64,000 bases of DNA, taken from the NCBI GenBank assembly GCA_034687125.1, contig JAQGBZ010000132.1:1-64000 (forward strand), in the 5' to 3' direction. Source of the DNA: Neelides folsomi. Its lineage: Eukaryota; Arthropoda; Collembola; Neelipleona; Neelidae. The stretch's first letter is position 1. Each line of letters starts with the position of its first letter. The notes under the pieces were generated by a model. The model was given only the letters and a program-made list of their open reading frames with translations. It was not told where the DNA came from and did no database searches. Made by a program: the position numbers and the translations under genes. Positions 1 to 64,000 of the stretch are shown here, one piece after another.

Positions 1-675
1 AAAATCATTTAATTTAATATTTTTTTAATATTAATATTTTAAAAAATCTTTCATTCAATTATTTAAAATTTAAAATCATTTGTACAGTAAAAACTCAATT
101 AGAGCGTAATTGAAAGTGTAAAGAATAAGAAAAATTGTCATAATTGAGTATGAATGGAAAATCGCACTTTAATTCAAAATTAGTCAGAAGGTCGCAACTC
201 TTATTTTTACATACATTCCTTGTAGAAAGATGCATATGAAATAACAAAGGATTTTCAATATCTATAGCAGAATTTTAATATCTTTATTGACACTTGTTAA
301 TTATATATTTATAATATTTAGTAAATATGAATAAATTTACTTTTCTTTCAAATATATTGAAAAATCAATCGGCTCTGATGAAATATCTTAAATGAAAATG
401 TTTAAAAATACGCATATACGCGATATTTCAAAAATGTTTTGTTATAAAGTAAAAATTATGTCACTTTGTTAATAATGGGACGCGTTGTATTTTAACATCA
501 CTTTATCTTTATGATAATATTTTGGTCGAAAAAGCTTAAAAACATAGCACAGATACAATACATATAAGTACATAAATATTCAAAAGATAACAATAGCCTG
601 AATATGGAATGAAAATGACGTCTAAAATTATCATAGGTAATTAACGAGATGTAAGGGGGGGATGAGGAATGAATT
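1..675. other. Non-coding AT-rich flank
   Basis: No recognisable exon on either strand. It is the 3' flank of the minus-strand gene that ends at 676. A short G run sits at about 654-661. Confidence 0.6.
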
Positions 676-1463
676 TTAAACAGTCAATTGATATAAGTTG
701 ACAGAAACAAAGTTCCGAGTTGGCTCTTCATTGTCCAAGCAAGTTAAAGGTGTTTCAATATAGATTTGGTAAATATTTTGAGACCTCGGTAGACCGTAGT
801 TGTTCGAAATTCCAAGTGAAGGACTTTTCATGTCGATAGCACTTTCTCCCCATCCTTCAAACTATTAAAATATAACATATCGTACATTTAAGTTTTTTGT
901 ACATATTATGTCAATAAATATCTGTATATATCAATAAAACACTCAATACTCACCGCAAGCCTATTAAAACCTCCAGTGTTACATACGAGATAAACGATTT
1001 TTCTAACCGGTTCGCATGTTTCCAAAACCAATCTCTTAACAAAGTTCAAATCGTGTCTATTAAAAATATAAAACTAAAATTAAATTAACATTTATGTAAT
1101 TGTGTATAATAAATAAAGTTGATTATAATTTAGGTATTTCATATTTACATAACACAGTCTAAATTATTGAATACATTAATAAATTAAACAAACTTAATCT
1201 CACCTCAATTGTACAGTAATTGGATTTACACTATAGGTGTTTACAGGAAAGATATCTCCAAAATAAGGGCTCACAACGGATTGATCTGACTTGTATCTTG
1301 TCCTATTTAAATCCATTTTAAAAGTTACTTTACGACTATGAAAACAAACTTTAGATAGAACCCTTTTCTTTCTCTCTTGATGGTAAAATGGCACAAATTG
1401 GGTACGTCTGTAATTATACTCATTAACAACGCAATTCAAATGCATTCTGAATTTGGTCTCCAT
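676..1463 (-). CDS. Unrecognised 182-aa protein, three exons
   Basis: I do not recognise this protein. Exons in transcription order are 1204-1463, 954-1056 and 676-861. The two introns are GT-AG with phases 2 and 0, and total CDS is 549 nt, exactly 183 codons with the stop. The start is the ATG at 1463. No signal peptide or membrane segment is visible. The first exon is rich in Tyr, Arg and Asn. The middle exon carries a Cys-Glu-Pro-Val and then a VYLVCNTGG stretch, and the last opens with FEGWGES. The spacing of aromatic and basic residues recalls small axonemal or ciliary microtubule-associated proteins, but that is only an impression. Consistent splice phases across three exons are the main argument that the gene is real. 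Extra 5' exons beyond 1463 are possible. Confidence 0.6.
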
Positions 1464-3017
1464 TATGTTGGAAAGTATGAGTACTATGTAAATGATAGCT
1501 AATCACTTTTACAAATATTACTACCTATTACTCAAAGGCTGAATTTGTAAAATATTTATCTAAAAGCAACTATCCGTAGCTTCATTCAAAACAAACTTTT
1601 TGCATAGAAATGAAAGTCCAGTGAAGATACAAAATGCCTTCTAGCTATAGTCACCCACCCTCCGATTTGACCGTTTGGGACTTTTATTTAAAAATAGCTA
1701 TTTATTTGTATTGGATAGCCACATGGGAGAAATCGACTTTTATTTCTTACTTTAAAATCATAATATCTAGGTACCTACATAAATATAAGTTCAAGTTATA
1801 AGCTTTTTGAAGTTAAGATGGTTTGATATTTGATTATAGTTATACGAGTTAGTAAATACGTACTAAATTACAATATTAGATATTAGACACGTCAATTTGC
1901 CTAGGTATAATTTGCCTAGCTTATCTCTAAGTTAGTCAGAAAGTTTGAAGATTAATAATTTAGTTTATTCTCTGTCCTGCTGATTTCCCATCTAGTTATT
2001 ACCCGCTATACGCTGTGTTAAATTCTATTAAATGGCTAACTATGCGACTGGGTCTCATAATGACCACATCATATATGCATAAAGAAAAGTGAGGCATTAA
2101 AAAGCTCCGTATTCCAGCTTCCTTCCCTATCAATTTCCCCATTTCCCTTTCTTCGTGAATGTAAAGGAAGACTTCTCATGTTGTGGGTCTTGAAGAGTCT
2201 GTGAGATTCGAGGGGGCGAATCCATTAACCGGCCACCTCCCTCGAATGAGACAGGTGGAGGGGAGACTTCAGGACACGGGTGAATTACACACTTCTTCGT
2301 GTCGCGGCCGCGTCTTCCTCGTCCCTTGTTTTAAGAGGAGCACAGGTGGAGGGAAAAAATATATTGATAGCGAAAACTAATTTGAGAATACGAAGATCCG
2401 CTTTTTGCAATTTACTTTTTATTCTTTTGACTCATTTACATATAAGAATAACATGACCTATGATTTTATACTTTTTATTTATTTATGATTATTTTATTTT
2501 ATGCTTATTTTATTCCAATAACTATATACGATCGAATTTTATGTTTATATTATGATGATTTTAAATACATTGTTGAATCATTTATTTGATCTATTGTTCT
2601 GAGTTATTGGGCATTTTGCATTAAACTTTGGGCAAATCTGGAACGTTTTGAACCAAATTGGTAATATTTTGATCTAGCCCCCCCCCCCCCATTCCCAATT
2701 CCTGGATCCGCCCCTGCGCAGGATATAGTATGTTATCTTATATTTATAAACTTTTTCTGGTTCAAACCTCTCTCTTATAACAAAATCAAATGCCATTATA
2801 ATATAATAAGTACCATACATTTACATCATTTCTATTGGAATATTTAAAAATGTATCTTGGTTATTTGGATAAATATTTAGTTAATTGTTCACGATTAAGC
2901 TAAAGATTATTAAGTTAATGTTAAAATCATTATAAATTGAAAGAGTGTTGATTTGAGTGTGTAATTAAAAGAAGAGTGTGGGAGAGTTGAAATTACTTTT
3001 CCACTTTTTGATTTTAG
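1464..3017. other. Intergenic stretch
   Basis: No exon is recognised. A GC-richer patch at about 2190-2350 stands out from the AT-rich surroundings but has no coding match I can name. A run of 13 C residues and a transposon-end-like motif lie at 2678-2716 and are listed separately. Confidence 0.5.
2678..2716 (-). mobile_element. Possible DNA-transposon end next to a C13 tract
   Basis: Bases 2678-2690 are 13 consecutive C. Bases 2701-2716 read, on the minus strand, CAGGGGCGGATCCAGG. That motif resembles the CAGGGG-type termini of some hAT-like cut-and-paste elements. I found no partner terminus in the window, so this may be a solo end or chance. Confidence 0.25.
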
Positions 3018-3313
3018 GGAGAGTTGTGTCGGGCTACAGAGTGAGACGAGACTTTACGAGTGGGAAAGATCAATGGACGCTCATTGGGAAAAAGAATCCA
3101 ATGAGACCTCAAATGTTTTATCCAGTTGAGACGAATATGACTGTCGTGAAAGGAGACACTTTGGTAACAAATGCTCTAATTATAATTAAAGGACTTATAA
3201 TTAAAGATCAAAAGTCTCATTAACTTTTCCTTGTGGAAATAAAATAATTAATTTTGTTTTCAGGCTGCTAGATGTACAATGGTTAGTACACGGTCGAGAA
3301 TCACAAGAATAGG
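3018..3313 (+). pseudogene. Orphan exon pair of peptidylglycine alpha-hydroxylating monooxygenase (PHM/PAM)
   Basis: PHM is the copper enzyme that starts C-terminal amidation of neuropeptides in secretory vesicles. Two open exons are visible. Exon 3018-3163 contains VVSGYRVR, then QWTLIGKK, then QMFYPVETN and KGDTL. Exon 3264-3313 begins AARCTM and ends at RITRIG before GT. They have clean AG and GT borders, a phase-0 junction and no stop or frameshift. They match the family order 'SGYRVR...QWTLIGR...FYPV...GDLLAARC', the segment just before the GTSSDEMC copper-site region. I find neither the upstream catalytic exons (first copper-binding histidines) nor the downstream GTSSDEMC exon nearby; an antisense protease gene begins 270 bp further on. 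It is probably a duplicated fragment or gene relic. An intact gene with very long introns leaving the window cannot be excluded. Confidence 0.7.
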
Positions 3314-3580
3314 GTAAGGATTTTAATTTACAATTTAAGTTTAAATGGAATTTAAGTTAACTGAATTTAAATAATTGTGACGCTTTATAAATAAATAATT
3401 ACTGTTAATTATAAATTATTGTGCATGCTTAATTGACAATTGCGGTAAATAAATGATCACGAGTTTCTTTTAATTATCAACTGTATTTATTAAACATTGT
3501 CAAGCCATAAAACTTATAAACTTAACTTTAAAATTTTTTCATTTTTCATTTTTGATTGAATAAATTATTAGGTAATAATT

Positions 3581-6500
3581 TTATTCCCTAACTGAATCTA
3601 AAATCCATTTAAGGTATTTTCTAACTTTTGTGTAAACCACCGGAGCCTCTCCTTCACCGCAATCTGATCGACCAAATGAAACAATTCCAACTTGGAAAGT
3701 TCGAGCAGACATTTTGGCTGGAGATCCGGTCATTGTAAGAGGACCGCTAATTATAATAATTAACATTTAATTTAAATCGTCATTAAATTATTAAAGCATC
3801 ATTAAATCTTACCCGCTATCCCCCTGACACGAATCTTGACCTTTTTGACCTCCGGCACACATCTAATAATTTTAATCACAATTAGCTAAATTGTCATTTT
3901 TTTGAAATTTTGTGTTTTCTTAAATTGATTAAAAAGTGAATAAAATTATATAATTAGTTAATGTTAATGTTAAATATAATGTTACTTGATTAGCGCCAAC
4001 ATTAACATCTTTGAATATGCTTCTGCAAACTGCAGGAGAAGTTAAGGGAACTTTCACATATTGCAAAGTTGTACTTCCAATATTCTCATCTGGGAAAGAT
4101 AAAACGCAAAATGAATTAAAAATTTTAATTCAGCCACGAATTGAACATTAAGTTTAGGATTAACAATTTAACATAAGAAGATAAATAAAGATGAAGTTAA
4201 AGTTAAATGAAGTTAAAGTGAATAATTTTGCAATTTAAATTGTTTTTTACTATTCGTAGTTTTTCCCCAACCGGCCACGAAAGCTTCGAGTGTTTTGTAA
4301 TTTGGACTTTGTTCAAGATTCGTTTTCAAATTGTATTCTTTAACAAAGGGAAGACAAATTGGTCTCGTGAAATCTGAAAAAGACGATTTACAATTATAAT
4401 TCACATTTATAAAAGCGGCGATTCCCCAAAAAACTATCATAACCACCCTAAGCATTTAATAATTTAATTATAAATAAATATAATTTTTTACTTTAAATGT
4501 TGTTTTTTAAGATTAAATGCGTGGTGGACAATTGGTTTATTGAAAAATTTGAATTCATGGAAAAAGGGTGATTTATCCAATGGATGAATCAACAAGAGCT
4601 AAACCTGTTTGACCACAACTTTGTCATCATCTTCATCCATAAAGAATAAAGAGGAAAGAAGATGGAACTTTATATAAACTTCTATTCATAGAGATCCAAC
4701 TTGGTTCATTATAATAAATTCATAATAAATATTAACAATAACCTTTGAAGCCTTTGACGCAAAAAGTGCGAAATGAAAATATTCATCAGATCTGAACCTT
4801 CATTATTGCAGAAACTGTCGAGCGTAAAACAAGTCGATCAGATGTGTTATAAAATATTTTTAATTCTTTTATTTTTTATATTTGAATCTCAAGGTGAGAT
4901 ATTATCTTTATATATATATAATTAACATACTATTATTTTAACTAACGTACTGCTATTTTAAATAATACAATATACTGTTATTTAATTGCTTAAATGTTAA
5001 TAGCAGATTTTACTTTAATTGATTTTAATAATTATATTTATAATAATCTTAAATTTTTCCTTAGGTCAAGGTTTGCTTGGAGGTGGAGGATTATTAGGTC
5101 TTGGAATTGGTAATTTAAAAAAATATAAATTATTATATTGGACATTGGATTAATTGGAACAAAATTTAAATAAACTATTTTAATTAATTCAGGTGGTGGA
5201 AGTAAACCAAAACAAGGAGGGAGCAAAAATGGAATTTTAAATTTAAATCTCGGTGAAGTTCTCCCAATCCTCCCATTAAATGTCAATGTTGGAAATAGCC
5301 GAAATGGAAATCCCGAAGTGTGCGGATCAAATGGAGACAAATGTGCACCTGAAGGATATCTCCAAAGTTTAGGAATTAATTGGAATGAAAAAACCTATTT
5401 TAATAAATCAGGTGTTGTCATTCCAGACAAAGAAAAAGGCGAACCAAGATTTTACTTTGTTGGTCATAATCAGGTAATTTTAATTAATTACACTTCTAAT
5501 TAATTTAATTAGTTAAAATTTTAAAATTTTAATAATAAAAAAAATTTTTCTTGGTTCTAAAAATTTTATTCTTATTATTTTATATTTTAATTTTTGAATA
5601 AAAAGGCGAATGGAATATTTGGTGATTGCATCACACCAAAGAATGAACTTGGCCATTGCCGTCACCTTCGTCATTGTGTCCAAGATTCCTTTAAGAATGA
5701 CTATGCGACCTTTGTTAAATATTCGTGTGTGATTGAGGGGACTTACATTGGAACTTGTTGTCCTTACAACAAACTTCCGGTTCAATTTGGCGAAGATGAG
5801 CCAACAAATCCCAAACCAACTCGTCGGCCAAATAAACCCAGCAGAAGTTCAAGGCGAACCACAAGACGACCATATCCACTCAAAACAACATTTGGAGGAA
5901 GGGAATGTGGAATTAGCGAAAAACAAATTTCAAGAGTTGTCGGAGGAAGAAAAGCTGATCCAAAAGCATGGCCATGGATGGGTAAAATATTTAATCATAA
6001 TAATACCACAATCATTAATTAATTATAATTAATTTTTTTAGTTAATTAATAATTAAATTATTTTTTATAGCTGCTCTTTTAAGACAAGATAGGGGAGATG
6101 AGTAAGTGGGATTAAAATTCACAAGTTGATTAAATCCAGCAACAACAAACTAATAATTTTTGTTGTAAACTTTTTTAATAGAATAATTAACTTAAATTTA
6201 ATTGATTTTTTGACATTTAGTGATTCTCGTGCTGGTCAATATTGTGGAGGAGTTTTAATTTCAGAATTTCATATATTGACAGCTAGTCATTGTGTTGATG
6301 GGTAATTAAAATTAAGTAAAAATTTACAATTTTCAATTAAGAAAATTGTATATTTATTGTATATATTATTGTAAATGGTAATTAATTAAAATCATTCAAT
6401 TTTAGTTTAGAAATTAAAGACATAAGGATTCGACTAGGAGAATATGACTTTGCAAATTTCAATGGAACAAGTACGAAGGATTTTGAAATCACGCAAATCC

Positions 6501-9280
6501 ATATTCATGAAAAATTTAACAAGTAAATTATTGATTCTAATTCTTATTAACTTTAAGATACCTAGTTATTATTTATAATATAAGTAAAGAATGTAAATGT
6601 AGTTGCATCTTTAAATATGATTAAAATTAATTTTTTATACTTCACCAGATACACTTATGAGAACGACATTGCGATTTTAACTCTGGGGAAATCCGCATAT
6701 TACAACAATGAAATTCGTCCCATTTGCCTTCCACCACCCAGGGAGACTTTTGAGAATCAAATTGGCGTTGTTACTGGATGGGGAACAATATAGTCAGACA
6801 CCATACAAACATACAAACACAATCCCACAATATATAATTTACCTGACCAAATGTTGAATTAAATAACTTATTTTATACTGTTTATTTGTATTAGTTATGG
6901 TGGTCCGCATTCAGACGTTTTAATGGAAGTCTTAGTTCCAGTTTGGAATCAACAAGATTGTGTGGATGCTTACACTCAACCAATTCTGGTAAAAATAAAT
7001 TCAGAAAATACATTCAGGAAATGTATTACTTATACTTACATATACAGGGTGGGCCATAAGTTGCTTTCTTTTTTAAATAAACAATCGTACTCCTTCGACA
7101 AGAAATAGAACGAAAAATTTTGGCTTGCGCTACCTTCCTTTATTTCGCATTCATCAAACGAAAATTTGCGGCTGCCGAGAGGAAAAAAGAAATGCAAAGC
7201 CCAACCAAGATTTTTCGTTCCATTTCCTGTCAGGGGAGTATAACAAAAAAGCAACTTATGGCCCACCCTGTATAATTATTCTTTATCCTGCTTAATATTT
7301 GCTAAAATATCTATTATAAAACAATTAATTTTAATTGTGATTGTCCATGAAAATAGAAAACGAATTTATGTGCGGGAGTGAGATCTGGAGGCAGAGATTC
7401 ATGTCAAGGGGATTCAGGTAAGAATTTGTTAACAATTAAATGGGATTTAAATAGGATGTTAAATATAATTGATATTTAATTATGATATTAATTATATTTT
7501 AATTGGAATTAAGGAGGTCCGCTCCAAACGGAAGTTCAAGGGAGATGGGCAACAATTGGCGTTGTCTCGTGGGGAATTCGATGTGCAGAACCAGGATTTC
7601 CCGGTGTTTATACAAGAATCACTTTATATAATGATTGGATTGGAAATATTATACAATAATTATAATTAAGTGAATTATTATAAAAAATAGCATAATTAAA
7701 ATGATTAAGAAGAAGGGTAACTAAACATTTAACGTTTATTATTTAATAATATGAAATAAAAGAATTAATTTAAATGGAAAAATAAAAGATTTTTCTTACA
7801 TGAAGTGAGATTTACATCTCTGTCCAATCTCACAAGAGCAATGTCATCACCAGTTCCGATCACATCACGATTGTAATGAGGATGAATGACGATTTCTTCA
7901 AATCCGAAATTCAGTGATTTACTGCATTCGATGATTTGAGTCTTTTGGTCTAAACTTGTATATTCAATGCATTCATTCTCAACGTTTTCATCCGTTTCGG
8001 CCAACTGCACATCATGCCTTGCAAATTAAATATGAAAAATTAAATATTAATTAATTAAAGTTAATTAATTATTCCATCTAATAAATGTAATTTATGTTTA
8101 ATTTATTTAATTGGCTAATTAATTTAATTACAGTTTAAAACTCAGTTCCTTAAAGCAATGAGCCGCAGTGAGGATATATCGTTTGTTAATCAAAGTTCCT
8201 CCACAGGCATAAATCACATTTGTCCCATTGTCATCTGTTAGAATTTAATTAAAAAAAATAATTTATTTCTAATTAATTCATTATAATTAATTGTAATTAA
8301 TTTACTTGAGAATCCAAGTCTTGCCATCCATGGATTGTCACCAGGTTTAGCTGTGATACCCCCGATGATTCGATTTGAACTGAACGTTTGACCGCAACTG
8401 GGTGGAAACAATTTGAATCTTTTGTGTCCGCTGTGGTCAACCGCCGTTTCAACTGTTTCATTGTAAGATGTGAGCGGACAGCAAACCTTGAACAAATAAA
8501 ACATTTGAAATTACATATATGAAAGAAATTATTACAGGTTCAAAATAAACACAATTTTATATAATAAACACAATTATTTAAAGATCAAAATTTAATAATT
8601 GTAAATTTTAATTGTATTTAATAATTACAATAATTAAATGTATTTTTATATGAGTGTAATAAACATGTATTTTTTTAATACTTGGCGTGTGTCGGCGGAA
8701 TCTTGGCATAAGGCGCGTTTAAGCCCTTGGAAATCTTTTGTTTTTAATAATTTGTAGAGTGGAGGGCATTTCCGCAATTTTGACTGCAAATTAATGCAAA
8801 TTCCATCTTCGTTGGTTTTGGTCAAACAGGGAATGGAATCCTCGGTGTGTTTTATTCGATCTTCAATAAATTCAACTAATAAATAATCAAAGATTAATTA
8901 AAATTAAAAAATGGCTTAAACTATCTGTAGATAAGATTAAAAATGGTTTAAACTTTATTAGAATAAATATTAATTCTTAATTCTGCTCATATTTATTTTA
9001 ATTATAATATTTAACTATATTTTACAAATTAATTTAAAAAGATCAGACAATCTAAATTGCTTTTAACTTTGAAAAATTTAATAATGAAGATCATCTTGTT
9101 AAACAAGAGACATGATTTTTAACAATTTTTAATTATTTTTCTCGATATAATTATTTTCCATTAATTAAACTTGTTGATCGAATTACCTGATTCCGAGCGC
9201 ACTACGTTTATAAAAACGAGAGTAATGGAATAAATAAGAAGCCAAACTCGTCCTTTTCCACAATTATTAAAATCCAACAT
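3581..9280 (-). CDS. Clip-domain serine protease A (CLIPB/easter-like), host of a nested gene
   Basis: Secreted trypsin-like zymogen. Exons in order: 9187-9280, 8682-8875, 8306-8486, 8132-8234, 7800-8017, 4251-4373, 3986-4089, 3813-3862, 3581-3746; 1233 nt in total, 410 aa, all phases compatible. Residues 1-31 form a signal peptide after the ATG at 9280. A six-cysteine clip domain spans about C48-C99 and ends VCCP. Activation should occur at R135, before IIGG. The catalytic triad is His182 (TAAHC), Asp249 (DDIALV) and Ser355 (GDSGG), with Asp349 at the S1 base, giving trypsin specificity. The Cys-containing insert and [12 protein letters not shown] after the His exon are typical of easter/prophenoloxidase-activating proteases (CLIPB). 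Likely role, inferred from family: an extracellular Toll or melanisation cascade. The fifth intron (4374-7799) contains protease B on the opposite strand; the join [12 protein letters not shown] across it is phase-exact. A candidate poly(A) signal lies at 3486-3491. Confidence 0.9.
4671..4678 (+). promoter_or_regulatory. Candidate TATA box of protease B
   Basis: TATATAAA lies about 165 bp upstream of the chosen ATG (4842). That leaves room for a start site near 4700 and a short 5' UTR. In AT-rich DNA such a match can be chance. Confidence 0.3.
4842..7659 (+). CDS. Clip-domain serine protease B (CLIPD/proclotting-like), nested in an intron of protease A
   Basis: Exons: 4842-4893, 5065-5109, 5193-5473, 5606-5981, 6071-6101, 6221-6301, 6406-6522, 6649-6792, 6895-6988, 7357-7417, 7514-7659; 1428 nt, 475 aa. 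A hydrophobic signal peptide starts at ATG 4842; an in-frame ATG at 4773 would add 23 residues and bury the signal, so I prefer 4842. A glycine-rich leader (about 18-45) and a Cys-containing block (from C75) precede the clip domain (C134-C178, ending TCCP). A Pro/Arg/Thr-rich linker leads to the activation site at R236 before VVGG, followed by the AWPWMAAL stretch seen in CLIPD/proclotting-type proteases. Catalytic residues are His285, Asp334 and Ser427; Asp421 gives trypsin specificity. Exon 8 uses donor GTCAGA just after ATATA; without splicing the frame hits TAG. The whole gene lies antisense inside the 3.4-kb fifth intron of protease A. Confidence 0.9.
7043..7272. mobile_element. 230-bp palindromic MITE (long form) in the ninth intron of protease B
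   Basis: Both ends read TACAGGGTGGGCC toward the centre, flanked by TA. Internally the arms keep pairing: GAACGAAAAAT on the left is matched by ATTTTTCGTTC on the right. The element is therefore a near-complete hairpin with arms of about 90 bp. It looks like the parent form of the six shorter copies in the window. The TA insertion site and CAGGGTG-type ends suggest mobilisation by a mariner-like transposase (inference). Confidence 0.8.
7755..7760 (+). terminator. Candidate poly(A) signal of protease B
   Basis: AATAAA 96 bp after the stop codon of protease B and only 39 bp before the splice donor of the host gene's fifth exon (GT at 7799-7798 on the minus strand). Other A-rich hexamers nearby make this choice uncertain. 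Confidence 0.4.
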
Positions 9281-9931
9281 TTTTGGCCCCAATTTTCCTC
9301 ACAAACTCACAATGTGGAAGTGTGTTGGAAATCTTGAAAGTAAACTTGATCTCTAAATGATGACGCTCAACCACAGGCAAATAATTTTTCCAAATCCAAT
9401 TTCTTGTCTTTTCCTTCTTTGTTTTGACCCTGAGACCCCGAACCTCTCTGTTAACAATAAACGCGTTGAGGAGTTTGGGAAAATTCTCAAGTCCATCAGC
9501 GGTCAAAAGAAACTTCTTTCTTATTCATTAAACATTCACTAAAGGAAACTGGAAATAAATGGACAAACCCAAATGAATTTTAATTAAGCAATTTGATCAT
9601 TTTAATAATAATTAACATTACAATCTTGATTAAAACCAGATCTTAATAAAACTCTTATTTTATCCTTATCCTTTTATTATTCATTTAAATACCATAAGAC
9701 ATTTAATACTTACAGGCTTAAACTTAGATTATCTTTATGAATCCACTACCTTTTATTTTATCTTAATAATCTTGTTTTATCATCAAAGAGGATTTTACCA
9801 TTTTTCTCATGAGAACTCGTTAGGGATAAAACGCGGTTGAGCCAATTTGATGCATCATTTTTCATACGAATAATGCGAAGATAAATTCATATACATGCAG
9901 ATACATTCATTCCATCCATGGTGGGATTTTA

Positions 9932-10096
9932 ATGAAGAGAGAAAAAGTTAATTTGATGGATGAACGACGTCGAAGTCAAATGATTTCACAAATTCCCTTG
10001 AGAGCATCTTTTTGGTTCTTTGTGTTATTTTGTATATATTTTGTTGGAAAAATGAAGAAACAAGTTTGGTCTGATCCACCACAAGAGTCAGGATGA
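9932..10096 (+). other. Short open frame with one membrane segment, unproven
   Basis: An ATG-started 54-codon frame with a basic N-terminus (MKREKV), a hydrophobic stretch (FWFFVLFCIYFVG) and a basic flank, then a stop. The shape is that of a type II signal anchor. No splice donor follows in frame and there is no homology I can name. It could be a micropeptide, a 5' exon of an unseen transcript, or chance. Confidence 0.15.
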
Positions 10097-10192
10097 GTTC
10101 ATTTGGGGAACATTGGGCCCATCAACTATTCTTACAACGTCACCTTCGGTTGGAGTTGAAAAAAACACTTCATTTATTTTTTTAACCTCATA

Positions 10193-10272
10193 TACAGGGT
10201 GGGCCATAAGTTGCTTTATTTTCTATATAAACAATCAAATAAAAAAGAAAGCGGTTTATAGCCCACCTTGTA
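10193..10272. mobile_element. 80-bp palindromic MITE
   Basis: Starts TACAGGGTGGGCC and ends in its diverged inverse (GCCCACCTTGTA), inserted at TA. The core AAACAATC is shared with the copies at 7043, 14729 and 54645. Confidence 0.75.
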
Positions 10273-13023
10273 CAATTCATACTACTCATGTACATTTTTA
10301 TATTTGTAGAATTCATACAACTTTTACTCATAAACAACATGTATTGTATTAGATATATTATATATTTATGTGTTAGATAAGATATTGGGGATAAAAAATG
10401 AGTCTCGTGATAATTTTAGTCTTCAGAATGCGCATATTAAGATTGAGCTCATAAAGAATGGTAAATGGCAAACTACGTGGAGAGAATTAAAAGATGGAAA
10501 AGAAAATCATCCAAGTAATTTATATATGAAGGCTGAAGGTCAAATTTCCACAATTAAATCTCATATGTATTTCTTATAAGTTGGATTTATAAGAACTTAT
10601 ATAAATATGAGTATTTGATTATAAGTGTAGTACGCATTATAATATTTGATTCATATCTTACTATACCATATATTCTTACTACATGAATGTAAATCATATT
10701 CATATTCTACACTGTGTAATTCTTACATACATGCTATAGCCAATGCTTGTAAGATATGTAGATTATGGCAAATTTTATATGTAAAAATTGAGATATTAAA
10801 AAAATGTTTTTGGTTCTAAAAATGTGCGATGGTCCCAATTGATTTAACATGGTTCCTGAGAGATAAAAATAAAGCGTGGGAAATGTTAACAACACATTTC
10901 CTATCTCCCACTTTGCTAAAAATCTCCAACATCATACATTTTAAAACCAACGTCAGTTCGCGTCATTTTTATAAATTTCCTTCTCCAAAGTTCCAAACTG
11001 ACAATTCCTTTGTTCTCTCCCATTACTTTAAATTGGTTCAAATGTTGAAAGTAGAAAAAAGGTTCAAGAATCTTTAAAGGTCAAAATTGCATATTCGAGT
11101 TATTTCATTCAAATGTCAAACCATTATACATAAAATGTAATAAACTGTAAATAGTCAACATAATGCAAATAACAATGCAAAAATGCAAAAATCGTTATAA
11201 ATGCATTTAATTCATTTAATGTAATATACTTTTATAGCTATAGGTTATAGTTTATGTTTATTTATGTTTATACTGTACAGTCATTGTATTTAATATATTT
11301 ACTATAATTATATACCTCAGTGAATAAATACAATACAGATAAATATTCATTGTAAATTATTCATTGTATCATTTAAACTGTTTATTATTCATTGTGGTCT
11401 TCAATTGCATGGAGTTTTTTATGCTCCAATTCCTTTTGATTGTTCCAAATTCCGTAAAATATTTTAAATGATGAAAAAAATGTTTTTATGGGTTCTAAGA
11501 GCCACCAGCATTTTGCTGTTCTGCACCGTTAAAAGACACCTTCTTTAATTGTGACTAACTATGGTTGGATTCTTGAAAGGTAATTCATGGCCCAGAGGAA
11601 ATACAACACATTTCTCACAACGCACAGAAACCCCAAAATCCAAATCATTCCAACGGAGTCCAAATCTCCGTGCGAGAAGTGTGCGAAGTCACGTGAAGTG
11701 TGAGCAGAGGAAATCTCTCCAGATTTATGCCAAGATTAGGGGAATTGTGAAGGATGGTTGGAAACAATGGAGAGAAAAAATTATTTACGACTTGGAAAAT
11801 AATTCTTTAAGATTTAGAACCAAACTTAGATTCTTCGTATGAATTTCTTCTTCAGATTCTTCCTCGGATTTCTTACTTGGGTTTTTGCTTGAATTTCTGC
11901 ATGTATTTCTTACTTGGAAAGTTGTTTGGATTTTTGCATGAAAATTTGCATGAACTTTGCTTGAAACTCTGCTGAGATTTTTGAGCTTGGATTTCCATTT
12001 GTAATTAGAATGTCATTGTGAGATCATGAGTCATTGACTTCCTTTTTTGATTGATGTGACTTCTCCACTTCAAGCGTTAACTTCAAGTGTTGAGACCAAG
12101 AAGCGTAATAAATGGGAATTAAAGTCATTGTTGCACTTTGCCATCATGGTTTACCTTTGGTGAAAAAAATCACCGCGAAATCCACTTCAGCACAACCAAT
12201 AAACCAATACAAAATTTACACTGTTTATATACTGTTGGAAAATATCTGTTAAACGTAAATACATAGTAATACTGTTAAATCTATAGGCATAACATTTACA
12301 CTACATCACCTATTTAGCTAAAGATATTTTATGCATTTATACTACACAGTATGTGTAAATACTATAGCATAAAATTATATGTATATCATATATATACTAT
12401 ACAATTATATCATGTATAGTATTTATGTACAATTACATTTAGACATCGTTAAACATAATGTTAAATGTAATTGTTTTCATTAGACCTTGTCAAAACCCTT
12501 AATGAGCCATGTCTATATAATATATTTAGTACTTACATATACTTACTTTATTTGTATTATATAAGAATATATCATACATGTATTGGGTATACTATGTTCT
12601 ACATATGTTCATATACTTCTATAAGCATATAAGAACCGTTGTTCTGTAAATTCCTCAATTTGTCAAGTGTGAAGACTTCCATGTCGATTGAGAGCAGAAT
12701 TAGACCTTTGGAATTGAAGAGGAAGGAAATTAAAGAAAGTCATTGTCTCATCGGAACTCCTTTAAATTTGAATAGGTGAACTTTTCGCTTCCTCCTTCTT
12801 TGCCTTCTTTTATTTAGTGAAGTGGGAAGGAAGCAAAGCAAAGTTTATGGTTGAGAAGAAGTTCATCTAAGAACATTCCGTTCCTTCCCAAAAGTTCCTC
12901 CATGTAAACTTCTATGTTAAATTGGATATTAATACAAACGTCGTCGTGGTTTTCCAGATGCGGTCGAAAATGCACAAACTGCGGATTAACATCTCAATAA
13001 GCCCCAATTCCCCCTTAATTTAA

Positions 13024-13200
13024 GCTCAGGTAACTCAAACAACTCATATAACTCAAGTAAGCTCAAAAGCTCAGGTAACTCAGGTAAGCCAAATAAGCTC
13101 AGGTAGGATAGTAAGCTCAGAAGGTAAGTATGAAGGTAGGATTGAAGGTAGGATTGGAACTCAGGTAGGATTTTAACATGTAAAGGTATCTCAGGTAAGG
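13024..13200. repeat. Degenerate repeat of CTCAGGTAA
   Basis: At least five close copies of CTCAGGTA(A/G), separated by related CTCAA and GGTAGGATT units. The unit contains CAGGTAAG, the consensus 5' splice donor on the plus strand. On the minus strand it reads as a spurious Leu/Pro/Glu-rich frame, which I do not treat as a gene. Confidence 0.65.
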
Positions 13201-13643
13201 TATCCTTTTTTGTATAGGGACAGGTGAGGAATTGAACGGGGGTGTTCGGGGGAAGATTGCAGGTATCTTTGAGTTGGTGTTTAAGGGAGCCCTCGTTCCC
13301 ATGGTTCGCCTCTTGTGTACAGTTACTACCCACCTCACCATTCCCTCAGGCACCTCCACTTCCTTTCCAATAATAAAAACCAAGTTGGAATCGTGGATGG
13401 CTCCAACATGGTCACACGAATCTCTCTCTCCGAAATCAAGATGAGAATTTACAATCTCAAGATCTTCACATCTTCGGTTTGACATCTTTGACATCTCTCT
13501 AAAGGTCTCTCTAATTTAAGTGCTAAGTGTATGAAATAACCCGAGTTTGTGCCTCTGACCTGGAGGGATTGTTTTTGGGAATGTGAAAAAGAGGGAAATT
13601 TCCCCTGGTGGGTCTCAGTGAGAGTCATTGGGTTGGAAGAGAA

Positions 13644-16600
13644 ATGATGAGACGAAATTCGAAGATTCTTCTTTCTTCACTTGGTCTTTTCCTCCTCCTA
13701 TTTTATGCCTTGAGTCTCCTCACTACAAATGGAGTTCTTCATAATAAGGTAAATAAATCAATTCTAATTAAAAACCAATTTTAATTAAAATCAATTTAAA
13801 ATCAATATAAAAGACATTTTAATTAAGATCAATTTACAATCTAGATAAAATCGTTTTTAATTAAAATCAATTTACTTTAAATGCTGTCAATTTTATTTAA
13901 AATCACTTTAAAATTGCTTTAAATACTGTCAATTTTTTAGTTGACGATTTTTGAATTTTGGGTGATTTTCAAATTATCGAGATCGAGATGAGATTTTTTT
14001 AAGTACTAAAAAGTATATAGTATGATTTTTTGATATTTTAATTAAGGTGATTTTTCAATAAAAGTGATTTTGTTAATATTTTGCTAATTAAGGTGTATTT
14101 TAAAATCGAGGTGATTTTGATGGCTTAATCCTAAACCTTTTTACTAATCTATTACGGATATAAGGGGAATTCTAAATTTCACACTTTGTTGATCAGGGGA
14201 AGGTCGGCGAAGTTGGGATGGTCGTGGCAGTGAATGATATCGAACAAGACAGCTCCGTTCCAGACTGGCAACTTCACCTCCAAAAGGAACAATCCCACCA
14301 ACAACATCCGAACAGCGAAGTCCAATTGACCCAAGAAAATCCCTATCATTTTGACCGGGTTGTTGGAGTACACGGAGAGGTCAATCAGGGTCAGGGGAAT
14401 GAAGGGAACGGGAAAAAGCTTCTCATTCCATACAAAGTCGTTCATTTGGATTTCAAAGGCGCTCCGCCCAAGTTGGAATATCTTTTTTCCCTCTTTCCCC
14501 TAATGAAGGAAGCTGGGGGAAATGCGGTGCTCATTGAGTACGAAGACATGTTCCCATACGAAGGAGTTTTGAACGGATCCGCTCATGGGAAACATTTTAC
14601 AAAGGTACGCTAATTAACTAAATACAATTATAATTACAATACAATTACAAACATTGTCAACTAACCGTAAATGTCAATATCATTACAATTCAACGTTATG
14701 TAGATCTATAAACACAATGTGGTTTATATACAGGGTGGGCCATAAGTTGCTCTCTTTTTTAAATAAACAATCGTATAAAAAAGAAAGCAACTTAAGGCCC
14801 ACCCTGTAGATCTATAAGTGGTTTAAAATAAATTTAATTCATATACCGAAGTTAAGAAATATAATTCATGTAGCTATGTGTAGTTATTTGTATTTAAGTA
14901 ATTGTAATTTTAAGAAGCTTTTACAAGAACATGTTAATTATGGTTAAGAATGTGTGTAATGACTTTATTTTGTAATTATTAAATAGGAGGAAGTGAAGTC
15001 ATTATTAAAGGCGGCTGCTGACAATGATCTCGAGGTTATTCCTCTCATTCAAACATTCGGACATTTGGAATTTGTCCTTAAACTGGAGAAATTCTCGAAC
15101 TTGCGTGAAGTCGATGAATTTCCTCAGGAAATTTGTCCTTCGAATGATAAATCATGGGAAATGGTGAAAGCCATCATTGACCAGGTGAGACTCAATCATT
15201 CATATCCCAATTAAATACATATAACATGTCAGTTAAATATGCCTATACCGTACCTATACCCAGTAAGCCCATTATTACTAACTAACTGACATTGAGACAT
15301 TCCTGTATATGAAGATTATATGGACATATGTCATTCATTGATTGGGTTTTAAATATTAATTATATTAACGATGTTGGATGTGTGCAGGTGATGGCCCTCC
15401 ACCCTAAAATCAATTACATTCACATCGGATGTGACGAAGTTTACCATCTCGGTGAATGTGAAAAGTGCAGGAAAAAAGGTCAAAAGGATGTTTTCATCAA
15501 CCACGTGGTTCGAGTGGCGAAGTACATCAAGAAAACATACAGAAAGAATTCCATCATTTGGGATGACATGCTTAGAAAATATTACACGGAAGATTTGGCT
15601 AAATCTGAAATTGGTACAATCAAATATAAAACATATAACATAATAATATTCTTTATAAAAGACATAAAAATACCTATATGAAATACATACAATTCCCATA
15701 TAAAAGATGTATAAAAGACATATAAATGATATATACAAAACATAAATGATACATGAAAGTCATACAAAACATGAAAAGGATAAAAACATTAAAAAGAGCC
15801 CAATGCCCTCATTTTCCTTTTTGTAACAATGCCGTTTTTTCACCACTTTCTTTTTTTATACATTTTAGGAGACGTCGTTGAGCCGATGATTTGGGACTAC
15901 ACGGAGGTTTATAAAATTATAAGATTTTCCAATATAACTATATTAACTTTCTAAGTTTGATGATGATGTTATATGATTTTATACAGTTTATACATTAAGT
16001 GTTAGTGAGTTATAATGGTAATTGTTTTGTCACGATTTGATGAAACTAATCAATAATTTTTGTTTTGCAGAATGTGGACCATTTAGTGAGTCCTTATCTC
16101 TGGCCAATGTATGGTTCAATCTTTAAGAACATTTGGGTCGCCTCGGCTTTCAAAGGAGCTTTTGGGGAAACTCTTTACCAAGTTGACATTCAACGACATG
16201 CAATGAACCAACTCTCTTGGGTATTTATAAATTATCCTAACCTAACCTAAGTTACATATATCATGTATCTGTACAGGGTGGGCCATAAATATCTTTATTT
16301 TTTAAATATACAATCATATAAAAAAAAAGATACTTATGGCCCACCCTGTATATCTGTAACGTTTAACTAAGTTTACCTAACTTAGTGTATATTTTTATAT
16401 ACTGCTTTATATTGATTATATTGAATGAATCAAATGAGGAAAATTCCTTTGACATTTTTCCTTAATTGGCAGATTAAAACAGTGCAGAGGGAATCTCCGC
16501 GTATTGCCAATTTCCGCGGTGTTGTTATTACCGGTTGGTCTCGTTATGATCATTTTGCCGTCCTTTGCGAACTCCTCCCTCCTGCCGTTCCCTCCCTCAT

Positions 16601-17183
16601 CCTTTCCCTTCTACTACTCAAAGATCAATCGCTCCATGTGGCCTCAAAACATTTTCAAAAACTGTTCAAATGCGATTTCAATGGAGAATTTGTCCAAGTG
16701 GAAGATTGCGTTTGGAATGGAAAAGATGTTTTTGCTTCACTTGGAATTCTCAAATACTATGAGGTTTAATGATAATCACAAATTAATTATAATTAATTAA
16801 TTAAGTTATTTAAATTATTTAAATTCCAATTTACACTTTTATGTTTATTTAAATTTTAATTAATGTTTAATTAATTTTTTTAGTCTCAAGTTAAGTCTTT
16901 AGACAAAATTAAAAAAGGCTGGGTGACGGATTACAGCGTTGCACATAATTACACTTCTCCATGGCGACTAGAAGAACCTTTACAGACCGTTGTTCAATAT
17001 TTGAACTCTGTCCGGTCCTTTGAAGGGAACATGAAGTCAACGTTGAGGAATTACTTTGAAGAATACGTCGTGTCTGAATGGGTCGAACAGAAAATCCTTC
17101 CTATCAAAATCACACTCAATAAACTTTTAAACGACATTAAAAGCTTAAGAGGAAGAAGAGTTTGGCAAAAAAGACCCATATGA
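13644..17183 (+). CDS. Hexd: Hexosaminidase D-like enzyme, GH20 family
   Basis: A beta-N-acetylhexosaminidase of the HEXD type (retaining, substrate-assisted GH20), expected to remove terminal GalNAc/GlcNAc. Exons: 13644-13748, 14197-14604, 14987-15184, 15388-15613, 15869-15906, 16071-16220, 16473-16763, 16884-17183; 1716 nt, 571 aa, phases consistent. The start ATGATG at 13644 opens an N-terminal hydrophobic anchor (about residues 7-29), so the protein is probably a type II membrane or secreted form. The barrel includes [26 protein letters not shown], and the catalytic Asp-Glu pair D253-E254 in [25 protein letters not shown] and FKGAFGE match the HEXD pattern further on. The second intron (14605-14986) and the sixth (16221-16472) each contain a short MITE; the fourth carries an AT-rich minisatellite-like stretch at about 15655-15780. 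Confidence 0.9.
14729..14808. mobile_element. 80-bp palindromic MITE in HEXD intron 2
   Basis: Ends TACAGGGTGGGCC and GGCCCACCCTGTA, with nearly perfect arms and a TA insertion site. Its core AACAATCGTATAAAA is the inverse of the loop in the 54645 copy. Confidence 0.8.
16272..16350. mobile_element. 79-bp palindromic MITE in HEXD intron 6
   Basis: Same ends as the other copies, but the inner arm reads ATAAATATCTT instead of ATAAGTTGCTT, and both arms carry the change. This suggests a subfamily whose palindrome was homogenised. Confidence 0.8.
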
Positions 17184-18567
17184 ATCTCACCAGTATTATT
17201 AGCTAATTACAATTAACAACCATATTTAATCAACATTTAAACAACTACTTAAAAACACGTTAACAACTTTAACATTTAAAACTGTTAAAATCTATAATAC
17301 TTAAAATCATTCAAATACTTTAACTTTAACTAACTTAATTGTTAAACTTTAATAGTACATTTAATACACAATTTCTATATACAAATGATTTACAATTTTA
17401 ATATTTAACCGAGTTAAACACATGAGTCAATTCCTTGTACATTCAGATAGTTCGTTACCTTTTGAATTCATCTTCAAACGATGATTTGAAATACCTCAAA
17501 TAAAAAAATATTATTTAGGATGAGAAAATGATATTCTTTAATTGTTAATTTCTTCGTGATCTAAAGCTAATGTAAAATAATTACAATTGTGAAAGTTAGT
17601 TAAACTCTACCATTTGTATTTTAATAGTTATCCCGGTTGAACCTAAACTTGTTTTAATTTAAGATTCTTGCTAAAACTCAAAGTTTGTCATATTGATATT
17701 TCTATACATTATTATTCAATAAGACAAAAAGCAGCCCATTTAATTTAATTATGATTATGTAGTTTTAGAATTTCCACGCGTGTATTTTAGAAATCACAAC
17801 TCTTAAGAAAACTGTTGAACGCAAATTGTTAAAGAACAAATAATAAAAATATGTATAAAATAAATAAACGTCAGTTCAATGTCATTAAATGGAAATGTAA
17901 TTAATTTTTTGGAATGTCATATAATTTAATTTATAAATTTCATATTGGTAAATATTTAGTAAAATGATATTCAGTTATGATGCCCTGATCGACATAGTAC
18001 GATAGTACAGATAATTGATATAATACAATACATTGATACATAATACATGTAAATTACATAAGTATGATAATTAAATGATAATTAAAAACATTTAAACTCG
18101 TTTATTCAGTTTTACTTTATTTATGTATAAAATTGTATATAAAAGGACTTTCGAGGCATATTTTATTTGTCAATTTTACATATAATACTTATATTAAACT
18201 CGTCAGATCTCAGGAGATGAAAATTACCGAGATTTTTATATTAAGAGATTGTAAGTTAAGAAAATGACCTTTCAGTAAATGGTTCTTTGAAGGCCCCTTA
18301 ATTTGGAAATAATGAAATTCTCAATTTGTGCATTTAAAACAAACAGATCATAAAGAATTATTCAACTTAAATTCTAACTACAATTAACTTAACAATAAAT
18401 TTTAATTAGTGGTTAAATAATTAATTCTAATTAAATAATAAAATAAGGAATATTGAACAAATTAAGTAAAAAAGGGCGTAATGAATTCACAGTCAAATGT
18501 GATTCAGAAGATGTAAGTTTGAACTTGTGATGTTTCTAAAACATAATTAAAACATAAATAAATTAAA
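17184..18567. other. Convergent 3' intergenic region
   Basis: It lies between the stops of HEXD (+) and the tetraspan gene (-). Very AT-rich, with no exon, tRNA or repeat recognised. Confidence 0.6.
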
Positions 18568-19925
18568 TTAAACAAAGTGATGGGTGTCAGACCCGGGGTT
18601 GGAATTACCTCCCCCTGTGCTTCCTGGTCCAGTTTGTTGCATTTGGATCACCGGATGGTTTTCGTCACCCATCCACCCTGATTGAAGACGCTCCCGAACA
18701 TCGTGATATTCACGTTGAAGACACAAAGCAGCAAAGGCGTGGATGAACATTGAAATGACAGCGAAGGCATAGGCCCAAGACAAATAATTAAAATTGGGAT
18801 ATTGGAGCCAATCCCTTCTGTAGCATTGACCTCCAAATATGGCTACAGCCAAAAATATGAGAAATGCTATAAAATAAATATAAAATCATTAAAAATTAAA
18901 TACTAACTATAATTATAGTAAATATGAAAAAATAATTAAATTGACTTTTTAGTTAGTTAATTGTTAATTAATTAGTTAATTTTACTATTTTACCTGAAAG
19001 TGCATTCCCTCCCATTGCGACTGTTGTCAGAAGCCATTCATTGTCAAGAATCAATTTCAATGGCCATCGTGTGATCATTAAAGATAAAAGAATGAGCGAT
19101 GCGAGAGACGTCATGAAGGCGAGTGTGTAGAAAGCTTGGACTGTCATCAACCAACCTGAAATTCCAATTAAAAATTCACCTACTGCCAAACTACAAGTAC
19201 AAATACTTCCCAACCCCTTTATTCAAATTTACTTTAATACTAATTACTTACTTTAAGCAAAAACTAAAACTTAAATTTTTAATAGATTTATTTAGATAAT
19301 TAAATAATTACCTGGTAAAAGCCATTCTCGGATAATTCTGAACTCTAAACTGAATATGTAATGACATCCCGTAAACAGCTTGTCGAATTGGTAATGTGGA
19401 TGTCGATAGTTGTGGAAGCAATATTCCCAAAGACCCATGTTTTTGAAGGGACTGAAAGTGTACTCCCATGAGACAAGCCAATATGGGCTATTTAAAAAAT
19501 ATAATCATAATTAAATATTTAAGATAGCATAAACATTCAACCTAATAATTTTATGTAATTATTTAAATTTTTAGTTTTATTAAATAATTAAAATCGGTGT
19601 CAATCATTTAATCAACAAAAATATTTATTCAAATACCTTGCAAAGGCGAAAAGTAAAAACACGAAGGCAATGAAGGAAAAAGTACTTCCAGTCACAAGAG
19701 CAGCTAAATAATACAAAATATTAAATTTTAATTAGTAATTTGTAGTTAAATAAGAGCTAATGTACTTAATAATTAAATTGAATGATTAAATCGGATAATT
19801 AGATTGGATAATTAAATTGAATAATTAATTAAACGGTTACGTGATGGTTTTGGTATTTGGATTTCATATTTCTCATTGTGGTGATGTGAAGACATCCGAG
19901 ATCTGGATGACATTGCGAGAGACAT
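18568..19925 (-). CDS. Claudin/PMP22-superfamily four-pass membrane protein (pasiflora-like)
   Basis: Exons in order: 19841-19925, 19637-19703, 19312-19487, 18994-19155, 18568-18866; 789 nt, 262 aa, all phases match. A short cytoplasmic N-terminus with a His run (SSHHHNEK) is followed by TM1 (TGSTFSFIAFVFLLFAFA). The first extracellular loop carries the claudin-superfamily signature: W, then GLW-x-x-C, then a second Cys (TGCHYIF). TM2 (around TVQAFYTLAFMTSLASLIL), TM3 (around LSAFLIFLAVAIFGG) and TM4 (around WAYAFAVISMFIHAFAAL) follow, with a Gly/Ser/Asn-rich cytoplasmic tail ending in HHFV. The loop sequence GLWEYCFHNYRHPHYQFD resembles insect pasiflora proteins of septate junctions more than vertebrate claudins (from memory, so tentative). 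A role in epithelial junctions is inferred. Confidence 0.8.
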
Positions 19926-22556
19926 GACTTACTCCGTATAAAGATCTAACTTTAAATTAAGAAATATTTAACTGATCAGCTAAATTAATCCCATCACAAT
20001 TAAATGAATTATTTGACAGGGATCGGACGGCGGTGAAATTTGTTGGTTTTGGTGTGTTGGGAAAATAAGCCACACCTATCCTACCAAGCTTGAATCTGAC
20101 AATTCCCAACCGACTCACCTGCTCTTTCACCTGACGGAGATTAGGGAGAATTGTTCTTCAGGTGAGCGAGGAATAGACGGCAGGTGTCTTTCGAATATCC
20201 CCTATAACATAAAAATAAATATACGAATGTTTTTCTCTTACTCTTGGATATTCTAAAAGGATTCTCTGTATATTTCTCCACTCACACAGGAATTCTTTGT
20301 TGAACTTGGAATAAGCTTGGAATAAACAAATATAGTCATTTAACTAATCAATTTATTTATTATTTCTCCAATGTTTGTTTTTCATCTCAAATTAAGCAGA
20401 AACGGAGAACTTAAAACAGACCGACTTTTAATAGCCTTAACTATCCAAATATATTATAGCTCGATTTTTAATGCATCTGTAATTTAATATAATGTAATTG
20501 ATGAATAAAGTATATAGTAAAGGCAGTTTTAACTGATATTTATTGTTTTTTGTTATTGTCGCCAAATTCCACCTCATTGAAATTTAATATCCTTTATGGC
20601 CTCTGCAAAAACAATAAAATTATTTCGTTGAATCAGCATTTAAAATTTTTCTGTCTAAAGTCCAAGCTCAATTAACTTTTAAAGTTCAGTTTTAAACATA
20701 AAGATATTTTAAATAGATGCATAATAACATCTAAGTATGTTGATATGTATTCGACTATGTAAGTATATGTTATAAATGTACTAGGTATATTTAATGAACT
20801 TTATTTAAACTTAATTAAATAAGCCATTAGGTAAAGCTTCTATTTTAAATTCCTGGAATTGCATTTGAGCTTTAGTTGATGAGTTGAAGGGTGAAGTTCC
20901 TTTTTGTATTGAGCTTCCCTTCAACTGATTCCAAATGGTATTCTTGAAACGATGATCCGACTCTTTTCCTTCATCATTGTCAATGGAATTTGTGGGTGTG
21001 ATTGTTTTCTTTCTTCCGTCCAATCTCCCCCTGATTCATCAAATTGAGGTGAAATGATGAGCGAAGAAACAAAACATTTCATTCACCCTCAGCATCACTC
21101 TCATTCGCATTCAATTCGGATATTGCATGTCGAATTCCTCCGAAAGAAAAAAAACTTGGATTTGGGATTGATTCTGACGGAGGGTTTCGAATAAAAAAGA
21201 GAGACAGATGGAGAGAGCAAACAGACGAATTTTTATGTACTTACACTCTTTGAACAAATAATGGTCATGGCAAACCGTCACACCTTAAAACATTCCTACA
21301 ATCAACATACAATATAACTACATACATATGTACAATACATATATGTATGTATTCACAATGTAAAGATCCAAACTCGTGTTGAGAACAGAAGTCCTTTAAG
21401 ATTGCCGTCGTCGTCAGCTTCCAATTTATCTTCTTTTTACAACTAACAATTTTATATACAAATACATACATTTTACATACAAATTTTACATATAAATTCT
21501 ACATATATTTTACATACAAATTTTATATGCAGTTTTAAATGCAATTATTTATGAAATTTTACAATGTGGGTAATTCATTCAAGACACCGCAATTTGTCTC
21601 GCGTATGTAAATTTTATGTAATTATACGAAGCGAATTTTTTTTCTAACTAATTGGAATTTAAAACTTTTTAATAAAATATTCCTTTGATGATCCTTTGTA
21701 TAAACCGGGGAATGATAAAATGTATGAAAAAGTATTTTATGGCTCTTTTATAAAAGACAGAGGTGACATTTTGTTAATTTATTGGCGTAATGTAATGAGG
21801 AGTTTGGAACCCCATGAGGGAGAATTGAAGAACCAACAGGTTTAACAAGTCACTACAAACAACATGAGGAGAATGAGCAAATGAAGAAAAAACGTGACCA
21901 AATTGGATAAAATCTTTTATTAATCAATTCGTTATCTTTTAATAGTTCTTTATTCTTTATTAGAATTCCGGTCGCAAAGCATAACATTTTGGTAGATAAA
22001 TCACTTAACTATTAAATAATAATTTTAATAATAATTACGAAAGAACCAACTAAGAATTCTTATTTGAAAATTCTATATTTGTCTTAAAAATAATTTAGTC
22101 GTTTGGGTTTCAAACGACTGTTTTGGTAAGCGAGATTGCATTGTTGGTCAAACAATTGATTTGTAAGTTAATTGATTATCATAATTAAATAGTTAGTATT
22201 CTTAATAATTAATTATATTTTTATATAATGTATCTATTATTTATAATGGCACATTATATCATTTTAATATTTATAATAAAAATATTCAAATTGGTGAATA
22301 TAAAGATGAGTCTTTCTTTATATAGGAATTGAATTTAATTAAAATGATGACCCAGCATGGGGCAAAATTGAGAAAGAAATTAGTTAAAGATCGATTAAGA
22401 TTATTACAATTAAAAAACTATCCGATTTAAGATCACATTTTAAGAATGGAATAATTATTGTAGTTGATAAAGGTTGGCATTTTTTCCTTAACTATTTGGA
22501 TTGAATTATTGATTGTTTGCTTATTAAAATATTTAATTAATTTTTAGATTGGAATT
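19926..22556. other. Intergenic region between fringe 3' end and tetraspan 5' end
   Basis: No gene recognised. It should hold the promoter and any 5' UTR exons of the tetraspan gene (near 19926-20200, a GC-richer patch) and the 3' UTR of fringe. A run of TACATAC-type microsatellite sequence lies at about 21300-21530. Confidence 0.5.
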
Positions 22557-25500
22557 TCATCGTTTTGATTTTGCAGTTGGACAAAATGAAAAATTAGGAA
22601 ATAATAAACAATGAAGTGAAATAAATCTCGTTGGATCGTCGTTTTCGTCGAATCCTCTCACGTCCAATGTGTTTTCATATTCAGCATATCTAACATAGCT
22701 AAATGATATCTAAAAACAAAGAACCAACAATTGATTAAAAACTCAATATAACTCATTATAGTTCATTATTTCATTAATAATTAATCCCATTAATTACAAT
22801 CTAAAATCAAGATTTTTTAGACAAAAATATTAGATTTTTAAATTTTAAATTTCTTAAAATCAATTTTTTATTTTACCTCAGACTGTGGGTTTTTCATATC
22901 GATAAATTTCATTGTTTCGAAATGTGAGTGGAATTGTGGAATGACTGTTAAGTTTTGGCCAAGAAGATGCCCTGGAAAAATAAAAACGTTAATTAAGGCC
23001 CAATGTAGAAAATCTCCCCACATGATAAAATTTAGAAGACAGAAGTTTAATGAAGGTTGAGTAACGAGAAGCAAAAAAAATCATTCATACAATCACCCCA
23101 CAGAACAATGGGCCCTTCAAATATTCATTTTCAATGTTTATGAAATAGCCTTTGGTCATACTTCATCATTTCCAATAACTTTTTTCATCCCCCGACAACC
23201 CTAATGAACAATCCCAGGCTTGCAATATTACAAAATTAAAAACAAAATTAAAAACAAGCCAATACCACAGATTACACTGTAGATTTACAGATTTACTCAA
23301 AAATAAAATTTTACTTAATCATAAATCTTAATTAAAAATAATCACAATTAAAATTAAATTTTTTAGTTAAATAACTAACAATGAAGCAAAAAAGCAAGAA
23401 AGAGGAAATGTGTCATTAAATAATAAAGCGTTAATTAGAGAGGAATTGTTAATTTTGTAAAAATTGTTAATGAGAGCTGAAGTATGTAATAAATATATTG
23501 TATAGGTAATATATAAAGGGCGTATTTTACCTGCAATGTATCCGACTGTAACATCATCAGGGAGTTGGATTCTATCACAGACTTTGATGAATTTGCCCCC
23601 ACTGGAAAGAAAGAATGTTCAATTACAATCCTGTCAGATCCCAAAGGAAACCCGGCGGACTTTCAAAAGGGATCTGTGCACTATGTGTTATTACAACTAT
23701 GTCTGGGCTCATCTTCAATCCATAGTTGAGTAATAATAGGGAAGAAACTCCATACAACATCGGAATGAACCTCCAGCCCATATTGTGATGTCAAAGTCAA
23801 GGTAAAGGTAAAGTATGGGTTACTTCCATAAGGGAGAAAAAAGAGATTGAAGACGAGATCCGCCTCAATTCCCTTCTACTAATACACTCAAGCTCCCATC
23901 GACTCATTGTATTCTTCTACAGATACAGAAAATATATCATATACATAAAATATAATGTATATATAAAATACATAAAATATAAGAAGCGTATAAGAAATAT
24001 TTGTATATAAGAAATATATAGGAAATGTATAGGGAATATATAGGGAATGTATAGGGAATATATTGGTAATTGTAAAGGTAAGAAGATGACTCGTAAGAAC
24101 TCACCTGGCTAGGGGGCTCATTCGTAACGCTAAAGCTCGACTCAGACAAAACCCCGCACCGCCGGTCGCAAACCAAAACGAGACTTCTTCCTGTTAATCA
24201 AAAATGAAAAATTGTTTAAGAGTGATATCAGATAAATTATATTGGATTCATCTTGAGGGTCTTTGAGTCATCATGAACAAGGTAGAGCCATTATATATAG
24301 AGCCATTGTAGAGCCATTGTAATTCATTGAAGGCTGTGGGGTTTGTTAAGGTCGGAATCTTTGAGATGGTTTGGGAGTCAACGGTGTGTTCGGAATTATC
24401 AAATGAGAAAAACAGTGAAAGTTGATGTTGAGGGGTTATGGTGAAAAAGCACGGAGAATAATGTATTGAATAAAGTATAATAATGAATAGGTCTTGTATG
24501 ATATAATGTATGGTTCATATACAGATTGTATTATCGTGCATTAATAAGATTCGCTTTCAGGAGGGTCTGGAAATCTTTTCATGATGATGAACATGAAAGT
24601 TGAAACGAAGATCCATTCATAATTGGAACAATTTTTCAAAAACTTCCTTCCTGACATATTCTATAAAATACGAGTAATTTTATATAGAGCCATATTTTAT
24701 ATATCAAAAGATGAATTCATTCACCAGAATACAAAATCGAAAACCTCAACCGTAAAAATATAAAATAATCAATTTGATCATTAAATATTAAATTAAGCTT
24801 TAATGATTAAAACTCAATGTGAAAATGATCTTAATGGTAATTACAATTGTAATTAATGTAATTGTGGACCGGGAGTTTGATAAAAAAACTAAAGTTAGGT
24901 TTTCTTTGTTCTGATTGTGTTCTAAATGTTTTTCCTCCTCAGTTCCGAGTTGATCAAAAAGGAGGAAAAGCCGCGTCGGGTCTTTTGGATAATTCCTCCA
25001 TGACTCGACTTGAGCCGGCAATTTCTCATGTAGGTAATTCATCTCATTTTGGGGTTTATTACAGTCATTACCGGAACCCGAGATATGTTGGAAAAAAAGA
25101 AAAATGAATTTCCTATCTCCACCACAGCCAACGTCTCGACGCCTGGCCGGCCAACGTATATTAAGAAGTTGAATAAAAAAGACCCGGCCTTCTTCCACAT
25201 TTCCTCCATAACAATCTGGATTTGGATAAATACAGACGTTGAGCCTAATTTGGTTTTTTTATATTCTGGATTATTTTATTGGAACTAATCTGCGGTTTCG
25301 TGACAAATGGAATGGAAAGTCATTAACTCATACCAACGGCGTGTGTGGGTCGTTTTGGACTTTTTTTTATACCAAGACCTCAAAGGGAATCTTTAGAAAT
25401 CAAACTTCTGTAATACTCGTTGTATGTTTACATAATAATATACTCATATATATAATATGTATACTAAATATATAATGTATGATGTATGTAATATATTATG

Positions 25501-28500
25501 TATTGACTATTGACATAAAATTGAAAAAAGTTCATGTTCAAAAAATAAGTCGTAAGTCAAATATGTGCAGCTGGGAGATGAGACAAAAAAAAGAAACCCT
25601 TGAAATCTTTTTATAAATACAAAGATAAATACAATGTATATTATAATACATATTTATATGGTTCTTTATATGGTTTTTATATGGCTTTTACATGCTGTTA
25701 CATAGCGAATGAAATTGTCCATTCTGTCCAAGGTGGAAGTAATTGAGGTGACATAAAGAAGAAGAAATTTCTTTCTTCAATTCTTACCATCACGGATCAA
25801 TTTCACACTTCCTATGTTAATAATGTAAAGATGTCCCTTGGTCCTTAAGGAATCCTTTAAGGAATCTTTAAAAGGATCTTTAAGGATTCTTTAAAGAGTT
25901 GAACTTAAAAGCCTTTAAGGACCGATTGGCTTTAATCCTCTTAACAAGATCTATTTATCTTAAAGTAAAAAGAGAGAAATGTTGAATTATGAAATTATGA
26001 ATAAATAGCTTTCTATTAGAAGCGGTCCCAAAATTTCCTTTTCCTTCTGGTTGTAAAGGGAAGATGAGGAATGAGGAGGTTTGGGTTATTTGAACAACAA
26101 CAAGAGAACTGTTAAATATATACAGCCCTAAAATAAAATGTCTAAAATTGAAGAAGTATTTTGAGTAGGGAAAGGGAACGGAATTAGAGTTCCTCCGCTG
26201 AAAATAAAAGTTTAAAATTAAAAGTGGAAATCTAAATTTGCTGGCTAATCCTGGTTTACCCGGAGAAGAGATTCGGAGATTCGGAGATTCGGTGCTCGGG
26301 AGATTCGGAGGTTCCGAAGTCCCGCGGGTTCCCCGAAGACCTGATTGAGACTCTAAATATTCCTCATCTCAAAAATAACTAATTTCTATTTCGGACAACT
26401 TCCCATGCTCAAATAGATTTCCTATTTCCGAACCTCCCCCTTCAAACTCCAAAGACTTTTCCCATCCAGCGAAACCATCCAGATCCAGCACAAACACAAA
26501 CACAAGCAAAAGCACAAGATGAACATTTTCAAAAAGGATCTTATTCTATAATCTTCGATATATTCTTCGGTTCTATGGTGAAGATAAAAAAAGAGTTTTT
26601 TCAATTCCCCTTCAACGAACAATTATCCTCGCTTTTATTCTCCGTACCGCACAATTCAAATCTTCCTTTTAAGGTTCGACTCATTCGAATCCCAAAGGGC
26701 CCTCACATTATTAAATCCTTTAACCACCAACTTTATAATCTATTAAAAGGTAAGCTTAGATAACCCAAGCTTTGATTTACTTTAGGCTAGGTTAGGTTAT
26801 ATACATTTTCCTATCTAACATTGAGTGTTTCTCCTTAGAGTCAGAATGGCGTCTTCGGCTCGGCCTTTGTTAAGGGGAGGATCCTGAAGTTCAATTTATG
26901 TGCCAACAGGTCCCATTGGGTTGTTATTTACTATAAGAGAACAATGGTCTCACTCTGTGTGCCACTCCGAATTCCCATCAAGGAACAATTGGTAACAATG
27001 GGTCGGGTGGGGGAAATTACATTTCCATTACCTGCACTTTCACATTGAGCAAACCTAACCACCTGTTCCTTTTTAGATCTTCTTAAATTACACTCCGAGA
27101 TTCGACGACTCCTCAGCTTATCTCTTTATCGTCTGATCAGTCAGGGAACTTCCAAAATGACTTAAGGCCTTTCAAGCCTTCGATCAACTCATCGAAGATT
27201 CAGAGAAAAATCCCTTCATCATTCCCCACCCGCAAATTAAACCAAAGACCCATCAAAGCCCAAAAGCCCATGAATTGGATCACATTTGGGGTTTGGTCTT
27301 GGCGTTGATTATTCATGGAACCAAGCAGTGTAATTCGGTAGCCTCAGTCGCCACTTAACAACTGGATAAATGTAGTTTTTGGATCCAAATATTTCACTCT
27401 GCCTGTCAGTCATTCCAATAATAAATATGAATTAACTCGGACTTAATCCATAGGAAATTATGCATCATAAAAATTCATCCCGTTGCATGGGACAAGATAT
27501 ATGTAATACAATACTGATATATTTCTTATATTTATGTATATCTTATGTATATTACTTACAATATTAAAGGTAATTATGTTTATGCCACGAATAAAAAATC
27601 AATCTCTGAATCTCCCAAATCATTTCTTAACACCAGATAAGTGGGGATGAAATCCAAGCCTAGGTTTTCATTTTAATCGTATACATATTTATTCATATAT
27701 GTATATATATATATATATATTATATACATTATATGTACACAATGTTATAACGTTACATAAGGGACGTAACGGGACTTCACACTTCTCGGAGGGTTGGTGA
27801 GGAATAGGGCGAGTAAATAGATAATTAACCCTCTTCTTTTCGTGCTTAATGGCCCCGAAAACCGGCAATTGTTCCCCTACGACCCTTCAAATCCTCACTA
27901 TGTGAATCACTATACAAAATCTCACTCGTTTAATTCCTTCGCTCTGTTGGATCCATTTGATATCCAATTTATCCATTTATCCATTTTAAATCTATTTTGT
28001 ATATAATTTATATATAATGTATCCATTTTATATCCTTTTCATAACAGTTGTGTCCGGTTGTTATCAGATTGCCTTTTTCTCCTTGTCAAATTGTTCGTAA
28101 TCAAATATATTTTGGGCAACACTTGTCTTACGTGCATTCGTGCATCAATAGATTTAGGGACCTTAATGGAATCAAATGGTGGGAGGTTTGAAAGCGGAAT
28201 AAACGAACCTTTTGGCTTTTTTGCTTAAATCACTAATTGTATCTCTTTAATTTATCAGGTGGAGTCCCAGGGTCATCAATTTACTTTTCCCCTCAAAATC
28301 CCAATTTTATTCGTTCCCACACGTAAACGTGTGGATATTTTGAAACCTGACCTGGTAAAAGGAAACGGTACTTTTAAAATCCTTTTCATGCAATTTCAAT
28401 GTAAGGCATATAATCGCTCATTTCCTCTTCCACATAAAAAGAACCTTGCGAAGCTCAAATTTCAAAGGTCCACTTTGTTCATCCCCAATTTAAGAAAAAA

Positions 28501-31500
28501 TTATAAGTAGCTCTTTGAATTTAATTTAAAAGAACCCGCCTTATTAATTAAATTAACAATTATGCAATTACAAAAGAAACTAAAAGATGATAAGACTTTT
28601 AAAGAAAAACGACTAAGGTGTTTTGGTCCATTTTCCTAAAATAATGAATTTTGTGTAAAAGTGATTTTGAGTATTTTTCCACTCAAATAATTTCCAGGTG
28701 TTTTTGGTTCCATTCAATCCGTTCCTTTGAACTGGGAATAATGCGGAGAGTCCTTCAGAAATTAGGACCTTTTGAAAAGGGAGCGTTGAATGGGTAAATA
28801 AAAACGTGAACTCATTCCAACCTGCTCCAGACCCACCGACTGACACAACCACTTTTATCCCCATTAACAATTCAATGTTATTTACCCCCATCTTAACTCA
28901 TAGCATGATGAGTTACACTTAAAATACATCAATACATACATATGTACATAAATACATAATATACACACATACAAAAATACATACATAAATATGTATATTG
29001 GTATACAAACATGAAATATGTATTTATATTACATAGATGAAACTCATCCTTTATTCATAAATTGTTATTTTGTATCTGAATAGAAAAACCATTCTTCAAA
29101 TCTCAATTTACCAGTTGTTAGCGCACTGATTCCTTTACAAGATTCATTACAAGACCAAACTCAGGCACAAAGACCAATTTTACTTTTTTTCCTCGTTGAA
29201 GATTATCTCCGAAGCTCTATAAATAATACACTGTGTATTATATAATAGTTGTATAGTTATCGAGAGCGTGTTTGTTTCACTAAATTTGTTTTCTAATTTT
29301 CGAGTCTGCTGACTGAGAAAGTATCCATTAAATCTCATCTTCAAATACCAGCAGATTTCTTCTTTAATTTCCTCTTCGTTCAACAACTATTTTTTACAAC
29401 AAACGAAGATGGAAGAAGAAACGAAGATGAGCACTTGAAGGAAAAAAACCCTCCATTGGTTCTGCATATGAAATAATGAAATAAACATCTTTTCCTATTA
29501 CAAGTAATGAAAACCTCTCTGTGTTGTCATTAATCCTAATGGATTTTCCAAACCCCTATTAAATATTGGAAAGACCAAACACTGTGCTAAGAATCGTAAA
29601 TAGGAACAAAACATCAGAGGATTCGGAGCTAATTGGATTTGAACCTGACAAAGACGAATGGTTTTTCTACGCCACGCTCTCGATGTGAATTTAAGATTTG
29701 CAAATTGAGTCTTGAATTGAATCCTAAATCCTAAATCTTCCCTTTGATTTACACTCCAAGATCATTTAACAAGCAGAGGCTGCGGAGGTCGATAAATAAA
29801 ACAAAGAGGGCATTTTTCTTAAAAGTCTTTACATGGCGAAGGCAAATAATTGATTGGAGATAAGTCGTTGACTGTCGTTGGGGTTGAAGTCAACATAAGA
29901 TAACCTTCTAGTTCCCTTCAGTTCTATAAGTTAAACTGTATAATAAATTCTATTCTTTACCGTAACAAATCTCAGTCAGTCAGTGAGTTTGAAACTGAAG
30001 GATGACGAGGAAAAACATTTGGGTTGGTGGGGGCGAGGATTATGAAACTTGACAAATAATCCCAATAGTAAACAAAACATGTGGTCTCGGAAGAACTCGG
30101 AACCGAAGGTCGGACACGAAAGGAGGAGAAAAAGGCCAAAGTGCATGTCATGGACCTTCGCCCTCCACCAACATCAATAATTCAATCCCTCAATATGGGA
30201 GCGGTTCTGTTTAACCGTTTAACAATTTAACAGTTTAACATGGAGAAACATAAGGAGCATATACATACATATTTAAGTACAGACAGTACATATCTGTACA
30301 TTTGTAATATGGGGAATATTTATTGTAATGGGATCCTGAAGGTTCAAGTGTTCTTAAGAGAAGCCCTTGGAGTTGGCCCTTGGTTGAACCACCTACGTAA
30401 ACATGAAGGGATCCTTGAAGTTGGATTTTGTTCATTTCTGTAGGATTCTGTTGGATGTCACTTTTACTCCTGGAATTCCAAATACCCCTTTGAAGTATAA
30501 ATTAGGGGGTTTGAGGAGGAGAGTGAAAACATACAATTGAATCCCATTTGTTCCCTCGCGTGATGGCCGAGATGGCCCTTCATGAGGGCATATACCTTCA
30601 ACATCTCGAAAGTGAATCGGAGAATGTGGAGATTGGGAATAATTCCACTGGAGCCAACGACGTTCATTCCAACGTTCCTCCCTCTAATAATAAAAGATAA
30701 GTGAAGGGGTGAGCCCTGAAGGAACTCTCGAAGAACCACTCGAGCTTGGGGAGGGTCGCCCAGGTCAAGATCAGATAAGACAAGATCCATTGTCTCCCCC
30801 CGGCCACTCCCTCAACAATCTTCATATCTAAAGTACCCCCTTTGGTATGTCTGCGTCTACCTTATTTACCGCAGGATTTAGTCTTACATTATTTACTCTC
30901 GCATTATTTAGACTCGCATTATCTAGTCTTACATTATTTAGCATCGCATTATTTAGTCTTGCTTACTTAAACCCGCCAATATTTAACTTAGTTTTAACTT
31001 AGCTTAACTTAGTTTAGTTTTAACTTAGTTTTTTAACTTAGGTTTAGTCCCCGCAGTCCAAGCAGCTTATAGTCTAACTAAAAGTCTATACTGAATGAAT
31101 CTGTCTTTGTGGACATTTTTTGAAAAGGAGCAGGTGAAAGAAGTTAAAAAGGGTTAAATGCATTTTCTTGTTGTTTCTTTTGTGAATGATAATGGTGGGT
31201 GGAAGGAGTTTGAGCGTGGACAGCAGAACGACCGACGGCCGTCCAGCCACCTCAATTTGAATCGAATTTGTGGGGATGGTCGTCAAGCAGGTTTTTACGA
31301 GTGACCGGAGGAGAATCTAATGGCTTGCAGCCGAAAGAGATCTTGCGAGTGCGAGCCCTCCGTTGGTCACTAGGTGCAAGAAGGAACCAACAAATTCCCT
31401 CGGGCCCAAATTCTCTTCTTCATTACAACTCGCTAACTTAAGAGAACTTGAGACCTTCAATTCCTTAACATTTTCAAATATCCTTTTGGATGATTTAAAA

Positions 31501-34500
31501 CCAAATAGAAAAATAAACCCTGAAGGAATGGTCCTAATTAATAGAATTACACACTCATTTCTGTAAATACAGATTGGATTAAAATTTTAAAATTTTAAGT
31601 AAAATAATTATAATTTAGAATTATCAATTTCTTATCTTTAAACATGATTTAGCCTTTAAGTTTGAAACGTCTTTATTATATTTTTTGAGACCTTTGCTCT
31701 TTTTAACAATTGAAGTGGAAAAAAGAGCCAATTTTGTAAATGTAGAGATGCCAGATGGGCAAATCGGAAAGTTTTATTCTCCCCGTTATTATCTCTCTAA
31801 AGAAGGCAATATAATATTTTACGACCAAAGTGTGAAATTTCCTCTTTGGCTCATAAAAGCTCTTGGTTCATTTTGAAAAGAAATTGAGATTCCTTCACAA
31901 AACCTTTGAATCATAAACGAAGAAACCTTCAGACATCTTAAATGTTCAAACAACGTAAAGATGTCAAATGGGGATTTATAGGTGAAATATAAAATATAGG
32001 TGAAAAACTACCTGTATAATTCGTGTATAGAAAATGTATAGAAAATGAGTATTATATAGGAAATGTATGTACTAATATATAGGAAATATATAGGTAGGAA
32101 TGTATAAGAAATATATAATAAATTCCATAGCCGGGCGGGAGTCGGCCATCATCTCATCATAGCAATTTAAATCCTGTCTCGAGACCTGATTCAATTAAAA
32201 AGTGAAAACTTTGATCCACACACGTGGTTCATTTTAACTCCCCGTCACTTCTAGCTATAAATTGAGAAACTCTCCCTGCATTTACAATTTCAAACAAGAA
32301 AGGCATTAAAGCAAGAAGAGCTTTTGTGCATTAATTATGGAAAGAGATCCAGGGCGTAATTGATTTTTTCCGCACCTTGGCCCAAACGAGTTATTTAGAA
32401 AAGTTATTATCAGACCAATGTTAAAAACTATCCAAAAAAACTTTTTTGTTTCATCTGCCGAAAATTCATCTAGAAAATTCTCAACTAATTTTAAACTTTA
32501 TTTAAAGAGGTATTTATACAGGTAATATTTATAGAGGTATTTTTACAGGATGTACTTAGGTAGATATTTATTTATTAATAAAAGAGAATTTTGGATCCCT
32601 CCGTGTGATAAGTTTAAGTTTATCTTTAGCTATTCGACCTCCGGTCATCCCTTCGCCGATCCATTCATCATGTCCAAATTCCAAGATGATGGGTTCCTAT
32701 TAGATCCTAATCTCACCAGGATAATCACGTACACATATCCTTTAAGATATTTTCTTCTGGATATTTCCTTCTTAGACTTGGACTTCTTCGACTTCATACA
32801 ATATGGGACAGGGACCAGGAACTCATCTCTGGCTCCACTTGGAAATAATTGATGTCGGGGAGCATACGGCTGGACTAATGGCCCCTACGTGCTACCTATT
32901 CCTTCTTGCTATTCCTTCATATATTACAAATTGGCTCCGTCCAATGTGGAAAACCATTCTCCGAGTTCCTCTTTATCCTCCCAACAAAAAGATGCACGAG
33001 GCGGAGAATTGCTCTTATGATTTTAAACAGGAGAATCAAGTCGCCATTGAACAAAAACTTGCCAAATGACCAGATGAGCAATCCCAGACCCGAGACTCAG
33101 AATTTTAACACAGCCACCATTACCATTACATACCTGTACCAAACTATATCATATATCCTGTATATGTATGGTATGGTAAGTGTAATGTATATTATGTAAT
33201 ATATGGCATGGTATGGTAAATGTAATGTATAAGAATGGAATGAAGCGCAAGTGATATCCAGTTTTTAGACAAATACAAGGCGGCGGATGAAATACCTCCA
33301 TCACACGTTTCGAGACTTGCGACTCCTTGCAAAGTTCTTTCCTTCACAAATATGTAGTTTGGGAGATAAAAACTTCTTCGGCTCCTTCGTGTGCAAATGT
33401 AAGATTTTTTTATTTTTCTTTAAAGTGTTCTGGCTGGAGGTGTAAAGGTTCGTAATGTGTAAAGACAGGTAAATTCACATAAGAGACAAAAAGGTATTCC
33501 AATCACCTCACACCTACCAGCGGATTCTAAATGGAAAGTGAGAACCTCGTTTTATTCAAATGATAGGAAAAAACTTCTTTTCCATTTCTTCACCTTTGCT
33601 TTTACAGGTAGGTAAACTTTAAGTAAATGGAAATGTAAATTGAACATCTTCAAAAAGCTACCTATTTTTCCTTGTTCAAATACCAACTTGGTACGTCAGT
33701 TGAGGAATTGTGGAAGCTCAACCAGTCCCAAGAACCCGAGATGGACATTTTTAAATAAATAGACAAGTTGTGGTAATTCTAGAAGTGGAATGAAGAACAT
33801 GGATAAGCAATCATTGAATCCTTAAACTGACTCAGCTACTTTAACTCAAAACATTAAAGATGAGCTTTGAAGATGAACATCGAAGACGAGCCTTAGAATA
33901 CTAATATTGAATAAGTATGGTTAAGATAGGATTATATACAGGGTGGGTCATAATTCAATGAATGTTATAGATATGATTGAATTTAAAAAAATATGACGAA
34001 TATAATCGACTTTTTATGACCCACGCTGTATAGTATACATATTTATTATACAGGTTGCCTGGATACAATCCAAAAATGTATTTGTGAATCCTCTGAATGG
34101 TTAAAAGTGAAAGTAATTAAAGAACGGAATTTTTTTTAATTCCCAAGTCCTATTTATGAACCCCAACGGGGAACTAATGATGTTGAGAATGATCGCCGCG
34201 TTAATAACCAGACCCAATTAACGCCCACAAATCCGCTCAAAGTCTTTTGTTCAAAGCGGGAAATTTTAAAAGGTCTTGACACAGTTGAAATAACTCGGAT
34301 CATAATTGTTCCATTTACCTCCTTGGGTTGTTTGGGAAATAGAAATGGTGATGAAAAATGTTCTGCATTTGAAAGGGCCGTTTGGTCCCATGCAGGGCAT
34401 TTAAGGGACCCAAGGTTTAAACGGAAGGAATTATGGAAGGCGGCGGTGTTCAAAGGCCAAGTGGAAATTGTAATGAGTTAAATGTACATGAAATGTATCT

Positions 34501-37500
34501 TATAAGTTCTTAGTTTCCATGGAGAAACAACCAAGGCACTTTAGTTCTATGACTTCTATGGTTAATCCTTACTACGTTTTTTGGGTGGTGGATTTGGAGA
34601 CGAGAAGGAATTTTGACTTCGGCTCATGGCGACAGTGGGGTGGTAAAAGGGAAAACGAGTCTTTAATTGTTATTTAATAAACTAGTTAATAGAGGTAATA
34701 CATGGGAGCTTAATTGCTCCTACTCACGGTTTTGTTATCGGGATCCAGAATTCGAATCGGACCCTTCAAGCTCGGCTTCCCAAGGTACCAAAATTCCCGG
34801 TGGTTGTATTGACCAAGAAGATCAACCAAGGCAGGAACGTTGACATAATTGTCATCGTCGAAATGACAAAACCACCTGGAATCGGAAACAAATAAATTCA
34901 ATATTTTAAATAAAGCATTCTAAGCACTAAATAAATCTTTAAGGTAAGAATGTAATTGTTAAAGGATTAAACACCGTCGCGAATCTCATTGAACGGAAAA
35001 ATCTCGTTGATTCACCATGTGAGTGAAATAAAGGTTTTTGTCCATCGGCATCACTCTCACAACACGCAAACCACCATTTCATTTTTTACATCCAAAAGAC
35101 AAGAGGGGTTAAGTAAACTCTAAACAATTTTTTCTCCCACGACGAGGACTGGGCTGGTTTAACATGCGTTTGGAGTTATTTGATATTCAATCCCACAATT
35201 TATTTATCTCCCTCCCCCTCATTACAAAAATACCCTTAGAAAAATACTTAAGTTAGGCGAAGAAATTGAAAGAGAAAAAACTTACGATTTGGTAGTTTGA
35301 AGAAAAGTATCGAATTCTACGGACATTTTACAGCAAAGCGCTTGGCTATAAAAATATATTTTATTAAAAACTGTAATTATTTTATATTTTTAAGAGTTTA
35401 TTAAAATAAAAGTTAAATTTAAAGTTTTAATGAATCGTTAAATACAGATAAATGAAAACAATTAGTTAATATAATTAAGTTATAAAACTAACCGATAATG
35501 AGTAGAAGGGCAATGAGTATTCACCACATGGCCATCTGCAAAAAGAAAATATTATTTTTCCCACTCTAAATCCTCCATGGTCAATATCACACACATGGGA
35601 ATTGGAATATGAGGGTCGTAAATAATTAAAAATCCCCATCTGGGATTCTTCATCGTTCAATTGAGGAGATAATTAAAATATTACTTGTGATGGTGTCGAG
35701 CTCAGCATCGTCTCCATCAGTAAAGAACCAAGTCTGTGAAATTAAAAAAATTTAAATTTAATATAAAGAATATTAACTAAGATTCAAGATTAACTAAAGA
35801 GATATAAATTTAATGTGGCAGGTATTAGAGGTTTATTTTAAATCTCGTGTGGGTAATGGCGTGCATGATTTCGCATAAAATGTTCGGATTTTCTTTTTTT
35901 TGATCTCTTTGTGGGGTTCGATGATAGGTAATAGTTTCCTCTACGTTCCAACCACCCTTTACATCTCAAGATCATTGAGACGGAATTGAAAGGCTTTTTC
36001 TCCAATTCAATTCTCAAAAGGCTCCACAGTGTGTTCGATAACACAAGAAGGAGACGACGAGACTTGAAAGGGGAAAAGATTAAAAAAGATTCTATGAATT
36101 TAAAAAACTGATCGTCCCTCGTCATCTCAATGCAACCAATTCTATCACACACACAAAACACTTCTTAAATTATTCTTAACTTTGGTTGCAACGCAAGCTA
36201 TTAAGTTTTTATTGCTTTCTGCCTCACACTACTTCCACAAAACAATAACAAGAATTCCTATTACAGCGCCAATGATATCTCATATGATCAGTATTTAGTC
36301 TTTTAAAGAGCATTGGCAGTATTTAGTCTTTTAATGAGTAATGGCAGTATTTAGTCTTTTAAGGAGCATTGAACGACCCTTGTCTTAATTCATTTCCTGA
36401 GTGGCGATGAAATGGGGGATGAAAGGATTTCCACGACCATCAATTGGGCTCGGAGGAATTATTACACCCGTGAATAAAAAAACTGTTCCAGGTTTCTTTG
36501 AGAGCCGGCGACGAGATTCTCTTCGGCCCTGCGTCTCAAATTACATTTGCTCAAAGGAACACATGTGTCACCCAAAGGACAAAGTGGGCGTTTATATTGA
36601 TCTCATCTTCTTTCATATCAATCAGTCCTTTGAACAAAGTCCTTTTTATTCAACCCTGAGTAATAGGAATTGGTAATAGGAGTCCTTATGTATTAAATCC
36701 TATGTAATAAATACAGTCCTTATGTATTAAATTCAGGGCCCTGTGTAGTAAAAGAGAGTCCTGCACATTACACAGGCGGAGTGTCCCTTGGGTCTCAAGC
36801 TATTAATTATTCAAGGAAGGAGGTTCCCTTAAGGAATTTGACACGGGAGCCTGAGATGGATAAATCTCCTTCTCTTATCTCAGCCAGATTAATGGGGGGT
36901 TGAAAGAAAAGGTGACTTCGTCTCGAGAGGATGAAAGGAGAGGAATTAAAATCAAATTCCATTTGTCGACTCTACTAATCATTCATCTTCATCACTAAAC
37001 ACATTTCTCTCTTGCTCAAGGGGACTTCAAAATCATCTCTAGAAGATCCATAAAGAATATTCCAAGAGTTCCCTATGGATCTTTAAAAAATCTTCTATGA
37101 ATCTTATAAGAATCTCCTACGGATCTTAAAAGAATCTCATAAGGATCTCGAAGATGTTCGAAGAATATTCGTGAATCTGAGCGCCACTCCATCACAGCGC
37201 ATCTTTAGCTCCAAAGATTAAAAAAAAGCCCCAAAGAATATAAAAAAGTTGTATTGAATGGGAATAAATGCCCTGCGGAATATTCTAATCATGTGACTTT
37301 TATTATTTCTTCATCATCATTGTTCGACGGCCATTGGCCATCCCACCCTTCACTCCAAATATAATCCCTTCACATCTCATCAAGACTTTTTCCATGGCGT
37401 CTTACGAGAACAATTACGCGCCTGATGAGCTCAAAATTCTACCCTTAAAATCACCCCATGTGTAGGATTCTTCTCAATTCCTTTCCTAATGATCATCCAT

Positions 37501-38828
37501 TCCCTCCCGCGTCTCCTCCCTTCAATTCTCTCAACAATCCTTAGAGCTTCAAGAATCTTAAGAGCCAAGATCTCAAGAGCTTCAAGGATGATGAGAGAAA
37601 CCCATTTATTAAAACTTAAAAGACATATTGCCATATTGCCCTCCACAAAGTCATCCGACCCCTTTGACTCGCACAGTTGAATGAGAACCAAGACGGAGCC
37701 GTTTATGAACTTTGGTGACTTTGAGAAAGAGAAACTTAAGTGTAGCTGTATAAAAACATAGACTTAAACATAAGGAATAGATTTAAGGAGTAGTCATTAA
37801 GGGATAGGTTAGGATAGATTAGGTTAGACCTTAAGAGATGGACCTTAAGAGATAGACGTCCTTAAAATTAGAGCTATTGGGAGATTTAGAGTTGAGAGGT
37901 AAAGAAGAAGTAAATGAGCGATGAAGAATCTGAGAGTGAAGATTTTGTAATAAAGGAGTCCTTCAAGTCCCGCTCTGCTTTTCCTCACCCTCCCTCTTTT
38001 CCCAAATGAAGGGAAAAAATGTTGAAAGTGATCGTTCCCTTTTCACTTGCCAAATGGAAGTGAAACACATGTGTTTGGTGTTCAGACGGCTCCCTTGTAG
38101 GTCACACAATAAGGGCTAAATTATAGACCTTGTCGAGACCTTCGAGGAGACCAAGAAACAAAGATCAGCTTACACAAGGCGAGAGATCTTTAATGAGGTT
38201 CCGGGTATTCCCACCATCCTTCACTTCATTTTAACAGACTTTAGCGCTTAACACCAAGAAATTATAACGGTCTTACTAATATTAAATAAACCTCATTAAA
38301 TTAACTAAAATTGAATAAACCCAATTAAACTTACTAAAATTAAATTTAATACAGTTAAATTAAGAATTAAATACTGTTAAATTTAAAATGATTAAATTAA
38401 ATAACATTTACCTGTTCTTTTGCAAGATTCCACCATGTTTTGATAATTGGTTTAATCCTTGAAGAATGAAACCTCATTGTGGTTTTGACACTGAGGAAAA
38501 CAGTGTCGAGGATTTTCAGGCTGTCACTGTTAATTCTCCTCCCAATGGGATAATCCTCACTCATCCCGCCGCCATTCTTTAATAAGTCTGAATTATGGGA
38601 AATGTCTTTTCTGGCCCTTTGGATCTCGCCGTTGTTGTCAACGGCGTTTGAAGCACCGCAGAGTTCACAAAGCTCAGTTTCCTCTTTCCCGCCCCCGCCC
38701 GAAGACACGGCCACGTGGTAAACCAACAAAGTCCCGCAGATCATCCCGATCGAGACCATTTTAAGGATTTGTTTATACGCCTTCGTCCACGTCTTCGCCC
38801 CCGATCCGCCCATCCGAATGATCTTCAT
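22557..38828 (-). CDS. fng: Fringe glycosyltransferase (GT31, O-fucosyl-peptide 3-beta-N-acetylglucosaminyltransferase)
   Basis: A Golgi enzyme that adds GlcNAc to O-fucose on Notch EGF repeats and so sets Delta versus Serrate sensitivity. Exons: 38412-38828, 35685-35733, 35493-35535, 35286-35345, 34728-34875, 24105-24190, 23531-23601, 22877-22971, 22557-22709; 1122 nt, 373 aa, close to the usual 370-410. The first in-frame ATG is at 38828; the frame is open further upstream but only from a GTG. A type II signal anchor lies at about residues 24-41. The catalytic domain starts near residue 107 (FLSVKTT). Diagnostic motifs are TWFFTDGDD, the DDD metal site D196-D198 in [41 protein letters not shown] with the probable catalytic Asp, FHSHFE, and a C-terminal SLHC...FCP matching family cysteines. 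Introns are 2.7 kb (first) and 10.5 kb (fifth), typical of a developmentally regulated gene. Confidence 0.93.
24002..24066. repeat. Short tandem repeat of TATAGGGAATG in a fringe intron
   Basis: Several 10-11-bp units alternating TATAGGGAATA and TATAGGGAATGT in the sixth intron of fringe, 40 bp from an exon. A related array lies at 32023-32120. Confidence 0.6.
26268..26311. repeat. GGAGATTCG repeat
   Basis: Four near-identical copies of GAGATTCGG within about 44 bp, one interrupted by GTGCTC. It lies in the large fringe intron. Confidence 0.6.
30877..30966. repeat. Six-unit 15-bp minisatellite
   Basis: Consecutive 15-bp units of the form TTTAGTCTTACATTA, with variants at positions 5-10, running without gaps for 90 bp. 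It lies in the large fringe intron. Confidence 0.75.
32023..32120. repeat. TATAGGAAATG repeat array
   Basis: A degenerate array of TATAGAAAATG and TATAGGAAATG units, similar to the array at 24002-24066 in another intron of the same gene. Confidence 0.55.
33937..34030. mobile_element. 94-bp palindromic MITE, divergent subfamily
   Basis: Ends TACAGGGTGGGTCATAA and TTATGACCCACGCTGTA at TA sites. The interior (TTCAATGAATG...) is unrelated to the other copies, so this is a sister subfamily sharing only the terminal inverted repeats. Confidence 0.7.
35734..38411. other. First intron of fringe
   Basis: It separates the signal-anchor exon from the FTDGDD exon. It holds an exact-length 3 x 28-bp tandem repeat (36289-36372) and a looser repeat of GGATCTTAAAAGAATCT type at about 37060-37160. 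No coding segment recognised. Confidence 0.6.
36289..36372. repeat. Three-copy 28-bp tandem repeat
   Basis: Three abutting 28-bp units starting CAGTATTTAGTCTTTTAA and ending GAGCATTGG or a close variant. The first 18 bases are identical in all three; differences lie in the last ten. Confidence 0.85.
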
Positions 38829-41380
38829 CTTCAGGGACTTGTCGCTTAAACCCAGCGACACTCCCCGATTCCAAACAAACGATCAACAAGGGGATTTAAC
38901 AGCCTCATTTGGAAAACTTGAATTGGGTTCAATTCCCAGAATGGGAATTCTTGGCGAAGATTGGCGAGTTTGATAATGGAGAATCCGGCTCGGAAAACGA
39001 GGGTTTATCTTAATGCGAATCTGTACATCTTGAAATTAATGGCACTGATGAAGAACAAATTCACGGGGACGGCGGCCGAGCCGAAGCTTCGGACAGATGC
39101 TCGTCCAATCCAAATAAATTAAATCCAAATAAATTAACGTCACCTTTTAATTACACTCCTAATTCTAATCCTCCAAAACTAATTTAATTAACTTGAAATA
39201 AATAAATAAATTTTATTGTTATATTTAATTGTATATTTAACTGTTTTATTTAATTGTTATATTTGTTTTATTTAATTGGTATATTTAAATTGTCCAACTG
39301 GAATAAAAAACTAATAATGTTAATTGTTGTAAAATCCTTCACTTGAATTTTCTCCCCAACTGTTCGTTCCAAGAAGAACCCAAAGACTGATTTGTTCTAA
39401 ACTCCGTCCCTTGGTTGAGTTTGTAAATCACACAATGGGCGTAGTATTAAAAATAATAAGGGTCTCGGACTTATTTTCTTCTTCCAAACTGAGGGGGTGG
39501 CCGACTGACCATCAATAGGAAAAGGCCCAGGCGTGAATTCTTTTCTTTACAAATATCCTATTTCGACCCTTCACATCCCCATGATGTATTTCCTTATAAT
39601 ATACAGCTACTTCTTATAACTAGCACAAGGACCTATGAATTTATGTGTAGTTTGTATGTAGTTTGGCTATATTTTGTACCAGGAGGATTTTTGAGTGTTC
39701 CTGGGAGGGTAAAGTTCGAGTTTCCTAATAGGATCTCGAGGGCCTTAGCAGGTACTTCGACCCTATTCAAGATTTATGGGTTTCAGGGCGGAGTAAACGG
39801 AGTTGGGCAAAGGATGGTCAAGTGGAAAGTTCCAAAACTCCACCAGAACCAAAGAGCTAAAACAACAATCGACCGATAATTGAAAGTCAATATCCTCCCA
39901 CACAATCTCAACAATCACAAATGAAAAATCTCAAAAGAACTCGAGACTCGAAAGTCTGAATAAAACAAACTGTTTAAATTCTTCGTTATTAATTTGTTGA
40001 ATTGGTACTTTTAATGAGGGAATTTTGAAGGTTTTTAAATGAGGGAATTTTCAGCGAGGGTTTTTTAATGAGGGAAATACGAACGAGGGTTTTTTGATTT
40101 TGAATTTTGATGAATTTATAGACTTTGATAAGTTGAGGAGACGAAGGGGGATTTCAATCAAAGTGAGAGGGAAGGAAGAGATCAAAAGAGGGATGTTGTT
40201 CAGACGGAGACCAAATCCTGACTGTTTCTTTCCTTGTTCTTGGGGTATAACGTTATAAGATAGGAAGGTTTGAACCCTTCTTGGCTCAGCTTTCTATCAC
40301 CCACACGTTTCTTTTATCCTCCCCACCAGCTCTTCCTCCTTTCATATCAGAGAGGTTGAATGCCTTTGGGAGCAACAAGTGGCTTCTTATACAATTCTTC
40401 TAACCAACACATTTATTCCTATCTCTTTCAATACTCTTTCAATACACTTTCATTTATTTATTATTTATTTGAATTATTTGTTTTTCCATTAACCCTTTCG
40501 TATAACCCTAAACATTAACAATAATAAACATTAACAATATTAGAAATGATATATAAAATGTTATAACAAAAGTTTTATTTGTTTTAGCAAAGTTATTATA
40601 AAGCTATCTATAAAGCATTGTATAAGGTCAGTAAAGTCATTTTAAGGTCAAGTGCTTTATAACTATTATTTAAATATTCGCTCTATGTACCATACATACA
40701 TATTTGTATAATACACAATTTGAAGAATAAGAATCATAGTTGAAGCAATGTGTTTCTGTTTATGTATGTTTGTAACTAGAGATTAATGAAGCTTAAAGAG
40801 ATAAGAGAGCCATTTTTAGCAAATTTGATTTATTAAGAGCGGAATTGGAGCGAAGAAATGAGAAAGATAAATGTAAAGGAAATTAAAACCATTCCATGAT
40901 AATTGAACTAAATTGAGACATGGAACTTTGGAACTGTGAAAAGAATAAGGAGGAATTCCATTGAGCAAAAAACGAATGAAATCAAACTTGAGCTTTTCTC
41001 CACAATTTCCTCGTGTTTAGGAAAACGGGAAGTTTGGGAAGAGACGGAAATAACTCTTTTACTTCCACCGATCACAATTCTTGGCAATGAGCCGAAACCT
41101 CCAAACGCAGGGCATTAAAGAAAACCCGAATTCTCTGTCCACCATCTCACCAATGTCTTACCCGGGTTTCAACGGATTGCCTTCAGTCAATTTCCATCTC
41201 TCAACATTTCAACATCTTTTTTATTTTAATTAAAATTAAGGATTTTAAGTTTAATTTAAGCATTTAAATATTAAACAGCTCGGTTAGTTTAGGTTAATTA
41301 TTACTAATTTACAATAATAATTAAAACAGCTAATTTATAATATTAATTAAGAATGTGAAGTTATTAAAAATTAATTAAAA
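38829..41380. other. Divergent intergenic region, fringe promoter side
   Basis: It lies between the fringe start (-) and the 613-aa gene (+), so it should contain both promoters. GC-rich sequence at 38829-39110 adjoins fringe exon 1 and is probably its 5' UTR or promoter. Open frames at 39643-39879 and 40936-41118 have no recognisable product. Confidence 0.5.
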
Positions 41381-44296
41381 ATGGCTGAAAATGGAAATTC
41401 CTCCAATGTCCAAACAGAGGACAAAGACAATGAATGGTGTCTTCAAGCTCAGCTTACAATCCGCCATCCGATTGTTTCTCCCCCGCTTCGACCCGACCAG
41501 CAAATTAATTTCCAACCGTCCCAACCGATTCTCCTCACTAATTCAGACCCAAGAGGGAACAATCTCAGATTTGAATATTCCTGGAACACAATGTCAACCA
41601 CCACAGAGAGAATTCCAACAGAAGTCATTCCGGCTAATGGAATCACAAAGTTTGAATCTTGGCGTCCGAAATCAAATCCAAGAGATAATCAAAAATCCTC
41701 TTCTTCAAATTCATCAAAATTTGAACCATCAGATCAAAAATCTTTAGGTGGAAAATCGCGACCAATTCAACCTTACGATCGTCGATGCAAATCCACTTGT
41801 ACAATCACTCTAACAAATAACAATCAACGGGTTGGAGAAGAACCGAATTTACCGATTTCGGGGAATTCGGAAATTTCGAAGAATCGGTGCAAAGACGCTG
41901 AGACTCAAACGGTCAAGGTTTCTCATATCGAACCGGGTAGAAATTCACAGCCCGAGCCGGGTAGAAATTTGCAGACCGAACCGGGTAGAAATTCCCATCC
42001 TGAACCGGGCAAAAGCTCCAAGACCGAACAGTGCAAATTTTTTGCTCAGAGAAAATCTGAGAGGAAATCGGATCAAGGAGGAACTGCCATTGTCATTCGA
42101 CAGAAGAAGTCTCGAAGAGAAGAGGCGTCTGGGTGCAATAAAAATGAAGGTGTGGGAGCGGAAGATTATCGGAGTAAAAACAGCGGTCCTTCGGCTCGAA
42201 TCTGTAGGAGATCTTCGAAATCCCCGGCTAAATTGAGAGCAAGGTCGTCACCTCCAATTCGTCTTCAGCAGAAGTAAGGAAAAACACGACAATTAAATAT
42301 GAACTACAAATATCTTTAACTATGAATTAACGATTAATGTATTTACACTTAATTAACAATTAAACATTAACTTTTATGAATACATATTTATAATTAAACT
42401 TAAAATTTCTACATGAACTTTGCTAGTTTTGACCTTTAAATTATATAAATAGTTTATAATAATTAAACTTCAAATGTTAAATGCGTAATTGAAATTTTGC
42501 GCCGCCAAGATATCAAATGTAAATCTTCACCTTTATCTCCAACATGCATTTGTCTCTGCCACTTTCACATTACATTAATAATCCGATTCTGCATCGTTAT
42601 TTATTCCACGACAAATGTGCAACTGGGTATATAATATAATAAGTAAAGTATCTAACTAACATTAAATATATAGTTGTTTAGTTATACATTAAATATGGTA
42701 CTATATCTAGGATATAACATTACTTAAAGCCCCGATTACGTGTGCGCTCATTGGCAAAAAGTCCAAAGATCCATGGCTATTGTACGTAGTGAGTATTTTA
42801 AGGAAAATTTACATTCATTTGGCACGAGTTTGCTGTATTTCAAATTTGTTGAACCTTTTTAGCACGTACCAACACTAATAAATTTGTCCTGTATCTTATA
42901 CAATACTTTAAATGTAAATACTCTGTATACGATAAATACCATATCATTATGGTATTATGTATGGTATATGATAAATATTAAGATATGTATGGTATACGAA
43001 AGTATACTATATAAATTGATTTTTACTTATATTTTCGGTCAATTTTTAATATTTATGGCATTCATATTAAGAATTTCTGATTTATCTTCAATATATTAAC
43101 TTTGGGGTATTAGAGAACAATATAGTAGCTCAATCTGTCAATGTTTTTGATAATTAATATAGTTATAATAAATTTCCATAGATTGGGCTACTATATTGTG
43201 CATTAAAATATTTTTATTTTTAATATACCTACATAAATATAAGGCACGGATATTAATCAATATAAAATACAAATGCACTGTATATTATAGACGTAGGTAT
43301 GGTATATTACATAGTATTACTTATGTATTCATCTTTCTATTTTTCAGACCAAATCCTCCACGTACTGTTCATATCGACGTATATTGCACTGGATCAGATG
43401 AGTCGGACGAGAGTTCTTCAGAAGAAACGTCAGCAACTCCACAAACCGTCTTTGAGTCTTCTGACTACAAAATCCTCCATCATCACCACACTCACAAAAA
43501 GGGCAATTTGCCATTTTACCTTTCAAACGAAGGTGACTGGAGGAAAAACCAAAGGTCAGAAACCTTCCTAGAAAACGACGGTCTTTCCTTCAACCTTAAA
43601 AAACTAATCGGGAAATTCTCCCGCTTCCCTAAAAACAACATTACAAAGGATGTGTCCCAAGAGAGCTGCGAAACAAATTTTAGTTCAAATTATCCCGACA
43701 CGCGGGAAGTGTCCAGGAACAACACAGCATCTAGTTTCGCTTCAACCTCCGCCCACGAAGACGATGACAACGACGAGGACAACAACGAAGACGAGGACCA
43801 AGATGAGGAAAGTTCATGGCGGGAATCTCAAATTAATTCAAAAGACGTTTCCATGGAGCCGGGCGACTTTCCCCCGCCATCGGCGAAATCGGCGATGGTC
43901 CCCGAAGGTGAACGTGACGAACAATGGTGGATTGATTTCATAATGAAAAAGTTTGATCCAGGAGGAGCTGTGAATCTCCTCAAGAAGGATGACGATTCGG
44001 TGTCCAAGAGATTTTCCGCAAGTCCGAGCTTGTCGGAATTCACATTGGAACAAGGGATGCATCCGCCGTTTAAAAAAACATTGGACTTTTCCGAAACCCA
44101 TTTGGAAACGGCGACCAAGTTTGGAAGTGTTGTGAAGGGGTTTAAAAAACCCGGGCATCATATTACGGGCCCGACCAAAAATCCTAATTGCCCTTGTGAC
44201 CATTGTCGGTTCTATTTTGAGAATGCGAGTTTGGTGACCGAGGAAAATGGGAAGGATCGAAGGACGAGAGCTTTGTCTTTAAGTCGGTTTGAATGA
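41381..44296 (+). CDS. Unrecognised 613-aa low-complexity acidic protein
   Basis: I do not recognise a domain. Two exons, 41381-42273 and 43348-44296, join in phase 2 (CAG AA|A CCA) to give 614 codons with the stop. The start ATG at 41381 follows an AT-rich leader. The N-terminal half is rich in Ser, Asn, Pro and Arg and contains four 8-residue repeats of the form EPGRNSQP (residues about 184-215), encoded by a 24-bp tandem repeat. The C-terminal half has a Ser/Glu cluster (DESDESSSEETS), an HHHHTH run and a long Asp/Glu/Asn tract. It ends in a more conserved-looking segment: EQWWIDFIMKKFDPGGAVNLL, then KNPNCPCDHCRFYFENASL with a C-x-C-x-x-C cluster near residue 578. No signal peptide or membrane segment. 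The tract suggests a disordered scaffold; function unknown. Confidence 0.75.
41930..42025 (+). repeat. 4 x 24-bp coding tandem repeat
   Basis: Units begin GAACCGGGTAGAAATTC and abut exactly. The fourth has diverged. In-frame copy-number change would add or remove eight residues. Confidence 0.85.
42274..43347. other. Intron of the 613-aa gene
   Basis: AT-rich, with the 83-bp inverted repeat at 43117-43199 listed separately. No exon recognised inside. Confidence 0.65.
43117..43199. mobile_element. 83-bp inverted repeat, possible MITE
   Basis: Arms of 20 bp (ACAATATAGTAGCTCAATCT and its inverse) with one mismatch, separated by a 43-bp AT-rich loop. The ends differ from the CAGGGTG family, so this is another element type or a structured intronic hairpin. 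Confidence 0.6.
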
Positions 44297-44611
44297 AACA
44301 AAAACTTTTTTGTCTTTATTTTAATTTTTAATTTAAGAAAATAAATAATGAATTAATAATTAAAAATCAATTTAATAAAAAAAATGAAAAATTAATTAAT
44401 TTACAATTCGGTTTATTCTCACAAAAATCATAAATTCCGTCCGATTTTTTGTGTCATATTACATAAAGGAAACTTTTTTAAAAACTTTTTACAGACACGC
44501 AAACGGCATAATAAATATTAAATTTTCATACATTTAGGTATATGTATCATATGCGTATATTTTGAATATATGTTATAATCAAATTGTAAATACAAAAATT
44601 GAGACATAAAA

Positions 44612-47600
44612 ATGAAGGATTTGTTTAATAAGATTTTACTATTTTATTTACAATTTATTTCAATAACTCTTGGAAAGATTTTTTTGTCTTTGGATCAAGA
44701 AGAAGAAATTCAAATTGCAGATTGCGTTGTACACATTTGGAAAAATATTGATAAAATTTGTTCAACTGTAATTTTTCATGATGCTTTTTTGAATGCCGAA
44801 GTCAAATCACATTTTATGGAAGTAAGAACCATTTAAGTAAATGAAAATTTATAATTAAAATTTTTGTTACAATAACTTTGTATTAAATTCTTAATCGATT
44901 TGCAATTAATAAATATTGGTTTTATTTAAACAAGCAAATTGGATTAGAAACCCGAGATGTGGTTTTAATTAATCTTAAAGAAAGAAAAAGAAAGAATTCG
45001 ACTAAAATCATACCGCAGAGTGATATTGTCAAATGGCAACTTCATCGGCTTTATAGGAAAGCTAAATGTTACATTTTTATGATTTGGGTAATGGCAAAGT
45101 CTATCTTTATTTTCTTTATAAATTCATTACATACTTTAATTTAAATTAATTATTTATTGTTTTATAAAATTAATTAATTCATATTTATTTATTTAAGTAA
45201 TTATTAACGTCTGTATATTTATTTCTTGATTTCATATCTCATCATTTTTTTAGCTCAAGGATCCTTCTGTGTTGTACAATGTTACTGAAACTACCCGTTT
45301 TCATCCAGGATGGGTATTTTTAATTTAATACAAATTTATTTAATAAATATATAAAGTTTAAAAATATATATATTAAATAAAAAATAATATAATAAAAAGA
45401 ATATAAAATGATGATTTTCATAAAATTTTGATATTAAAGACAAATTGTTCTTTAAATTATAGACTCAAGATCCATTATAAAAATGCTTTTTTCATAATTC
45501 CACCCAATGACCAAAGATCTTTGCAGAATTATCCTTAATGATTTGCTGTGATTAATTATGATTAATTTATTAATTATTTATCAGAGATGGAACGATTACG
45601 TCATCATTGCTCATTATGACACTGGTAACTACAAACATATATTCGAATTGAGTCTTTGGGAAAATATCCCCAATGCAGGTAATAAGCAATTTGTATTTGT
45701 AACTTATGTTACATACCTATATGAATTTAACGTTATTCTTAACTGATTTAGCAAGGATTATAAATATTTTAATAATTATTTGTATGCAATATTAACTACA
45801 AATGTAACCCAATTGAAAAAGTTGAAAAACAAAAGTTTTTAAAAAAATAGTTTGCGTGAAATTTTATTTCACTCATAACACAAAGGAACTGCGAGTTTTT
45901 AACGTTCATCCCTACCCAAAACACAGAGCGAGGGAATTGGATGTTTGGAATGCTAAAGAGAAAACTTTATTCAATCAAACAAATCTTTTTCCAGACAGGC
46001 AATATTTAATTATTTAATTATTAAACCTTAACCTACATTGCGAAAACTGATTTTTTGTAATTATTAATAATGTTATCATCCTAAGTTTATCAAATGAATA
46101 ATTAAAGATTTACTTCATTTTATGGAGCAAATGTTCGTTTCGGATCAATTTGGAAAGCTCCATTTCTCATTTGGGGAAATAAAGAAGATATGTGGATGGA
46201 TGGATTGGATTTAAGACTCAAAGAATTAGTCAAAAAGCAACTCAATTTTACATGCGAAAATGATTTTAAGGTTAGTTCAATCTAGGTTAACAGTTTTCAG
46301 ATCATTTTGAATTACTAATTTAATTATAAATTATTTTTTAAAATGAAAATAGAAAATAATTAATTAATTAAAAACTCGTGTTTTAATAAAGGTGTTTTTT
46401 GAAATTGGAACATTGGATGGAGATAGGAAATGGACAGGAATGATGGAGGCTTTACAGAAAAATCATATAGACATTGGAATTGGAGGAATTTCTGTTACTC
46501 CGAATAGATTCCGTGAATTTGGGTTTTTAATTAATTAATCTAGTTATAAAGTTTTTAATTGATTTTGTAGGAAATTAATTACATTTTATTAATTGCGTTT
46601 TTTAATTATGATTATTGCAACTTAAAATTGTTAACTTTATTTTTGGATTATAAAAAGATTCTGCCGGACTTATTATACTGATTCGTATGGATTTATAAGT
46701 CCGTTGATCATTGAACAAATAAATCATTGGAAAGTTTTAGGGAAACCATTCAGGTAAAAATTTTATTTTATTTTATATGCTAATTTTTAGGTTTAATTTA
46801 ATTTATTAATTAATGACAGAAACGAAGTTTGGATCTCTCTCCTTGCGCACATCTTTGTTATTATATTTGCTATGAAAGGAATTGCAAAGATGGAAAGAAA
46901 TATCTCAGAATTGAAAAAAGAACCCTTTAAAGACAAATGGTTTGAGTCGTTAATAAACAATGCTTCATATTTGACCACTGCAATCTGTCAAAAGCCTTAT
47001 AGCCATATTCCAACAGCAGCGTCGTTAAAGTTCATTTACATGACATCAGCAATTAGTATTTTCATTTTGGGTATAAATTTTTAAAAATTATAATATAAAA
47101 TTTTTAACTATTTAAGTACAATTTTAATTTTTACTATATTTGAAATATTTTTGTAAATATAAATTTTTCTCTTGTTTGAATTTAATTAAAATAGGACTGG
47201 CTTTTGGTGGAAGCATCTTTGCAATACTTGTTAATAAAATTCCAGATACAGCCGTTAACAAACTTAAAGACATCGTTCCTTCGGGGTAGCAAATTTGCAT
47301 AAATTTTTAACAATTAATGTTAATTGTAATTAATGTTTTACATTTTAATACTAGATTGCAAATTCACATTCGGAATTACAATGGCGTTCTTAACGAATTC
47401 CTCAAAATGTCTAAAAATTCCATTTTGAACGAAATTATACAAAATGGGGAATTGACAGACTTTTTTGAGAGTTATTACATATTGGATGATATTATTGTCA
47501 ATAAAACAAAAATATTTATTGATTCAAAAGGTAAAATATAATTTTTACACTAATTATATAAAAGAATATTGGCTTAGCATGGTTAGTATCCTGATATTGT

Positions 47601-48925
47601 GTATTTTAAAATTTTACTTTTACAGCAACGCTACATTTTATGGGAAGGTAATTTCAGAAAATTTAATTAAATATATTTATATGATAAAATTTTTTTAATC
47701 TGAAATTATAATTATATGATAAAACCATAATTGAATTGAATTGAATTATTATGATATAAATTTTCATTTAATTCTACACAATTGGAAATGCTCAGATATT
47801 TATACAAAGGTTGGAAATTTTATTTATTTAATGATTTTTACTTTTTATCGTGATTTTATTAAAAAAATTATTGTATGAGATATTTTTATTGGAATATATA
47901 AAACAATATATATATCTTAATTATTAAAAATAATTATTAATAATTTATTATCTATCAGGTGAATATGGGCTAAAGTTTCATATCAGTTCTGAAACAATTA
48001 TTGAAACCAATTTGGCTTGGCCAACAAGACACAATTGGCCATTTCAGCGGAAATTTGATAAAGTGATTTCAAGAGCAGTTGAAAGTGGTTTGGTTCAACA
48101 TTGGATAAATGGGTTTGGAAAATAATATTTAACACAAAATTTTCATGTACATAGTTTGGATTCATAAATTTTTTTATAGTTTTATGAGAGGAAAATTTGG
48201 CTACCATTCGGAAGCAATGAAGGCAAGTCAATTTGAAATTTATACACAATTTTAAGCATATTTATTATAAATTGTTTAAACATTTTAAATAACTTTTATC
48301 TATAGGTATAATAGATATATAACTTATATATAAGGATTGCCTTTTTACATAGATTCCACCCGATAGTGAATACCTTGTTGAAAAAGGGACAGCTTCCAAA
48401 GATTATGATCCAACACTGGAAATGAACAAAAAAGAAAAACGAATGAAGAATAGTTTATCCATGGACAATTTTAGTACTCCGTTCAATATTTGGTAAATAA
48501 AAAATTAAATAAAAAATTAAAACAACTATAAAACAGATGGTTTTGAATTCCAACTTTCATTAATTTGAAAATAGGGCCATTGGAATTATTTTGGGTAATT
48601 ACTTAACATACAAATAAAATGCTTATATAATAAAGTATTATATTTTTCTAACATAATAACATTAACTAACTAATGGTCTTATTGTAATTGTTAACATTTC
48701 CGCATCAATCTAGGAATTTTTATCTTTTTCATTGAAACTTTCGTTGGTTGTTCTACTGAAACCGTTCTCTGCATTAATCACCTTGTAAAGAAATCAAAGA
48801 AGAAAAAAACCCGAAAAAAGAAAATGACCAAAAGATGCAAAAAAGTAAAATTGGTATGGGGAGATTTTAAAAAAGTGTCACAAAGATTCGAGCAAAAAAT
48901 GGAATTGTGTAAAATCAGTATATAA
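44612..48925 (+). CDS. Divergent ionotropic receptor (IR family)
   Basis: Ligand-gated cation channel of the iGluR-related chemosensory family. 18 exons: 44612-44821, 44935-45087, 45254-45313, 45585-45678, 45851-45998, 46108-46270, 46392-46522, 46658-46753, 46820-47070, 47195-47285, 47355-47530, 47626-47647, 47796-47809, 47959-48112, 48180-48222, 48353-48492, 48575-48594, 48714-48925. Total 2178 nt, 725 aa, all phases compatible. Signal peptide at residues 1-21. Ligand-binding lobe S1 includes LDLRLKELVKKQL and IDIGIGGISVTPNRFREFGF, followed by YYTDSYGFISP. TM1 is near 355-370, the pore and third segment (YMTSAISIFILG, then LAFGGSIFAIL) near 423-447, S2 includes FHISSETII, and the last TM (IGIILGIFIFFIETF) is near 650-664. 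The tail is Lys-rich. Introns 5 and 15 use GC donors. Ligand and expression cannot be told; this is not one of the conserved co-receptors by eye. Confidence 0.85.
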
Positions 48926-49679
48926 TTAAAATAATTATATATAATTGGTTAACCAGTTTAGGGTCTAACCAAAGTGGTTGAATAGTGAGGTTTGGAAATT
49001 CATAGGTCTTTTAAGGTTAGGTTTCATTCACTAGATTTTACAATTATTAATCAAATTTATATAAAATTAAATGCTAGTAAAAATTATTTTCATGTACACA
49101 AATAAAGATAAAGATATGAAATTTTGATATCGATTTATACATATTACTTAATTAAATGTTATTTTATCAATTCAACTCAAATTATAATTTTTAGTGATTT
49201 TTATTTAAATTCTGCAATATCGAATTACTTAATTACGACATTAAACTTCTTTTCTCCCGTCGAATTTAAAAGATATTTATCTTTAATTTAATTGTCCATT
49301 TCCATTCATTTTGTATTCGGTTTAAATATTACTTCAGTTAATTCAATAAACCTCTTGTAGAATCAAAATTCGTAACTTCAATTGATTTAAAAATGATTTT
49401 AATACAAAATCTCCCTATTTTTCAAAGAGATAATCAACATTAACTTTTAATTAAAATCCCATGATTCCACTTTGAATTTATTTGGCTAAAAACCGTACGG
49501 AGCATTTAGCTTTCTCTGTGGGCATATTGCGACAATTCATTCTCACTACATTACATTTAGTGCGAATTCATAGCGACCTTTCAATTCCAAATACCACTCT
49601 TGACAAAAACAGAATTTATTTAATCCAATTCTTATTTAATTATTAACTTCCATTAACTAACTGCGAAAGAAACTTCAAA
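48926..49679. other. Intergenic region between IR and SRP68
   Basis: AT-rich, same-strand gap holding the IR 3' UTR and the SRP68 promoter. No further feature seen. Confidence 0.6.
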
Positions 49680-52207
49680 ATGGTGCAAACGGAAAGTCAA
49701 GAAATGGAAGTTGATGAACAAATTGAAACCATTACATTGAAAGGTAAAAAACATCCATGATGGTTTAAGTCATTTAAAGGTTTATAAGATCAACGAGCAT
49801 ATGTTTAATTTAATATTTAATTATTGGTTAATTAATACAATTTAATAATATTTGTTTAATATTCCAGTCTTGCCAATTGTGAAAGAACGTCAACAACAAC
49901 ACGGCCTTCGTCACAGCGACTTCCAGCGTTATCATGGATATTGTTCAAGACGACTTCGTCGACTGAGGGAAACTCTTAAGATGCCGCAAGGAGATCGGAG
50001 ACATTTTAAGAAGAAGGAAATCACAGCTTTGGAGTTGGACACGGTCAAAGGAGATCCGAAATATTTGGAAATTCCTTTAACGATGACTGAAAGGTATACA
50101 AGCAAAACAGTAAACTATAAATATTTTTGTGATTATTTAACATTTTAAATTTAATTATAAAAAATGTTCAAGTTTAACAATTTTATAATTGTTTTAATTT
50201 TTAGAGCTTGGGCCTATGCCATGATGTTGAAACAAGAATCAAATACCGATGCGAGGAAAAAATTCCATTTGATTGCCAGAATGAAAAAAGCTGTGGCTCA
50301 TTCGACAAAGCTTACGGAACTTGTTCACGAAAGCAATCGAGTTGACGCTCGGACCAAATTGGAATGTGATGCTTATGCTGCCTTCATTCAAGCATGTTTT
50401 TACTTTGAGTTAAAAGTTTGGGAAGAAGCGATGACTTACTACAAAAAAGCACAGTAAATTGAAATTAACTTTAATTAACTAGAATTTACTAATTATTAAT
50501 TATTACTTGTTAATTTACTAATTGATTTAAAGGGCCATTTACATTCAAGTTGGACAAGCTCTTGGTCCTGAACATCCAGAAGCGGAAATTTATAATGAAA
50601 AATCGGCCGAAATTCTTCCATCACTCAGATTCTGTGCTTATCAAACTGGCGAAGGTAATTCATTAAATTAATGATAATTAAAATATTCAAATCATCAGAT
50701 TTAAGATTATAAGAATATAAAATACTGTAAACTTATAAATATTAAGGATATTTCATATTAATATTAAGAATATTTCATATTAACAAATAAATATTTAATT
50801 GTGAATTATTTTTATGATTTTGTTTAGAGTTTGAAATTTCCGAGTTAGCTGCTGAATTTCAATCAACTGCCATTCATGCAATGATTGCTCAGAAGCCAAA
50901 AATGGCTGAAATTGATTTCCGAAAACACAAAATTCCAATTCCAACTGAAAGGATTGCGACCGTCATTGTGCGAATTGAAGAATTTGATAAAAAGCCTGAC
51001 AAAAAGGTTGAAATGTACGAAGAGATTTTGATTGATTTGAGGGATGCGATTCAACATATTCGAGAAACGTCAAAACAAGAAGTGGTAATTTAATTATTTT
51101 ATATAAATGCACATTACCTTGTAATTCCATTTAGTTAACTATTTAAAATGGAATATTCGATTTATCTTTTCTTTATTGTACATTTTAAACAGTTAAAATT
51201 AATTATAATTTTTAAACAGCTGCAACAAGGCACAAAAGCGAAGCCGAATATGGCATTGAGTTATTTGCTTTATCTTCGTCTGAAAGTGACTAACTCTCGA
51301 ACAGAATGCATGATGAAGGAAAAACAAGCCAAGGATTGTGTTCGTTTGAGTGAAATGGTCATTCACAATTACAATGAAATGAAGACGATTCCATCATTCG
51401 AGGAAGACGAAGATTTCCAATCTGAAATCAACGATTACATTTTGGCATTCAAAGGAATTCGATGTCGCTACTTGGGCGATGTTCTCAAAAATACAAAGAA
51501 ATGGGGCGAAGGAAAGGCGATTTATGCTCAAGCTGAAAATTACTTCAATCGCTTGGCCAAAGGTAAAATTTTATTTTATTTACATTTATAAATTTCAACT
51601 TTGTTAAGTAAATTAATTTACAATTAAACTTCTAATTAAATTTGCAAAATGTATTTCATTCAATAATAAAATTTCACTTTTTTAATTGAAAATTTTTTAT
51701 ATTGATAGGAACATTGAAAAATCCTGAACTTGAGAAAAAAGTGAAGGAAGCTTGGGACCTTGCAAAGGCTGGATATCTTGAATGCAGAGTTCAACATATT
51801 TTGGCTGAAGACAATGCGGACATGGAATCGGCTGTGAAACTTGTGAAAACGAATGATCTTTTGATTGATCGTTTGGATAAATACGTTTTGGATGAAAGTC
51901 TTCTTACAACTAATCCAAATGTGGCAAATTTCCCACCAGAATTTCGGTAAATTAATTATTTGATTAACTTAACAAACTATCTATGTAAATATTTATTTGA
52001 AATAATAACAATATTTAATTTTAATTTTTTAATTATTTTAGACCAATTCCGCCAAAACCTCTCTTTTTCGATTTGGCATTGAATCACATCAAGATGCCAC
52101 CAGAAATTGAAGAAAGTGCTGGAATTAAAAAATCACCAACTAAAGAAGGAGCTGCTGGAATTAGCGGATTTGTAAAGGGCTTGTGGGGTTGGGGAAGCAA
52201 AAAATAA
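49680..52207 (+). CDS. Srp68: Signal recognition particle subunit SRP68
   Basis: Cytosolic subunit that, with SRP72, binds the S domain of SRP RNA and is needed for elongation arrest and ER targeting. Exons: 49680-49743, 49868-50093, 50205-50453, 50533-50654, 50828-51084, 51220-51562, 51709-51946, 52042-52207; 1665 nt, 554 aa, all phases match. The N-terminal RNA-binding region shows the family signature QQQHGLRHSDFQRYHGYCSRR, LRRLRETL and then ERAWAYAMMLKQE. Helical-repeat (TPR-like) sequence follows, with ECDAYAAFIQ and FELKVWEEAM. The conserved FRPIPPKPLFFDLALNHIK near the C-terminus contains the SRP72-binding region. The protein ends in a Gly/Trp-rich GLWGWGSKK. It is somewhat shorter than vertebrate SRP68 (about 620-630 aa), mainly at the N-terminus and in linkers. 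Housekeeping gene; introns are all under 200 bp. Confidence 0.95.
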
Positions 52208-53279
52208 TTATTTTAATTAGATAATTCTTTACTTTAAAACTTAATTATCTTAACTAACATTAAGATAAAATATTATATTATTCATATATCCTTAATATTT
52301 CATATATTCAAGATTGTATAACTTTATAAATGAAGTTTTTAATATTAAATTGGCATTTAGTTTATAAATCTGTGTGTTAAACTTTATAAACGAGTTAAAC
52401 CTAAATTATTTAATTTAATTAAATATTAAATACAATGTCTGTAATTGTATGTAGATTCTATTAATTGTCAAAATCCCTAATTGGTATTTTTATATATTAA
52501 ATATGTGAGACCTTACCATTCCTGGAAAATAAATGAAATTATTAAATTGATGTTAAATTGAAAATATTTTATTGGCCATTATTTAAAATGAAATTGACGT
52601 TTAATTTATTTATTTATTCTTATTAAATAATAATTTATGTTTAATTATTAAAGGAATTTTCTTTCATATTTTTTAATGTTAGTTGAAGTTTAATTTTTAA
52701 GAAACTTCTTCAACGTCCTTCGGTGCATTCCAAATCCTCATTTTTATTATTTAACGCATTTATATTTAAATCCGGATTTAAATTATTTATCTCTTGGATG
52801 CAACGAGGGAATTTTCGGGATGTGGAGAAAACTCATAAACGAACCTTTAAACTTTCCAGTTCAAAAACTCGTCCAATTCCCACCCGAGAAACCTCATTCG
52901 TATTCCTTTCATAATGTTCCCCGAATTTGGGTCTTTCCGTATAAAAATGTCATATTTGTCATGTCAAAATGTTTCCTTTCCAATTTACGACGCCTAGTTA
53001 AATTTAACATCAAATTTAACGTCAGGGAGAAAAGTCTTAATATGACACTCAACCGGGGAATAACATCAAGGGAAACATCTAGGAAACATCTCGGACCAAT
53101 TCCCATTTAAGTCTTCGAAATTTTCCCTCGAAATAGTCAAAATGCATTCACAAAATGGTCGGATATTTCATAATGGGAATCAGAGCTGATCGGAGCCTGA
53201 CGTTTCCTTGATCCTTATTATCCTATTTAAAAGAATGGGACAAAAATGATTCAAATCTTTATCTACTTTTCACGTTTTA

Positions 53280-53445
53280 GTAATTTGGCCGAATTTCGCA
53301 TATAAGAATTTCGTATTTGAGAATTACGAATTTGAGAATTTGTGAATTTCGCATTGGAGAATTTGCGAATTTGAAATTTCGTATTGGAGAATTTGCGAAT
53401 TTATGAATTTAAGGATTTCGAATTTGAGAATTCGAATTTCCATCT
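53280..53445. repeat. Degenerate GAGAATTTGCGAATTT repeat
   Basis: About ten loosely repeated units built from GAATTTCG, GAGAATT and GCGAATTT over 165 bp. The motif is partly palindromic (GAATTC, AATT). Confidence 0.6.
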
Positions 53446-54644
53446 TTGGTCTCTTTGAGTGTTAAAGATTCAAGGAAAGTTGTCGAATCGTGCAAAGGTT
53501 CTTTATCGGCACATAAGAGATATTCTTTGGAAAAAGGGTTCTTAAAGGGGAAGGAACGGGAGATATAGTTAATATATATAATAATGACTCGATCCAATCG
53601 TCTGTGAACACTGTGAAGAGAACCATTGGAGGGATATAAGTTAATATACTTTGACTTTAAATGGTTCATGCCAAGTGCTTCCCATTCCAACACATTTCAC
53701 ACTTTAACTTTCCAACTCCGATGACTCCAATGAGGGAGGTTATGAAATGAATAGGAAAATCCTCATTTTACAAAAATTTACCTTCAATCCCTTTACGATC
53801 CCTTTCGTTCCTTTGGCCCTAAAAAACTTAAACTTAAAAAATTCTAAAATCATGACATTTTCTTAAAAAACTTGAAAATTCTTAAAAATTTTCTTAAATT
53901 TTCATATTTCGATATTTGGGTTATATTTTTGACATTAAGTCAATTTCTACTCAATCTAAGTTGAATCTAAGCTGAAACTAAGTTGAATCTAAGTTGTATA
54001 AAGCTTCAGTACTTCTAAGTTTATCAAGAGAAGCCAAACTGAAGTAAAGTAACATTAATGGTAAGTACAAAGGCAAGTTGTGAAAACAAGAAAGAATCTT
54101 TTTGTCAGAATGAAGATGATGAAAGGGATACTTTTACTTTTGACTCTCTGAGAGGGACCAAAGTGAGTGGGCGTCGTTTTTCTTATCATCTCTTCGTCCC
54201 GATGAAGAAATTCCATTGGAATGAAGGAGAGAAGGCGATGAAGGAAATGAGAGAAAAATGGGGAAGGAGGAGAAAGTGAAGATTGTAGAAGAAGAAGGAA
54301 GAACCGATCAAGATCCGTTTCCTGTTCTCTCTTTCTCTCATTGGGATTCATTCCGAAGACTCCTTTGGTTCAACTCCCCTTATTTTCCTACATTCCACTA
54401 GAGAAGGAAATGAAACTTTTGTTCAACTGGATTTACTTAACTTTCAGCCCGAAACTTCTCCCTTAAAAGAATGAGAACTTTCCTTTCTTCAGATCAACCA
54501 TATAAAATCTCTTCACTATTTAATTTCATCCAAAGAATCCAAAACTCAATTATTTTATATACAGATAATACAGATATAAATATGTAAGAATATATATAAG
54601 AATATCTTAAGTAATACTGTATAAATATCTTATGTATGTATATG

Positions 54645-54724
54645 TACGAGGTGGGCCTTAATTTACTTTCTTTTTTATACGATTGTTTATTTAAAAAAGA
54701 AAGCAACTTATGGCCCACCCTGTA
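54645..54724. mobile_element. 80-bp palindromic MITE
   Basis: Right end GGCCCACCCTGTA is intact; the left end is mutated (TACGAGGTGGGCC). The loop is ATACGATTGTTTATTT, inverse to that of the 14729 copy, so the two are inserted in opposite orientation. Confidence 0.75.
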
Positions 54725-57700
54725 TTATTCATAATTACATTTAAAGATGAAATAAATAAATAGATTATACTTTACATGCAAATAAGCTAATTGTATTAAG
54801 ATGCATATACTATACAAATGTACAGTTTGTACAAATGTATTGTATTTGTATGGAATGGTTTGGGTAAATTCTTGAATTTAATTTAATACTTTCCCACACA
54901 AATAGTTTTGAACATTTTGAAGAGTCTTAAGGAAAACTTGAAAAGTCGTTGAATTTGTTCGTGTGTGAGGAAACTCATTTAAAACATGTTCAATGCTGCA
55001 TGGGGCTTAAAAGGGAATTTCCACATTTGGGGAATAATTGGACCGGAGAACAATTGTATATGTAACTGTATGTATGTAAGTGTGTGTGAAGTTTTGAAGA
55101 AAGTTGAATCAGTTCAAATTCTTCAAATTTTAATTAATTGCCTCTTCAATCCCAAAGTTGACCTAAATTGTTTGAGTTCGATTTAAACTTTCCCAACTTC
55201 TCCTTTTTATTATAGATTGGAAAAAGGGAAAGGGATATGCAAATGAGCTCAGAATCTTTCATCTCTCCCTATTTTAACTAAAAGTAAGTATTTTATTAGG
55301 AAAAAAGCCAATTAGGAAGAAAACTCTCCTTGAGTCATTTCATTCAAATCAATTTAATTTCTCAAGTTCTCAAAATTCTCAATTTCTCCATTTCTCGAAA
55401 TTCTCAATGGATTTCATCTCAATGGATCTCAATAGGAATTGAAGGACTTGGAAAAAAACATAAGGACTCACATAAGTACGGACTTACTGTATATTGTATA
55501 AGTACAGTACTGTACATAAAACCCGGGTTTTATCCCGGGTGTGTAAAACTACCCGGTAGTCGATTTCCTCAATTTCCCATTCCCCCCATTTGCATTCTGG
55601 AGTGTAGGATTGTATCGGAGGGGGATTTCTTTGATCCTGAGGGTGGCTCCATGGCCCATAATGGTTCCTTGATGTCCTGACTCTCCCCCGGACTCCCCAA
55701 ATGGAGAAAGTGGATGGAGAGCAGAAGGGTGGGTTTGAGATCTCTTCGGGAATACTAAATACCCGAGGGTGGAAAACAGGAGAGAAAAACTCTTCGAGGG
55801 AAATTGAAATGAGGAAAATTAGAATAAAGAACGAGGAAAATACCAATTGACTTTCCACCACTTACATTGAATTATGTACAGAAGAAGAACACTCCTGTAC
55901 TTATCGACTAAAGGAGTCTTCCTGGGTTCCTGGGGAGTGTTGAGGGCGAAGGAAACCTTTCGGGGGAGATCTTTGGATTATAAATAAAAGCATGCTTGGA
56001 GAATTATCATAAATACATTTCAGCTCAATATTACCTTGTTTAGCTTATCTACATGACATTTGGCATTTACATAAAATTGTTTCGCAGTTTCTTCATCCTG
56101 CTTTCATTCTTACACTTTTTGCAATTTAATGGAAAGTACATAAATTATTAAAATCACTTGGGCATTTTTTATTCAATTCCTCCTTAATCCTAAAAATTAA
56201 ATATTTATTATTCTACAAAAATCTTTTAATTATTTAATGAAATATTATTTACACTTAATAATTATTATGAAAAAGCATTGAGGGTCAAAATGAGTTCTGT
56301 TTGGAGATTTTGATTATTTTAATAAAAAAATTAATTTAAAAGAATTGTTTGGAGTGTTTGGATTTGTTTGGTTTCGTCATTCAGTGGATGATTAATTGAA
56401 GGCATCTTAGTTCATTTGGTTGAGTTGTTCCATTGAGTCATTTTGCTATCTGAACTTCTCTCTTTGTTTCGAGTCTTTGGAATCTCTTTGAGCAAAATCC
56501 CTCTCACCGCAGTCCCAAATGGTTCGGTTGAGTGAATGGGGAAAGCAAACAGGAGAAGAGTCGTGAGAGAAATGCGAAGGTGAAGGAAAGACTTGACTTA
56601 CACTCACAATTAGCAAAAACCTCCGACTCATCCAAATTCAAATTCAGGAAGCATAAAATACAAATCATTCTGTATCAAATAACTCTCACTTTATCAAATA
56701 ACTCTCACTTTATAAATGTATGGTTTTATACATTAAATATATGGTTTGGTTTTGGTTATCAAAAATAAATAATTTGGAATCAATTCGTAAACATGCCATA
56801 AGCCAATTTATTAAGCCAATTTATTAAGCCCATTTCCTAAAAATTCAAGTTAAGGAAGGAATGTAACGTAAGTTAAAGAATGTGTATGGCAAATAGTAAA
56901 TAACAAATAAGACTTTAAAGTGGTAAATTGAATCATTTTTATATCAAAACATAAACATGTAAAATGTGATGCTTCTTTTGAATTTGGCCAATTAAAGAAA
57001 AGATATTGCTAAATATAAAGAGATAATGTTAACAAGAGAATAATGTAAAAAGATAGCAGAAATAAAGAAAGAACTGAGATTAAGAAAATTTTCTTGTAAT
57101 TTCCCTCAAGGGTCCAATCTCCCTCGTCTCCACAAATATTTAAGAAAGGAAGGGAGTGAATAAAAGAGGAAATATGATCTACAGTCATTATGAGTATTTC
57201 TAGAGTATATTTCTGTATATTTTTATATTTCTCCTTATATTTCTCCAAAATTGTGAGTGCCATATTTCTCAATCTTCTCTCATGGAAAGGACAGGAAAGT
57301 AATTAAAAGGCTGAAGGAATTATTAGGTGCTGAGACTGGAAGGGATGGAAAACAAAGAAAGAAAAGGCCGTTTTTGCATTCATTAAATATTGGCTGACTC
57401 GGAGCATAAGTTGGGAAAGACAAAGCGGATTGAACGACTTTTTTACTCCTCTCTTTATCTTCGCTTTTATGGGCTTTTTGAAGGATGAAGAAGATTTAGG
57501 TTACTCGGCCCCGCCTTAGCCATTCTTGATCGTTCCAACTCAAGTATAGGAGAAGCATATAATCCTTTAATTTTTTTATTCCCAAGACACATAATAAGAA
57601 TTTGAAGGAGAGAGATATGGACTATAAGGTTCCATAAAATAATCCCTATCAACCTATGATCTTTAACTCGTAAAACATCATTTTTACCCAATTTAGACAA

Positions 57701-57784
57701 AAATTGTTATAATTTTCTGTTTTTTACTTATTGAATAAAAATATAGAAAAATCACAACCAATTTCTAGCCCGATCGTTTCTAGT

Positions 57785-57816
57785 CCCATCGTTGATGTCG
57801 ATGCATCAACGATGGG
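57785..57816. repeat. Perfect 13-bp hairpin
   Basis: CCCATCGTTGATG, six bases, then the exact inverse CATCAACGATGGG, followed by a short T run. As RNA this would be a stable stem-loop. Confidence 0.7.
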
Positions 57817-58079
57817 CTTTTCAATTTAAAACCTAAAAAACGACTTTTAGTTGAAAATCAACATGGGCAATTTATCATGATAAATTGTCTATTTTTTGCA
57901 AATTGTCTATTTTTGTAATGTTAAAGTAATTGCATTAATAATTAAGACGTAGTTTTCAATTTACAATGAAGGGGAAAATTATTCGGGCCTTCCTCATTGT
58001 TAAAGTAGTTTCATAGTTAAGGCTTGTTAAGGTTGAGAAGGTTTTAAAGCACATGTTTTCGGTCTACTCACAGGAGCAT

Positions 58080-58490
58080 TACCAGGTTGCTCGGAAAGTT
58101 CTAATATTTTTTGGAATATGTATGTGCGAATTGATATTGTTAGTCTTAAACCTACTAAATGTTAAAAATATACTAACCACTCTTAAATTCATTAAATTTA
58201 ATGCATAATTTACCATTTTAAGTGACTAAAACTAGCGAATCAATTATAAATACAATTACAAAACATATAAATCCTATATCTTCGTATATGTTTTGTAATT
58301 GTATTTATATATGATTCGCAATTTTTAGTCACTCAAAATGGTTAATCATGCTTTAAATTTAATGAATTAAAGAGTAGTCATTATATTTTTTTAGCATTTA
58401 GCAAGTTTAAGACTAGCAATGTAAAATTTATACAAATGTATACCAAAAACTAAAAAATATCAGAACTTTCCGAGCAACCTCAACCTGGTA
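58080..58490. mobile_element. 410-bp foldback element
   Basis: Two arms of about 190 bp are inverted copies of each other around a loop near 58270-58285. Ends read TACCAGGTTG and CAACCTGGTA, with GCTCGGAAAGTTCT just inside the left arm and its inverse inside the right. The right terminus has a small duplication (AACCTCAACCTGG). TA borders point to a mariner-type non-autonomous element (inference). The arms differ at scattered sites, so it is not recent. Confidence 0.85.
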
Positions 58491-61400
58491 ATAAATAAAT
58501 GCAGAAGATGTAGAAGTTTTTATTATGTTCCAAGTTTGCATTTATGGTAATATCAAAGGGTCTATATGAATGATGCATTGTGAGATTTGTACTTTACCTG
58601 TTCTGCTTTTCCCACTCCCATGGGAGAAGATTAAGAAAAGAGGAGGAGAAAGAGAAGAAATACTGAAGAAGAGAAGGACCGTAGAAGTAAATCAAGTTGG
58701 AAATGGAGATTTCAAATATTTACAAACTTTCTCTTAGACAATCAAGAAGGGATAAGATAAGGAAATTGAATTTGCATAAAGAATCAAATGCATACAGAAC
58801 TGGAGCTCATTACCAAAATTGAGAATTCAACATGAAATTTCTAATGTTGACAAAGATCTTTTTAATCATTTCACCAGTTCAAAGTTTTAATGTTTTTTAA
58901 CAATTTAATCCAATTCTTATGTTGGCTTTTTTGCGAGTTTTCGGAAAACCAATCTTGAAGGTTCGTGTAATATTAAACATGTTTCTTTTTATAGCTGCAA
59001 ATAATAATTGTAGCTATAATTTTGTAGCTAAAATTTTGCAATTTTACAATATGGCAGAGTTGAATATCAAAATTACATAAATCTTGTGAGAATCGAGACA
59101 TATTTTTTTCTCTATCCTCTTCTTGTCACAACATCAAAATTTATATGAATGGGAGCAAAAAATTGTCGATTTGGCCAGAATTACAAGAGGAATGATAAAT
59201 GGATTAAAAGATAAATGGAGAGCTCTGGATGGGAAATTACAAATCAATTCAAATAACATAATTCAAATTCAAATAACATTCAAAATGTATGCAAAAGTCT
59301 CATTTTGATCTATGGATTTCAAAGCTTACTTCCGTGTCCTTCCTTAAGGGTTCGAAGGGTCCTTTAGGAAAAGGTCAGTTTATGAACAACCATATGGATC
59401 CTAATGACTTTAGACCTTTTTGAAGAAATCTTGAAGAACAAAAAGAACGCTTATTAAGATTCTGCATATGCTGAATGATCACTCACTCAGCATCTTTGTA
59501 CTTTATATTAGGTAGTATACTCTAAATACTCCTTTAGAACGAGGGGCTTCTACAAAAGCAGTTCTCTATTACAACGTTACGTTGGGGTCAGTGAGATTTT
59601 TACAATAGAACGTAGGGAGTTCTAATGGAGCTTTTAGAGTATAAATTTTGACTCATAGTTAAATATTACTTTTCCCCTTATTTTAACAGAAGGACAAAGT
59701 GGACGATTGGAAAATACGTTGACTTTACTTGGATTCGAATCCCAATTTAATTCTTATCAGTTTGACTTTTCCCAGTCGCCTTCTGAGTCCTTTGCGTTAT
59801 TAAAGCCGATGATGATAAAAAAATCTGACTTCTCTCTTCCGTTGCATGGCATGTTAGGCGGTTTGTCATTTGTTAGGTTGGTTAGTTCTAGCCTATGATT
59901 AAATGTTTTTTGTTTGAGGTCTTTTTTTATTTTATTTAATTATTCAAATATTCACACTATGACTATATAGCATTAGTTTGTATACCATAAGTCTCACATT
60001 CAGTATTAAAACTGTTAAAAACATGTGAAATATTTTTAGGACTCCTCACTGTCTATAGAGAATTTGGCTCATGTGGTGTAAAAGGTAAAGGTACTTTTAT
60101 AAAAGTAATACACCGTAAGTTATCCGTAGGTGTAATAAAAGGTGAAAGTATTGAGATTGAGCTTTTTCTTTCCCTCGCTATTTCTTATTTCATCTAATGG
60201 AGAAAAGAAATCCCTTTGAGTCATTGGACATTTGGGAATAATTTCAAACCATCGACTTTTCCAAATCATAAATTCCCTATATTTGCACTGTTATTATTAC
60301 AAGTTTGTAATCTAATTTCTATAAAGAATAAAATCATAATTTAAATAATATTAAAAATAATAAACTTATTTTCAAGAGTTTTTAAACTAAACCTTAGACT
60401 TTTTGGATTTTATCTAAAAAAGACTAAAACCATAATGCGGCATTATTTCGGATGGTGTTTTTAAGTCTCTTGAGAACATTTCTCATCCATCTTTCGTTGC
60501 AGTGACTCGGAAGAGGTGTGGGGGGAAACGGCACATTTCCGACCACCGATCTGTCACCTACCCACAAGGGGAAATGTCTCAGCCTTCCAGCTCAAAATCC
60601 GTCTCGCCCATCCAGATATTTCATAGGGGAGTTAAAGCACTCTTCGCCACTCCCATTACATTACCCTTATTTTTTATCCCCATTGAGAGACATTTGGTCA
60701 TCAAACATGAAACAAGAGTTATTAACTTTGAACAAATCCGACACATTTTAATCTTCCCAAATGGTGAAATCAGTTAAAAGAATTCGCAAAGTGCAAAAAA
60801 ACTAAACCCAATCCATCACCTATTCTACTTTACACAATCAAAATTTTTTCACAGTCAAATCGCCAAAATATCTGTAAGAGATGAATGGTATAAAAATAAA
60901 CCATTTACTATACGAGGTGATTGGTATAATTTAAAATTCATGACATTTGTATTCAAACCACAAGGATTTTAATTATGAAATTTAATCAAATTTCCCCATG
61001 TGAAAATTTTGAAATTTCTCACATGGGAGATGTGGATTTGCAAAATTAAAATCCATTTGTATAATTCGAATAATCCCATTCTGTCTTGAGGGATTGGGCG
61101 AAGGTCGATTTAATTTAATTTGTCGGGCGTGGGGAATTCCAATCCTCTCAATTGACAAAGAGCAATTGAATTTTATGAGCGACGTCGATCACGCTGTCAG
61201 ACCTGGAAGACTCTCAATGATCAGATTTTCCTCTTCTGGCCCTCGGCGATCGCTCACCCTCCTTCTTATAATCGAATTAGTTGATGAATCCTCGGGACAG
61301 GGAGAAGAAGGACATTAGATTCATACAATGGTCACTTTACTCACTTTACTCCCACTCTGTATATATGACCATATACCATATCATACAAAATATATCAAAT

Positions 61401-62211
61401 ACCATATATCATATACAATAGAACATTTTGCAAAATACAGAATATAAAATGTATATAAAATACACAGTGTAGTTGTAGTTTCTTTTATTCCTGGTTTATC
61501 CCTCAACTTTTCTCTCGACTGCCCCCGCCTGGTTGGAGTGGATGAAGGAAAAAGAATGAATAAGAACTCGGTCCCTAACGATCCGTATGTTTGAGGGAGC
61601 CCAAAGGGTCTTTCTATTATTGACAGCTCTGATTCAATTATTTGACTCTGCTTCACCAGTAGCCTCAAGAAATCCCACCACGTTGGGATATGCTGTTTGT
61701 ATTTAGCCCTTTCTTTACTATTTTATTAAGCTTATATGGACAATACTTATACAATACCTACCATATCTGTATATCTATGTGTGTGCTGTATGTAATTGTA
61801 TACATACAGGTATTGTATTCTGTATGTATATAGTATATCTGTATACATTTGTATATCTGCAGTCTCCCATACAACTCCCAAGAGTCAAGAGCAGAAATGG
61901 CCCCAAAGGCTCTGAAAGAGAACTTTGGGGGAAAGGGGTTCCCTAAAGAATTCACTTTTTGTTCCGTCAACTCTCTCCACGTCTTCATTAGAAAGAGGGG
62001 AAATCAGAATTCAATATCCCGAAAAAGCTTTTACACTTTAATTTTTTAAAAAGACTATCAATATTCATTTATTAATGAATTGCCTTGAAATGATGATGAT
62101 GAAACTGGTGACTTTAAAATGCCGTTTTTTATATTTCAATTACACAGCTAACAGCTATGCTTTTGATATTATATATGTATTTAATTGATGTTTACTTTTA
62201 CTGTTTTACTG

Positions 62212-62291
62212 TACAGGGTGCGTCAAAAGTTGCTTTCTTTATTATGCTATTGTCTATTTAAAAAAGAAAGCAAATTTTGACTCACTCTGTA
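62212..62291. mobile_element. 80-bp palindromic MITE, GGGTGCGTCAAAA type
   Basis: Ends TACAGGGTGCGTCAAAAG and inverse TTTTGACTCACTCTGTA, with the same interior (TTGCTTTCTTT, GAAAGCAA) as the main family. The flanking host sequence is itself an inverted repeat: TTTTACTGTACAG on the left, CTGTACAGTAAAACAG on the right. Confidence 0.75.
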
Positions 62292-63800
62292 CAGTAAAAC
62301 AGTAAGTAAATACTGTATATGGGGACGTGATAGCTTAATTTCATACTTTAGCTTTTTTTGGTAATAAAAGTATGGGTAGAAAATTTCGTTTTGTAATTTA
62401 GCTCAATATGTTTGAATAGTGAAGATCAATTTGCGCGAATGTTTAGATCCTAATCAAAATAATGGATCTGACTAAATGACAAAATGCTCTTTGCCTATCT
62501 CCCATATATAAAATCCTTCATTTAAGGTCGACTTTGGCTTGCATGAGAGAAAGGGAAGGTTGAGGGAATTGGAGAATCAGCTGAAGAGAACCATTAAAAT
62601 TATTCCATATCATCTCTCGTTAATTTGAGAACTTGAGTCTATAGAGGAAAAACCTATTTGTAATGCAAATAGGACTTTGGGGAAATCCCAAGTTAACTTT
62701 CAGCTTTTAATGGAAACTTCATTTTTGGCTCATCTACACAATTAAATTAAATTTCTCTCTCTACACAATAAATAAATATTTAAACTATAAATATCGCTTT
62801 AATACCTTACTTATATTCTATGTAATGCATAGAATACAAAGACGAGAACTAATTCGGTTAAAACAATCAATTAAGTTTAATGATGTAATTTTAAATTATT
62901 TAATAATCCATAAGAAAATCTCTGGAACTGAATTACAGATATAATTACTGCAAAGTAATTAAATATTATTTAATTACTAAATTGCATTCTGGATTTAATC
63001 TCTCAATATTTATTGTTAATTTGGTTAATGATCCATAATACCCAAATACTTAATTTTTGCATAAAAATACATACATTTTTTATATCGTATAGTATAGCGA
63101 ATGTAAGTTTTCAGTATTACAGATAGAATAGGATTTTATAGGTTAGGTTATTTTATTAGTCTTATTGGGTATTAGTCAGCATAAGGAGTTTTGTTCTTTT
63201 ATTGAATAATTAAAAGATGGTTGAGTGAATAATGGCCATTATGGCCATTGGCATTTGATAAATAATTGATAAAAGTGAAATTGAAAGGGGGCAGATCGAA
63301 TTTCCGTCTTTTTTATTAAGTTAATGAAAAGAGGGGAATTATCTCCATTTTCCTATAGGGAAATATGTAATATAAATTTCCTATGCTGGACCTAACCTTC
63401 CATAATGTGGACTAATTCCTATTAGTGGCCCAGGAACACATGTACAGCTCCATTATGAATGTCGGAATCACTTCCCCACCACGGGGCTATTAATGATGAA
63501 AAAGTGATGATTTGCCATGTTGGGATCAAAATGTTCATCCGCCCCTTCAATCCCCTTCAAACACAAATGGATTATTTCTCTCCCTCACTCCCTCACGGAG
63601 GAGGAATATTCGGCAAAGGGAATCGATCACAGAGATCCAAAGATCCCATGAGAATTCAATTAATTATATATAATACTCCTTTTGTTCTTTCATCTAATAC
63701 AATTCTTCATTGAATACCCAATTTTGGCACAATTATCATTTACAATATAATATAAATATAACATACCTAAGTGTAATTTCCCCGTAAAGTATATTTAAAC

Positions 63801-63893
63801 ATTAAATCATAAAATTAAATATTAAATCGTAATACATAATGACATTAAATCATAAATTAAATCATAAATTAAATCATAATGTTAAATCATAAT
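63801..63893. repeat. ATTAAATCATAA repeat
   Basis: Tandem and near-tandem copies of a 12-13-bp ATTAAATCATAA unit, four of them consecutive at 63844-63893, preceded by diverged units. Confidence 0.7.
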
Positions 63894-64000
63894 TCCAAAA
63901 ATGCAAAAAAATAGTAATTCGCATAATTTGGCGAATTATATCAATCGACATTGGTGAAATTGCACATTTGTCAATTAATAAAAAAAAGGATGGAAATTGA

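Follow-up and report, generated by a model that had tools for sequence, protein, structure and literature searches.

A clip-domain serine protease gene of the collembolan Neelides folsomi with a complete, antisense serine protease gene in its predicted fifth intron

In a contig of the collembolan Neelides folsomi (GenBank assembly GCA_034687125.1, contig JAQGBZ010000132.1), two stretches of minus-strand protease-coding sequence lie on either side of a protease encoded on the plus strand. The question raised by this locus is whether the flanking stretches are two partial genes or the halves of a single gene (here called A) that is split by an intron large enough to hold the other one (B). The window examined here is the whole stretch of DNA analysed, comprising the first 64,000 nt of the contig. 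A first-pass annotation of this sequence had favored the single gene, with B located entirely inside the fifth intron of a nine-exon A. The coordinates of both gene models and of the features discussed below are collected in Table 1.

Table 1. Features of the nested protease locus, with positions given within the window.
Feature	Position	Strand	Remarks
Host gene A, clip-domain serine protease	3581..9280	-	9 coding exons, 410 aa; full-length Trypsin, CLIP at aa 48-99
A exons 1-5	9280-9187, 8875-8682, 8486-8306, 8234-8132, 8017-7800	-	
A exons 6-9	4373-4251, 4089-3986, 3862-3813, 3746-3581	-	
A exon 5	7800..8017	-	Donor CAT/gtaaga at end, phase 1; holds DIAL (catalytic Asp)
A intron 5	4374..7799	-	3426 nt, contains gene B
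A exon 6	4251..4373	-	Starts after acceptor ctttttcag; first residue (T) split
Guest gene B (S1A serine protease; six-cysteine clip-like segment)	4842..7659	+	11 coding exons, 475 aa
TATATAAA, candidate B core promoter	4671..4678	+	Inside A intron 5; weak candidate (AT-rich DNA)
AATAAA, candidate B polyadenylation signal	7755..7760	+	Putative
Second AATAAA, candidate B polyadenylation signal	starts 7781	+	Putative; 19 nt before A exon 5 edge
Transposon-like element in B intron 9	7041..7274		33-nt inverted ends, 94 per cent complementary

The nine exons of A form an open frame of 1233 nt, or 410 codons and a stop. This matches the 411 codons originally counted, which include the stop codon. All eight introns have GT-AG boundaries, and the seven other than intron 5 are between 66 and 311 nt long. 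The joined protein aligns to Pfam Trypsin over positions 1-220 (165.2 bits) and has a complete catalytic triad in the motifs AHC, DIAL, and GDSGG. Its CLIP domain (PF12032) scores 22.9 bits against a cut-off of 20 and includes six cysteines (residues 48, 58, 68, 88, 98, and 99). The predicted activation site reads NR/IIGG (the slash marking the cleavage point), with an arginine before the cleavage point.

The case for a single gene depends on the junction between exons 5 and 6. Scored separately against Pfam Trypsin, the 5' half of A aligns to positions 1-101 with 63.4 bits and the 3' half to positions 103-220 with 97.5 bits, so the two halves are complementary and do not overlap. We then placed the junction by homology, using a purpose-written spliced aligner and two queries that are independent of the A model. 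These were the PDB matches 2olg and 2xxl, which we take to be PPAF-I and Grass, from a beetle and a fruit fly. Each alignment skipped B and put a 3426-nt intron exactly at 7800/4373, in phase 1. Three predicted paralogue proteins gave the same junction, though A had served as the query in building their models, so that their independence is incomplete. When Grass was aligned to the two parts of A separately, its residues 102-224 were found in the 5' part and residues 226-363 in the 3' part. The donor of intron 5 scores 8.0 and the acceptor 5.1, compared with ranges of 0.8 to 12.0 and -5.3 to 10.2 for the other seventeen introns of A and B. As the first-pass annotation had claimed, this donor and acceptor restore the frame and produce the peptide it gave for the junction, and the flanking halves read as one split host gene. 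The 7800/4373 arrangement is confirmed as a gene structure, as read from the genome sequence. At intron 6 the queries differed: PPAF-I gives 4279/4084, and we retained 4251/4089, which was picked by four of the five queries (three of these modelled on A). A far exon at 27018-26966, added by the Grass alignment over positions 1-30000, is probably spurious.

Gene B is also intact. Its 1428 nt of coding sequence are an open frame of 475 codons and a stop, and its ten introns (83-368 nt) all have GT-AG boundaries. It lies wholly within A intron 5 at the coordinates first proposed, leaving 468 nt of the intron upstream of its ATG and 140 nt downstream of its stop. The protein matches Trypsin (PF00089) over positions 1-220 with 207.1 bits, has a complete triad (SHC, DIAI, and GDSGG), and has an arginine before the cleavage point of its predicted activation site, SR/VVGG. 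A segment with six cysteines between residues 134 and 178 resembles a clip domain, with Pfam CLIP scores of 14.3 and 16.3 bits that fall under the cut-off of 20. Both A and B contain DSCQGDSGG, in which we take the Asp to be the trypsin pocket position, and both begin with hydrophobic stretches that resemble signal peptides when judged by eye. The inner part of the transposon-like element in B intron 9 (7146-7240) has a 97 per cent copy at C21:170837-170931. A short palindromic element that shares these ends is found at 10190-10275 and has dozens of genomic matches, including two more in the window (14726-14808 and 54634-54725).

The first-pass annotation also assigned the two proteases to different clip subclasses, with A as CLIPB-like and B as CLIPD-like. 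In a tree of twenty chosen catalytic domains, A falls within a six-row clade (100/100) with PPAF-I and Grass, the only two references in a tree that holds no CLIPA, C, or D sequence. We take both references to be members of CLIPB. Like them, A has a clip domain, the R/IIGG activation sequence, and an Asp that precedes the catalytic Ser by six residues, and a cysteine pair in A aligns with a pair in Grass. On the other hand, A is identical to PPAF-I and Grass at only about a third of the residues in the alignments shown. With a CLIP domain above the cut-off, this grouping, the aligned cysteines, and the activation site, the CLIPB-like label fits the sequence of A. The label for B did not stand in the same way. 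B has R/VVGG, a six-cysteine clip-like segment, and a full Trypsin domain in common with other clip-domain trypsin-like proteases, and the six cysteines look like a clip domain. However, the segment is under the Pfam CLIP cut-off and the references compared were PPAF-I and Grass; the CLIPD-like assignment is thus not established.

The same tree separates the two genes. A groups with the paralogous loci L040, L080, and L081 in addition to Grass and PPAF-I, and B groups with the thirteen other loci used, with 100/100 support for the split. Host and guest therefore belong to different branches of one superfamily, as had been suggested. With two of its 17 inner branches starred, this tree leaves the closest relative of B unsure; by score, the best relative of B is on contig C342. 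Among the twenty-seven locus rows aligned, L003 and L011 share with B an intron site at position 289 (phase 2), and L001 and L009 share another at position 328 (phase 2); no exact match to the other intron sites of B was found in these rows. The presence of ten introns, some at sites typical of the family, suggests that B moved in by relocation at the DNA level rather than by retroposition. Most likely, a distant member of the family would have been duplicated or transposed, introns included, to give B.

We also looked for the host intron in related genes. The catalytic part of A was aligned to 29 of 81 loci, several of them overlapping, and twenty-one of these alignments cover the intron 5 site. 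L040, L080, and L081 are the three best-scoring loci against A, and two of the three share the intron. In L081 (contig C4) a phase-1 intron of 190 nt precedes FVVPIC, and in L040 (contig C266) a phase-1 intron of 63 nt precedes FIRPVC. Both are in the same codon as A intron 5, directly before the F that matches the start of FTRPIC in A. L080, which is also on C266, is uninterrupted at this site. Only these two loci have a same-phase intron there (twenty-nine rows aligned, twenty-one covering); the remaining covering alignments either have no intron at the site or have one nearby in a different phase. Close to A residue 264, L078 (263, phase 2), L079 and L029 (264, phase 0), and L002 (267, phase 2) also have introns, which were discounted because their phase differs. 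The L081 and L040 models hold doubtful introns elsewhere, and L081 has GC donors. Because two paralogues have a guest-free intron in the same codon and phase, intron 5 is probably older than B, judging from these gene models. This age rests on two genes, since L080 is without the intron and only two rows match in phase. The simplest reading would be that the intron came from the ancestor of a small paralogue group, was lost in L080, and grew in A when B arrived.

Taken as a whole, we consider it very likely that A is one clip protease gene whose fifth intron, probably ancestral, holds a complete, antisense B that most likely arrived at the DNA level, and that each gene would have a separate promoter. 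The promoter of B would be located within 4374-4841. The pre-mRNA of A would cross B in the antisense direction, and the 3.4-kb intron would be spliced out with B inside it. Both genes would presumably be expressed, and the nesting may be tolerated rather than selected, with ordinary transcriptional interference at most.

Other readings of the locus were weighed against this one. The halves of A could now be separate units: the 5' half would end near the start of the intron, and a separate promoter would drive the 3' half from an ATG at 4455. The minus-strand frame 4455-4213 does begin with an ATG, and its hydrophobic stretch is in the reading frame of A exon 6, and AATAAA is found at seven minus-strand places in intron 5, including 7735, but this number is unremarkable for 3.4 kb of AT-rich DNA. 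Moreover, a separate 5' half would have no catalytic Ser, and a separate 3' half neither His nor Asp. The phase and the two splice sites are preserved, the halves join with neither gap nor overlap, and two paralogues share the intron, so we regard separate units as very unlikely. A misassembly that joined B from elsewhere into the intron of A could mimic nesting, and the assembled sequence is the sole basis here. Against this, the DNA is continuous within a contig of 159,475 nt, and searches of the 75-Mb assembly reported no second, near-identical B (39 of 370 candidates scored, not exhaustive); an error of this kind seems highly improbable. Non-exhaustive searches of the assembly also reported no second copy of the A-B nest. 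Last, a tandem duplication of A, followed by inversion into the intron, could have produced B, given that A and B are both S1A proteases and each has a clip or clip-like segment. This is scarcely credible when the two fall in separate clades at 100/100, when their alignment has only 86 identities against 146 mismatches and 43 gap positions, and when the best relative of B is on another contig. Since the clades are separate, B did not arise by local copying of A, as far as the catalytic domains can tell.

Beyond its structure, the nest had been proposed to couple or antagonize two steps of one cascade through opposite-strand transcription, a claim that we find unsupported. As an addition to the explanation preferred here, antisense B might repress or time A, or the reverse, leaving two protease steps mutually exclusive or coupled. 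The genes are on opposite strands, and the candidate polyadenylation signals of B start 45 and 19 nt before the edge of A exon 5, so that the 3' ends of B could overlap the A donor. If the second signal were used, the B transcript could reach A exon 5, which could provide a concrete route to interference. However, such hexamers are common in DNA as AT-rich as this, with thirteen instances of AATAAA on the plus strand within 4374-7799. In addition, PMC3786989, citing others, describes no significant expression correlation for host-nested pairs in fly and human. Regulation of this kind is unlikely. A further reading is a built-in switch, in which the B transcript ends at or across the A exon 5 donor and blocks transcription or splicing of A, two clip proteases of one cascade alternate, and the nest is conserved to that end; we think it quite unlikely. 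A scan for bacterial-type promoters and terminators was set aside as unsuited to this genome.

The window contains several other elements. Just before A exon 6, the minus-strand stretch 4455-4374 holds an in-frame ATG and a hydrophobic leader; its transcription, should it occur, could yield a short isoform that is catalytically dead. A Cu2_monoox_C (PF03712) exon at 3002-3172, presumably from a PHM/DBH-like gene, suggested that the A-B nest might itself be within an intron of a plus-strand gene. We rejected this outer gene because positions 2741-3494 are a shortened duplicate of the segment at C322:69227-71313, and the next C322 exon has no reported counterpart here. Positions 2741-3355 are 80 per cent identical to C322:69227-69924, with near-identical exons, and positions 3387-3494 are 94 per cent identical to C322:71207-71313. 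Farther along, exons of an SRP68 gene (PF16969, two pieces above the cut-off) are found on the plus strand at 49849-51588. There are also weak matches to Glyco_hydro_20 at 15313-15678 on the plus strand (20.4 bits, under the cut-off of 22.3), possibly from a hexosaminidase-like gene, and to Claudin_2 at 18571-18885 on the minus strand (19.7 bits, under the cut-off of 29.1).

Approximately 6 per cent of Drosophila melanogaster genes are nested in introns, frequently in antisense orientation to their hosts, and nesting is now seen as a largely neutral process (both from PMC3786989, citing others). PMC8467205 reports that host-nested pairs do not differ in their expression correlations from other genes of the same chromosome, and that a later Drosophila study found increased expression divergence in such pairs. 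The A-B nest fits this common kind. As in Drosophila, where 2mit is found in intron 11 of tim2 (PMC3786989), a complete coding gene sits in one host intron on the opposite strand. Unlike nests of the 2mit/tim2 type as described there, host and guest here share a superfamily and the guest has ten introns, which is less usual. The genome has 177 Trypsin-domain matches, counted by exon pieces, so a protease landing in the intron of another protease is not far-fetched. No second protease-in-protease nest was seen by eye among the Trypsin matches listed, and full-text literature searches, whose coverage leaves out most subscription journals, returned no report of a nested clip or serine protease.

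Automatic annotation could well divide A between two partial proteases or confuse it with B, and the model presented here would correct this. The pair also displays the steps of nesting, with a guest-free host intron in two paralogues and family-typical introns in the guest. Should both proteases belong to one cascade, the locus would offer a compact setting in which to test antisense interference; otherwise, it would be an ordinary nest.
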